Assembly (NCBI GenBank): GCA_013214575.1
Contig: JABSSD010000038.1
Location: 1-47,969 of the forward strand
Direction of reading: 5' to 3'
Length of the DNA: 47,969 bases
Source of the DNA: Paracoccaceae bacterium
Lineage (GTDB): Bacteria > Pseudomonadota > Alphaproteobacteria > Rhodobacterales > Rhodobacteraceae
In this document: positions 1-47,969 of the stretch, piece after piece
Position numbering within the stretch: the stretch's first letter is position 1
Layout: the number at the start of each line of letters is the position of its first letter
Notes under the pieces: model-generated
The model's database searches: none
What the model saw: the letters and a program-made list of their open reading frames with translations, nothing else
What the model was told of the DNA's origin: nothing
Made by a program: the position numbers and the translations under genes

Positions 1-235
1 CCTCTTTCACGGCGCGGTGGCAGCCGATCCTGGCAGCGCCCGACTTCGAGAGCTCCTTGAACGCCACAAGGCCGAAGTGGCCACTGGCGCCGCTAAGGTC
101 ACCGGTCTTGTCGGGCGTGAGATCGAAATTTTAGTTATCCTGGAAGGTCTCACTCAAGCTTGGGCGCTGCATCGAGACGCCGCCGTGGAAAGCGCGAAAC
201 TGTTGGGACGTGGCCTGCGGAAACTTGAAATTTAG
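1..235 (+). CDS. 3' end of a cut-off gene, possibly a TetR-type regulator C-terminus
   Basis: The reading frame is open from base 2 to a TAG at 233-235 and continues past the left edge of the window, so the 72-residue version starting at GTG 17 is probably only the tail of a longer protein. The visible part is an alanine- and leucine-rich helical segment with no catalytic motif. Its look (LRELLERHKAEV early, then ILEGLTQAW) resembles the ligand-binding C-terminus of TetR-family regulators, but this is an impression only. The upstream sequence would settle it. Confidence 0.4.
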   Translation, partial: LFHGAVAADPGSARLRELLERHKAEVATGAAKVTGLVGREIEILVILEGLTQAWALHRDAAVESAKLLGRGLRKLEI

Positions 236-757
236 TCCGACAGGACGCCGAAAATCGCAAGCATTGGACACAGGCCTTTGCACTGCCGCCAATTGTCGTT
301 TCAGGGCCAAGGAAGACATTGGAACAATATCGTGCAAAGCTGAAATGCACCTGAGGCAATATATTGCTACCATGGTACGCCAGAGAGCGCGCAGGATGCA
401 GGGCAAGCGCGGCTTAGCCAACAGCGCCCGTGGTCCATTTTGGCGCCCCCTTTCCAAAAACATTACCAGCGCTGTATCTCCCGGACAGTTGCCGAGCACC
501 TGTTGTTGGATCAGGCCAGGATTGCCGCTGGCCAAGCCCCTACTGATCCAGCCGAATTCGTTCGCAATCTTAGCACAGTACTGGACGGCGCGCTGTCGCG
601 TCACCTTGGCCTGCGCAGAAATGAAGACTGTTGGCCATTCCCGGTCTGACCGCCGGGATTGCTTGCAAAACGGGATGGTTTGGACGCAGAGTGCTTCCCG
701 ACTAACAGTGGCCGAATTCTTGGTTTCGGTCACAGACAAGACCATTGAGGTATAAGC
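236..757. other. Stretch without a convincing gene; possible regulator remnant
   Basis: Several overlapping open frames exist on both strands (up to about 200 codons on the minus strand) but none shows a known motif or a good ribosome binding site. In the same frame as the preceding gene, after an in-frame stop, positions about 440-649 encode a helical segment (key run EHLLLDQARIAAGQAPTDPA) that resembles a TetR C-terminal domain. The stretch may therefore hold a decayed regulator. GAGG at 747-750 is the likely ribosome binding site of the next gene. Confidence 0.3.
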
Positions 758-1828
758 TTGGACATCGTCATCATAGGTGCGGGCCTCTCCGGGCTAACAG
801 CCGCAGTAACACTTCAGAATGCGGGCGCTTGCGTTCAGGTTGTCGAAGCGGATGCGCAAATCGGAGGCCGCATTCGCGCTTTGCGGCAACCGGTGACCAA
901 CCGAGTACTTGCCGATCTTGGGCCAACCTGGGTTTGGCCAAAGCATCAACCCGTTGTCGCTCGATGGCTCGAAATACTTGGCTTGAAAACCTTCGAGCAG
1001 TTTAACCAAGGTGACGCTGTTATCTTGGGATATGGACCGACCCCGCAACGCCAGCCTCTGCCCGGACAAGATGGAATAGCACGTATCGTCGGTGGGCCGA
1101 CCGCGCTGATTGACACGCTCGCCAGGCGAGTTGGTGATGCCAATATCCGGACGTCCACTCCGGTCACCGGAATTTCTGAAGACGGGCCAAAGCACCTGTC
1201 CGTTCACATTGGTTCAGGTGAGATCATCACGGCGCAGAAGGTGATTGTTTCAGTTCCACTTCGAGTTGCGGCCACGACTATGCTCTTGCCTTGGGCGCCA
1301 AAGGCCTTGCTCGACGCCATGCGCGGGACACCAACTTGGATGAGCACCCACGCCAAGGCCGTTGCTCTTTACGAACGGCCCTTTTGGCGAGATGCGGGGC
1401 TGTCTGGTCGGGTTGCTAGCCGTATTGGCCCACTTGTCGAGGTCCATGATCATTCAGGCGTCGATGGCACCCCTGCGGCGCTTTTTGGATTTGTGGGGTG
1501 GCCGCCGCAACAACGGCGAAATGACCCAGAGGGACTGAGGCAAGCAATTCTGGATCAGCTTTTGGAATGCTTTGGAAAAGCTGCGGCCTCACCTCTTGAG
1601 CTGGTCGTTCAAGATTGGGCGCTGAACCTTCGGACTGTGACCAACTTGGATCTCTCTCGAGATGCTGATCATCCCGATGTCGGTGCATCCCTTCTTAGAC
1701 AGGCGCATCTCGACGGCCGTGTCCAATTTGCTGTATCCGAAGCTTCCGATCTAAGCCCCGGTCTCATTGAAGGCGCGCTTGCGATGGGCGAGAGGGCGGC
1801 TTTGGAGGTGCTGGGAACAAGCCTGTAA
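758..1828 (+). CDS. FAD-dependent flavin amine-oxidase-like oxidoreductase
   Basis: A 356-residue protein of the monoamine oxidase/phytoene desaturase fold. The N-terminal dinucleotide motif is clear: IIGAGLSG at residues 5-12, E30 to bind the ribose, and GGR at 36-38. The C-terminus has the second FAD-binding segment (SPGLIEGALAMGERAA). It starts at a TTG preceded by GAGG seven bases upstream. Family members oxidise amines or use FAD for other hydride transfers; the substrate cannot be read from the sequence. It is shorter than typical amine oxidases (about 430-500 residues), mostly through a reduced substrate domain. It probably acts in the cytoplasm, with no signal peptide. The next gene lies about 200 bp downstream and is likely a separate unit. 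Confidence 0.85.
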   Translation: MDIVIIGAGLSGLTAAVTLQNAGACVQVVEADAQIGGRIRALRQPVTNRVLADLGPTWVWPKHQPVVARWLEILGLKTFEQFNQGDAVILGYGPTPQRQPLPGQDGIARIVGGPTALIDTLARRVGDANIRTSTPVTGISEDGPKHLSVHIGSGEIITAQKVIVSVPLRVAATTMLLPWAPKALLDAMRGTPTWMSTHAKAVALYERPFWRDAGLSGRVASRIGPLVEVHDHSGVDGTPAALFGFVGWPPQQRRNDPEGLRQAILDQLLECFGKAAASPLELVVQDWALNLRTVTNLDLSRDADHPDVGASLLRQAHLDGRVQFAVSEASDLSPGLIEGALAMGERAALEVLGTSL

Positions 1829-2031
1829 CTCTGCAATTGGGCGAAAAATAGCCTGTGTCAATCGGCATTGGATATTGCCCCCCTGGCTATTTCCAGCGGG
1901 GAATTGCCCGCGGGGAATTGATTGTGCCAAAGCGCTCGCCAAGCAATTGTTGTTGGGCGTAGTTCAGCAAACTGATGAGATTTAGGGAGGCGACGGATGC
2001 CGCAATATAACCACGGAGAGGCTAATTCCTC

Positions 2032-2829
2032 TTGCTAATTGCACAGATCAGCGACCCCCACATTGTGGAACCGGGCCGGAAAGCATGCGATGTCGCGCCG
2101 ACCAGTGAGAGATTGGCGCAGCTTGTGAGCTGCCTCAACAAACTTGATCCGCTGCCCGACGTGGTTTTGATCACTGGCGACATTACCCATGACGGCACCG
2201 CCGCACAGGCCGCACAGGCCAAGCACCTACTGGAACCACTGAAAATGCCCTATCATGTGGTGCCCGGAAACCATGACGACAGAACAACGCTGGCCAAGGT
2301 GTTTTCGGGGCCAACCTGCCCAGCGCAAGACGAAGAATTCTTGCACTATGTGATCGAAGACCACGACATCCGCCTCATCGGCCTGGACAGCACCAAACCG
2401 GGCGCTCCAGGCGGCGAGATCTGCCAAAGGCGCGCCGCCTGGCTTGAAGCACGGCTGAACGAGGCAGCGGAGCGGCCCACAGTCTTGTTCATCCATCATC
2501 CACCGGTGAAATTCGGAGTGCAGGAGACCGATGTGGACGGTTTCCAAGGGGCTGACCTGTTGGGAGAGCTTGTAGAACGGTTTGCCAACATCGAGCGTAT
2601 TCTCTGCGGGCACATCCATTTGACCGCCCATAGCCTATGGCGTGGAACGGTTGTCAGCACCGCCCCTTCTGCGGGCGGTATGCGGCTGGCGCTGGATCTC
2701 ACGCTCAAGAAATCGTCCGGTTTCCACCTCACCAACCCGGAATTCCAGCTCCACCACCGGACGACTGATGGTGGGCTGGTCACGCACCAGGTTGAAGTGT
2801 TGGAAAATGACAAACTATACTTGTTCTGA
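2032..2829 (+). CDS. CpdA-like calcineurin-type metallophosphoesterase
   Basis: A 265-residue class III phosphodiesterase of the CpdA (3',5'-cyclic AMP phosphodiesterase) type. All metal-binding signatures are present: DPH at residues 8-10, GDITHDG with D50, GNHD with N80 and H81, HHPP at 155-158, and GHIH with H194 and H196. The TTG start is preceded by GGAGAG at about 2015-2020. Members hydrolyse cyclic nucleotides or other phosphodiesters with two bound metal ions. Overall length and the order of motifs match CpdA, but this family also includes enzymes acting on glycerophosphodiesters, so the substrate is inferred. No signal peptide is visible. It stands alone between a flavoprotein gene on the same strand and a convergent cardiolipin synthase gene. 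Confidence 0.82.
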   Translation: MLIAQISDPHIVEPGRKACDVAPTSERLAQLVSCLNKLDPLPDVVLITGDITHDGTAAQAAQAKHLLEPLKMPYHVVPGNHDDRTTLAKVFSGPTCPAQDEEFLHYVIEDHDIRLIGLDSTKPGAPGGEICQRRAAWLEARLNEAAERPTVLFIHHPPVKFGVQETDVDGFQGADLLGELVERFANIERILCGHIHLTAHSLWRGTVVSTAPSAGGMRLALDLTLKKSSGFHLTNPEFQLHHRTTDGGLVTHQVEVLENDKLYLF

Positions 2830-2956
2830 CGACAGCGACGAAACCATGCCAGCTGACACACGACGCGAAACATCTCAGGCCCATTTTGGTGCCGTCCTGA
2901 CAACCATTCCACGCCATCAACAAAGCCCTTTTGCTAGCCCAACGAAATGAACCTGC

Positions 2957-4366
2957 CTATAATACAGGCGCAAACAGGCGGGCTATCGGAGCACCGACAC
3001 GGATACCCCAGGGTTGCTCGTCCAAATTTTTGCCTAGCAGCAAGGCGCGTTCGAAATCGCGTTCCAGCATGCTTGCTGTTGCGGCAGCAGGACGCGGGTC
3101 GAAAAAGGCGGCCATGGCCTCAAAATTCAGCCGGAACGAGCGGTTGTCCAGGTTGGTTGTGCCAATGGCAGCAAAATCATCATCCACCAGCACCACTTTC
3201 TGATGCATAAACCCCGGCTGGTAGCGCCAGACCTGAACTCCGGCTGCCCTGACCTCGTCGAAATAGGCAAAGGCCGCCAGCCAGGGGATTTTGTGATCTA
3301 TAACTTCGGGGACCAGGATGCGCACATCCAGCCCGCGCAAGGCCGCGTGTTTCAGCGCCGTCAGGACGTCGGTATCCGGCACGAAATAAGGGGACGCAAT
3401 CCAAACCCGCCTCGTTGCCGCGCTGATGGCTGAGAAGAAGAACAGAGCCCCGGTTTCCATTTCGTCGCCCGGACCGGTTGGCACGATCATCGCGGTCATG
3501 TCCTCGGGGGCGTGCGGCGCTTCCCAGTTCAGAACATCGATCAGCACCTCAGAGGTGGCCCAGTGCCAGTCTTCGGCAAAGACCAGCTGTAGTTGCGACA
3601 CAACCGGACCCTGAAGTTCGACATGGGTGTCGCGCCAATCGCCGAATTTTGGATTTTTCCCCATGTATTCGTCGCCGACATTAAAACCGCCCGTGAAGCC
3701 GGTCTTTCCGTCGATCACAACCGTCTTGCGGTGGTTGCGCAGGTTGATTTGGAACCGGTTCTTAGGGCCACGGGTCTCTTTGGGATCGACGGCTTGCACG
3801 CCAGCCTCGCGCAAGCGCTGGTGATAGCTGTGCGGCAGTTTGGTGCTGCCCACGGCGTCGAACATAACCCTTACAGTTACACCGCGTTTGGCAGCAGCGA
3901 TCAGGTGCTCCGAGAGGGCTTGTCCCAGATTATCGTCGTGAATGATATAAAACTGCACCAGAACATAGGTCTCAGCCGCATCGATCGCCGCAAAGATAGC
4001 ATCGAATGTCGCGTTGCCATCAACAAGCAACGCCATACTGTTGCCACGCACTGCGGGCAGCTCCGAGATTTTCTCGAAGGCTTCAACAGGAAAACTGGGT
4101 TTGGCAGCGGGTGCGTTGGCGTCTTTGAAGCTCTTCACCCCCTCAATGATGTCTTCGCTGTCGCGTCGGGCCACCAGGTAGTTTTTGAATTTATGATGCC
4201 CCAGAACCAGATACAGCGGCACCCCCGCATAGGGCGCAGCAATCAGGAATATCACCCAACCAACGGCACCTTGCGACGTTCGCGCAGATGAAATTGCGCG
4301 CCAAGAAAACCAGATCGCAATAGCCTCCAGTACGGCGAATATTACCAGGGCAATCTGTGCAGCCAT
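2957..4366 (-). CDS. cls: Cardiolipin synthase (phospholipase D superfamily)
   Basis: A 469-residue membrane enzyme that joins two phosphatidylglycerol molecules into cardiolipin and glycerol. Two N-terminal hydrophobic segments (about residues 2-20 and 35-57) are followed by two phospholipase D domains, each with a complete HKD motif: HRKTVVIDG near residue 212 and HQKVVLVDD near residue 388, followed by the typical GTTNLDNRS. The chosen ATG at 4366 has an AGGAAA site just upstream; the frame opens 12 codons earlier at a GTG with no ribosome binding site. Length matches ClsA-type enzymes. It is divergent from the MscS channel gene, which fits a role in membrane adaptation to osmotic stress (inference). 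Confidence 0.92.
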   Translation of the reverse strand: MAAQIALVIFAVLEAIAIWFSWRAISSARTSQGAVGWVIFLIAAPYAGVPLYLVLGHHKFKNYLVARRDSEDIIEGVKSFKDANAPAAKPSFPVEAFEKISELPAVRGNSMALLVDGNATFDAIFAAIDAAETYVLVQFYIIHDDNLGQALSEHLIAAAKRGVTVRVMFDAVGSTKLPHSYHQRLREAGVQAVDPKETRGPKNRFQINLRNHRKTVVIDGKTGFTGGFNVGDEYMGKNPKFGDWRDTHVELQGPVVSQLQLVFAEDWHWATSEVLIDVLNWEAPHAPEDMTAMIVPTGPGDEMETGALFFFSAISAATRRVWIASPYFVPDTDVLTALKHAALRGLDVRILVPEVIDHKIPWLAAFAYFDEVRAAGVQVWRYQPGFMHQKVVLVDDDFAAIGTTNLDNRSFRLNFEAMAAFFDPRPAAATASMLERDFERALLLGKNLDEQPWGIRVGAPIARLFAPVL

Positions 4367-4522
4367 GGGCTTTCCTCCGTCAATGAGCCTAGAGCTGGTC
4401 ACTAGAATTGCCAGAATTAACTGGATTTTTTTACCGTTGTGACCGAGAATAAATACCTACAGCCCTATATTGTCGGCAATCTGGAAATTGCTGTCTGGCA
4501 CCGACAATGATGCAGAAACAAA

Positions 4523-5668
4523 GTGGTATCTATGGAGCCAGAGCCTTTTTCCTTGCCTGAACCCGCCGCAAGAATTGCGGTGCGATTTGCAAATTGGCTG
4601 GCCTCCATTGATCAGACTAACTTTTTTCTGGCGCTGATTTTGATAGTGTTGATCTGGCTGGCGCGTAATGTAATCGCCCATTGGGTTTTGGGCCTGTCTA
4701 CCCGGCTTTTGAAACAATTGTCTGTGCAGCTGCCCGAGCAGGTCCAAACTGAATTGGCCGCTACGACTGCAATTCTTGTGGTTGTTCTGGCCCTTTATCC
4801 GGTGCTGGACGTGCTCAATCTGCCTGATTTCGCGGATGGTTTGCTCAATAGAATACTGGCGTCGGTGGCCATCATCGCGGTGTTCTCCGGCTGGTACAAT
4901 CTAAGCGGCCCGTTTGTTTCGCTGTTGCGCAACGGCCGGTTCAGGAAAATCCACATGGAAGCCCGATGGATGGAGCGGGTTGCTCAATTTGGCGTTCTTC
5001 TGTTTGCCATCACCTCGTTGTTAAAGGTCTGGCAAGTTGACATTACTGGCGCGCTGACTGGCGTTGGCGTGCTGGGGGCCGGGATTGCGATTGCCACCCA
5101 GGATCTGATCCGCAATCTGATTGCCGGGATGAATAATATGAGCGAAAAGAGGTTTGCCGTTGGCGATGTGATCCAGATCGAAGGCGTCCTGGTTGGAACC
5201 GTTGAGAACATTGATCTCAGATCTACCCTGATCAAGGGATTTGACCAGATACCTCGGTATGTTCCTAATTCGGATCTGTCCAATGCCGTTGTTCTCAATT
5301 TCACCCACCGCACCAATCGTCGCGTATTGCTGAGCATTCCTTTGGTGCTGTCGAGCAGCCCTGCACAGATCACCCAAGTGCGGGATGCGCTGCGCCAGTA
5401 TTTGTCACAAAGCGGTGATTTTGAATTGTCCGATGACGCGCCGCAGCATGTGTATGTCCAGGCGCTTACGGACAGTGCCGTACCGATCATCTTCTATGCC
5501 TGGACCAAGATTCCCGACTATGCCAACTCGCTGCAAGTCAACGAACGGCTGTCGTTGAAAATCCTTGAGATCATAGAACAGGCCGGGACGGCTTTGGCAT
5601 ATCCAACGCAGACTGTTGAACTTGCCAAGGTTTCCGTGCCAGACGTGATCAGCTCTTCAGGTTCTTGA
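4523..5668 (+). CDS. MscS-family mechanosensitive channel
   Basis: A protein of about 380 residues that should open under membrane tension and release solutes on osmotic downshock. There are several N-terminal transmembrane segments, then the pore-lining helix rich in Gly and Ala (run GVGVLGAGIAIATQD), then the MscS beta domain with the characteristic KRFAVGDVIQIEG and the YVPNSDLSN segment, then a soluble alpha/beta C-terminus. Start is GTG 4523 or ATG 4532; neither has a strong ribosome binding site. Its 3' end overlaps the 3' end of the convergent holin-like gene by 20 bp. It is longer at the N-terminus than E. coli MscS, as in YnaI/MscM-like members with extra membrane helices. Confidence 0.9.
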   Translation: MVSMEPEPFSLPEPAARIAVRFANWLASIDQTNFFLALILIVLIWLARNVIAHWVLGLSTRLLKQLSVQLPEQVQTELAATTAILVVVLALYPVLDVLNLPDFADGLLNRILASVAIIAVFSGWYNLSGPFVSLLRNGRFRKIHMEARWMERVAQFGVLLFAITSLLKVWQVDITGALTGVGVLGAGIAIATQDLIRNLIAGMNNMSEKRFAVGDVIQIEGVLVGTVENIDLRSTLIKGFDQIPRYVPNSDLSNAVVLNFTHRTNRRVLLSIPLVLSSSPAQITQVRDALRQYLSQSGDFELSDDAPQHVYVQALTDSAVPIIFYAWTKIPDYANSLQVNERLSLKILEIIEQAGTALAYPTQTVELAKVSVPDVISSSGS

Positions 5669-6110
5669 CCACTGCCTTTGCCACCGCGCCTGCGACACCA
5701 GGCACAATCATACCCAGTGGATCGCTTGCCATGCGTTTTATCCCATCAACCGCCGCCTTGGCCTCTCCAACGGCAACTTGAAACTCTGCTTCAAGATCTT
5801 CCATCGCCAAATCGCGTACTTCGGCCACCGGCGCGGTTTCCGCCTCGAAATTTGCGTTGCCCGCCATCGACGCGAGTATCCCCGCCAGCACCAGATTGAC
5901 AGCCGCCACGATCAGCGCAGCGAGAGGTTTTGGCATCACATCGGTCAGGCCAAGATACCCGGCCATGTTCAGCATAATAATGCCCAAACCTGCCACCAGG
6001 CCTGCCGCTGCCATAAGACCGGTCTGGCGGCGCAAAATAGCCAGATGGCGTTGGGCAATCAGACGTTCCGCACGCATGATAATAGAAATATTTCTCGATA
6101 TTCGGTTCAT
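5649..6110 (-). CDS. Holin-like small membrane protein (phage holin superfamily III type)
   Basis: A 153-residue protein with two adjacent hydrophobic segments (about residues 32-52 and 64-84), a basic N-terminus (RAERLIAQRHLAILRRQ) and a charged C-terminal region ending in a Gly/Val/Ala-rich segment. This layout fits the PF07332-type family often annotated as phage holin but usually found in host membrane-stress operons. It is not evidence for a prophage. TAGGAG lies just upstream of the ATG. It is the last gene of a minus-strand operon after a coiled-coil protein, an AI-2E permease and a DUF883-like protein; the gap to the latter is only 11 bp. Function is unknown. Confidence 0.65.
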   Translation of the reverse strand: MNRISRNISIIMRAERLIAQRHLAILRRQTGLMAAAGLVAGLGIIMLNMAGYLGLTDVMPKPLAALIVAAVNLVLAGILASMAGNANFEAETAPVAEVRDLAMEDLEAEFQVAVGEAKAAVDGIKRMASDPLGMIVPGVAGAVAKAVVKNLKS

Positions 6111-6121
6111 GAATTTGGCTC

Positions 6122-6418
6122 CTATCTCGAACGCCCAATCAAATACCCAAGCGCCAAAGCGCCCAGAGCAAGTAACAGCGGTTTTTTCTGTGGAAAGTCT
6201 TCAAGCCCAGTCAGAAACTCCTGAAGTTGTTCCTCCCAGTCCGGATTATCTGGATCACTGACCGGGTCATCGGAGCTGTGCTGGGAAAGGCCCCCGTCGG
6301 TTGCAACGGCTCCCCTACCAGCCTCGCTGGCTGCGGCTGCGGCTGCGGCTGCCTTCTGTTGCGCGAGCTGCTGCCTCAGCTCGGCAAGTTCGGCTTCTAG
6401 CTGTGCTTTTGTCGCCAA
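6122..6418 (-). CDS. DUF883/ElaB-like membrane-anchored small protein
   Basis: A 98-residue protein starting at a TTG with GGGGAG eight bases upstream; the start lies five bases beyond the stop of the AI-2E permease gene. The N-terminus is a coiled coil (KAQLEAELAELRQQLAQQ) followed by an alanine run, a disordered acidic middle, and a single C-terminal transmembrane segment ending GYLIGRSR. That order and the ending are typical of the DUF883 family (YqjD/ElaB/YgaM), tail-anchored proteins that bind ribosomes in stationary phase in E. coli. Assignment rests on architecture and the terminal motif, so the ribosome-related role is only suggested. An upstream open stretch in the same frame overlaps the permease gene and is not part of this protein. 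Confidence 0.65.
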   Translation of the reverse strand: MATKAQLEAELAELRQQLAQQKAAAAAAAASEAGRGAVATDGGLSQHSSDDPVSDPDNPDWEEQLQEFLTGLEDFPQKKPLLLALGALALGYLIGRSR

Positions 6419-6423
6419 TAGTC

Positions 6424-7581
6424 TTACTCCCCTTGCGCTGGTGCCGGAGCCGATCCGGTCTGGTGCAGCGGCTTTCCCGGCTGGGTGTCTGCATCCTCCG
6501 ATGTGCTTTGCAAAAGCTTGCCGTCGCCAGACATAAGAATGGCCAGGCTTTGCGTTGCTGGAATATGTGACATGACGATCAACGCACAGACGGTGATCGG
6601 GACACTCAGCCAAGCCCCGGTTATCCCCCAAATAGCAGTCCAGAACGTGAGGGCTAAGACGACCATAAGGGGAGACAAGTTAAGCGAGCGGCCGGTCAGA
6701 GACGGCTCAAGTATGTTGCCGATGACAAATTGTACCAACCCGCAACCTGCAACGATGATCAGGAACGGGGTAAAGGTTTCAAACTGGACCAGCGCCACCA
6801 GCGCCGGCAGGGCAACCGCCATAATCGACCCGATGGTCGGAATGAAATTCAGTGCAAAAGCAAGAACGGCCCAGGTCTCCGCAAAGTCGAGCCCGACCGG
6901 GCGCATTATTGCGTAGCTGCCCACCCCGGTCAGGAGGCTGACAGACGTTTTGATACTCATGTAACGTTGCAGGCTTAGGGAAATGCTGCTGAGTACACGC
7001 CGCAGGTTGACCCTAAACCCCTGATCCGGGGAAGCCAGTTCGATCTTTGCCCGCATCGGCCCCCGTTCCAGCATCATGAACGGGATGTACAGCAACACCA
7101 AGAAAAACGCGCTCAGAAAAGTCCCGGCAGAGCTGAGTAGCCCTGAGGCGAAATCGGCAATGTTCAGGTCACTCAGCGCGGATTGTGCGGCGGCATAATT
7201 TGTGTCGCCAACCAGGGTAATAATGCGGCTGGCAATGCTGGCAAACCGCTCTTCGTACCGAGGAAGCGCTGCGGCCACGTCGCCTGCTTGATTGGACAAT
7301 ATCGAAAGAATGCCGAGCAGGCCAAACAACACCAGGGCTATGCCCAGAACATGGGCCAGCCAGCCTGGAACCTGACGACCAGCAATGTCGATCTTGCCAA
7401 TGCGGTCAATGACGGCCGTCAGCAGGACAAACAGCAGCAATGCGACGGAAAGAGGCGCCAGTACATCGGCGGCCAGAACAAGGCCAGCCACTGTTAAAAA
7501 TACCACAACAACAAGGCGATGCCAGAAAGCCAGGCCAAAGGTCATCTTGGCTGAACTGGCTCCGGTGGCGGGTTCATCCAT
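6424..7581 (-). CDS. AI-2E family transporter (first of two)
   Basis: A 385-residue integral membrane protein of the PF01594 family. Paired N-terminal hydrophobic segments are followed by a long soluble loop (ALPRYEERFASIASRIITL) and a cluster of C-terminal helices with the family's conserved run (FALNFIPTIGSIMAVALPAL) and GNILEPSLTGRSLNLSPL. Family members are proposed exporters of small molecules such as AI-2, or sodium/proton antiporters; substrate is not predictable. GGAGAAAG precedes the ATG. It lies 24 bp after the small coiled-coil gene and is followed within 5 bp by the DUF883-like gene, so the four genes form one transcript. Confidence 0.88.
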   Translation of the reverse strand: MDEPATGASSAKMTFGLAFWHRLVVVVFLTVAGLVLAADVLAPLSVALLLFVLLTAVIDRIGKIDIAGRQVPGWLAHVLGIALVLFGLLGILSILSNQAGDVAAALPRYEERFASIASRIITLVGDTNYAAAQSALSDLNIADFASGLLSSAGTFLSAFFLVLLYIPFMMLERGPMRAKIELASPDQGFRVNLRRVLSSISLSLQRYMSIKTSVSLLTGVGSYAIMRPVGLDFAETWAVLAFALNFIPTIGSIMAVALPALVALVQFETFTPFLIIVAGCGLVQFVIGNILEPSLTGRSLNLSPLMVVLALTFWTAIWGITGAWLSVPITVCALIVMSHIPATQSLAILMSGDGKLLQSTSEDADTQPGKPLHQTGSAPAPAQGE

Positions 7582-7605
7582 ATCCGGGGCTTTCTCCGGA
7601 CATGG

Positions 7606-7848
7606 TTAAGCGCCTTTCTTCATGCGGTCATAGGCCGCCTTCATCTTCAGGCCGATTTCCTTGGCCGCTTCGCCCACATCTTCGGCGGTTTGTTCAAATT
7701 GAGAGTGGGACAGGAACTTGTCCCATTCGCCCGTCAACTCTTCCCATTCATCCTCGGCCTCCTTCGAGGCCAGATGCAGCTGCAAACGCAGCTCATCGCG
7801 GCGTTGCTTTAAGTTTGCCAGAATATCAATTAAGTCAGTCATTTGCAT
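7606..7848 (-). CDS. Small acidic coiled-coil protein, first gene of a membrane operon
   Basis: An 80-residue (or 78-residue, if the second ATG is used) highly charged, almost wholly helical protein without signal peptide or cysteine. The pattern of heptads (LKQRRDELRLQLHLASKEAE, then acidic Trp-containing segments) resembles small stress-associated coiled-coil proteins, but no family could be named with confidence. AGAGA lies five bases before the second ATG. It opens the operon that continues with AI-2E permease, DUF883-like protein and holin-like protein, so a cytoplasmic partner role at the membrane is plausible. Confidence 0.6.
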   Translation of the reverse strand: MQMTDLIDILANLKQRRDELRLQLHLASKEAEDEWEELTGEWDKFLSHSQFEQTAEDVGEAAKEIGLKMKAAYDRMKKGA

Positions 7849-8118
7849 CTCTTTTCAAGAATTCTACAATGGTTTTATGCGACCTTTAACTACATAGTGT
7901 AATTTCTCGGGCAATCGATTTATTTCCACATATCAACGATCATTTTGAATTCATTGGCCAGCAAGCTACTGGTCGCTTGCAGCCAGGACATAATTGTTGC
8001 GACAGCCCGACAGCAGTTCTAAGCTGTGGCAAAATGCCCTGTGAACTGGCGCAAATTGGCCCATTTGGGGTGTTCAACCTATCATTAGAAACTGCTGTTT
8101 CGAGGGGCGAGGTTCCGG
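7849..8118. promoter_or_regulatory. Divergent promoter region between two membrane-protein units
   Basis: This 270-bp AT-richer gap separates two divergently transcribed units: the minus-strand operon starting at 7848 and the plus-strand YihY/BrkB gene. Both promoters must lie here. No clear -35/-10 pair, extracytoplasmic sigma motif or operator could be assigned by eye. Confidence 0.4.
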
Positions 8119-8967
8119 GTGATGATGGCGCAGCAAGTAACATTGGCACTCTGGGCCGCTTTGGTCCGGTTCGACAGCCAGTACGGATGGTCCAAAAGCA
8201 GCCATATAGCCATGTCGATGATGCTGGCCTTGTTTCCTTTCACGATCTTTGCGCTGTCCCTGGCGCGAGCCGTGTCGGATGGGGTTTCGACCCAGGACAT
8301 TGTCGAATTTGTCTACGGGACCTGGCCGGACAGCATTGCGGCTCCGATTGTAAATGAGGTGCAGGCGGTTCTGCGCGACAGCAGCCTGAAGACTTTGACA
8401 ATTGGCGGATTGTTGGCGGTGTTTTTTGCCTCCAACGGGGTAGATGCCGTGCGCCAGACCCTGACCGATGCTTACCGCGAGCACGATCCACGGCCACTTT
8501 GGAAATCGCGTGCAGTATGTGTTTTGTTTGTCCTGTGCGGCGCAGCAATCCTGACTTTTGCGGCGGCTTTGGTTTTTGCGGTTCCGGTCTATATTGAGGC
8601 TGTCTATGGACGCTCTGAAATGACTGAAGACGGGGCTCTGTCCTATGAAACCCTGCGCCATGCCGTTTCATTCATTTTGCTGATTTTTTCGGTCATGGCC
8701 TGTCATCTATGGTTGCCGGGCCACAGCCACTCTCTGAAGCAGGTTCTTCCCGGTGTCGTGCTGACCGTGGTTCTCTGGATCACCAGCGGCTGGGTTTTCG
8801 CGCATTATGTTTCGAATTATTCTGCCTACAGTATTACTTATGCAGGTTTGGCAGGGGTGATGACTGCACTGGTATTCCTATACGTTATGGCGGCGATTTT
8901 TGTGATCGGCGCAGAGTTCAATGGTCGGCTTATTGCAGCTCAAGTCGCAGGCACAGAAACTGAATGA
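8119..8967 (+). CDS. YihY/virulence factor BrkB family membrane protein
   Basis: A protein of about 282 residues with roughly six transmembrane segments. The N-terminal amphipathic part contains the family pattern ALFPFTIFALSLA, then a region with ASNGVDAVRQTLTDAY, and C-terminal helices including YAGLAGVMTALVFLYVMA, followed by the conserved IGAEFNGRL near the end. These are hallmarks of PF03631. The family was once called ribonuclease BN by error; its biochemical role is unknown and it is often linked with envelope stress. Start is ambiguous among GTG 8119, ATG 8122 and ATG 8125; GAGG upstream is best spaced for the first. It is a single gene divergent from the AI-2E operon. Confidence 0.87.
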   Translation: MMMAQQVTLALWAALVRFDSQYGWSKSSHIAMSMMLALFPFTIFALSLARAVSDGVSTQDIVEFVYGTWPDSIAAPIVNEVQAVLRDSSLKTLTIGGLLAVFFASNGVDAVRQTLTDAYREHDPRPLWKSRAVCVLFVLCGAAILTFAAALVFAVPVYIEAVYGRSEMTEDGALSYETLRHAVSFILLIFSVMACHLWLPGHSHSLKQVLPGVVLTVVLWITSGWVFAHYVSNYSAYSITYAGLAGVMTALVFLYVMAAIFVIGAEFNGRLIAAQVAGTETE

Positions 8968-9087
8968 TGCAAGGTCCGCGCGTGACTGCGCGACGGTGCT
9001 GCACCCCTTGCTATATTGCGACAGGCCGCCTGCGCCACTAGAGGCTCAGCGCAGGTTAGGCTCGCCATTGGTCTAGGTGTGCCTGGA

Positions 9088-9945
9088 TCAGACCAGCGCT
9101 TCTTTGGCCAAAGCCATTGATGCATCCAATTTGGCTTTGCGTTCTTTATAATCCGCCTGAATTTCTGTTTTACGCTTTTTGAATTTCTCACGGGTGTTGT
9201 CCGCAGCGGTGGAGATCTGCTGGTCAATGGCCTCCAAGCGGGCGCCAGCCTCGCGGTCAAGCTCATCCAGGCGATGGGTGATTTTGCTGCGGGACTCCGT
9301 CATTTTCACTTTTGCCGCATCAATTTTATCGTGGATAGCCTTCTTGGTAGCCTCCGACGATTGCGCCATCTCTTCGTTAAGGTCGGCGATCTCGCGGTCC
9401 AGTTCGGCCATTTCAGTCTCAAACTGCTCGTCGATCGCATCCACCCGCAGCTTGCGAAACACGGTGCCCCCGGCGCTGGCCATTTGAACGTCCAGAGGCG
9501 AGGTCCAGACTTCATCCACCGAAGCAATAAGACATGATTTCCCCGGCAGCAGCTCCAGGCTGACCTGATCGAGCATCTCGGAATCGATGCCAGCAACCCA
9601 AAGATCGCGGTACATGCCAAACATGCCACCCGTCAGCGACCCGGCGGCCAGGCCAGTTGCCGCAGCAGAGGCCGCAGCTGCCGAACCAGCCAAGACAGCG
9701 CCTGAGGCCACGGCAACCGGTCCAGCGAGCACCCCGACGACACCGCCAAGGATCAAGCCAAAGGCCGTGCCTATAGGACCTTCGTCGTCGAACTTTTTGG
9801 TTTCGACCTTGCCCTCTTGATCTTTGCCGATCACGGCGGCGGCATAGACCGCCAACTCGCCGTTCCGGTGCAGGTCTCGCAGCGCGGTTTCACCCTTGTA
9901 GGCTGCTTCTTCTGTATCAAACACGACAGCGATAAATTTTTCCAT
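9088..9945 (-). CDS. DUF1269 membrane protein with long C-terminal coiled coil
   Basis: A 285-residue protein. Residues 1-65 form the small alpha/beta domain typical of DUF1269 (FIAVVFDTEEAAYKGETALR), residues about 66-110 are a Gly/Ala-rich hydrophobic hairpin, and residues about 115-165 continue the DUF1269 fold. From about 175 to the end it is a highly charged coiled coil with Glu/Asp/Lys heptads. DUF1269 proteins are usually near 160 residues, so the extra coiled coil of about 110 residues is an unusual extension. GGAG precedes the ATG by six bases. It lies 59 bp after the neuromedin-U-like gene and could share its transcript. Function unknown; an inner-membrane protein with a cytoplasmic coiled-coil arm is the likely topology. 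Confidence 0.75.
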   Translation of the reverse strand: MEKFIAVVFDTEEAAYKGETALRDLHRNGELAVYAAAVIGKDQEGKVETKKFDDEGPIGTAFGLILGGVVGVLAGPVAVASGAVLAGSAAAASAAATGLAAGSLTGGMFGMYRDLWVAGIDSEMLDQVSLELLPGKSCLIASVDEVWTSPLDVQMASAGGTVFRKLRVDAIDEQFETEMAELDREIADLNEEMAQSSEATKKAIHDKIDAAKVKMTESRSKITHRLDELDREAGARLEAIDQQISTAADNTREKFKKRKTEIQADYKERKAKLDASMALAKEALV

Positions 9946-10004
9946 GGGGGGCTCCTTCTTGGCTTGGAAGTGAAGTTTGAAACGTCAGTATCTCAGGTAG
10001 TATT

Positions 10005-10805
10005 TTACGCATCGGGGAGAAATTGCATGTTCAGGGCCATGTAGATCTGCCATTTCGGCAGGCCACTGCCGCGAGTGAACACCGAGTATTGTGGTTCGAC
10101 AAAGAAGTTGAATACCGTGTTTCCACGTTTACTGACCTTACCCAGACGAAGGCCAAGCGGCACCGAATAACTGTCATTGGCAAAGTTGTACGACCAAATC
10201 GGGGCCGCTCCAGTGTAGTATCCTTTGCCCATTTGGTAAAAGACAAACGGCTGTACTGCTCCCAGATTGGCGCGGGGGCGGCCATTGGTATCACCAATGC
10301 CGCTGCGCCAGGTCAACAGGTAGCCATATTGGACCAGCGGTGACTTGGCGTTGAAGTAGACGTTGGCCAATCCCAACTGCCATTGGTCGGCGCCAAGTCT
10401 GCTGTCGCTTGCCGTTGGTGCAACCACCTGCGGGCCGATGGCAAAGCTTACACCTGGTTTGCCCACATCGATCTGGTATGCCGCAAAAATATCAAAATCA
10501 CCAACGCCATTGATTTTTTGTCCACCGGTTCCGACGGGAAACGAATTGAACGGCAAAGATGCACGGATTAACCAGTTTGAATTGCCGATGGTTACTGGTT
10601 GGGCATACCGCAACACGAACTGATTTCCGGTAGAGCCTCCGCCGCCGGTAAACTCACCGATGTAGTAATTTTGAATGTTGAATGCCTTGATGTCAGCCAG
10701 CGGATTGTTTGCCTGCGCAGCATCCGAGGCCGCGTCGGATTGCGCAGCGCTGGCCAGACACAGCATCGCGGCACTTATAACTGTCATCAAGAACGGTTTA
10801 ATCAT
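10005..10805 (-). CDS. Exported neuromedin-U-like beta-barrel protein
   Basis: A 266-residue protein with a signal peptide (MIKPFLMTVISAAMLCLASA) followed by alternating aromatic beta-strand segments such as NQFVLRYAQPV, NWLIRASLPF and NFFVEPQYSVF, and ending near QIYMALNMQF. This matches proteins annotated in proteobacteria as neuromedin U, small outer-membrane barrels of unknown role, possibly porin-like. The chosen ATG at 10805 has GGAGAAGG just upstream; the longer frame to 10943 runs back into the preceding phosphatase gene and lacks a signal. It follows the phosphatase by 49 bp on the same strand, so the two are likely cotranscribed. Confidence 0.72.
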   Translation of the reverse strand: MIKPFLMTVISAAMLCLASAAQSDAASDAAQANNPLADIKAFNIQNYYIGEFTGGGGSTGNQFVLRYAQPVTIGNSNWLIRASLPFNSFPVGTGGQKINGVGDFDIFAAYQIDVGKPGVSFAIGPQVVAPTASDSRLGADQWQLGLANVYFNAKSPLVQYGYLLTWRSGIGDTNGRPRANLGAVQPFVFYQMGKGYYTGAAPIWSYNFANDSYSVPLGLRLGKVSKRGNTVFNFFVEPQYSVFTRGSGLPKWQIYMALNMQFLPDA

Positions 10806-10854
10806 CGGCCTTCTCCAGGTGGTCTTAGTTTCATCTCTTGCGGGCAGATCGTGC

Positions 10855-12558
10855 CTACTCGGGGAGGGCTTCTGGCAGCGGGATACCTGTCGCGCCTGAC
10901 GGCAGTTTGGTTCCCAGGTAGATTGCAAGTGTTGGCGCAACATCGACCGTCTCGACCCTCCGCGAGACAGCGCGCGCGGCGATGCCAGGACCGGCGATCA
11001 TCAACGGCACGTGGGTGTCGTAGGTCCAGGGCGACCCATGTGCCGAGGCGACCGTCAGCCCGTCAAAATCAGCGACAAACCAATGCGGTTCAAACACCAC
11101 ATAGATATCGCCGGATCTGTCTGGATGAAAATTCGCCAACACGGCCTCGCTGATCTTGGTGCGCGCAAACGCCCCGGCTCGCAGGGCGGAACTGCTTACC
11201 GCATAGGCGATCCCCGGCAGGGTCTGCAGTTCCTCGGCAACGGCGGCTTCTACCGTTGCAAGATCAAGGCCCCGTTCAGAGATCAATTTTTGGTTCAGGT
11301 AGATATACGGGTTTGAGAAGTTCAGGATCAGATCGCGGGAGGCCCCAAAATCGGCTTGCAGGCGGACAAATCCCGGTTCGGTGTCGACCCGGTCAAAGCT
11401 GAACAATCCGGCCTCGATCCCTAGGGTGGCCAGATAGTCCGGATGCTCGGGCGCTCCGTGATCTGCCGACAAGACGATCAGTGTTTTGTCCAGTCCAACA
11501 CGCCCGTCGACATAGGACAGCAGGTCGGCGATGTGGCGGTCCAGCCGGGCAAAATTGTCCTCGGCCTCCAAACTTGAAGGGCCAAACATATGACCAACGT
11601 AATCAGTGGAGGACAGGCTGACTGACAAATAATCCGGCACCGTGTCTTGCCCCAGGTCTTCGGCCTCGATCAGTGCCTTGGCAAAATCCACCGTGATCGC
11701 GTCCCCTGCCGGGCTGAGGGTCAGAAATGTGGTGAAATACTTACTGTCGGCAGGACCCCAATCATGTGGAAATATGCGGCCAAATCCTGGCAGCTCGACT
11801 TCCCAGGGTTGATCATCCCGGTCCGCAAATGCGTAGGACTTATTGTCCCCCAGCAGGGTCCAGCTCTGGTTGGCGTAAGAGGAAACCATCCCCTTGGCTT
11901 GCCAAGCTAATACCCAGGCCGGATAGTCGTCGCGATAAAACGTACTGGTGACAAACCGGCCTTCGGCTTTGGAGAACCAATAGGCCTGTCCAGCATGACC
12001 AGCCATCGCAATGGCGCCGCGATCCTTTACCGATACCCCAAAGATTTTTGCGGCCGGACCAAAATGCAGGGCAATTTCATCGGAGAGTGTCGAACTGATG
12101 ATGTTGCGGGGAGATCGCCCATCGGTTGTCGCCGCACGTTGCGTCGGGTCAATCTCGGTTGTGGCGTCAATCCCGGCAGCGCCGACAAGCGGGTAATCCG
12201 GATCCTGCACGTTGTAGAACTGGATCCCAGTTTTGCGATCGAACCATAGGTTGGCAACCATGCCGTGGATGGCTGGGTCGGTTCCGGTTGAGAGAGTGGT
12301 GTGGCCGACAATTGTCTCGTTGTTTGCATGCCGATGATGCGCATTCATGAAAGCGACCCCAGTCTCTTGCAGATAGCGGAAGCCGCCCGCACCGATATGC
12401 GCACTGTATCTGTCAATGAAGTCCCCACGTAGCTGGTCCACAGTGATCTGCAGTACCAACCGGGGTTTTTCCAACGCGGCGAGCGCCGCTGGTATCAAGA
12501 CTGCCAGGCACAAAGCAACTGCGCCAGAAACTGAGGACATATTGGAGTACCGGGACAT
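10855..12558 (-). CDS. Periplasmic alkaline-phosphatase-superfamily enzyme (PafA/NPP type)
   Basis: A 567-residue protein with an N-terminal signal peptide and the type I phosphodiesterase/phosphatase fold. The first metal ligand is in LQITVDQLRGDF (D41), and the nucleophile is the Thr in VGHTTLSTG (about T87) followed by DPAIHGMV, as in PafA-like phosphatases. Later metal sites appear as LSSTDYVGHMFGP and LSADHGAPEHPDYL. It should hydrolyse phosphate monoesters or diesters in the periplasm. ATG 12558 was chosen because GGAGAG lies six bases upstream; another ATG five codons earlier has no site. It is followed by the neuromedin-U-like gene, suggesting uptake or surface scavenging linked to phosphate (inference). 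Confidence 0.85.
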   Translation of the reverse strand: MSRYSNMSSVSGAVALCLAVLIPAALAALEKPRLVLQITVDQLRGDFIDRYSAHIGAGGFRYLQETGVAFMNAHHRHANNETIVGHTTLSTGTDPAIHGMVANLWFDRKTGIQFYNVQDPDYPLVGAAGIDATTEIDPTQRAATTDGRSPRNIISSTLSDEIALHFGPAAKIFGVSVKDRGAIAMAGHAGQAYWFSKAEGRFVTSTFYRDDYPAWVLAWQAKGMVSSYANQSWTLLGDNKSYAFADRDDQPWEVELPGFGRIFPHDWGPADSKYFTTFLTLSPAGDAITVDFAKALIEAEDLGQDTVPDYLSVSLSSTDYVGHMFGPSSLEAEDNFARLDRHIADLLSYVDGRVGLDKTLIVLSADHGAPEHPDYLATLGIEAGLFSFDRVDTEPGFVRLQADFGASRDLILNFSNPYIYLNQKLISERGLDLATVEAAVAEELQTLPGIAYAVSSSALRAGAFARTKISEAVLANFHPDRSGDIYVVFEPHWFVADFDGLTVASAHGSPWTYDTHVPLMIAGPGIAARAVSRRVETVDVAPTLAIYLGTKLPSGATGIPLPEALPE

Positions 12559-12771
12559 GGGACTCTCCGACATTTTGGGAGATTACGACACCCTCCCTGG
12601 GAAAATTGTTTACCGAATCGCTGAATTCCAGACCTCTGCTGAACCGGCACCGGCTAAACCGAACCAACCGGGGCCAACAGCCTCAGGTGATCAACACCTG
12701 GACCCGCGTTAGGATGCCACCGGTGCAAATGAGGCGTTGAGGATAAATCTGCCCACCCTGAGGATGCCAGT

Positions 12772-12807
12772 AAGTGGCGCCACGCGGACTAGAGCGCAGC
12801 GCCACTT
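12772..12807. terminator. Possible bidirectional terminator hairpin
   Basis: A perfect 9-bp inverted repeat, AAGTGGCGC at 12772-12780 and GCGCCACTT at 12799-12807, is separated by 18 bases and followed on the plus strand by TTG, giving a short T run. It sits just downstream of the minus-strand sulfatase gene, but the U-rich tail on that strand is poor. A second smaller hairpin, CAGGTG-ATCAA-CACCTG, lies at about 12685-12701. Both fit transcription end points but the evidence is structural only. Confidence 0.4.
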
Positions 12808-12829
12808 TTGAATGGTCAGCAATGCTTGT

Positions 12830-14419
12830 CTATTTGCTGCCGTTATTCTCAGCCATTACCTCCATAACTTGGTCGATGGAAAAGCTGGCCGGTTTCTGGC
12901 GTGGTGGAAATTCCTGGAACGTTGCCAGGAACTGCCCCACATATTTCTGGGCCGGCACCAGGAGAAAGACGCGGTCAATCATCCAGTCGAAATAGGTGTT
13001 TGACGTCAGATGCGCTTGCTCGAACGGGTCACGGCGCAAGTTGGTCATTAAGGGAACCCGCAACGCTGTCCACGGCTCGATCCAGGCCCGCAAAGTATAG
13101 ACAGCCTTCTGCTCCATGAAGATCAATTTCCAATCATCATAGCGCAGAGCCGTCAGCTCACCGGTGTCCGCGAAATAGAAGATTTCGTGACGCGGGCCTT
13201 TTTCGACCTCGCCGGTCAGAACCGGAAGGAAGTTGTAGCCATCCAGATGCACCTTGTACTCGCGGCCAATGGCCTGAACGCCACCTTCCAGCAGTTGTTC
13301 CTTGATGGAGCTGTTTCCGGCTACTGCCAGGAAAGTCGGCAACCAGTCCATGTGGTGCATGATCTCGTTGGACACGCTGCCAGCCTCAATTTGATCCGGC
13401 CAGCGCACCATTGACGGCACCCTCCAGCCACCTTCCCAGTTGGTGTTTTTCTCGCTGTAGAACGGGCTGGTGGCGGCATCGGGCCATGTATTCTTGTGTG
13501 GGCCATTGTCAGTCGAGTACTGCACCAGCGTATTGTCGGCGATCCCCAGGTCATCCAAAAGGTCCAGCAACTGTCCCACATGCATGTCATGTTCAATCAT
13601 CCCGTCGCCATAGGCGTCTTGGCCGGAAATTCCGAAATTCGCGGGCTTTACGTGGGTGCGAAAATGCATCCGGGTGCCATTCCACCAGACGTAAAATGGC
13701 TTGCCCTGATCATTTGCCCGCTTGATAAAGTCGATAGCCGCGGCGATGGTCTCATCATCAACAGTTTCCATCCGCTTTTTGGTCAGTGGGCCGGTGTCTT
13801 CAATTGCGCCATCCGCCGAGGACTTGATGACGCCCCGTGGACCAAAGGTCTCAAGAAATGTACGGCCATCCGCCATTACTGTATCGCCCGGATAGTCGCG
13901 GTTTTCGGGCTCTTCTTCAGCGTTCAGATGATAGAGATTGCCAAAAAACTCATCAAATCCGTGATTGGTGGGCAGCATGGCATCCTGGTCGCCAAGATGG
14001 TTCTTGCCAAACTGGCCCGTTACGTAGCCTTCGGCCTTGAGCAGTCCGGCAATGGTCGGGTCTTCTATCTGTATGCCAAGATCAGCCCCAGGCAATCCCA
14101 CTTTGGAGAGACCGGTGCGATAAACCGACTGGCCCATGATATAGGAAGACCGCCCGGCGGTGCAGGACTGCTCGCCGTAGTAGTCGGTAAAGATCATGCC
14201 CTCTTTGGCGACCCGGTCGATATTGGGTGTGCGGTACCCCATCAGACCCATTGTGTAGGCGGATATATTGGATTGACCGATGTCATCGCCCCAAATCACC
14301 AGTATGTTTGGCTTGTCCTGTGCCAGGGCCGGCATGGCCAGCAAAGTTGCCATGGCAACACCTGCAATTCGAAGTGGTAGTTTCCGCAGTCGAGAAAAAC
14401 TCATACTCATAAGGGGCAT
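12830..14419 (-). CDS. Exported arylsulfatase-type sulfatase
   Basis: A 529-residue type I sulfatase with a signal peptide ending AMPALAQ. The activating motif CTAGRSSYIMG is at residues 86-96, where C86 should be converted to formylglycine and R90 is part of the signature. Metal-binding D45 and D46 lie in VIWGDDIG, and a further site appears as QYSTDNGPHKN. The enzyme should cleave sulfate esters in the periplasm. The ATG has AAAGGA eight bases upstream. No formylglycine-generating enzyme or anaerobic maturase is present in the window, so activation must depend on a gene elsewhere. Downstream hairpins at 12685-12807 separate it from the phosphatase operon. Confidence 0.9.
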   Translation of the reverse strand: MPLMSMSFSRLRKLPLRIAGVAMATLLAMPALAQDKPNILVIWGDDIGQSNISAYTMGLMGYRTPNIDRVAKEGMIFTDYYGEQSCTAGRSSYIMGQSVYRTGLSKVGLPGADLGIQIEDPTIAGLLKAEGYVTGQFGKNHLGDQDAMLPTNHGFDEFFGNLYHLNAEEEPENRDYPGDTVMADGRTFLETFGPRGVIKSSADGAIEDTGPLTKKRMETVDDETIAAAIDFIKRANDQGKPFYVWWNGTRMHFRTHVKPANFGISGQDAYGDGMIEHDMHVGQLLDLLDDLGIADNTLVQYSTDNGPHKNTWPDAATSPFYSEKNTNWEGGWRVPSMVRWPDQIEAGSVSNEIMHHMDWLPTFLAVAGNSSIKEQLLEGGVQAIGREYKVHLDGYNFLPVLTGEVEKGPRHEIFYFADTGELTALRYDDWKLIFMEQKAVYTLRAWIEPWTALRVPLMTNLRRDPFEQAHLTSNTYFDWMIDRVFLLVPAQKYVGQFLATFQEFPPRQKPASFSIDQVMEVMAENNGSK

Positions 14420-14569
14420 AAGCCGGGTCCTTTATCTAAAGTTACAAACGGGATCTAAAATTGGGAATATTCTTAGGTAGGGCGCGGGGCTGTATTTGGT
14501 ACATTTGCAGCGCATCTTTTGTATTTCTCGCATTCTGATGCTCAAAATGAGACCGCTTGGGGAGGTGTC
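14420..14569. promoter_or_regulatory. Divergent intergenic region
   Basis: This gap separates the minus-strand sulfatase from the plus-strand AI-2E gene and must contain both promoters or at least that of the sulfatase. No operator, terminator or clear sigma-70 pair could be recognised. Confidence 0.3.
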
Positions 14570-14788
14570 ATGGTTCGAGTTGCGATCTATATATTAGCCT
14601 CACTGAACGACCCTCAGGCACAGCGGGAGGCAGCGTTGCTGTTGCTGGTCGCTCAATTCGGACGCTGCTTGGCGTGGGTCTTCCATGGCGGTTCCACAAG
14701 GGGCTTTCAGCGAGAATGCATGGCGTTTCGCGTGTCTTGTGATAGCAATATTGATCAGATGCCAAAGGACGATCCAGATGGAATTTGA
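14570..14788 (+). CDS. Possible small leader ORF before the second AI-2E gene
   Basis: A 72-codon frame beginning at ATG 14570 with GGGAGG four bases upstream. It ends inside the start of the AI-2E gene, overlapping it by 11 bp, an arrangement that would allow translational coupling. The first half is hydrophobic (VAIYILASLNDPQAQ, then ALLLLVAQFG) and the second half is not distinctive. No known family. The good ribosome binding site is the only real support, so it may be spurious. Confidence 0.22.
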   Translation: MVRVAIYILASLNDPQAQREAALLLLVAQFGRCLAWVFHGGSTRGFQRECMAFRVSCDSNIDQMPKDDPDGI

Positions 14789-16076
14789 AACTTCGACTGA
14801 TGCTACGGAAGCCAATCAATCGGCCAAAACTTCTCGATCTGTTGTGGCCTTGATATCTCTTGCGACAGCGACCCTGATTGTCACTTTCGCCTTCTTCGAA
14901 ATCATACGCCCGTTCTTGAGCGCGCTGGTTCTTGCAGCGATCTGCTCGGTACTCGTCCAACCGCTCTACCGCGCGGTTCTTGCTCGTGTCGGCAATCGAA
15001 GTGGGTTGGCCAGCACGATCACGGTGCTGATGGGAATTGTCATTGTGATCGGCCCGCTTATCGGCATTGCATATCTCGCGACAACCCAAGCTTCGGGGTT
15101 GATGGAGGGAGCCGACCAGCTATTGGACAATCTATCGGAAGACGTTGAGGCACTGAAACTAGGCACATTCGATTTTCCGGAGTGGATGCCGTTTCGTCAG
15201 GACCTTACCGAAGCGGGTCCACAGATCGTTGAAAAAGTGGAGCAAATGCTGGGCAGCATCGCCTCGTTTCTGGCCTCGTCACTGTCTGGCCTGACCAACG
15301 GAACGGCCAGCTTTTTCCTGGGCCTGTTTACCTTTCTGTATGCAATGTTCTTTTTCCTGCCGATGAAAACTTCGGCTTTTCGACCCGTCCTTGCGAACAC
15401 AGGGCTGGGCGTTGAGCTGCAGGAGAAGCTGAATGAAAGGATTGTTTCGGTCAGCCGCGCGACGATCAAGGGCACGTTGCTTATTGGCGTGATCCAAGGG
15501 GCTCTTGGCGGTTTTGGGTTCTGGATGGCCGGGATCGAAGGGGCGGCTTTCTGGAGCGTGATCATGGCCATCGCAGCGGCCATTCCGGGTTTGGGGGCCA
15601 CCGCGGTTGTGATCGGCGGCGCGATCTATCTGGCGATACAAGGTGCAATGACCACCGCCATTGGCCTGGCTCTTTGGGCGGTTCTGGTTGTGGGCACCAT
15701 CGACAACATCCTGCGCCCGACACTTGTTGGTCGGGATGCCCAGATGTCTGATCTGATGATATTTGTGAGCACTTTAGGTGGTCTTGCAATGTTCGGCGTA
15801 TCGGGGTTGATTTTTGGTCCGGTAGTCGCCGGTTTGTTCATCACAATTTGGCACGCGGTGGCGGAGACCTCACTGCGATTTGACCGCGGCAAGAACAAAC
15901 CGCAAGTTGCCGATGGGGGCGATGAACTGCAGAAATCAGAACCTGGTCAGGGTTCCGGCGAAGATCCTCAAAATAAACGATCTTTTTCGGTTGCCCTGTC
16001 CAAAGCCGAGCTTGATGCCGAAGTAGAGGTGCTGAAGCGCGCATTCAGCGAGAACAAGCCTGAGGGACCCAAATAA
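14778..16076 (+). CDS. AI-2E family transporter (second of two)
   Basis: A 432-residue PF01594 membrane protein. N-terminal paired helices (SLATATLIVTFAFFEIIRPF), a soluble loop with ASGLMEGADQLLDNLSEDVE, and C-terminal helices with the conserved AIAAAIPGLGATAVVIGGAI and NILRPTLVGRDAQMSDLMI. A hydrophilic tail of about 65 residues follows the last helix. ATG 14778 was chosen for the AAAGGA about eight bases upstream; the frame is open 31 codons further but without a site. It is not closely similar to the AI-2E protein at 6.4-7.6 kb, so it is not a recent duplicate. It converges on the AsmA gene. Transported molecule unknown. Confidence 0.88.
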   Translation: MEFETSTDATEANQSAKTSRSVVALISLATATLIVTFAFFEIIRPFLSALVLAAICSVLVQPLYRAVLARVGNRSGLASTITVLMGIVIVIGPLIGIAYLATTQASGLMEGADQLLDNLSEDVEALKLGTFDFPEWMPFRQDLTEAGPQIVEKVEQMLGSIASFLASSLSGLTNGTASFFLGLFTFLYAMFFFLPMKTSAFRPVLANTGLGVELQEKLNERIVSVSRATIKGTLLIGVIQGALGGFGFWMAGIEGAAFWSVIMAIAAAIPGLGATAVVIGGAIYLAIQGAMTTAIGLALWAVLVVGTIDNILRPTLVGRDAQMSDLMIFVSTLGGLAMFGVSGLIFGPVVAGLFITIWHAVAETSLRFDRGKNKPQVADGGDELQKSEPGQGSGEDPQNKRSFSVALSKAELDAEVEVLKRAFSENKPEGPK

Positions 16077-16169
16077 GACCAGAGCGCCTGACGCCCTCGG
16101 CCTTCCAGGCATTTAATGAGGAATTTACCGTTGGAGGAGACCTTTCGGGTGGCAATCCGGCACCGCCAG

Positions 16170-19004
16170 TTATCTCAGCTGCAGAATATCCGGAACGCAG
16201 GTTTTGCGTTTCTGGGGCATCGTTGAGGCCCCATCCGAACGGCGCAGGCGTCGAGGCCCGTCCTGGACCTTTATCTTTGGATTGGCGATTGGTCCGGCGG
16301 CCGTGAAAGGCCACGGGCTGCGCGACAGCGGCTTGCCGATCCGCCGTGGCTGCCCCACGATATCCAGCGTCTGATGTTTCAGGTCTACATTGCCAAGCAC
16401 CACAATCTGCACCCGATCTGTTTCGACGACCGCTTGTTTCGTGGTTAAGCGCCCATTCGAGATCGTAATCGGCGCACGCACACAGACAATGGTTACAACC
16501 GCTTCGCGTTCTTTCGAGAAGAGCCACGGAACGACACCCAGGCCCGCCAGATTCAGAAGTTGGGAATCTATGCTGCCGTTTTTCATCGACACCGTGGCGC
16601 GGCCTCTCAGGGTTGCGAGAAAGTCTCGGGTTGAGGCGTGGCTGCCAGACACATCAAAAGTGGCATATAAAGTACCGCTGGCGCGCTTTTTGAACCCTAG
16701 GTCTTGCATGATGTTTCCAAAGTTCCACCCGCCCATGGATCCTGACAGTTGCAAAGTGTCGGGGGCGTCTTTCAAATTCATTGATCCCCTGACGTTAAAA
16801 TGACCGCCGCCGTATTCGAATTTTAGCGGACCTAAACGCGCCTTCTGGTCTTTGATCTCTAGATCACTTGTCAGATGACTGGCCCCTTTGACACCTTCGA
16901 TCTTGCGGAGATCAATGGCGACCCCAAGATCAATGCCGGACAACAGCAGTGATTGGCCCAGGGGCTGCAGGGTCACATTGCGAAATGGGCCTGACGGTTG
17001 CGAGGTGCTGGCACCTGCAATGGCATCACCATCAGTTCCTTCGGTATCGGCTGGATCGGTCTGCTCCGCGTGATTCAGGACCAACGGCTGGATTTGCTTT
17101 CCGCGCTCGTTTTCGGGCTGGTTGTTGGCAGGTGCATCTCCTTGGGGCGCGGCTTGCTCTAAACCGTTTAGCTTTGCCAACTGCATCGCCGCTGCAATAA
17201 TGTCGCGCAAATGTTTTACTCTGATCAAATCACTTCCGATCTGGCCCCGCACTTTTTTAGAAGGATCGTCAACATCTAGATTCATGTTGAAGCCAAGCTG
17301 GGACTCCGCCACGGCAATAGTGACCTCGGTTGCCCACTCGCTCCCCTGTGTCGACAATTGGTAAGTCACCGCTAGAGGCCCGGTTTTGATGGGGTCCAGT
17401 TTCAACGCAGTCAGTAGCTTTGCGCCTGACGGGACATCGACAGCGATATCTAGTGCGATATCTCTGAACTGGAGCACATTTTCGATCGACCCGCTAACCT
17501 TCAGGCTCCAGAGATCGGTGCCCTGAGAGGCTGTCTTCAGGTCCGAAAGGCTGAGTACCTGGGCATTGCCGCTTAGGCGGAAACCACCGGTCACATGTCC
17601 CAACGCATCTGATGACCGAAACAGCGCCGATGTTACCAGACTTGCCATTGGCATCGACAACCTGCCTTCAATGTCGATGCCTTCCAGCTGCAGAACATCT
17701 TCGACAGACCCCTCAAGAACCACAAAATTCGCCTCTGGCGGACCGATCCGGAGCACCAGTTTGCCGATCCTCAAATGTCCTTCCGGCGTCCGTGAAATCT
17801 CTGAAAATGAAATCGGTGGCGGCCCTTCCCCGCGGGTGTCGAGAACAAAACCATTGGTTTCGATCACCATTCGGCGATGCGCTATCCCGTCCGGTTGGGC
17901 CATGAGCTGCATGTCGACACCGATCAGTTTCAAATCCCGCCGCGCTTTGGTTGGCGGTGGCCGGTTGGCCTCTGAATATAGGCGGATGCTGGTATCAAGG
18001 GTGACGTCGGATGGATTGCTCAATTCCCCCAACGCGCCCGTCAGTTGCAGACTTTGTCCGCTATCCAATGTGATGAGCATGTCCAGGTCTTCGATGCGTG
18101 CAGATTTTCCCGAGCGTTTAAAAACCGCTCTGACATGCCCCGTGCCGGACACCGTTTTTTCGAGCTTGAGCACATCCAGCAACTGGCCCAGTTCGGCAAT
18201 GTCCACCGCTATGGCAGCGGAGTAGCCGACATCATATCCGCCCTGATCCGGGCTGCCATCAACCTCGATGCTGATCTGGCTGAAATTAAGACTGACCTTG
18301 AACGGTTGCTCTTGCGGGAAGGTCCCGTTGAGGGACAGATCTTGCCCATTCAGCCTACCAACCCCCCGAAGGGTCACAGGGGAAAACTGGTCTTTTTGGG
18401 TCACGTCCAAAGACGTGAGAGCCAGATCGAATTCCAGGCCGTTTCGCGCATCTCTGTAGGTCAACTCCGAATTTGAAAACAGCATCCTATGACCTGCGAG
18501 AAAGTCGACCAGGTTGCCGTTTTTGTCCCTCAAACGCGGAGGTGGCGTGTTTCCAGCCGGTTTGGGTTCAGAGATGTCAGCGGCTGAGCCACGAGGTGAT
18601 TTGACTTCTGCCGTCGACCAGGATGACGTTCCGGACTGATCGACCACAAGTGTAACTTCAGCACCGTCAACATGAAGATCAAGCAGTTCGAGGCGACCTT
18701 TTAGCAATTCGCTCAGAGCCACATCAAATTCCAGTAGGCCAATCTCAGCCAGATTGACATCGGCGATGGTTTGACTGGGCAGTATCAATCCTTCGGCCAC
18801 AACATGCAGCATTCGACCAAGATCCACCCCCACTCCACCTGTTATCTGAACAGATTGGCCCAATTCGCCAGTCAGAAGGCGCGCAGTCAAGTTTCCTCGG
18901 ATCTTGGCCAAAACCGAAGAGGACAATATCAGCCAAACAAACAGGAAGGCGACCGCAAACAGGCAAGTCAGCAAGAGTGCAAATCTTTTTATCCAACGCG
19001 GCAA
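16170..19004 (-). CDS. AsmA-family inner-membrane-anchored protein
   Basis: A 944-residue protein with one N-terminal transmembrane helix (FALLLTCLFAVAFLFVWLIL) and a very long periplasmic beta-rich region made of repeated strands. The C-terminal third has the diagnostic AsmA pattern: GTLYATFDVSGSHASTRDFL followed by LRGRATVSMKNGSI. AsmA/TamB/YhdP-like proteins are bridge-like carriers proposed to move phospholipids between the membranes. The TTG start at 19004 has AGGAG six bases upstream; an ATG 33 codons earlier has none. It is larger than E. coli AsmA (about 617 residues). Its place beside lipid-active and envelope genes supports a lipid homeostasis role (inference). Confidence 0.88.
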   Translation of the reverse strand: MPRWIKRFALLLTCLFAVAFLFVWLILSSSVLAKIRGNLTARLLTGELGQSVQITGGVGVDLGRMLHVVAEGLILPSQTIADVNLAEIGLLEFDVALSELLKGRLELLDLHVDGAEVTLVVDQSGTSSWSTAEVKSPRGSAADISEPKPAGNTPPPRLRDKNGNLVDFLAGHRMLFSNSELTYRDARNGLEFDLALTSLDVTQKDQFSPVTLRGVGRLNGQDLSLNGTFPQEQPFKVSLNFSQISIEVDGSPDQGGYDVGYSAAIAVDIAELGQLLDVLKLEKTVSGTGHVRAVFKRSGKSARIEDLDMLITLDSGQSLQLTGALGELSNPSDVTLDTSIRLYSEANRPPPTKARRDLKLIGVDMQLMAQPDGIAHRRMVIETNGFVLDTRGEGPPPISFSEISRTPEGHLRIGKLVLRIGPPEANFVVLEGSVEDVLQLEGIDIEGRLSMPMASLVTSALFRSSDALGHVTGGFRLSGNAQVLSLSDLKTASQGTDLWSLKVSGSIENVLQFRDIALDIAVDVPSGAKLLTALKLDPIKTGPLAVTYQLSTQGSEWATEVTIAVAESQLGFNMNLDVDDPSKKVRGQIGSDLIRVKHLRDIIAAAMQLAKLNGLEQAAPQGDAPANNQPENERGKQIQPLVLNHAEQTDPADTEGTDGDAIAGASTSQPSGPFRNVTLQPLGQSLLLSGIDLGVAIDLRKIEGVKGASHLTSDLEIKDQKARLGPLKFEYGGGHFNVRGSMNLKDAPDTLQLSGSMGGWNFGNIMQDLGFKKRASGTLYATFDVSGSHASTRDFLATLRGRATVSMKNGSIDSQLLNLAGLGVVPWLFSKEREAVVTIVCVRAPITISNGRLTTKQAVVETDRVQIVVLGNVDLKHQTLDIVGQPRRIGKPLSRSPWPFTAAGPIANPKIKVQDGPRRLRRSDGASTMPQKRKTCVPDILQLR

Positions 19005-19411
19005 TTCTCTCTCCTGACACCGTTTGAGCCCGATTTCGGAGAGGGCTCGTCGGTTTGGGTTGAGTCTGTTCACTGTTGGCTGAGCCCGGAGGGCTGGCCC
19101 CACGGGGTGATCTGGTCTGAAGGTTAGGGCAAGACACAGTTTAAGTCCATTGCGACGATGACTTGAACTGTGGGTCGAAATGAACGCTGAAGCGCCCTCG
19201 ATTTTCTATGAAATAAGTCGTGAAACTGTCGAGCGGGCGTTGTGAAATGGCATGAGCTCAGCCCTCCAAACAAACCTCCTGAGCTTCGCGGCCTATCACT
19301 GAGCTGCTTAACCTTTCTTTTTGTTGACTTTTGTATCGCATCCGGCTGCATGGAGCAGCACCCAGATGCGGACCGTTACCTACAGATGCCCACCCAACTG
19401 TTATTGCGTCC
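19005..19411. other. Gene-free gap between AsmA and acyl-CoA dehydrogenase genes
   Basis: About 400 bp without a convincing gene. It must hold the promoter of the minus-strand AsmA gene and the 3' untranslated end of the acyl-CoA dehydrogenase unit. A stem of GCATCTGG pairing with CCGGATGC (one wobble pair) around 19340-19372 lies downstream of the dehydrogenase but has no clear U run. Confidence 0.35.
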
Positions 19412-20548
19412 TCATTTTAGCAAATTGCGTGCGATGATGCTGCGTTGAATTTCCGAGGATCCTTCGTAGATACGGAAAATCCGAAGATCGCGCAGGTAGC
19501 GTTCCAAGGGGAAATCCCGGGTGTAGCCATAGCCGCCATGAATTTGCAGCGCCCGGTCGGCAATGCGCCAGGCCGCCTCAGAGGCAAAAAGCTTGGCAAA
19601 TGCCGACTCGTTTGAATAGCGTGCGCCAGTGCCGCGTTTGACCGCCGCCTGCATCGCCAACGCCCGCGCCGCCGCCAGATCGGTCGCGCTGTCTGCCAGC
19701 ATCCACTGAAGGCCTTGGAAATCGGCAATCGGATGGCCGCCAACCTTGCGGTCCTTGGCATAAGAAATCGCCGTCTCAAGGGCGGCACTTGCAATGCCGG
19801 TGGCCTGTGCGGCGACCTCGATCCGGCCATTGTCGAGCACCTTCATTGCGGTGCGAAATCCTGTGCCTTCTGCGCCGATACGATTGCCCTCGGGCACCCA
19901 GCAATCGAAGGTTATGCCAAACACATGGCCGCCCCTTAGGCCCATGGTTCTTTCGTTCGGGCCAATGTCGACGCCTTCTGTTGTCTTTGGTTCAACCACA
20001 AAAGCGCTGACCCCACGCGCGCCAGCGTCTCGGTCGGTTTTGGCGTAGACCACGATGAAATCAGCCGCTCCTGCGTTGGAGATGAAGCATTTCGAGCCTT
20101 TGATCCGATATCCATCGCCTTCGCGGATTGCATATGTTGTCATGTCCGCCGGGTTAGAGCCCGCCTGCGGTTCGGTCAGGGCAAACGCCCCCAGCGTTTT
20201 ACCTGCGGCAGCATCGGGCAGGATGCGCGCTTGCAATGGGTCATCAGCGCCGAGCAAAAGCGAGTCCGTTGCCAAAAAATGGGCCGTCAGCATCGAAGCG
20301 GTGGAGCCACAGGCCCCGGCCACAGCTTCGATCGCCGCATAAAGTGCCGGACCTGAAAGGCCAATGCCCCCCATTGAATCCGGTAAGTTCATGCCCAAAA
20401 GGCCCATTTTGGCCATGGCAGGCAAGTGAAGGGTGGCAAACAGCGCCTCTTCGTCCAATCGCGCGGCCTGAGGTGCGAGCACCTCTGTGCAGAAGCGTTC
20501 GATCTGGGTTGTAATGGCGCGCTCGTCGTCTGTCAGCGAATAGGTCAT
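19412..20548 (-). CDS. Acyl-CoA dehydrogenase
   Basis: A 378-residue FAD enzyme that oxidises an acyl-CoA to the 2-enoyl-CoA. The three family signatures are present: FALTEPQAGSNPADM, the CoA/FAD segment around GSKCFISNAG, and the C-terminal QIHGGYGYTRDFPLERYLRD followed by RIYEGSSEIQR. The Glu in YEG (about residue 362) is at the catalytic base position of short/medium-chain type enzymes. Chain length and substrate cannot be read. Its start codon overlaps the stop of the upstream CoA-transferase gene by 4 bp (ATGA), so the two are coupled: the transferase would make the CoA thioester that this enzyme oxidises. Confidence 0.94.
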   Translation of the reverse strand: MTYSLTDDERAITTQIERFCTEVLAPQAARLDEEALFATLHLPAMAKMGLLGMNLPDSMGGIGLSGPALYAAIEAVAGACGSTASMLTAHFLATDSLLLGADDPLQARILPDAAAGKTLGAFALTEPQAGSNPADMTTYAIREGDGYRIKGSKCFISNAGAADFIVVYAKTDRDAGARGVSAFVVEPKTTEGVDIGPNERTMGLRGGHVFGITFDCWVPEGNRIGAEGTGFRTAMKVLDNGRIEVAAQATGIASAALETAISYAKDRKVGGHPIADFQGLQWMLADSATDLAAARALAMQAAVKRGTGARYSNESAFAKLFASEAAWRIADRALQIHGGYGYTRDFPLERYLRDLRIFRIYEGSSEIQRSIIARNLLK

Positions 20549-21720
20549 GGTGTGTTTCCTTTGGAGAGTGCCGCCAGAATGTCACCGGCATCTGCGTTTA
20601 GTTCAGGCGCGGCTGATCGGTTGCCGCGCGGGACATCACTGAAATGAACCGGCTGTTCGGGAACGTTGAGCAGACCCAAGGTTGGATGATCAACGTCAGA
20701 GGTCAATTCTCGCTCAACGACCTGCGGCGAGCCCCAGGCTTGGCCAACGGATTGAAGCAAGGCGGCGGGAATGCCTGCGCTGGACAGGCTTGCAACAATC
20801 TCGTCCGAGGGACGTGTGGCGGCCCAGAGGTCAATGTGTTCGGCCAGCGCCGGTTCGTTCTCGCGGCGCAACGCATCGGTGGAAAATCGAGTGTCTTGCA
20901 CCAGTTCCGGCTGGCCGATGACCTCGCAGAAGGTGGCAAACAGCCGATCATTCAGAACCGCAACCGCGAAATACCCGTCCTGCGCCGGATAGGTGCCAAA
21001 AGGTGCGGACAGCGGATGGCGGTTGCCTGTGCGGGTCGGGGAAACCTTCTCCATCAAGGTACGACATGCCAAGATCGGCATCATCGACATCAGCGAGTCA
21101 AACAGTGCAACATCCACATGCCGACCGTTGCCGGTGCGACTGCGATCAAATAGCGCCACCATCGTGCCCCAAGCGGCAAACAGGCCGCCCGCGACGTCGG
21201 CAAAGGCTTCGCCAACCATGGTCGGGGAACCATCCGCATCGCCAGTTGCATCCATCAGCCCGCTCATCGCCTGAATGATGATGTCATAGGCGGGCTTGGA
21301 GGCATTTGACCCGGTTTGGCCAAAGCCGGAAACAGAGACGTAGATCAGCGCGGGAAAGTCCTCGCGCAGGGCTTTTTCGCCCAGTCCCAGCTTGTCCATC
21401 ACGCCGGGGCGATAGTTTTCAACCAGCACATCGGAGCTGCGCAACAGGGCTTTTACCGTGGCCAGACCTGCATCCGATTTCAAATCCAAAACAATTGAGC
21501 GTTTGCCGCGGTTGAGGGCCTGAAACAGCAGGCTTTCGCCCTGATCAAACGGTCCGATGTGGCGATAATCATCCCCGTGAACGGATTCCACTTTGATCAC
21601 ATCCGCGCCCAAATCGGCCATCATTGCGGTGCAATATGGCCCTGCGAGAACACGTGTGAAATCTAGCACTCGCACCCCATCAAGGGGTCTGGCTGACGGT
21701 GTAGGGAAAGCATTTTCCAT
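20545..21720 (-). CDS. Class III CoA-transferase (CaiB/BaiF family)
   Basis: A 391-residue enzyme that moves CoA from one acyl donor to a carboxylic acid. The N-terminal VLDFTRVLAGPYCTAMMADLG and the segment NRGKRSIVLDLKS are typical. The nucleophilic Asp is D175 in GEAFADVAGG, the position of Asp169 in formyl-CoA transferase. Its partner acyl-CoA dehydrogenase and the divergent LysR gene suggest an inducible route for one carboxylic acid; identity unknown. The start is unusual: the GGAG ribosome binding site lies within the 3' arm of a hairpin (see the separate entry), which could lower translation. Confidence 0.92.
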   Translation of the reverse strand: MENAFPTPSARPLDGVRVLDFTRVLAGPYCTAMMADLGADVIKVESVHGDDYRHIGPFDQGESLLFQALNRGKRSIVLDLKSDAGLATVKALLRSSDVLVENYRPGVMDKLGLGEKALREDFPALIYVSVSGFGQTGSNASKPAYDIIIQAMSGLMDATGDADGSPTMVGEAFADVAGGLFAAWGTMVALFDRSRTGNGRHVDVALFDSLMSMMPILACRTLMEKVSPTRTGNRHPLSAPFGTYPAQDGYFAVAVLNDRLFATFCEVIGQPELVQDTRFSTDALRRENEPALAEHIDLWAATRPSDEIVASLSSAGIPAALLQSVGQAWGSPQVVERELTSDVDHPTLGLLNVPEQPVHFSDVPRGNRSAAPELNADAGDILAALSKGNTP

Positions 21721-21726
21721 TGGGAT

Positions 21727-21747
21727 CTCCGGCTTGTGGTGCCGGAG
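21727..21747 (-). promoter_or_regulatory. Hairpin covering the CoA-transferase ribosome binding site
   Basis: In the minus-strand transcript the sequence CTCCGGC, a 7-base loop, then GCCGGAG lies six bases before the ATG at 21720. The 7-bp GC-rich stem is perfect and its 3' arm contains the GGAG Shine-Dalgarno sequence. Translation of the CoA-transferase and its coupled dehydrogenase may depend on opening of this stem. Confidence 0.5.
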
Positions 21748-21769
21748 CTTAGGCCGTTGATTGCTATAG

Positions 21770-21780
21770 TGTAAAATACA
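21770..21780. promoter_or_regulatory. Candidate LysR-type operator
   Basis: A perfect dyad TGTA-AAA-TACA sits in the 80-bp space between the divergent CoA-transferase and LysR genes, within an AT-rich segment suited to overlapping promoters. LysR-type regulators bind dyads with a T-N11-A core next to their own gene, so the position is right, but the dyad is short. Confidence 0.4.
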
Positions 21781-21800
21781 GAGTAATCATATACATATAA

Positions 21801-22694
21801 ATGAAACCTATACCTATCACCATACGGCAGATTGATTATGTAATTGCCACCGCCGATGGCGGCAGCACTGCTGCGGCTGCGCGACTGTTGAACGTGTCAC
21901 AGCCGTCGGTGTCGCTTGCTATCGCCAAGGTAGAGCAACATCTGAGACGTGCCCTGTTTGCGCGGAGCTCTGGTCAAGGTGTTGTACTGACCTCGTTTGG
22001 ACAGCTTAAGCTCGGCGAATTCAGAAATTTGCAAACCCAAGCGCAACAAGTCCTGAGTGCGGATGACCCAAACCGGGCCTCTCTTAATCTGGGCGTTTTC
22101 TCAACGCTTGGTCCGCGTTATGCGCCGTCGTTGGTTCGCGGATTTCAAGGCGAAAACCCGACGGCGCGCATAACATTGTTTGAGGGTGATCTCGAAACCC
22201 TGTCTGCATGGCTCGAAAGTGGGACAATTGATGTAGCCCTGATGTATGATTTTGGCTTGCCCTCGACGCTCGATGTCATCCCATTGGCCGATGTGCGCCC
22301 CTATGGTCTCTTGCCGCAAAACCATCCGCTTGCGAACCGTAAGGCGGTCAGTATCGCTGAGCTGCTTCAAGATCCGTTGATCTTGATGAACTTGCCGCAC
22401 AGTCGCAGCTATTTCCTGACGCTGGCGCAGATGAACGGGATCACACCAAAGATCGCCTATGAAACGGGCTCAGTTGAAATGCTGCGCTCGATGGTCGCCA
22501 ATCAGCTGGGCGTGGGCTTGTTGGCAACCGATATACCGCATGAAACGGCCTATGACGGGCAAGCTATTGTCCGAATGCCGTTGAAGGGAACCCTTGCCCC
22601 TCATCGTATTGCGTTGGCCCGGTCAGGGCGATTGCGATCAAGTGCCCTGGCGAACAAGTTCTGCCATTTTTCAGCTCTATCCTTTGAGGTCTGA
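21801..22694 (+). CDS. LysR-type transcriptional regulator
   Basis: A 297-residue regulator with an N-terminal winged helix-turn-helix (about residues 9-67; run AAAARLLNVSQPSVSLAIAK) and a C-terminal substrate-binding fold (about 90-290; begins LNLGVFSTLGPRYAPSLVRG). It is divergent from the CoA-transferase/acyl-CoA dehydrogenase pair with an 80-bp spacer, the standard layout for a regulator of the neighbouring operon and of itself. The inducer is likely a substrate or CoA-thioester of that pathway (inference). The ATG has no strong ribosome binding site. Confidence 0.93.
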   Translation: MKPIPITIRQIDYVIATADGGSTAAAARLLNVSQPSVSLAIAKVEQHLRRALFARSSGQGVVLTSFGQLKLGEFRNLQTQAQQVLSADDPNRASLNLGVFSTLGPRYAPSLVRGFQGENPTARITLFEGDLETLSAWLESGTIDVALMYDFGLPSTLDVIPLADVRPYGLLPQNHPLANRKAVSIAELLQDPLILMNLPHSRSYFLTLAQMNGITPKIAYETGSVEMLRSMVANQLGVGLLATDIPHETAYDGQAIVRMPLKGTLAPHRIALARSGRLRSSALANKFCHFSALSFEV

Positions 22695-22792
22695 GCATAT
22701 CTTGGAAAAATGATTTGTCCAAATAATACGCGCTCAATTGATGTAGGTCCTTTCCGCCAAGCGGGCGGCATATCTGCCTGAATGGTCGCGTG

Positions 22793-23176
22793 TTACCCAA
22801 CTGATATTAACAGAAAAATCGCGTACCCCCACCAGGTCAAACTGTTGATTAACGCCAGCAACACCGCAAAAGAACCTAGCTCCTTGGCTGCGCCGGACAA
22901 CGGGTGTTGATCCAGTGAGATCCGGTCGATCGTAACCTCAATCGCAGTATTTAGCACCTCGACGAGCAATACGAGCAACATCGACGAAATAAGCGTCAGC
23001 GCGAGCCGCATATCCGGCGCAACGAAGAATGACGCGGGCACCAGAACCACACAGGCCAGCATTTCCTGACGAAAGGCAGCTTCGTTCGAAAAAATGTACC
23101 TGATCCCCTTGGTCGTTGACACACAGGCTACAACCAAGCGGCGAATTCCGGAGTGTTTCTGAGTACGGTTCGTCAT
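22793..23176 (-). CDS. dgkA: Diacylglycerol kinase (DgkA)
   Basis: A 127-residue membrane enzyme that phosphorylates diacylglycerol to phosphatidic acid. Three transmembrane helices and the family core are clear: NEAAFRQE (E32), VEVLNTAIEVTIDRIS (E73, N76, E80) and LSGAAKELGSFAV (K98). The residue after K98 is Glu where E. coli has Asp95, a conservative change. The gene follows the OpgB-like transferase gene on the same strand with a 61-bp gap. That enzyme family releases diacylglycerol as by-product, so DgkA would return it to phospholipid synthesis, as in the E. coli membrane-derived oligosaccharide cycle (established for that cycle, inferred here). Confidence 0.93.
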   Translation of the reverse strand: MTNRTQKHSGIRRLVVACVSTTKGIRYIFSNEAAFRQEMLACVVLVPASFFVAPDMRLALTLISSMLLVLLVEVLNTAIEVTIDRISLDQHPLSGAAKELGSFAVLLALINSLTWWGYAIFLLISVG

Positions 23177-23237
23177 CTTCGAATGCCCCTAAACCAAGAT
23201 TGCGCGCATCCCGCCGCGATGCCGGGTTTGGCGCAGG

Positions 23238-24887
23238 TCATACACCACCTGCCGCCACGCCACTCCATAGCGTTTTCGACAGCTCAATATCCACGCTAAG
23301 ACGCTGGTTGATCACATCAACGCCAAAACGCTCAACCAAAGTCTCATCGTCTCGCAACAGCGAAACCCCCAGTCCCGCTCCCGGATCGTCGGTGGGCAGC
23401 CAACCGATCCAATCAAGGATGGTGGGAAACAGGTCGAGCATGGATCCGGGCTTGTCTATATGGGCGGGTGGTTGATCATCCTGAAGGAAAATCACGGTGT
23501 TCCGGCGGTCAAATTGTTCAAGCGTGTCATAGGCGCTGTTGTGGTGGGCCAAGTGATCGCTCAGCACGACGATCTTGGTATTGGTACCCGCTGTCTTTTC
23601 TTTCAATTGGCGCACGAACTTTGCTGCCAGCGCCGAGGTGCATCGAACGGCGTCGATGATATCTTGGGTAATGACTGGCTCGCCCAGACCCAAACAAGAA
23701 TCCGACCGAAAGGCGCGCGGGCCATGTGTGTCCATCGTTGCAACGGTCAGGAAAAACGGTTGATCATCACTGAGAAGTTGATCAAGCACGTTCAACGCAT
23801 GTTCCATCACCAGATCATCGCGGTAGCCCCAGCCAGACCAACCACGGTCAATCATTTTGGTTTCACCGAATTCTTCAGACAAATCAAAACGGTTAATGAA
23901 CTGTACACCGCCATGGCTGTTGTAAAAATTCCCATAGCCAAATTTACTATTGTTTGCGCCCGCGACATCATGACTACTCATATAGATATTTTTATACCCC
24001 CGCGCTGCAGTCAGGTCCGACATGCATACCGCCTGGGGAACAATGGGGTCATAGTTCGACCAGCCATTCATTGCGCTAAAGACGTTGCCCATCATCGGCA
24101 CGCCGCATTGTGTTGCAACCGTCCCTGCAAGGCTCCAGCCGGTCGCATAGATCTGATGAATGTTGGTCAGTTCTAGATTCGCCTCACCCAGCTCTCGTAT
24201 GGGTGCGTAGGCATCGCCAAAGCCGCTGGTCTCTCCGTAGGTGCGCTCCAGCCCTTCTAGGAAGACATAAATAATGTTGGGGTTGTTCTTGCCCGTCGTC
24301 GCGGCAGTTGGCTGCACCTGATTGTAATCTGCCGCAAGGGACTCTTGTTGCCCAAATTGTGACAACCCTTGGCTTTGCACCACGTCCACAATCAGCGGAT
24401 TGATGGCCAGAATACCCGCGCCAAAGGCCAAGTTGCGATACCGGAGGCCTGCCATCCAGGGGCGCAGACGCAGGAATGTGACAGACAGCGCCAGCCAGTA
24501 CATGAAAGTTGTAAAAACATAGGGATTGATTTCACCCCAGGGCGTGCCTTCGACCCCAAAGACCCAGTGGAACACAAAGGCCGCGACGTCCACATTGCCA
24601 AAAATCAACGCCGTCACCGTGATCGGAAAGATCAAAACAATTGCGATCAGCCAGAACACCCAACCGGCTTCGAACCGATACAGGCGCTGCCCTTGCGGCC
24701 CAGGTGCCGACACAAGAAGAGAAAGACCCAGGATCACTGTCATCCCTACGCCGTAGCGAATGTCGCTTGTGTCATTGTCCCACAACGCCCGCAGGATGAG
24801 GTACAGGGCGACCAGCCCGGGCAGGAGGATAGAGATAAAGCGCAGGCCAGCGATAGCCCATCGCAATAGGGAAATAACATTAGCCAT
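23238..24887 (-). CDS. OpgB/LtaS-like phosphoglycerol transferase
   Basis: A 549-residue protein with about four or five N-terminal transmembrane helices and a periplasmic alkaline-phosphatase-superfamily catalytic domain. The first metal site is in IIYVFLEGLERTYGE; the segment SLAGTVATQCGVPMMG closely resembles the E. coli OpgB (MdoB) run around ASQCGIP; the final metal site is VVLSDHLAHHNS. Such enzymes transfer phosphoglycerol from phosphatidylglycerol to periplasmic glucans or teichoic-acid-like polymers, leaving diacylglycerol. ATG 24887 was chosen at the start of the first hydrophobic segment; the frame is open 20 codons further. No glucan synthase genes (opgGH, ndvB) are in the window, so the acceptor is unknown. 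Confidence 0.83.
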   Translation of the reverse strand: MANVISLLRWAIAGLRFISILLPGLVALYLILRALWDNDTSDIRYGVGMTVILGLSLLVSAPGPQGQRLYRFEAGWVFWLIAIVLIFPITVTALIFGNVDVAAFVFHWVFGVEGTPWGEINPYVFTTFMYWLALSVTFLRLRPWMAGLRYRNLAFGAGILAINPLIVDVVQSQGLSQFGQQESLAADYNQVQPTAATTGKNNPNIIYVFLEGLERTYGETSGFGDAYAPIRELGEANLELTNIHQIYATGWSLAGTVATQCGVPMMGNVFSAMNGWSNYDPIVPQAVCMSDLTAARGYKNIYMSSHDVAGANNSKFGYGNFYNSHGGVQFINRFDLSEEFGETKMIDRGWSGWGYRDDLVMEHALNVLDQLLSDDQPFFLTVATMDTHGPRAFRSDSCLGLGEPVITQDIIDAVRCTSALAAKFVRQLKEKTAGTNTKIVVLSDHLAHHNSAYDTLEQFDRRNTVIFLQDDQPPAHIDKPGSMLDLFPTILDWIGWLPTDDPGAGLGVSLLRDDETLVERFGVDVINQRLSVDIELSKTLWSGVAAGGV

Positions 24888-25389
24888 CAAATTTCTTTCT
24901 GTATAATCAGTTCGCCAGCCGATCGCTGTAACGGCGGATCCTGTCAAGGTTACAGCCCAGCGCCTCCGCGCTCAATCGTTAGTCGAATATCTTTCTTGCC
25001 TATCTGCCAGCACATGCCCCGTATTGAAGCCAATTTCAGTAAGTTGTGCCCGATGACTTGATCGCAAATCGCTGACTTCTGCTTGTCCGTGAAAATACTC
25101 GACGACGATACGTCATGGCAGACACTCCATCTTTGACGAAAGACTAAAGTGTTGCGTCGACCCGTTGAAACGTAACCGCTCAACCGCTCAGCAGACCTTG
25201 GCGCGAGGTGCAGCGAAGGGCGGCTGTCCGCCCTTATTGTCGATATGTGCATGGTGCAGCAATTGGGCCACTTCACTCACTCATAAATGTAGCGAACGGC
25301 CCAGATGAGACATTCACCGTCCATGTCGACGCGGCACTGCAGCATTTCAATCGTGGAATGACGCCAGAGCGGACACAGCGAGCCTTTTG
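24888..25389. other. Gene-free region holding one copy of a 92-bp repeat
   Basis: About 500 bp upstream of the OpgB-like gene and downstream of the VanX-type gene. No convincing protein is encoded. It contains a dispersed repeat copy (25211-25302, separate entry) and should also hold the promoter for the OpgB-DgkA transcript. Confidence 0.4.
25211..25302 (+). repeat. Dispersed repeat, copy A
   Basis: Begins CAGCGAAGGGCGGCTGTCCG and ends AACGGCCC. By hand alignment without gaps it matches copy B at 27749-27840 at about 75 of 92 positions, in the same orientation. The blocks ATGGTGCAGCA and CATAAAT are identical in both. It lies just beyond the 3' end of the caspase/VanX operon. The divergence shows the copies are old. 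Confidence 0.75.
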
Positions 25390-26088
25390 TCAATGTCGCT
25401 TGGCAATCGGAAAATCAAAGCTGCGCCCCTTAAATGGTTCATTTCTAAAGCTGAAATGCCACCACTCTCTCGGGTAATTGCCAAACCCTGCGCGGTCCAT
25501 TGCTGTTATCAAGAACCGGCGATTTTGCGCAGCACCTTCGGAAATTTGCTTTGAGCTCGATTGGCTTTTCAGATCGAAGAAATCGAATTTGGTACCCATG
25601 TCCAACAGCGTTATTTTGCCTAAGGTTTTACCCGCGATTGTCAGATCTACGGTTCCACCCGCAGAATGCCCGGAACGCGAAGCAATATAGCCTTTTGGTA
25701 TAAGCTGATGTGACGTCAGGTTCGGAAAATAACTCTCATCCGAAACATCCTGCGCGGTGACGTAATCTACCATTTCACGTACCGCACGTGCGGGACGGTA
25801 ACAGTCAAGAACCACCAGCGTTAAGCTCTTTTTTACCAGCTCTCTTTGCAAAGAGGATAGAGCTCTGGCTGCTTTCTCGACCAGTATACAGTCCGGAGAG
25901 TGGTACCCGGCAAGGGGTTTACCGACAAAATTATTATCTGTCGCATACCGAATATCCTCAACAATAGACGCATCAATATCTTGCAGATACACAAACCCAG
26001 CGGGTAGATCGGCGGCATTGGCTTGAGGCGCCACGAGGGTCAGCAAAATTGAACAGGTAATTCTACAAACCCGCGACCCAATAGTCAC
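25390..26088 (-). CDS. VanX-type D-alanyl-D-alanine dipeptidase (peptidase M15D)
   Basis: A 232-residue exported zinc dipeptidase. A signal peptide (about residues 1-25, ending PQANA) precedes the M15D domain. The full catalytic set seen in VanX is present with matching spacing: R98 in DCYRPARAV, zinc ligands H141 and D148 in SGHSAGGTVDL, catalytic E208 and zinc ligand H211 in REWWHF. The enzyme should split D-Ala-D-Ala, in the periplasm given the signal peptide. The gene overlaps the caspase gene by 4 bp (ATGA), so the two are translated together. Unlike van clusters there is no VanH, ligase or two-component system nearby; a role in peptidoglycan turnover is more likely than resistance. Confidence 0.87.
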   Translation of the reverse strand: MTIGSRVCRITCSILLTLVAPQANAADLPAGFVYLQDIDASIVEDIRYATDNNFVGKPLAGYHSPDCILVEKAARALSSLQRELVKKSLTLVVLDCYRPARAVREMVDYVTAQDVSDESYFPNLTSHQLIPKGYIASRSGHSAGGTVDLTIAGKTLGKITLLDMGTKFDFFDLKSQSSSKQISEGAAQNRRFLITAMDRAGFGNYPREWWHFSFRNEPFKGRSFDFPIAKRH

Positions 26089-27542
26089 TGAAGCCGCAAT
26101 TCGCTTATTGCGGTGTCACGGTACCTGGTTCCTCTGTGCACACCGGTCAGGGTCAATGTTATCCAGTTGACGTCGCCCAAATATGGTATGTTTAACACCT
26201 GAAACCTTCCGCTATCTACAACTTGAATATCGCCCTCGAAACCGGTTGAAGTCCGCACCTTGAATGATCTCACCCGGCTATTCTTCATGTAGGCACTTTT
26301 ACTTTTGTTGTAGCCGTTTGCGATCAGAATTTCATTTATGGTGGTTGGCCGCTCAAACGAAAAGCGCAAAACTTCACCTATCCCGTCGCCGGTCTCACCT
26401 TCTACCCAGGCAGTGTTCATATTACCGTCAGCCAAATTGTCGCCGCTGTATGTATTTCCAGATTGCGTGCCAAGGACCGATGAAACGCAGAGCTTGCTCT
26501 GGATGGTGCCAAATCGCCGTGTATAGCACTCCCGCATGCGAATATCGGGCATCGGTAAATGGCGCGCGGCCTGCCCTACAGGTTCTTCCAGTCTGGAAAG
26601 TGCGTCGATGGCCAAAACGACATAAAAGTTATCCGGAATATCCTGATAATCGTTCAGGAACGCTCTCCAGGCTGCGCTGCTGTCAAGCCGTTCGGCCAGT
26701 GCGTATTTGCTGGCTATGGCATCTTCGGTAGGCACAAAAACTGTTGAACTGGAGTTTTGCGCCGGTTGGCCTTGCTCTGAATGGAAATAGAAATCCCCGG
26801 TTATTGAGCTGGTTTCCCATGGAACTTGCTTGTCGCCGGTGACGGCCAGCACCTCGCTTCGGGCTGTTTTGAAAACGGATTCGATGGTGCGTCCTCCGCC
26901 AGAGGAAATCGCCGCGGTAAGCGCTTTGGTATAAGGCGAGTTCTGCCCCGCTCCGTCAAGCGCAACAGAGCCAGGAGCCGTTGCATAGGCGATAAGGGTC
27001 CCTTTTGGTGCGTCAACCGATGCCAGCCCCCTTGATGCGGAGCGCGAAGACCCGACGAAGGGATTGTTGCGGCAAGCGTCCAATATGATGATGTTGATAT
27101 CGGCGTTTGAAGAATTCATGACATGAAGGAAGTTGTTTACATTGATCGCCTCAAGATCAATTTCATCCTCGTCGAGGATCTGCGCATTAACGGGAACCAT
27201 ATAATTCTCACCATGCAGCTGAACGCCATGCCCGGCATAATAAAACAACCCCGCATCAACGTTGTCCTGCCGCAGACGCCGCCCAAATTTCAGCAGCTCC
27301 CTTTTCATCGTCACCTGATCTGCATTCACCAGCTTGGTCACGGAAAACCCCGCATCGCGCAGGGTGCGGGTCATTAATATCGCGTCATTTTCCGGGTTGG
27401 CCAATGAAGATGTGTGCGTGTATTTTGAGTTGCCAATAACCAGGGCAACGCGGTCCCCGGCCAAGGCGCCGCTGTTCCAAAAGGTGAGGGTCAGCAGGGC
27501 AACGATGGCTGTTCCAATAGCGTGTATTACTGCTTGGGTCAT
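26085..27542 (-). CDS. Exported caspase-like protease with C-terminal discoidin-like domain
   Basis: A 485-residue protein. A signal peptide (about 1-29) leads to a C14 caspase/metacaspase domain (about 30-250) with RVALVIGNSKY, the catalytic His in YYAGHGVQ (H105) and catalytic Cys in IILDACRNNPF (C157). After a linker (about 260-340), residues about 350-485 look like an F5/8 type C or NADase-type glycan-binding fold (DNLADGNMNTAWVEG, then IGEVLRFSFERP). The domain order suggests a periplasmic or surface protease that binds a glycan. It is first in a two-gene operon with the VanX-type dipeptidase. Metacaspases cleave after Arg/Lys; the target here is unknown. Confidence 0.85.
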   Translation of the reverse strand: MTQAVIHAIGTAIVALLTLTFWNSGALAGDRVALVIGNSKYTHTSSLANPENDAILMTRTLRDAGFSVTKLVNADQVTMKRELLKFGRRLRQDNVDAGLFYYAGHGVQLHGENYMVPVNAQILDEDEIDLEAINVNNFLHVMNSSNADINIIILDACRNNPFVGSSRSASRGLASVDAPKGTLIAYATAPGSVALDGAGQNSPYTKALTAAISSGGGRTIESVFKTARSEVLAVTGDKQVPWETSSITGDFYFHSEQGQPAQNSSSTVFVPTEDAIASKYALAERLDSSAAWRAFLNDYQDIPDNFYVVLAIDALSRLEEPVGQAARHLPMPDIRMRECYTRRFGTIQSKLCVSSVLGTQSGNTYSGDNLADGNMNTAWVEGETGDGIGEVLRFSFERPTTINEILIANGYNKSKSAYMKNSRVRSFKVRTSTGFEGDIQVVDSGRFQVLNIPYLGDVNWITLTLTGVHRGTRYRDTAISELRLQ

Positions 27543-27935
27543 TGCGCTAAACTCGCCTCTTTTCTGGTTTTAAGAGTGTCAGACCACCGCCATTTGACCA
27601 AGCTTTTTCTCATAGCTCTCCAGTCCTATGAAACGATGTATCTGGACTATTGCGCCAACTCGACCCTGTCGGCGCTTCAAAAGCAGCGCCCAGCCGCCTC
27701 AGGAAACTTGGCATAGAGTATCCCCACCGCAGACATTGCTGCGACCCACAGCGAAAGACGGCTCTCCGCCCTTCTAGCCGAAATGTGTATGGTGCAGCAC
27801 TTGGGTCGCTTCACGGGCCCATAAATATAGCAAACGGCCCGCTGCGGAGCTTCGTGACCACTGAGGTGAATGGCTGGCCAGAGCCAAACCTACCGTCGCA
27901 CGACTGGTCTGTTTTTCGGCTGTAGCCTGATAATT
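27543..27935. other. Gene-free region holding the second repeat copy
   Basis: About 390 bp between the start of the caspase gene and the 3' end of the MFS gene. It should contain the promoter of the caspase operon. The only clear element is the repeat copy at 27749-27840. No convincing protein is encoded on either strand. Confidence 0.4.
27749..27840 (+). repeat. Dispersed repeat, copy B
   Basis: Begins CAGCGAAAGACGGCTCTCCG and ends AAACGGCCC. It is the partner of the copy at 25211-25302, same length and orientation, about 82 percent identical by hand count. The pair brackets the caspase/VanX operon as direct repeats about 2.5 kb apart. Confidence 0.75.
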
Positions 27936-29069
27936 TTAGTCTGATACAACAATGCGGGCGGTCAAAGGTACAATGGCCATAAACAGCGCCAGCAACCAGA
28001 ATGCTGTGGGCAAGCTGGTTGCGCCTGCAGCAAACCCAACCAAAGCGGGGCCCACCAGAATACCCACGTAACCCGTTGTCGTAACCGATGCGACTGCCAA
28101 GCCTGCTGGCATTACTTTTTGTCGCCCGGCAGCGCTGAAGACGATGGGAACCAAGTTGGCAGCGCCCAAACCTATCAAGACAAATCCTGCCAGTGCGACG
28201 AGCGGCCAAGCAGAAACGAGAACTGTAGCCAGTCCGAGGATCGTCAAGAGACCGCCAAGGACGAGGACCCAAAATTCGCCGAGCGCTGCAACTATACGGT
28301 CGCCTGTCAGTCGTGCAATTACCATCGCGACAGAGAATAGTATGTATCCCACTCCCGCACTTTGTGCATCGGTTAGCTGGCGCTCAATAATCAAAAGCGC
28401 CCCCCAGTCTAGGACAGCCCCTTCTACTAGAAACGTGATCGCGGCAAGTATCGCAAGAAGCATAACGCTGCCACGTGGCAGCGCGAACGGCTCAGGCGTC
28501 CCACTGCTGACGGAAAGAAGGCGGGGACCGGCCAGTAACATACCACAAAGCGCCACTGCCGCCCCGATGAGAGCTGAATTCATGACCGAGACATTTAGGG
28601 ACAAAAGCAGGGTCATAAGCCCGGCCCCAAAGAGGCCGCCAAGGCTGAACTGGGCGTGAAAGTTGGACATCAAGGGGCGCTTTTCTTGCCCTTCGACTTC
28701 AATACCATGGACATTCATTGCGACATCAACTGTGCCAAGTGAGGCACCAAACAGAAATATGGCGGCTCCGAGGGCAAGCGGCGTTGCCGCCATCGCTAAA
28801 ACGGGCAAGAACACGACAAGACCAAAACCTCCGAGCAGGACCATCGGTTTGGCTCCGCTACGGGTGGCAATGATGCCCGTGACCGGCATGGCAATGATCG
28901 AACCAAGCCCAAGGCAAAGGAGAAGAATTCCGAACTGGCTTTCATCAGCCCCCACTCTGGCTTTGATGAATGGAAAGAGCGGCGCACAACAAGCCATAGA
29001 AAAACCAGCGACAAAAAAAGCAAGCCGCGTGGCAAGACGTGCTGGGGCTGTCGATGAATAATCTGTCAA
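27936..29069 (-). CDS. MFS transporter (YbjJ-like)
   Basis: A 377-residue permease with about twelve transmembrane helices. The loop between helices 2 and 3 has GIIATRSGAKPMVLLGG, a version of the MFS signature. The middle shows LGTVDVAMNVHGIEVE and PLMSNFHAQFSLGGLFGA, which resemble the YbjJ group of the family. Substrate unknown; these are usually proton-driven exporters or importers of small solutes. The gene stands alone, with an old IS zone upstream and the caspase island downstream. Confidence 0.88.
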   Translation of the reverse strand: MTDYSSTAPARLATRLAFFVAGFSMACCAPLFPFIKARVGADESQFGILLLCLGLGSIIAMPVTGIIATRSGAKPMVLLGGFGLVVFLPVLAMAATPLALGAAIFLFGASLGTVDVAMNVHGIEVEGQEKRPLMSNFHAQFSLGGLFGAGLMTLLLSLNVSVMNSALIGAAVALCGMLLAGPRLLSVSSGTPEPFALPRGSVMLLAILAAITFLVEGAVLDWGALLIIERQLTDAQSAGVGYILFSVAMVIARLTGDRIVAALGEFWVLVLGGLLTILGLATVLVSAWPLVALAGFVLIGLGAANLVPIVFSAAGRQKVMPAGLAVASVTTTGYVGILVGPALVGFAAGATSLPTAFWLLALFMAIVPLTARIVVSD

Positions 29070-29280
29070 TGTAGGTCCTAGCTCTACTGAAACTGAGAAT
29101 GTCGTAGTCGGTACTGGGCCGTGACTATTTTCGTCCCGGCACAGGCGAGAGGATCAGTTAGGCTTCGCACCGCATCCGTAATGATGATGTCATTTTAATG
29201 CAACGACAGGGTGCTGTCAGACCAATTCGAACGGGTCTCTGCAAGGGCAATATGACTGTCATTTATGCCGAACAAAGCTG
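29070..29280. other. Intergenic region upstream of the MFS gene
   Basis: Likely contains the promoter of the MFS gene, which reads leftward. It ends in a run of eleven cytosines at 29281-29291, directly beside a REP-like palindrome. Nothing else recognisable. Confidence 0.3.
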
Positions 29281-29291
29281 CCCCCCCCCCC
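29281..29291 (+). repeat. Homopolymer run of eleven C
   Basis: Eleven consecutive cytosines abut the REP-like palindrome at 29289-29328. It is intergenic, between the MFS gene and the IS6 relic. Such runs are prone to slippage and sequencing error, so its true length may vary. Confidence 0.8.
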
Positions 29292-29328
29292 TCTCGGGTA
29301 TGTAAACATACCCTGCCGGGCAGTGGGT
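29289..29328 (+). repeat. REP-like palindromic element, unit 1
   Basis: CCCTCTCGGG, then a spacer, then CCCTGCCGGGCAGTGG. The centre is a perfect hairpin GGGTATGT-AA-ACATACCC at 29296-29313. The outer blocks are identical to unit 4 at 32329-32370. It lies exactly where the IS6-family reading frame at 29320-29370 breaks off, so it may mark an insertion or break point. Confidence 0.7.
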
Positions 29329-29370
29329 TTCACCGTTGATTTTTACCAACACCTCGTCCAAATGCCATTT
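29320..29370 (-). pseudogene. IS6-family transposase relic
   Basis: Read on the minus strand, this short stretch encodes KWHLDEVLVKINGE, the conserved block around the first catalytic Asp of IS6/IS26-type transposases (usual form WHLDEV.IKI.G). Similarity ends on one side at the REP-like palindrome and on the other beside a 46-codon ORF. Only this fragment of the transposase is visible. Confidence 0.6.
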
Positions 29371-29511
29371 TCAATTCAAATGAGCACGAAGTTGCTGAAC
29401 CCGTTTCCTTCGGATCTCCGCGGCGAACAACGGCCCTACTGCCGTCAGTTCTTCGATGGCTTCACCGTCAAACGGCTGTTCGACGAAAAGAACATCTGAT
29501 CTGTCAGGCAT
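29371..29511 (-). CDS. Small hypothetical protein downstream of the acetolactate-synthase-like gene
   Basis: A 46-codon frame starting MPDRSDVLFVEQPFDG. GGGAGAG lies six bases before its ATG, and the gene begins 18 bp after the stop of the synthase gene, so translation from the same mRNA is plausible. It ends right at the IS6 relic, so it may be the surviving N-terminus of a longer protein cut by that element. No family recognised. Confidence 0.42.
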   Translation of the reverse strand: MPDRSDVLFVEQPFDGEAIEELTAVGPLFAAEIRRKRVQQLRAHLN

Positions 29512-29529
29512 GGTTCACTCTCCCACCGG

Positions 29530-31194
29530 TCAGAGTTTGCAGGTGAGTACCGACAATTCGTCGATCAGCACCCGTTTATTGTCACTGTAATCAACCGGCA
29601 CCTCGACCAGATGCACGCCGCCCTTGTCAAAGCAGCCTTGCAAAATGGCCAGAAAATCATCCGTCGCCTCGACACGGTGGCCCGTCGCGCCATAAGAATT
29701 GGCATAGGCGACAAAATCCGGGTTGCCGTATTCCAGCCCCCAATCGACAAACCCGCCCACGTCCTGTTTCCAGCGGATCATCCCATAGGAATTGTCGCGT
29801 AGGACCAGAACCACCAGGTTCAGCCCCAGCCGCACCGCGGTTTCCATTTCCTGCGAGTTCATCATAAAGCCGCCATCGCCGCAGATTGCCATGACGTTCC
29901 GGTCAGGGTGCAGCATCGCCGCCATCATCGCCGAAGGCAGACCCGCGCCCATTGTGGCCAGCGCATTGTCCAGCAGCACTGTGTTGGGCTGCGTGGTGCG
30001 GTAATTGCGGGCAAACCAGATTTTGTACATGCCATTGTCCAGCGCAATGATCCCGTCATCCGGCATCACCCGTCGGACATCGGCGACGATGCGCTGCGGG
30101 CACAGCGGAAACCGCGGATCGTCGGCGTTTTCCGCAATATGCGCTGCCACCTCCCGGCGCAGGTTTTCGAAGGTATCAAAATCATGGCCTGGGTTGCGGC
30201 CTAGCCGTTCTGTCAGGGCCTGAAAGCTGGCCGACAAGTCGCCCACCAACTCAAGCTGCGGGAAATAGATCTCGTCGACCGCAGCCGGGTTGAAATTGAC
30301 GTGAATGACCTCTGTACCGCCATGTTCCATCAGGAAGGGTGGTTTTTCCACCACATCGTGACCTGCGTTGATGATCAGGTCGGCCTTGGCGATGGCGCAA
30401 TGCACATAGTCGCCCTGTGACAAGGCGGCGGTGCCCAGATACTTTTCGGAAAGCCCGCCGATAACCCCCTTGCCCATCTGCGTGTTGACAAACGGAATGC
30501 CGGTTTTCCTTACAAACGCCTGCAACGCGGTGATGACCCGCTTGCGGTTCGCTCCGGCCCCGACCAGCAACAGCGGATGCTTGGCGGTGCCGATCCGCGC
30601 GACCGCCTGATCAATGGCTTTGTCATCGCAGATCGGCCGGCGGGGCTGCGATGGTGTGAAAACATGCGCACCATCGGCCATCTCGGCGGCGATATCCTCG
30701 GGCAATTCCAGATGCACAGCACCTGGGCGTTCCTGTTCGGCCAGACGAAACGCCTCGCGTACCAGGCTGGGGATGGTGTTGGCGCTGACGATCTGACGGG
30801 CGAATTTGGTGATCGGCTTCATCAACGCCACAACATCGACGATCTGAAACTGCCCCTGTTTGCTCTGCTTGATCGGTTTCTGGCCAGTGATCATCAGCAT
30901 CGGCATGGCCCCCAAATGGGCGTAGGCCGCCGGTGTCACCAGATTGGTGGCCCCGGGGCCAAGGGTGGCCAGACAAACGCCTGTCTTGCCGGTCAGACGC
31001 CCGTAAGTGGCAGCCATGAACCCCGCGCCCTGTTCGTGCCGGGTCAGGATCAGTTTGATGGACGAGCTGCGCAGGGAGTCGAGAAAATCCAGATTCTCTT
31101 CACCGGGCACGCCGAAGATATACTCGACCCCTTCGTTTTCTAGGGCGCGGACAAACAGGTCCGAGGCTTTGATTGGGCTATGGGATGGGGGCAT
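29530..31194 (-). CDS. Acetolactate-synthase-like thiamine-diphosphate enzyme
   Basis: A 554-residue enzyme with the three-domain fold of ThDP-dependent synthases. The N-terminal domain has the activating Glu in TRHEQGAGFMAATYGRLTGK (E54) and LATLGPGATNLVT; the C-terminal ThDP site is CGDGGFMMNSQEMETA followed by LRDNSYG. It should condense two pyruvates to acetolactate, or act on a related 2-oxoacid. No ilvH/ilvN regulatory subunit lies beside it, which fits a catabolic AlsS-type or an uncharacterised oxo-acid lyase rather than the biosynthetic holoenzyme. CAGGAGA precedes the ATG. It is an intact gene among IS relics, so it may be part of an accessory segment. Confidence 0.88.
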   Translation of the reverse strand: MPPSHSPIKASDLFVRALENEGVEYIFGVPGEENLDFLDSLRSSSIKLILTRHEQGAGFMAATYGRLTGKTGVCLATLGPGATNLVTPAAYAHLGAMPMLMITGQKPIKQSKQGQFQIVDVVALMKPITKFARQIVSANTIPSLVREAFRLAEQERPGAVHLELPEDIAAEMADGAHVFTPSQPRRPICDDKAIDQAVARIGTAKHPLLLVGAGANRKRVITALQAFVRKTGIPFVNTQMGKGVIGGLSEKYLGTAALSQGDYVHCAIAKADLIINAGHDVVEKPPFLMEHGGTEVIHVNFNPAAVDEIYFPQLELVGDLSASFQALTERLGRNPGHDFDTFENLRREVAAHIAENADDPRFPLCPQRIVADVRRVMPDDGIIALDNGMYKIWFARNYRTTQPNTVLLDNALATMGAGLPSAMMAAMLHPDRNVMAICGDGGFMMNSQEMETAVRLGLNLVVLVLRDNSYGMIRWKQDVGGFVDWGLEYGNPDFVAYANSYGATGHRVEATDDFLAILQGCFDKGGVHLVEVPVDYSDNKRVLIDELSVLTCKL

Positions 31195-31325
31195 GACGGT
31201 CTCCTGGATATTTCAGAGGGCGCGGGCGTTCAGCTTGCTTTTTTGGCGGGCACCGGGTCAACCTTGGCGCGTGGCGGATAAAGTTCTTTCAAAGGCAGCT
31301 ATATCAGGTTTTGCAGCATGATCCG

Positions 31326-31380
31326 GCAATGGAACCTTATCAGCGCTCTTGGCTGGGCAACGCCGCAGGAATACGCCGTC
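31326..31380 (+). pseudogene. IS3-type transposase C-terminal fragment
   Basis: The frame reads RQWNLISALGWATPQEYAV, which matches the usual end of IS3-family integrase subunits (form RPHSALGY.TP.E.A). The frame continues into unrelated sequence and then into an IS256 fragment, producing a chimeric open frame at 31318-31629 that is not a real gene. Confidence 0.55.
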
Positions 31381-31476
31381 AACGGTAGTGCCCCTGGACG
31401 TGGTGTAATTCCGACACTAGCGCGGGCGGAGTGGAGCCATGCGCAACTCAGACGAAGCTCGCGCGGGTGGGCGGGG

Positions 31477-31551
31477 ATATTTCCAAACGAGCCCGCCATC
31501 AGACGCCTCGTTGGCGCGCTGATGCTGGAGCAGAACGACGAATGGGCGGTC
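31477..31551 (+). pseudogene. IS256-family transposase C-terminal fragment
   Basis: The residues IFPNEPAIRRLVGALMLEQ followed by NDEWAV match the C-terminal block of IS256-family transposases (mutator type), where FPN.EA.IRLVGA.LLEQNDEW is conserved. Only this end is left, fused in frame to an IS3 remnant upstream and to unrelated sequence downstream. Confidence 0.65.
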
Positions 31552-31863
31552 AGTTTGCAAACCGAGGAGAGCAGTCTTGACCCGAAGAGTTTTGAGCAAT
31601 CCCCTGCGAGTACTCCTCTTCCTTTTTGACACGATATGAAGTCATCTGTTTGAACATTGTTGAGCTTCTTGTTCCCTCAGATGAAACCTTCCAGATTACA
31701 ATGGTGGTCGGCCTTGTTGCACAAATAGCTAAGTGCTGGGATTCACGTTGTGAATCCAGCGTGGTAGTTTGCATGTATGAGTACATTTGTCCCGCCGATT
31801 TATCGCACAAAGAACTGGCCTGAGTATAATAGAGCGCTGAAGGATCGCGGATCTCTGACCATT

Positions 31864-31900
31864 CATTGACCGGCAGCACATGCCTGCATGTGTGAGAGGT
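31864..31900 (-). repeat. REP-like palindromic element, unit 2
   Basis: A 37-bp insert between the Ile and Trp codons of the IS5 transposase (ATT before, TGG after). It contains the perfect stem CACATGC-CT-GCATGTG. Read on the minus strand it begins ACCTCTC and continues to CTGCCGG, echoing the outer blocks of units 1 and 4. Because the flanking codons join sensibly, it is a clean insertion. Confidence 0.65.
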
Positions 31901-32193
31901 TGGTTCAACCCTGAGGTCACGTGGAAGGCTGCGCCGACTGGCAAGAGAGGCTGGCAACCACGCTATAGCGATGCTGCGATACAAGCCTGTCTCACAATCA
32001 AGGTTCTGTTTGGGTTACCGCTGCGGCAGGCGACGGGTTTTGTGGAAAGCCTGTTGAAACTGATCCATCTGGACTGGGAGGTGCCAGACTTCAGCACGCT
32101 GTGTCGGCGTCAAAAGACCCTGTCGGTTTGCATTCCTTATCGCGGTTCCACTGGCCCTCTGCACTTATCTAATCGATAGCACCGGCATCAAAG

Positions 32194-32231
32194 CCCCTCT
32201 CGGCAGCATCCTGCGGATGCGCCGGGAGCGG
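32194..32231 (+). repeat. REP-like palindromic element, unit 3
   Basis: CCCCTCTCGGCAGCATCC, a TGC loop, then GGATGCGCCGGGAG: a long hairpin with few mismatches. It stands at the deletion point of the IS5 transposase core, between LIDSTGIK and VARNEA. The start block CCTCTCGG is shared with units 1 and 4. Confidence 0.6.
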
Positions 32232-32328
32232 TCGCGCGAAACGAAGCGATACGTTCCTCGCACTATTTGGGCCGAGCTCTGTGGCGAAACCTAACAGGAT
32301 ACCACCGTAGAAGCCGCGTCGAAACCAA

Positions 32329-32370
32329 CCCTCTCGGGATCATGCTTCGCATAACCCTGCCGGGCAGTGG
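32329..32370 (+). repeat. REP-like palindromic element, unit 4
   Basis: CCCTCTCGGGATCATGCTTC through CCCTGCCGGGCAGTGG. Central imperfect hairpin around GATCATG-CTTCG-CATAACC. It lies between the codons for SRVET and MHCIK of the IS5 transposase, so it is an insertion of about 42 bp. The two outer blocks are identical to unit 1 at 29289-29328. Confidence 0.7.
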
Positions 32371-32562
32371 ATGCACTGTATAAAACTACTGGGTCAGCGC
32401 CTTGCAGCGCGCGACTTCGATCGGCAGGTCGCCGAGGTTCAGATCCGCGCTGCCATCCTCAACGGATTTACCGCTCTTGGCATCCCGCGCACCGTTACCC
32501 TCGGATAAATCCGTCAGGGGTAAGGGGAAGCTCGGTCTCAGGACGATTTATGCAACAAGGCC

Positions 32563-33024
32563 CACCAACGTCCCAATGTCCCAGACTTGGATTGCATTGT
32601 CGGTTAGGAGTGGACGTTTTTGAAGGAACTCCAGCATTTGCCCACTCTTCCTCGTCCTTAAAGCTCAGTCCTTTTCTGCGGCTCGTGGGTCCTTCCTGGC
32701 CTTCTGGAGCATGCGGGTAATTCACACCCCGTGACCGTAAGGTGTTTAAGGCTCGATGAGGGGTGAGGTTAGGGTTGTTGTTACATCGCTGCGAGCCAGC
32801 GGGGATTGCCCGTGCAAAAGCGCCCGCCTGGCCTGACCGTGTCCCACCTGAGAGGCCTGGATTGATCGTCTGTGCATGAAATTCCCGGATTTTGCTGGGT
32901 CGAGGGATTCTGGAACTGGAGAGGAGTATCTATTCAGAGGAGTTTCGACCGCTTTTGGACAGCAATGGGTCACCTATGTTGGCGGCATGGGGGCCTGCCC
33001 TGCCCCCAGGTACGCCTCTACGTT
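32563..33024. other. Gene-free region with possible terminator
   Basis: About 460 bp between the IS5 relic and the pirin gene. No known transposase or other protein was recognised in any frame. At 32989-33007 a stem GGGGGC-CTGCCCT-GCCCCC lies 18 bp downstream of the pirin stop and could end that minus-strand transcript, although no U run follows. Confidence 0.35.
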
Positions 33025-33960
33025 CTAGTCCGGCAAGGGAATGAATTCGTCCTTATCGCTGGGAGGCAGCTTGAAGCGGCCGTGCTCCCAGTCGCCAGCC
33101 GCCCATGCTTCCTTGGCGGCCTCAATTTTTTCTTTCGATGAAGCTACGAAATTCCACCAGATATGGCGCGGGCCGTTCAGAGTTTCGCCGCCCAGCAACA
33201 TCAGCCGTGCACCGGCGGGACCTGCTTTGACTGAAATGGCGTCGCCGGGGCGGAACACCATCATCTGGCCCGATTGGAACACATCTCCCGCCACCTCGAT
33301 ACTGCCGTCTGTGACGTAGATCCCGCGGTCCTCGTGGCTGTCTGGCATGGGCAGCCTCGCACCCGCTTCGAGCACGGCATCGGCATAGAACATTTCGCTG
33401 AACGTCTTGGTGGGCGCACGTTCCCCCCACGCATTGCCCAGGATCAGGCGCACCTGCTTGCCTTCGCCTTCGAGGAATGGCAGTGCGGCTTCCTTGTGAT
33501 GCTCGAAATCCGCGTCGATGTCTTCGGCATGCTCGGGCAGGGCAACCCATGTCTGGATGCCAAACAGGCTGCTGGGGCCCTTGCGGGTCTGCGCACTGGT
33601 GCGTTCGGAATGGGTCACCCCGTTGCCCGCTATCATCCAGTTCACTTCGCCGGGATAGATCATCTGATTGGTGCCCAGAGAGTCCTGATGCTGGAATTCA
33701 CCTTTATAAAGATATGTCACTGTCGCGAGGCCGATATGCGGGTGGGGGCGCACGTCGATACCCTGTTCGGTGATAAATTCCGCCGGTCCCATCTGATCGA
33801 AGAACACAAAAGGGCCGACCATCTGCCGTCTGGGCGATGGCAGCGCACGGCGCACTTCGAAGTTTCCAATGTCGCGGGCGCGAGGGACGATCAGCGTCTC
33901 GATCGCATCGACGTTTTCCACGCTCGGGCAGGTCGGTTCAATTGCCGGGTTCCAGCTCAT
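33025..33960 (-). CDS. Pirin family protein
   Basis: A 311-residue double-cupin protein. The N-terminal cupin has the metal site RPHPHIGLATVTYL (H73, H75) and NGVTHSE (H117, E119), with PGEVNWMIAG between. Pirins bind iron; some bacterial members are quercetin dioxygenases, others redox-linked regulators. The ATG overlaps the stop of the FMN reductase gene by 4 bp. Together with that reductase, a DoxX protein and a divergent LysR regulator this looks like a unit for detoxifying quinones or similar electrophiles (inference). Confidence 0.92.
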   Translation of the reverse strand: MSWNPAIEPTCPSVENVDAIETLIVPRARDIGNFEVRRALPSPRRQMVGPFVFFDQMGPAEFITEQGIDVRPHPHIGLATVTYLYKGEFQHQDSLGTNQMIYPGEVNWMIAGNGVTHSERTSAQTRKGPSSLFGIQTWVALPEHAEDIDADFEHHKEAALPFLEGEGKQVRLILGNAWGERAPTKTFSEMFYADAVLEAGARLPMPDSHEDRGIYVTDGSIEVAGDVFQSGQMMVFRPGDAISVKAGPAGARLMLLGGETLNGPRHIWWNFVASSKEKIEAAKEAWAAGDWEHGRFKLPPSDKDEFIPLPD

Positions 33961-34562
33961 GTCATGTCCTTTCTGGTTGCGAGAAAAGATGCCGCCAGGG
34001 CGTTTGTCGTGGCGATCAATTGGTCGATTGTCGCGGCCAACATCTGCGCCTGTCCTGCGTCGGTCAGCTTTCCTGCGTCATCGAACGCGGAGAAGCCATT
34101 GGATATGGCAACCTGATTTGGCACCACGGTCACTCCGATATTGCCCAGCATCATGCGCAAAGGGACAAGTCCCCGCAAACCGCCCAGAGCTCCCGGTGCG
34201 ACCGACCCGAGGGCCATCACCTTGCCATTGTAGGCCCAAAGCGGGGGCTCATCTACGGTATGTGGGCGCGATATCCAGTCCAGTGCGTTCTTGAGCAAGG
34301 GCGAGATCGAGCTGTTGTATTCCGGAGACGCGATAAAGAGGCCGTCGTGTTCGACGAAAAGCTGTTTGAGCCGTTTCGCATTTTCCGGCAGCCCCCCGCC
34401 CGCTTCGAGATCACCATCATAAAGCGGCATCTCAAAATCCTTGAGGTCGATCAGGGTGACATCTGCCCCTGCCGCTTTGGCTTTGCCCGCAGCGAGAGCT
34501 GCGAGCTGTTTGTTGGTCGACGCTTTGCGGGCGCTTCCGGCGAAGATCAGGAATTTGGGCAC
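33957..34562 (-). CDS. NAD(P)H-dependent FMN reductase (flavodoxin-like fold)
   Basis: A 201-residue flavoprotein. The phosphate loop is FAGSARKASTNKQLA and the FMN contact is SPEYNSSISPLLKNALDW, typical of the PF03358 family that reduces FMN, azo dyes, quinones or chromate with NAD(P)H. The start is GTG 34562. It overlaps the pirin gene by 4 bp and follows the DoxX gene by 36 bp. Substrate is not known; gene context points to quinone or electrophile reduction. Confidence 0.92.
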   Translation of the reverse strand: MPKFLIFAGSARKASTNKQLAALAAGKAKAAGADVTLIDLKDFEMPLYDGDLEAGGGLPENAKRLKQLFVEHDGLFIASPEYNSSISPLLKNALDWISRPHTVDEPPLWAYNGKVMALGSVAPGALGGLRGLVPLRMMLGNIGVTVVPNQVAISNGFSAFDDAGKLTDAGQAQMLAATIDQLIATTNALAASFLATRKDMT

Positions 34563-34598
34563 AGGTTCAGCTTTCTTTGAGAGGTAAGAGGGATCGGC

Positions 34599-35030
34599 TC
34601 AGGCTTTGAGCGCCTGGGGAATGAAACCGTCGATGAGTGGCAGCTTGCGCAGGGCGAAGGGTCCGCTTCCCTGGACCGCGACCGCGCCCGCAAGAACCAC
34701 CAGCAACAGTGGAAATTCCCAGCCGCCACCTTGAGAGCTGAACAACCAGCCATTGCCCGAATGTGCCCAGAGCGCGCCGACCAACAGCGGCATCGACAGC
34801 AGGGCAGCAAGGCGGGTGTAGAGCCCCAGAAGGATCGCCGCGCCGCCCGCTAATTCTGCAAGTATGGTCAGATACGCCGCTGCTGCAGGTAAGCCCAGGC
34901 TTTCGAAATAAGCCACTGTGCCGGGGACAGTGAACACCACCACCTTGAGGAGCCCATGGGACAGCAGAACGCCGCCAAGGGTCAAGCGGGTGATCATTGC
35001 GCCGTAGTTTGTGTTGGTTTCCAGTGTCAT
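34599..35030 (-). CDS. DoxX family membrane protein
   Basis: A 143-residue protein with four transmembrane helices. The pattern TRLTLGGVLLSHGLLKVVVF, then PAAAAYLTILAELAGGAAIL and LYTRLAALLSMPLLVGALWA is typical of DoxX (PF07681). The ATG at 35030 is set by GGAG seven bases upstream. First gene of the unit with FMN reductase and pirin. DoxX proteins are often paired with pirin or with quinone-linked oxidoreductases; their activity is poorly defined. Confidence 0.88.
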   Translation of the reverse strand: MTLETNTNYGAMITRLTLGGVLLSHGLLKVVVFTVPGTVAYFESLGLPAAAAYLTILAELAGGAAILLGLYTRLAALLSMPLLVGALWAHSGNGWLFSSQGGGWEFPLLLVVLAGAVAVQGSGPFALRKLPLIDGFIPQALKA

Positions 35031-35142
35031 TGCCATTCTCCAAATGTGTTGTGTTTCCGTCTGAGGCCAATATTGCATTGGGGAATGTGATTGATAATAT
35101 AGCGGTTCATAACTTCACTCATTCCAAAAGGTTGCCAATCCC

Positions 35143-36045
35143 ATGGACCAAATATCGCGTGTCGGGATCTTCATCGCGGTGGTTCAGGCCCGCAGCTTCG
35201 CAGGCGCGGCACGCGTTCTGGGCATCACCAGTTCCGCTGTGTCCAAACAGGTCCAGAACCTGGAACTGGATTTGCAGGTCAAGCTGCTCAACCGCACTAC
35301 GCGGAACGTATCTGTGACCGAAGAAGGTGCCATCTATTTTGAGCGCGCAAAACGAGCGTTAGAGGATCTACAAGAAGCCAAGGAACAGATTTACGAATTG
35401 AAGTCCCACCCTCGCGGACCCTTGAAGATTAGCCTCCCGTTGAGCTTGGGCGTCAAATATCTTGGGCAGGCTGTGGCGCAGTTTGCTTCCACCTATCCAG
35501 ACGTCGAGCTGGACGTGAGCCTTGATGAGCGTTTTGTCGATATCGTGGGCGAGAGGTTCGATCTGGTGCTCAGGATCGGGTCTTTGAAAGACACATCATT
35601 GATCGCCCGGCGTATGGCGTCTTGTCCTTTCATTCTATGCGCCAGCGCTGGGTATCTGGAGCGACATGGAACGCCTGATACGCCCGAAGATCTGTTGGAG
35701 CACAATGTGCTGGCCTATACCCGCAACACCGGCCTGCATGAGTGGCGCTACAAGGACAAGGCAGGAAAGATTGGCCAGGTGAGTTTGAGCGGTTCTTTCA
35801 AATCCGATTCCGGCGATGTCCTGTGTTTTTCCGCTGTCGAAGGGGTCGGCATTGCGATTCTGCCGGTGTTCTATGTTGCCGAACATTTGAAAAACCGTCG
35901 CTTACAGCAACTTCTTCCCAATTATCTTACTTGGCCTGAGCGGGACATCCATACAGTGTTCCAACCGAACCGCTTCCAGTCAACTCGGCTGCGCCTGTTT
36001 GTTGATCACCTTGCAGCAGCATGCAAGCGCCTGCCGTGGGAATGA
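35143..36045 (+). CDS. LysR-type transcriptional regulator, divergent from the pirin unit
   Basis: A 300-residue regulator of the CrgA/DhcR-like subgroup. The winged helix-turn-helix is at residues 1-60 (SFAGAARVLGITSSAVSKQV), followed by LNRTTRNVSVTEEGAIYFER, and a ligand-binding domain begins near residue 85 (LKISLPLSLGVKYLGQAV). It is transcribed away from the DoxX/FMN reductase/pirin genes with a 112-bp spacer, so it most likely controls them and itself. Members of this subgroup often sense quinones or aldehydes. Confidence 0.93.
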   Translation: MDQISRVGIFIAVVQARSFAGAARVLGITSSAVSKQVQNLELDLQVKLLNRTTRNVSVTEEGAIYFERAKRALEDLQEAKEQIYELKSHPRGPLKISLPLSLGVKYLGQAVAQFASTYPDVELDVSLDERFVDIVGERFDLVLRIGSLKDTSLIARRMASCPFILCASAGYLERHGTPDTPEDLLEHNVLAYTRNTGLHEWRYKDKAGKIGQVSLSGSFKSDSGDVLCFSAVEGVGIAILPVFYVAEHLKNRRLQQLLPNYLTWPERDIHTVFQPNRFQSTRLRLFVDHLAAACKRLPWE

Positions 36046-36197
36046 TACGTCGGACTATGTGAAGGATGGAATTTCAGTCTCAATGAAAACAATCCGTTGG
36101 GTTTTGCATCTCCGGGACTGGAGCAGGACTTGCAATAACCTGATCCACGTCCACAATCACCGACAGAACTTTTCAGCCCCCCTGAGTCCGCCATTCC

Positions 36198-36461
36198 TCA
36201 AGCCTTTTCGACCGACGTTAGAATAATTTGCCACTCTTCCTTGATTGATCCTGAATGCCGGATCTTGCCAGCGCGCCGATACCAGTAGCCAGCATTCGCG
36301 TCATCGCCTTCGATCCGGTGAACTAGGGCATGCACCCAATCGAAAAGTGGCACCCCCTCGTGCTCTTGACTGATCTGATGCGCCTTCTCCATTTCAGTCC
36401 CTGGCCGAAAATTTCCTGCCCTGATCAAATCGAGTGATTCACAAAGTAACTCATGGAACAT
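36198..36461 (-). CDS. Small conserved-looking hypothetical protein
   Basis: An 87-residue protein beginning MFHELLCESLDLIRAGNF and containing HEGVPLFDWVHALVHRIEGD and ANAGYWYRRAGK. The even codon use and the mix of Trp, His and acidic residues suggest a true gene. ATG 36461 has AAGG about eight bases upstream; the frame is open 11 codons further. The end (HSGSIKEEWQIILTSVEKA) is soluble. No family could be named. It stands alone between the LysR gene and the leader of the nitrate operon. Confidence 0.62.
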   Translation of the reverse strand: MFHELLCESLDLIRAGNFRPGTEMEKAHQISQEHEGVPLFDWVHALVHRIEGDDANAGYWYRRAGKIRHSGSIKEEWQIILTSVEKA

Positions 36462-36858
36462 GTGCTTTGCCTTAATCGTTTGTGGGTGCCGCATTCGATG
36501 GCGTCCACCAGTAGCATAGCATTCATAGGCATGACGACCACACCCCGAGTCTCTACTGGTCTTGTCTCGCTTACGGTCCGGTCTCCAAGCGGCAGCTACG
36601 CGCTAGGCCCGATGCTCCGGGTCGCCAACTGCTGTCCTGAGCCATCGGTCCAGCTCTCCTGATTCTGTCCAAATGGTTCTCCGAGCGCCACCATTCAGCC
36701 CCCAGATCGGCAACTTTGCCAAAAAATAAGGCACAGGCCTGCATCATATGCTGCGGCGCGGCAAATCTAATTGCCGTCCCCGTCAACAGCCACAATTCTG
36801 GACCCATCGCAGGCAACGGAGACTGCCTCGGTCTCTCTCCCTAAGCTTGGGGATTTTG
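36462..36858. other. Upstream region of the nitrate assimilation operon
   Basis: No convincing gene. It must contain the promoter of the nitrate operon. A hairpin CGGCAA-ATCTAA-TTGCCG at 36759-36776 and a second stem AGGCA-(8)-TGCCT at 36811-36828 lie before the attenuator-like structures at 36865-36912 and could belong to the same RNA leader. Confidence 0.4.
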
Positions 36859-36864
36859 GCGCAC

Positions 36865-36912
36865 AGCGGCTCGACCGCTCGCCAAGAGGCGAGCCAGATT
36901 AGTGGCTTTTTT
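36865..36912 (+). promoter_or_regulatory. Attenuator-like leader of the nitrate operon with intrinsic terminator
   Basis: Three hairpins overlap and exclude each other. (a) AGCGG-CTCGA-CCGCT at 36865-36879. (b) GCTCGCC-AAGA-GGCGAGC at 36877-36894, sharing GCT with (a). (c) GAGCCA-GATTAG-TGGCTT at 36891-36908, sharing GAGC with (b) and followed by a run of T (36907-36912), an intrinsic terminator. The structure ends 33 bp before the start codon of the first gene. Assimilatory nitrate operons in proteobacteria are often controlled by antitermination (NasR, NasT); this arrangement fits such control, but no nasS, nasT or nasR gene is in the window. Confidence 0.6.
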
Positions 36913-36945
36913 GTTGTTTCCCAAATAGATGGAAGGGTTTCCCCC

Positions 36946-38313
36946 TTGAAGAGAACTCTTTGCACCCTTGCCATAGTCACAGCACTGGCAAGTCCCGCCT
37001 TATCCGCGCCGCTTGAGTTGGAGCAGGATGTACTGACCCTTGGCTTTATCAAGCTAACGGACATGGCACCGCTGGCGGTGGCTTATGAACAGGGGTTCTT
37101 TGACGAAGAAGGGCTGTTTGTGACGCTGGAATCGCAAGCCAACTGGAAGGTGCTGCTGGACCGGGTCATCGACGGTCAACTGGCTGGCGCCCACATGCTG
37201 GCTGGCCAACCGCTGGCGGCAACCTTTGGCTATGGCACCCAGGCGCATATGGTCACACCGATCTCAATGGATCTGAACGGCAACGGCATCACGGTTTCGC
37301 AATCTGTCTGGGACAGCATGCGACCGCATATCCCGTCGCAAGCGGACGGCCGGCCGCAGCATCCGATTTCAGCCCGCGCGCTGGCGCCGGTGATCGAGCA
37401 ATTCAACGCCGAGGGCCGGGCCTTTAACATGGGCATGGTGTTCCCCGTCTCGACCCATAATTACGAGCTGCGCTATTGGCTGGCGGCGGGTGGCATCAAC
37501 CCAGGCTATTACAGTGCGCAGGACATCACCGGCCAGATCGACGCCGATGTCTTTTTGTCGGTCACGCCGCCGCCGCAAATGCCCGCAACGCTCGAGGCTG
37601 GCACCATCCATGGCTACAGTGTTGGTGAGCCATGGAACCAGCAGGCGGTCATCAAGGGCATCGGCGTACCGGTGATTACAGATTACGAACTGTGGAAGAA
37701 CAATCCGGAAAAAGTGCTGGGTTTCAGCGCCAAATTTGTCGAAGAAAATCCCAATACCACCCTCGCAGTGGTCAAAGCAATGATCCGCGCCGCCATCTGG
37801 CTGGATGAAAACAACAATGCCAACCGCGAGGCGGCCGTCGATACCCTGTCGCGCCGGGAATATGTAGGTGCCGACCGCGAGGTGATCGCTGCTTCGATGA
37901 CGGGTAGTTTTGAATACGAAAGCGGTGACATCCGCCCGATTCCCGATTTCAACGTCTTCTTCCGCTACAACGCCACCTACCCGTTCTACTCGGATGCGGT
38001 CTGGACCCTGACCCAGATGCGCCGCTGGGGACAGATCGCCGATGCCAAACCCGACAGCTGGTATGATGAGCTGGCCCGGTCGGTCTACAAACCGGACATC
38101 TACCTGCAAGCCGCACAAATGCTGGTCGACGAAGGCAACGCCGAAGCGGTTGATTTCCCCTGGACCAGCGACGGCTACAAATCTCCAACGCCCGCTGCTG
38201 ATGTCATCGACGGCATCCCCTTCGATGGCCGCACGCCCAACGCCTATCTCGATAGCCTGCCGATCGGCCTAAAAGGCACCCAAACCGTCAATGACGGCGC
38301 GGTGCACGGCTAA
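36946..38313 (+). CDS. nrtA: Nitrate ABC transporter substrate-binding protein
   Basis: A 455-residue exported protein of the NrtA/CmpA family. A signal peptide (about 1-21, LCTLAIVTALASPALSA) leads to the binding fold with LGFIKLTDMAPLAVAYEQGF, DGQLAGAHMLAGQPLAATFG and EAGTIHGYSVGEPWNQQAV. It should capture nitrate (and perhaps nitrite) in the periplasm. The TTG start at 36946 has GGAAGGG upstream and begins the signal peptide; the frame runs 66 codons further but includes the terminator hairpin. First gene of the operon; NrtB follows after 20 bp. Confidence 0.93.
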   Translation: MKRTLCTLAIVTALASPALSAPLELEQDVLTLGFIKLTDMAPLAVAYEQGFFDEEGLFVTLESQANWKVLLDRVIDGQLAGAHMLAGQPLAATFGYGTQAHMVTPISMDLNGNGITVSQSVWDSMRPHIPSQADGRPQHPISARALAPVIEQFNAEGRAFNMGMVFPVSTHNYELRYWLAAGGINPGYYSAQDITGQIDADVFLSVTPPPQMPATLEAGTIHGYSVGEPWNQQAVIKGIGVPVITDYELWKNNPEKVLGFSAKFVEENPNTTLAVVKAMIRAAIWLDENNNANREAAVDTLSRREYVGADREVIAASMTGSFEYESGDIRPIPDFNVFFRYNATYPFYSDAVWTLTQMRRWGQIADAKPDSWYDELARSVYKPDIYLQAAQMLVDEGNAEAVDFPWTSDGYKSPTPAADVIDGIPFDGRTPNAYLDSLPIGLKGTQTVNDGAVHG

Positions 38314-38333
38314 GCCAGCAAAAGGATACTCCC

Positions 38334-39407
38334 ATGACCATCGCTGATTCCGATTTTGCCACGACCGAAGCACGCCGCGCCCGCCTGTTCACCCGCATCA
38401 ATGCGGCTGACAAATGGCTCCAGATGCTGGGGCTGGCCTGGATCACTCCAGTGCTGAAAGCTGCCGTCGGTGATAATCCACTCGCCCAGCTGGTCGAAAT
38501 CTGGCGTCTGCTGCTGGTGCCGTTGCTGGCGGTCATTGGCTTTGTGGTCTTGTGGGGCGTGATGGCCCCCAAGGTTCAGACCTCACTAGGAGTGATCCCT
38601 GGTCCGGGTCAGGTCTGGGCTGAAATGGTCAACCTGCACCATGATGCCAAAGCCAAGTCCGAAAAAAAGGCCGCATTCCAAATTCGGGTCGAAGCCCGCA
38701 ATGAAAAGCTGATTGCTCAGGGCAGGCCCGAGCAGGTCAAAGACATCGCCTATACCGGAGCGCCCAGCTACTATGACCAGATCTGGACCTCGATCAAAAC
38801 CGTGGGTTTTGGCTTTCTGATTGCCTCGGCTATTGCGATCCCGCTGGGCATTCTGGGCGGGCTGTCGCCAACCGCTAGCGCCGCGATGAACCCTTTGGTG
38901 CAGATTTTCAAACCGGTGTCACCGCTGGCCTGGCTGCCCATTGTCACCATGGTGGTCTCGGCGCTCTACGTCACCAATGACGGCATGTTCACCAAATCAT
39001 TCATGGTTTCGGCGGTTACCGTCACCCTGTGTTCCATGTGGCCAACACTGATCAACACTTCGCTGGGCGTCGCCTCGATCGACAAAGATCTGATCAACGT
39101 GTCCAAGGTGCTGAAGATGTCGCTGTGGAGCAAGATCACCAAACTGGTTCTGCCCTCGGCGCTGCCGCTGATCTTTACCGGACTGCGGCTGAGCCTTGGG
39201 GTTGGCTGGATGGTTCTGATCGCCGCCGAGATGCTGGCGCAGAACCCCGGATTGGGCAAATTTGTCTGGGACGAGTTTCAGAACGGCTCCAGCCAATCGC
39301 TGGCCCGGATCATCCTGGCAGTGCTGACCATCGGCCTGATTGGCATGATGCTGGACCGGGTGATGTGCGCGCTGCAGTCCCTTTTCACCTTCTCAAACAA
39401 CCGGTGA
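38334..39407 (+). CDS. nrtB: Nitrate ABC transporter permease
   Basis: A 357-residue inner-membrane permease of the BPD type with about six transmembrane helices. The EAA-type coupling loop appears as DKDLINVSKVLKMSLWSKI, and the run GLRLSLGVGWMVLIAAEM is typical of NrtB/SsuC. An unusually long charged segment (about residues 105-135, with HHDAKAKSEKKAAFQIRVEA) separates the first helix from the core. AAAGGA precedes the ATG. It follows nrtA by 20 bp and precedes the ATPase gene by 5 bp. Confidence 0.93.
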   Translation: MTIADSDFATTEARRARLFTRINAADKWLQMLGLAWITPVLKAAVGDNPLAQLVEIWRLLLVPLLAVIGFVVLWGVMAPKVQTSLGVIPGPGQVWAEMVNLHHDAKAKSEKKAAFQIRVEARNEKLIAQGRPEQVKDIAYTGAPSYYDQIWTSIKTVGFGFLIASAIAIPLGILGGLSPTASAAMNPLVQIFKPVSPLAWLPIVTMVVSALYVTNDGMFTKSFMVSAVTVTLCSMWPTLINTSLGVASIDKDLINVSKVLKMSLWSKITKLVLPSALPLIFTGLRLSLGVGWMVLIAAEMLAQNPGLGKFVWDEFQNGSSQSLARIILAVLTIGLIGMMLDRVMCALQSLFTFSNNR

Positions 39408-39412
39408 ATGAC

Positions 39413-41107
39413 ATGGCAATACTGACATTTGACAACGTTCACAAAGGTTTTGGCCAGGGTGCCAACCGCATTGAAGTGCTCAACGACATCTGCCTGGAGG
39501 TGAAAGAAGGAGAGTTTCTCGCCATTCTGGGTTTCTCGGGCACCGGAAAATCCACGTTGATGAACCTGATGGCTGGGCTGGAAAGCCCGGACCGGGGCAG
39601 TGTGAATTTCAAAGGCAAGCCAATCAACGGCCCCAGCCCCGAGCGCGGGTTGGTGTTTCAGAACTACTCGCTGATGCCCTGGCTGACGGTTACCGGCAAC
39701 GTGCGACTGGCCATTGATGCGGTGTTTCCGCGCATGGCTGCCGCTGAGAAAGCCACCAAGGTTGAACATTACATCCAGATGGTGGGTCTTACCCCGGCCG
39801 CGCACCGGCGTCCTGCAGAACTGTCGGGTGGCATGCGGCAGCGGGTGTCAATCGCCCGGGCACTGGCGATGGACCCCGAGATGCTGCTGCTGGACGAGCC
39901 GCTGTCGGCTCTGGACGCAATGACCCGCGCCAATCTGGCCGATGAGATCCTGGAGATCTGCCAGAAAGGTGCCAAGACCTGTATCCTGATCACCAATGAT
40001 GTGGACGAGGCGATCCAACTGGCCGACCGCATTGTGCCACTGAACCCCGATGGTACTCTGGGCGACCCCTTCATCGTGGATATCCCCCGCCCCCGCAATC
40101 GCGACGAGATGAACCACCACGAGGGGTTCAAAGCCCTGCGCGCCAAGATCACCCGCGTCTTGATGGATGAAGGCATTGAGGCGCGCGTTGAAGGCACCCG
40201 TAAACTGCCTGCGATCACCCCGATCCACAGCCTGCCTGCAGCCGTGAAAACGGCCAGCAAAACGAGGGTTGAAAAGCGGTTTCTCGACTTCAGCCAGTTG
40301 CACAAGATCTATCCCACTCCCAAGGGCCCGTTGACCGTGGTCGAGGATTTTAATCTCAAGGTGAGCCGGGGTGAGTTCATCTCGCTGATCGGCCACTCCG
40401 GCTGCGGCAAATCCACCGTTCTGTCCATGGCTGCCGGGCTGACCTCGATTTCCAAAGGCGCGATCAAGCTGGACGGCAAACACGTCGAAGGGGCCGGTCC
40501 GGAACGCGCCGTGGTGTTTCAATCGCCCAACCTGTTCCCTTGGTTGACCGCCAAGGAAAACGTCGCCGTTGGGGTCGAAAAGGTCTACCCACGCGCCTCG
40601 CGCGAGGAATTGCGCGATGTGGTCGAATACTACCTCGAGCGCGTTGGTCTGGCCGACAGTATGGATATGCCAGCCCACAGCCTGTCCAACGGCACCCAGC
40701 AGCGTGTCGGCATCGCCCGCGCCTTTGCCCTGTCCCCCAAATTGCTGCTGTTGGATGAACCCTTTGGCATGCTCGACAGCCTGACCCGCTGGGAGCTGCA
40801 AGAGGTGCTGATGGAGGTCTGGTCCCGCACCAAAGTGACTGCGATCTGCGTCACTCATGACGTGGACGAGGCGATCCTGCTGGCTGACCGGGTGGTGATG
40901 ATGACCAACGGCCCGCAAGCCACCATCGGAAAAATCACGTCGGTCAAGCTGCCACGCCCCCGCAGCCGCAAGGCCTTGCTCGAACACCCCGATTATTACG
41001 CCTACCGGCAAGAGGTTCTCGACTTCCTCGAAGATTATTCACAGGGCGCTAAACCCGCCCCCAAACCAGCCCCGAAACCAGCCACAGCCCCCATTGCAGC
41101 GGAGTGA
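39413..41107 (+). CDS. nrtC: Nitrate transporter ATPase with two fused ABC domains
   Basis: A 564-residue protein with two ABC ATPase domains in one chain. Domain 1 has Walker A GFSGTGKST (40-48), signature LSGGMRQ (from 137), Walker B MLLLDEP, and Asn195 (ITNDVDEA) where the H-loop His normally is. Domain 2 has Walker A GHSGCGKST (327-335), signature LSNGTQQ (from 424), Walker B LLLLDEP and H482 (THDVDEA). In cyanobacteria NrtC and NrtD are separate ATPases; here they are fused. The end is a Pro/Lys/Ala-rich tail (KPAPKPAPKPATAP) closing IAAE. ATG 39413 lies 5 bp after nrtB; nirB follows after 4 bp. Confidence 0.92.
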   Translation: MAILTFDNVHKGFGQGANRIEVLNDICLEVKEGEFLAILGFSGTGKSTLMNLMAGLESPDRGSVNFKGKPINGPSPERGLVFQNYSLMPWLTVTGNVRLAIDAVFPRMAAAEKATKVEHYIQMVGLTPAAHRRPAELSGGMRQRVSIARALAMDPEMLLLDEPLSALDAMTRANLADEILEICQKGAKTCILITNDVDEAIQLADRIVPLNPDGTLGDPFIVDIPRPRNRDEMNHHEGFKALRAKITRVLMDEGIEARVEGTRKLPAITPIHSLPAAVKTASKTRVEKRFLDFSQLHKIYPTPKGPLTVVEDFNLKVSRGEFISLIGHSGCGKSTVLSMAAGLTSISKGAIKLDGKHVEGAGPERAVVFQSPNLFPWLTAKENVAVGVEKVYPRASREELRDVVEYYLERVGLADSMDMPAHSLSNGTQQRVGIARAFALSPKLLLLDEPFGMLDSLTRWELQEVLMEVWSRTKVTAICVTHDVDEAILLADRVVMMTNGPQATIGKITSVKLPRPRSRKALLEHPDYYAYRQEVLDFLEDYSQGAKPAPKPAPKPATAPIAAE

Positions 41108-41111
41108 CCCT

Positions 41112-43556
41112 ATGAGCCAAAAACTAATCATTATCGGGGCAGGTATGGCCTCAGGCAGGGTGATCGAACACCTGCGCGAGACAAGCCCTGATACCTATGA
41201 CATCACCCTGTTCAATGGTGAGCCACGCGGCAACTACAACCGGATCATGCTGTCGCCTGTTCTGTCCGGCGACAAGACCTGCGATGAAATCATCATCCAC
41301 GACGACGCATTCTACGAAGAGCATAACGTCACCTGCCGGTTTGGTGAAAAGGTTGCCTCGGTCAATACCGCCGCCAAAACCGTCACCTCTGAGAACGGCG
41401 ATGTGCTGGCCTATGACAAACTGCTGTTTGGCACCGGTTCAAACCCCTTTATCATCCCCCTGCCCGGCCATGATCTGGACGGCGTAATTGCTTACCGCGA
41501 TCTGGAAGACACCGAACAGATGATGGGCCTCGGCGATACTCATAAGGCGGTGGTCATCGGCGGCGGTCTGCTGGGACTAGAGGCTGCGGCTGGAATGGCG
41601 GCGCGTGGCGTTGATGTCACCGTGATCCATATCATGGGCCACTTGATGGAGCGTCAGCTGGACGAAGCGGCGGGCTACCTGCTGCGCCGCGCGCTGGTTG
41701 ATAAAGGCATCACCGTTAAATGCTCGGCCAACTCCAATGAGATTCTGGGCAGAAATGGCAAAGTCCGCGCGCTGCTGCTGGATGATGGCACCGAACTGCC
41801 CTGTGACCTGCTGGTCATGGCCGTGGGTATCCGCCCTAACACCGGGCTGGCCAAAGACACAGGTATCATGGTTGGGCGCGGTATCCACGTCGACGATCAA
41901 ATGCTGACCTCAAACAAAGACGTGCTGGCGGTTGGCGAATGTGTCGAACACGATGGTGCGCTGTTTGGGCTGGTTGCTCCGCTGTACGAGCAAGCCAAAG
42001 TTGTGGCCAAGACGCTGCTCGGTGAAGCGGCAACTTTTGTTCAGAAAGAGGTTTCAACCAAGCTGAAAGTCACCGGCTGTGATTTGTTCAGCGCTGGCGA
42101 CTTTGCCGAGGGCGAAAATCGCGAAGACATCATCTTTCGCGATCCTGCACGTGGCGTTTACAAACGTCTGGTCATTGAAAACAACACGCTGCTCGGCGCT
42201 GTCATGTATGGCGACACCGATGATGGCAGCTGGTTCTATGGCCTGATCAAAGACGCCCGCGACATCTCAGACATGCGCGATACGCTCATTTTTGGACCGG
42301 CCTACCAGGGAGGGTCCGCCATGGACCCGTTGGCAGCCGTTGCAGCCTTGCCGGATGATGCAGAAATCTGCGGCTGCAACGGCATTTCCAAAGCACAGGT
42401 TGTTGCGGCGATCAACACCGGCGCTCATACGCTGGATGCGGTAAAGGCAACCTCCAAGGCGGCGTCGTCCTGCGGCAGCTGCGCTGGTCTGGTGGCTGAT
42501 CTGCTGGGGATCACTTTGGGTGACGATTTCAAGATGCCGGAAAAAGAGGTCATCTGTAAATGCAGCGATCTCTCGCATGACGATCTGCGCAAGCTGATCA
42601 TTGCCAAACAGCTGAAGTCGATCCCGCAGGCAATGCAGGAGTTGGACTGGAAAACCACTTGTGGCTGCCACGTCTGCCGCCCAGCGCTGAATTACTACAT
42701 GGTTTGCGCCTGGCCCGGTACGTATGAGGATGATGGCAAAAGCCGTTTCATCAACGAACGTGTGCACGCCAACATCCAGAAAGACGGCACCTATTCGGTG
42801 GTGCCGCGGATGCTGGGCGGCATCACCACCCCAAACGAGCTGCGCGCCATCGCCGATGCGGCCGACAAATACAATGTGCCAACCGTCAAAGTCACCGGCG
42901 GTCAGCGGATCGACCTATTGGGCGTCAAGAAAGAAGACCTGCCAGCGATCTGGTATGATCTGGGCGAGGCCGGTATGATCTCCGGTCAGGCCTATGCCAA
43001 GGGCCTGCGCACCGTGAAGACCTGTGTTGGCACCGCTCATTGCCGCTTTGGTACTCAGGACTCAACCGGTCTGGGCATCAAGATCGAACAGGCCATGTGG
43101 GGCGCCTGGTCACCACATAAGTTCAAGCTGGCGGTCTCGGGCTGCCCGCGCAACTGCGCCGAGGCCACCTGTAAGGATCTCGGCATCATCTGTGTCGACA
43201 GTGGCTATCAGATCCTGGTTGGCGGCGCGGCGGGGCTGGACCTGCGTCAAACGGAACTGCTGGTTCAGGTCGCAAGTGAAGATGACGCCATCGAAGTTGC
43301 CTGCGCGTTCTACCAGCTGTACCGCGAAGGTGCGCAGTATCTGCACCGCCCATACAAATGGATCGCCAAGGTTGGTCTGGACTGGATCAAAGAGCAGATT
43401 GTTGACGATCTGGCAAACCGCAAAGAGAAGGCGGAGAGTTTCCATTTCTCGCAGCAGTTCTACCAGATTGACCCCTGGGCTGAGCGGGCGAAACAGGGCG
43501 TAGACGCCCATGAGTTCACCCCATTGGCAGACTTTACAAAGGTGGCAGCAGAATGA
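41112..43556 (+). CDS. nirB: Assimilatory nitrite reductase large subunit
   Basis: An 814-residue NAD(P)H-dependent enzyme that reduces nitrite to ammonium. Domains in order: FAD-binding (IIIGAGMASGRVIEHL), NAD(P)H-binding (VVIGGGLLGLEAAAG near residue 155), a first BFD-type [2Fe-2S] domain (EICGCNG near 420, SCGSCAG), a second (VICKCSD near 480, TTCGCHVC), and the sulfite/nitrite reductase part with siroheme-[4Fe-4S] cysteines in KTCVGTAHCRFG (near 636) and SGCPRNCAEATC (near 677). GGAG precedes the ATG. It overlaps nirD by 4 bp. It needs siroheme from a synthase outside the window. Confidence 0.96.
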   Translation: MSQKLIIIGAGMASGRVIEHLRETSPDTYDITLFNGEPRGNYNRIMLSPVLSGDKTCDEIIIHDDAFYEEHNVTCRFGEKVASVNTAAKTVTSENGDVLAYDKLLFGTGSNPFIIPLPGHDLDGVIAYRDLEDTEQMMGLGDTHKAVVIGGGLLGLEAAAGMAARGVDVTVIHIMGHLMERQLDEAAGYLLRRALVDKGITVKCSANSNEILGRNGKVRALLLDDGTELPCDLLVMAVGIRPNTGLAKDTGIMVGRGIHVDDQMLTSNKDVLAVGECVEHDGALFGLVAPLYEQAKVVAKTLLGEAATFVQKEVSTKLKVTGCDLFSAGDFAEGENREDIIFRDPARGVYKRLVIENNTLLGAVMYGDTDDGSWFYGLIKDARDISDMRDTLIFGPAYQGGSAMDPLAAVAALPDDAEICGCNGISKAQVVAAINTGAHTLDAVKATSKAASSCGSCAGLVADLLGITLGDDFKMPEKEVICKCSDLSHDDLRKLIIAKQLKSIPQAMQELDWKTTCGCHVCRPALNYYMVCAWPGTYEDDGKSRFINERVHANIQKDGTYSVVPRMLGGITTPNELRAIADAADKYNVPTVKVTGGQRIDLLGVKKEDLPAIWYDLGEAGMISGQAYAKGLRTVKTCVGTAHCRFGTQDSTGLGIKIEQAMWGAWSPHKFKLAVSGCPRNCAEATCKDLGIICVDSGYQILVGGAAGLDLRQTELLVQVASEDDAIEVACAFYQLYREGAQYLHRPYKWIAKVGLDWIKEQIVDDLANRKEKAESFHFSQQFYQIDPWAERAKQGVDAHEFTPLADFTKVAAE

Positions 43557-43888
43557 GCGATTTTATCGATATCGGTAGCCTTGATGACATCTCACCCCGT
43601 GGCGCACGGGTGGTGCGCACCCACCGGGGCGATATCGCGGTGTTTCGCACCGCCTCGGGCCAGATCTTTGCTCTCGACGAGTATCTTCCAGGCAAGGCCG
43701 GCCCTTTGTCGAACGGCATCCAGCATGACAACAAGGTTACGGACCCAATGCGCAACTGGGTCTTTGATCTGACCACAGGCGAAGCGCAGGGCGCGGACGA
43801 AGGCGCGGTTGCGACTTATCCGATCAAGCTGGAAGACGGTCGCATCCTGATCACGGCCTCTGCAGTTACTACAGTAGCGGCTGAATGA
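43553..43888 (+). CDS. nirD: Nitrite reductase small subunit, Rieske fold without cluster ligands
   Basis: A 111-residue Rieske-type protein that partners NirB. The loops that carry the Cys and His ligands in true Rieske proteins read LPGKAGPLS at 45-53 and DPMRNW at 64-69, so all four ligands (CPH and CPLH) are replaced by Leu, Gly, Asp and Arg. NirD subunits of assimilatory nitrite reductases commonly lack the cluster, so it should act as a structural subunit. It overlaps nirB and nasA by 4 bp on each side, giving tight coupling. Confidence 0.93.
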   Translation: MSDFIDIGSLDDISPRGARVVRTHRGDIAVFRTASGQIFALDEYLPGKAGPLSNGIQHDNKVTDPMRNWVFDLTTGEAQGADEGAVATYPIKLEDGRILITASAVTTVAAE

Positions 43889-46521
43889 TGGACGGCAGCG
43901 GTTTCCCCGAAGTGCGTTCAACCTGCGCCTATTGCGGAGTCGGGTGCGGGGTGCTGTTGCGTGCCGACGGCCAAGGTGGTCTGGAGGTGCGCGGTGACCC
44001 CGATCACCCGGCAAATCAGGGTCGTCTGTGCTCCAAGGGCAATGCCTTGGGCGAAACTGTTGGTCTGGACGGCCGGCTGCTGGTCCCGCGCGTCAATGGG
44101 ACTGACACCGATTGGGACACCGCGCTGGATTTGGTGGCTTCCAAATTCTCGCAAACCATCGCGGAACATGGGGCCGACAGCGTTGCCTTTTATGTCTCGG
44201 GGCAATTGCTGACCGAAGACTACTATGTGGCCAACAAGTTGATGAAAGGCTTTATCGGCTCGGCCAATATCGACACCAATTCCCGCCTTTGCATGGCCTC
44301 AACCGTGGCCGGACAGCGGCGTGCCTTTGGCAGTGACACTGTTCCCGGCACCTATGAGGATCTGGACCAGGCCGATCTGATCGTTCTGGTCGGCTCAAAC
44401 CTGGCTTGGTGCCACCCGGTGCTGAACCAGCGCATTCAGGCCGCTCGTGCGGCCCGTCCCGAGATGAAGCTGGTGGTGGTCGACCCCCGCCGCACCGCAT
44501 CCTGTGATGGCGCTGATATGCATCTGCAACTGCGCAATGGCGCTGATGTGGCTCTGTTCAATGCGCTGCTGAGTGCAATCGAAGAAAAAGACGCCACCGA
44601 CCGGGATTTCCTGCGCCAGGTGGAAGGCGCGCAAGCCGCCTTTGACGCAGCCCGGATCAGCGATGCATCTGTCACCGGGCTGGACGCCGAACAGATCCGC
44701 GCCTTCACCGATCTGTGGATCAACAATAAACGCGTGGTCACCCTGTTCAGCCAGGGGGTCAACCAGTCCTCCAGCGGCAGTGACAAAGTCAATTCGATCA
44801 TCAATTGCCACCTTGCCACCGGTCGTATCGGTTTGCCCGGCATGGGCCCGTTCAGCGTCACCGGCCAGCCCAACGCCATGGGAGGTCGCGAGGTTGGCGG
44901 TCTGGCCAATATGCTGGCATGCCATCTGGAGCTGGAGAACCCCAAGCATCGCCAAGTGGTGCAGGGTTTCTGGCAGGCTCCGACGATCCCCACGGCACCG
45001 GGGCTAAAGGCCGTTGATATGTTCAAGGCGGTGGGCGATGGCCGGATCAAGGCGCTGTGGATCATCCACACCAACCCTGCCGTATCGATGCCCGACGCCG
45101 ATGCGGTCAGCGCTGCGATCAAATCTTGCGACTTTACCGTGGTCAGCGATATCACTGGTGCCACCGATACCGCCCGGTTGTGTGACGTGTTGCTGCCTGC
45201 CAGCGCCTGGGCCGAGAAATCCGGCACCGTGACCAATTCGGACCGCACCATCAGCCGTCAGCGCGCCGTTCTGGCGGCGCCCGGTGAGGCGAAACCCGAC
45301 TGGGAAATCCTGGCCGAGGTGGGCCGCCGCATGGGCTGGGACGCGGCATTCAACTACGCATCCCCCGCTGAAATACTTGACGAATATGCCAAACTGTCTG
45401 GTCAGGCGGCGGCCCTGGGTCGTGACTTTGACATCTCGGGTCTGTCGGATCTGGGCGAAGATGGGTACGACGCGCTGGAGCCAACCCGCTGGCCGGTCAC
45501 CAAGACCCGTCAGGGTGGTCGCTTCTTTGGGGATGGTCAGTTCTTCACCCCATCCGGCAAGGCTCAGATGCTGGCGCTGCATCACCGTGCTCCTGTGGCC
45601 AAAACCGGGCCTCGGTTCCCCTTCCGTCTGAACACCGGCCGGGTGCGTGACCAGTGGCACAGCATGACCCGCACCGGTAAATCGCCGCGTCTGTCGGCGC
45701 ATCTGGCTGAGCCGTTTCTGGAAATCCACCCCCGCGACGCCGCAGATCAAGGGTTCAAACCTGCCGATCTGGTGACCGTGCGCAACCCTTTGGGCAGTGC
45801 CATCTTGAGGGCGGTGATCACCGACTCCGTATTGCCGGGTGAGGTGTTCGCCCCGATCCACTGGACCAATGAGACCGCGCCCTCGGCCCGGATCGACAAT
45901 CTGGTGCCGTCGGTTGTTGATGCGGTGTCTGGCCAGCCAGAAAGCAAGGCCGCCGTGGTGGCGCTGTCCAAGTTCAAACCGGGCTGGCACGGCTTTGCCG
46001 TCTCAATGAACCAGATGCAGCCGACAACCGACTATTGGGCCATGTCGCGCACCAACAACGGCTGGCGGGCTGAGCTGGCCAGCACCGAGGCCCCCAAAGA
46101 CTGGGCCGCCTATGCCCGTGATCTGCTGGGTGACGCGGATGCCACCAAGCAAAGCCTCTGTGATCCGGCGCGCGGTATCTATCGCTTTGCCTTTTACAAG
46201 GGTGGTCAACTGGTTGGCGCACTGTTTGCTGCACCAAACACCATCGCACTGTCGCGCGATCATTTGGCACAACTGCCCGGCACCGATGGCGATGCCGTTC
46301 TGTCCGGTCGCCCAGCCGCCGGAATGCCCGATCCCGGCCCAATTGTCTGCGCCTGCTACAACGTTGGCCGCAACACCATCCTGGCGGCGATCGAAGAACA
46401 GCGCCTGACCAGCGTCGAGGCCATTGGCGGGACTTTGTCGGCCGGAACCAATTGTGGCTCATGCCGGTCCGAACTGGCAGGCTTGCTGCCAGATCTGATC
46501 CTGCCCGTGGCGGCAGAATGA
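43885..46521 (+). CDS. nasA: Assimilatory nitrate reductase catalytic subunit
   Basis: An 878-residue molybdenum enzyme that reduces nitrate to nitrite in the cytoplasm. An N-terminal [4Fe-4S] site (C14, C17, C21, C49) precedes the bis-MGD domains (SRLCMASTVAGQRRAFG, then LSGVNQSS-like FSQGVNQSSSGSDKV and GRIGLPGMGPFSVTGQPNAM) and the C-terminal cofactor domain (RLNTGRVRDQWHSMTRTGK). A BFD-type [2Fe-2S] domain closes the protein (CACYNVGRNTIL, then GTNCGSC), as in NasA/NarB-type enzymes that take electrons from a flavoprotein or ferredoxin. It overlaps nirD by 4 bp. No separate electron-donor subunit (NasB/NasC) is in the window. Confidence 0.95.
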   Translation: MMDGSGFPEVRSTCAYCGVGCGVLLRADGQGGLEVRGDPDHPANQGRLCSKGNALGETVGLDGRLLVPRVNGTDTDWDTALDLVASKFSQTIAEHGADSVAFYVSGQLLTEDYYVANKLMKGFIGSANIDTNSRLCMASTVAGQRRAFGSDTVPGTYEDLDQADLIVLVGSNLAWCHPVLNQRIQAARAARPEMKLVVVDPRRTASCDGADMHLQLRNGADVALFNALLSAIEEKDATDRDFLRQVEGAQAAFDAARISDASVTGLDAEQIRAFTDLWINNKRVVTLFSQGVNQSSSGSDKVNSIINCHLATGRIGLPGMGPFSVTGQPNAMGGREVGGLANMLACHLELENPKHRQVVQGFWQAPTIPTAPGLKAVDMFKAVGDGRIKALWIIHTNPAVSMPDADAVSAAIKSCDFTVVSDITGATDTARLCDVLLPASAWAEKSGTVTNSDRTISRQRAVLAAPGEAKPDWEILAEVGRRMGWDAAFNYASPAEILDEYAKLSGQAAALGRDFDISGLSDLGEDGYDALEPTRWPVTKTRQGGRFFGDGQFFTPSGKAQMLALHHRAPVAKTGPRFPFRLNTGRVRDQWHSMTRTGKSPRLSAHLAEPFLEIHPRDAADQGFKPADLVTVRNPLGSAILRAVITDSVLPGEVFAPIHWTNETAPSARIDNLVPSVVDAVSGQPESKAAVVALSKFKPGWHGFAVSMNQMQPTTDYWAMSRTNNGWRAELASTEAPKDWAAYARDLLGDADATKQSLCDPARGIYRFAFYKGGQLVGALFAAPNTIALSRDHLAQLPGTDGDAVLSGRPAAGMPDPGPIVCACYNVGRNTILAAIEEQRLTSVEAIGGTLSAGTNCGSCRSELAGLLPDLILPVAAE

Positions 46522-46553
46522 ACGGACCCAAAAAGAAACAGTCTTTTCTCTGA
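46518..46553 (+). CDS. Possible cut-off start of a further gene in the nitrate operon
   Basis: The nasA stop overlaps an ATG in the same ATGA arrangement that links nirB to nirD and nirD to nasA. The frame reads MNGPKKKQSFL and then stops as the IS66 relic begins. It may be all that is left of a next operon gene, for example a siroheme synthase, but eleven codons cannot prove it. Confidence 0.25.
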   Translation: MNGPKKKQSFL

Positions 46554-46784
46554 CACAACCGACGGAACAGGTTCGCGGTTTCATCGTGGGCTGTCAGACG
46601 TGAGCCGCTGAGCTCAATGCCTTCGGTCTCAAACATCTGGCTCTGGCGATACAGCGGCAAATGATAGCCGTATTTGCTGGCTAAGATTTGCGCCCAACTC
46701 CTTAAAGCTGCCGCCACAACCCGTGCAGGTATCACTGGGGGTGATCCGCTTTGCTACCCGCTCAAGGTCTTTGGGAAGCCGTTT
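46550..46784 (-). pseudogene. IS66-family transposase (TnpC) relic
   Basis: On the minus strand two blocks of IS66 TnpC are visible. The first, from 46784, reads KRLPKDLERVAKRITPSDTC then TGCGGSFKELG, the zinc-finger segment before the catalytic part. After an internal deletion with frame change near 46685 the second reads AQILASKYGYHLPLYRQSQ and FETEGIEL, a conserved TnpC block. The rest is missing. It lies between nasA and the integrase gene, antisense to the 5' part of the integrase frame. Confidence 0.75.
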
Positions 46785-47837
46785 GCCCAGAAGTTACCTC
46801 ATGCCAATTCCAGTACGGACAAATACTGGGATGCCGAAGTTAAAGGCTTGGTGCTCTTCGTGGGGAAGCGGTCCAAGACCTGGTATTTCCAGAAAGATGT
46901 TGGCGGCCAGACCAAGCGCATTTTGATCGGCCGGTTCCCGATCATCTCGGCGCAAGCTGCGCGGCAGACCGCCCTTGGGTTTGCTCTGGAGATGGACCGA
47001 GGGGCTGGGACAGTGGCGCAAATCGGAGCACCCACTCTTGAGGCTGCGATGGACCTGTATCTTGCGCGCCCAAAACTTCGGTCAGAGAACCACAAGAGCG
47101 GAACACGTGCGCAACTGGAGCGACACCTCAAGGACTGGATGCGGTTGCCACTGGACGAGATCAGCAAGGCGATGCTGGTGCGCCGCCACCAGGACATGGC
47201 AAAGACGCCGTCCGGTGCTAATCATGTTCTGCGCAGTTTCCGGACAATCTACAACCATGCGCGCCGGACCTACGATCTGGCTGAGTGCCCTACGATGGCT
47301 ATCGAGTGGTTTGAAGAAACACCGGATGGCCGGATCATTGGCGACTTGAAGGATTGGAGGCAAACAATCGACGATCTGAGCAACCCAATTCATCGCGTGT
47401 TCTTTGAACTTCTCCTGTTTACTGGTCTCAGAAAAACCGAGGCGCTTACTCTTCAATGGAAACAAATCCAGGAAGATCGGATCCACCTACCGATGACAAA
47501 GAACGGCCGGAGTTTTGATCTGCCTATCCTGCAAGTCCACCATGAGATCCTGGCACCGCTGCGCCATCTCAGCCGTCAATGGGTGTTTCCGTCTCCAAAA
47601 TCGGTGGCAGGGCACATCACCAAACCGGAAAGGCTCAAGTATAACCCGCACATGCATCGCAGGACATTTGCGACAGTCGCCATGGAAGCTGGAGTTCTGG
47701 AGGAAATCGTTGGTCGGTTGCTGAACCATACGCCGCTGTCGATAACCGGGCAGCGATATACTCGCCCATCTTTGGATGCGCTTCGGCCCGCTATGGAAAT
47801 CGCATGTAAGGAAATCTCGGATCGTATCGAAAACTAA
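46674..47837 (+). CDS. Tyrosine-type recombinase/integrase with rearranged 5' end
   Basis: The frame of up to 387 codons encodes a phage-type integrase: an N-terminal DUF4102-like region (DKYWDAEVKGLVLFVGKRSK), a core-binding domain (about 120-215) and the catalytic domain with all key residues: R253 in TGLRKTEALTLQW, K276 in MTKNG, H326 and R329 in HMHRRT, H352 in LLNHTP and Y362 in GQRYTRP. The first 35 or so codons are antisense to the IS66 relic, and no ATG with a ribosome binding site is seen, so the native start has probably been lost and expression is doubtful. Tyrosine recombinases mark integrated islands, but no tRNA or att repeat is visible. Confidence 0.85.
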   Translation: MLAKICAQLLKAAATTRAGITGGDPLCYPLKVFGKPFAQKLPHANSSTDKYWDAEVKGLVLFVGKRSKTWYFQKDVGGQTKRILIGRFPIISAQAARQTALGFALEMDRGAGTVAQIGAPTLEAAMDLYLARPKLRSENHKSGTRAQLERHLKDWMRLPLDEISKAMLVRRHQDMAKTPSGANHVLRSFRTIYNHARRTYDLAECPTMAIEWFEETPDGRIIGDLKDWRQTIDDLSNPIHRVFFELLLFTGLRKTEALTLQWKQIQEDRIHLPMTKNGRSFDLPILQVHHEILAPLRHLSRQWVFPSPKSVAGHITKPERLKYNPHMHRRTFATVAMEAGVLEEIVGRLLNHTPLSITGQRYTRPSLDALRPAMEIACKEISDRIEN

Positions 47838-47969
47838 CGCAGTCAGCTGAACAGAACTTCAGAACCAGACAGCGGTTATTGGCTTAGTTTTGGGGGCGAC
47901 CTGAGCTCAATGGGCATCGCCCTCCCCCGCCCGTGATAGACAGCAGTGTCAACGTCGAGTTGTCGGTGC
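47838..47969. other. End of window, no gene seen
   Basis: The 132 bp after the integrase show a possible stem around GGGGGCGA and its partner TCGCCCTCCCCC, but no gene, tRNA or att-like repeat. Confidence 0.3.

Follow-up and report, generated by a model that had tools for sequence, protein, structure and literature searches.

A caspase-like protease gene overlapping a VanX-type dipeptidase gene: a recurrent pair in Alphaproteobacteria and its possible link to the cell wall

When a gene for a caspase-like protease overlaps a gene for a VanX-type (M15D) dipeptidase, one may ask whether the two belong together and what such a combination could do. A pair of this kind lies on the minus strand of the 47,969-nucleotide stretch of DNA analysed here (the window), which comes from a member of a genus inferred to be Parasedimentitalea. 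Our literature search found no description of a caspase paired with an M15D dipeptidase, in line with the initial annotation, which knew of no described system combining them.

Two overlapping genes and their surroundings

The caspase-like gene (26085..27542, minus strand), defined from sequence, profiles, paralogues and orthologues, encodes 485 amino acids with a signal-like start. Residues 31-252 (26787..27452, minus strand) form a C14 caspase domain that matches PF00656 with an E-value of 7e-43 and a score of 147.4 bits (cut-off 21.4). Its dyad, H105 and C157, is invariant in nine aligned C14-discoidin proteins, and across 30 pairs the Cys is present in all 30 and the His in 29, with one gap. 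The best PDB match of this domain, by sequence as well as by structure, is MALT1, a human signalling protein that has neither a discoidin domain nor a dipeptidase partner; the structure model of the caspase is of moderate quality (pLDDT 73). In the sequence alignment Asp53 and Asp155 fall opposite acidic residues of MALT1 that we take, in role and numbering, to be those of the S1 pocket, and they may possibly act as S1 acids here as well. Asp155 is kept in 29 of the 30 pairs (Glu in the other), Asp53 in 22, with gaps in eight.

At the other end of the protein (residues 348-483; 26094..26501, minus strand) lies a NADase-type discoidin, or F5-8 C, domain, a putative glycan-docking module, recognised by PF25302 (NADase_transloc; E-value 1e-32, 113.6 bits vs a cut-off of 27) and by NCBIfam NF047619 (NADase_discoid; E-value 1e-40, 138.8 vs 38). 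This is the Pfam family named for the translocation of streptococcal NAD glycohydrolase, but here no match to a NADase domain accompanies it; its carrier is a caspase and, at locus L224, a trypsin-like protein. A PG_binding_1 domain is present in another of this genome's caspases.

The dipeptidase gene (25390..26088, minus strand; GTG start) encodes 232 amino acids that match Peptidase_M15 (PF01427; E-value 1e-36, 126.7 bits vs a cut-off of 27). The protein shares with VanX both its fold (TM 0.93 and rmsd 1.8 against 1r44) and its key residues: VanX R71, S114, H116, D123, E181 and H184, which we take to be the active-site residues (zinc ligands, catalytic Glu, Arg71 and Ser114), map to R98, S139, H141, D148, E208 and H211, all kept in 30 of 30 pairs. 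It differs from VanX in having a signal-like start and a pair of cysteines, Cys67 and Cys96, which may form a disulfide. It also scores well below the cut-off of the NCBIfam VanX equivalog model NF033115 (164.7 vs 320 bits), and a resistance cassette is therefore unsupported.

The two genes share 4 bp (GTGA, 26085..26088, minus strand), where the stop of one overlaps the start of the other, an arrangement that by its sequence makes translational coupling likely. Candidate starts giving the same overlap are present at L062, L063, L064, L066, L078 and L220. Within the genus both genes are under purifying selection (dN/dS ~0.12 and ~0.25, three comparisons each). The initial annotation's caspase-like gene with H105 and C157, its C-terminal discoidin or NADase-type domain, the VanX-type assignment, the 4-bp overlap and the intact active sites of both proteins are thus all recovered here. 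The signal peptides that it gave to both proteins correspond to hydrophobic, signal-like starts, ending in ALA and ANA, read by eye.

The limits first given to this "island", 25211-27840, proved slightly too wide, since both ends fall within a dispersed 119-nt repeat that lies outside the genes and the system. One copy is found on the downstream side (25184..25302) and one on the upstream side (27722..27840); the two are 77% alike, and the upstream-side copy has 29 matches genome-wide, itself included. An island bounded by direct repeats was rejected because the repeat is dispersed, because the upstream copy is missing at this site in the pair-bearing sister genome G005, and because four folds of the repeat RNA (z from 0.29 to -1.93) show nothing remarkable. 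A scan for promoters and terminators against shuffled sequences gave no clear excess (4 vs 3.1; 2 vs 3.4). According to Pfam, the two nearest downstream genes encode a sulfatase-type (LTA-synthase-like) protein and a diacylglycerol kinase, neither of them the ligase or dehydrogenase expected in a van cluster (upstream genes were viewed by eye only). Both were rejected as further members, since among eight genomes the sulfatase-type gene is present only in G000 and G005, and in G006 the pair is present with neighbours that differ from those in the window.

Recurrence, movement and repeated assembly

How often the pair occurs was examined in several surveys that share some genomes, so that their counts are not additive. 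Within the genus, three of eight genomes have both genes and five have neither, one gene never occurring alone. In the family an upstream caspase is found at five of eight strong M15D matches; in a second order of the class, 19 of the 89 M15D genomes have one, spread over nine families. Among named genomes, 10 of the best 80 loci have the caspase pair. In an even draw of the class, M15D was present in 26 of 385 genomes, and a caspase adjoined it (within flanks of ~1.5 kb) only in the window's own genome, a result that we count against generality. Taken together, the surveys support the view that the two genes recur as a unit, in two or more alphaproteobacterial orders. Neighbours vary between pair loci, and the correlation between caspase and dipeptidase distances falls to 0.21 among distant pairs.

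The initial annotation had called for such a search for adjacent C14-discoidin and M15D genes, and held that coupling would lose its meaning if the pair were confined to one strain, or if one gene were regularly absent while the other persisted with a different partner. The former is not the case, as the genus, family and second-order counts show. The latter is partly so: in the second order 70 of the 89 M15D genomes have no upstream caspase (a number that takes in one locus truncated at a contig end, one with a tail-to-tail caspase and two with another partner), and at four loci the first part of the upstream protein is something other than a caspase, namely ClpP-like by weak matches (two), trypsin-like (one) or unassigned (one). 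Yet all four of these partners again end in SH3 or discoidin domains and three look protease-like, and we therefore read these loci as evidence in favour of coupling. More generally, the upstream protein ends in a discoidin or an SH3b domain depending on the locus. SH3 domains occur in many partners, and some M15D proteins also carry an SH3-like stretch; in the family's partners the SH3 signal is weak, four of six proteins reaching the Pfam cut-off and two missing it.

One may also consider that the two genes are chance neighbours, kept together through shared ancestry, and on the M15D tree the caspase label does show clustering (none of 500 shuffles reached so low a value). However, the same tree requires at least 10 changes of that label, at least five of them forced by well-supported branches. 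In G889, moreover, an inserted caspase gene precedes an M15D gene whose counterparts in six relatives stand without a caspase, and this insertion has its own 4-bp overlap; from these observations the pairing appears to have more than one origin. The pair also moves as a unit: homology between the window and G006 (25388-27661, 90%) covers only the pair and the 119 bp 5' of the caspase gene (27543..27661, minus strand), which lie together at a different locus in G006. Adding the replacement of partners at other loci, we regard chance neighbourhood as highly improbable.

Possible functions of the pair

As a tentative proposal, to which we give somewhat less than an even chance, the two-gene unit would yield two exported enzymes from one message, with which the cell remodels or dismantles its own wall under stress. 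The caspase-type protease, predicted to cleave after Arg or Lys, would dock on the wall or on surface glycans through its C-terminal discoidin domain (or SH3b elsewhere) and cut those envelope proteins by which the wall is held or guarded. The VanX-type D,D-dipeptidase, acting in the same periplasmic space, would remove D-Ala-D-Ala freed there, the two together driving the process in a controlled way. SH3 domains in partners, the SH3-like stretches of M15D proteins and the PG_binding_1 domain of the other caspase count for a link to the wall. Against the proposal, no periplasmic source of free D-Ala-D-Ala is known to us, which leaves the substrate of the dipeptidase uncertain. The M15D genomes that have no upstream caspase, the even draw of the class, the five congeners with neither gene, the weak SH3 matches in the family, the moderate caspase model and the low correlation among distant pairs also count against it. 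The docking-type domains (discoidin, SH3b) fit the wall-directed function suggested in the initial annotation; the lysis or attack that it also named stays conjectural. In a bolder and rather unlikely version, M15D would be the core of a modular periplasmic switch into which exported docking proteases have repeatedly been plugged, the caspase triggering wall dismantling or death outside the cytoplasm. In this version the proteases would be of different kinds (caspase, trypsin-like or ClpP-like), each bearing a wall- or glycan-docking domain.

A replaceable protease-like part would be allowed by general digestion, in which exported protease and dipeptidase degrade proteins and wall debris left by neighbours that have died, and the cell imports the amino acids; that most M15D genes have no caspase beside them also fits such scavenging. 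Nevertheless, scavenging has no need of docking domains, an acidic S1 pocket makes caspase-type enzymes selective and ill-suited to digestion, and VanX-type enzymes are narrow, so that we find it unlikely. Signal-like starts and a glycan-type docking domain would also suit proteins that leave the cell and damage competitors' walls, and the patchy distribution, with a different locus in G006, is as for competition genes; but neighbours differ between loci and no immunity gene or secretion system was noticed in passing in the neighbourhoods, making attack quite improbable. Since bacterial caspases occur in defence, an anti-phage or abortive-infection module with a caspase executioner must be weighed too, and a PADLOC caspase model does match, weakly and as a single gene (E-value 1e-9). 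Against it, no PADLOC model matched the dipeptidase in a scan of the pair itself, both proteins have signal-like starts, and neither contains a Pfam sensor, NTPase or death domain; we consider this reading very unlikely. A phage origin is unsupported, a pattern-based scan of viral contigs having found a single distant dipeptidase relative and no caspase in the 4.7 kb of its contig that was covered.

Relatives and implications

Parallels are found among other bacterial caspase homologues. According to the main text of PMC3501461, some bacterial metacaspases and orthocaspases (C14) have an N-terminal helix, possibly a signal peptide, and some have wall-binding domains or a peptidoglycan amidase (Amidase_2) in the same protein or operon. 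They share the caspase domain and the His-Cys dyad with the protein described here, whose partner, in contrast, is a VanX-type dipeptidase encoded by a separate, overlapping gene; the word "dipeptidase" is absent from that main text. The Microcystis caspase homologue MaOC1 (PMC7935541) resembles our case in that direct repeats flank it and a neighbour is linked to it, but this neighbour is a toxin-antitoxin module and no wall enzyme.

The pairing itself is found in marine as well as soil bacteria that, to our knowledge, are not pathogens. Most bacterial caspases are not known to have an established function, and discussion of them has largely placed their action in the cytoplasm; a recurrent overlapping-gene link to a wall enzyme offers a concrete, testable place of action, the periplasm, together with candidate substrates. 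This link also suggests a different likely context for exported-looking VanX-type dipeptidases, a family that is usually met under antibiotic resistance. The pairing suggests that caspases act on the wall of bacterial cells.

The gene pair and its active sites

The window, contig C151, belongs to a 5.59-Mb genome. On its minus strand a caspase-like gene of 485 residues (26085-27542), recognised from the sequence and from profile matches, is followed by a dipeptidase gene of 232 residues (25390-26088), and the two overlap by four bases (GTGA, 26085-26088), the overlap length that the initial annotation had read. The caspase domain lies at residues 31-252 (PF00656, E 7e-43), the catalytic dyad aligns at H105-C157, and the C-terminus is a NADase-type discoidin domain (PF25302, residues 348-483, E 1e-32; also NF047619, E 1e-40), which is the architecture originally described. 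The second product is a family M15 peptidase (PF01427, E 1e-36). The signal peptides claimed for both were also recognisable by eye, as a hydrophobic N-terminus whose last residues are ALA in the caspase-like protein and a start sequence finishing in ANA in the dipeptidase, so that both would appear to be exported. Within the genus both genes are under purifying selection (dN/dS ~0.12 for the caspase and ~0.25 for the dipeptidase).

VanX (1r44) is the sole match to the dipeptidase in the PDB sequence set at E ≤1. The predicted model (pLDDT 84.8) resembles VanX closely (TM 0.93, rmsd 1.8), whereas LdcB, VanY and VanXY, among the 50 matches listed, reach a TM of at most 0.50. The VanX active-site residues R71, S114, H116, D123, E181 and H184 are all kept in the window's protein, in line with the complete VanX-type (M15D) active site first proposed, and also in 30/30 caspase-dipeptidase pairs, a set drawn from 34 caspase-labelled rows of the M15D tree minus three near-duplicates and L252, a locus whose caspase was not extracted. 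In the same pairs the caspase Cys is present in all 30 and the His in 29, with one gap. The predicted caspase model is of moderate quality (pLDDT 73), with MALT1 as its best structural match. Since Asp53 (22/30 pairs, gaps in 8) and Asp155 (29/30, Glu in one) align with two MALT1 acids that line its Arg pocket, a preference for Arg/Lys is predicted.

Cys67 and Cys96 are each found in 135 of the 137 M15D proteins in the tree, whereas VanX has Ile and Gly at these positions; our reading is that they may form a disulfide in exported members. Loci L262 and L263, the two without Cys67, lack the cysteine pair, and L262 has a D-Ala-D-Ala ligase gene (Pfam) just before the M15D gene, as in the VanA-VanX arrangement.

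Elsewhere in the window, a 119-nt repeat occurs at 25184-25302 and 27722-27840 (copies 77% identical, 29 matches across the genome), and looks like a small mobile element because the sister genome G005 lacks the upstream copy at the corresponding position. At 22793-24947 a membrane sulfatase-type (LTA-synthase-like) gene, found within the genus only in the window's genome (G000) and G005, adjoins a gene for a diacylglycerol kinase; together the two would suit phosphoglycerol transfer.

Distribution of the pair

The initial annotation proposed scoring co-occurrence of the two genes and variation of their neighbourhoods, and the pair does recur outside the window strain, in varying surroundings. 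Both genes, adjacent and overlapping, are present in 3/8 genomes of the genus; neither orthologue was found in the other five, though all eight carry other caspases. The neighbours on both sides are the same in G005 and different in the congener G006, where homology to the window comprises just the pair and 119 bp upstream (window 25388-27661, 90%). Several other caspase genes were observed in the genus. In G006 a second, broken caspase-like gene lies just upstream of the pair (L048:12320-13690). Three congeners without the pair (L049:4639-12425, L050, L051) have a cluster in which a caspase-discoidin gene is joined by another caspase gene and by one for a large protein; in L049 Pfam places a YARHG-domain protein between them and cytochrome c/DUF4384 domains on the large protein. 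Another caspase of the window's genome (L277:4019-5518), with Sel1 repeats and a PG_binding_1 domain, adjoins what by eye are chemotaxis-type genes.

Four surveys reached beyond the genus, and since they have genomes in common their counts are not additive. In the family, 19/394 genomes had a VanX-type match. Of the eight strong matches (E <1e-20), five are directly preceded by a caspase gene (G000, G029, G041, G128, G374), two by a ClpP-like gene whose product has an SH3-like end (G106, G331) and one by neither (G024); no caspase was found beside any of the 11 weak matches, in flanks of up to 1.5 kb. A scan of named genomes gave at least 570 relatives, and among the best 80 of these a same-strand caspase gene directly precedes M15D in 10 loci (four in Tabrizicola and Pseudotabrizicola, the others in Nitratireductor, Afifellaceae, Cucumibacter marinus, Methyloceanibacter and two unclassified bins), with caspase genes at other positions in only three loci (L078, L090, L102). 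In Cucumibacter marinus (L102:789-8793) the dipeptidase gene stands between the third and the fourth of four consecutive caspase genes. In another alphaproteobacterial order, centred on G756, M15D (1e-30) was present in at least 89/397 genomes, all 89 of which were inspected: 19, from nine families, have the caspase immediately upstream, while among the others the G990 locus is truncated at a contig end, the caspase gene of G1062 lies tail to tail with M15D, and G793 and G797 have another partner. An even draw across the class yielded M15D (1e-25) in at least 26/385 genomes and, among 30 loci examined of 32 places, a caspase only at the window's own locus; M15D counts in these last two surveys are lower bounds, with at most seven candidates scored per genome. 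The unit is recurrent but sparse, and M15D genes mostly stand without a caspase. In Mesorhizobium-type genomes (L092, L099, L121, L133, L090, L247) the unpaired M15D gene is preceded by a gene of ~700 aa resembling, by eye, penicillin-binding protein 1C.

Repeated assembly and exchange of the upstream partner

On the M15D tree, a quick tree of 137 proteins with SH-aLRT support only, the caspase label has to change 10 times (gains or losses), and well-supported branches alone force five changes. The tree has no Pseudomonas or actinobacterial rows from the collection scan, nothing from the class draw and none of the weak family matches, and several duplicates were dropped; G990 was labelled unpaired although cut, and the L252 label was assigned by hand. 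A probable case of assembly is G889, a genome placed among Bradyrhizobium rows, where a 1.6-kb segment contains a whole caspase-discoidin gene and its flanks show 84 to 94% identity to six relatives that lack the segment. Because four of the other five relatives have sequence recognisably like that of G756 at this site, the solo M15D state was most likely ancestral there. At the junction in G889 the two genes overlap by ATGA, and the dipeptidase also differs from that of the relatives in its signal-peptide part. Caspase and dipeptidase distances are correlated over the 30 pairs (r 0.62, 0/5000 permutations), but only weakly so when the 392 comparisons between distant pairs are taken (r 0.21).

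At its C-terminus the caspase carries a discoidin domain in the window's genus, Nitratireductor, Methyloceanibacter and others; in Tabrizicola, Cucumibacter, Afifellaceae and family f206 it carries one or two SH3-type domains instead. Matches to SH3 are weak in the window's family, where 4/6 partner proteins reach a Pfam SH3 cut-off, and stronger in the second order, where tested. Methyloceanibacter L111 ends in discoidin, yet the five caspase domains closest to its own (49 to 52%), out of 29 compared, all belong to the SH3 type. An SH3 model built for this analysis matches seven second-order M15D loci (one gene counted in two); Pfam lists no SH3 in two such M15D proteins tested (L177, L130).

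According to the initial annotation, the coupling would have no functional meaning if one gene regularly persisted with a different partner. M15D does occur mostly without the caspase, and at four loci the upstream protein begins with something other than a caspase; what is kept in all four is its docking-type end (discoidin or SH3). The first part is ClpP-like in L056 and L052/L081, with weak matches below the cut-off of the ClpP models, and in L224 it is trypsin-like, with a PF13365 match above cut-off (E 4e-13); there candidate M15D start codons overlap the upstream stop; L265 is the fourth.

Possible function and novelty

The two enzymes would be exported together, the protease docking on wall or surface glycans and cutting envelope proteins after Arg or Lys while the dipeptidase would remove D-Ala-D-Ala at the same place, and the likely outcome is that the cell remodels or dismantles its own wall in a controlled way. 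One may also consider nutrient scavenging by an exported protease and dipeptidase, which is the strongest rival because an interchangeable protease part would suit it; however, the presence of docking domains and the narrowness of the VanX fold count against scavenging.

A 2012 survey of prokaryotic caspases (PMC3501461) mentions, in its main text, caspases that carry wall-binding domains, four that are fused to a peptidoglycan amidase, and one operon that combines a caspase with an amidase; the words dipeptidase and SH3 are absent from that main text. The initial annotation knew of no described caspase-VanX-type pairing, and no title or abstract start describing a caspase with a D-Ala-D-Ala dipeptidase was found in the literature searched, which lies mostly outside subscription journals. 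Within the reach of these searches the caspase-M15D unit is undescribed. Both of its parts come from known families; the unit itself is real and recurrent, and its proposed purpose is testable.
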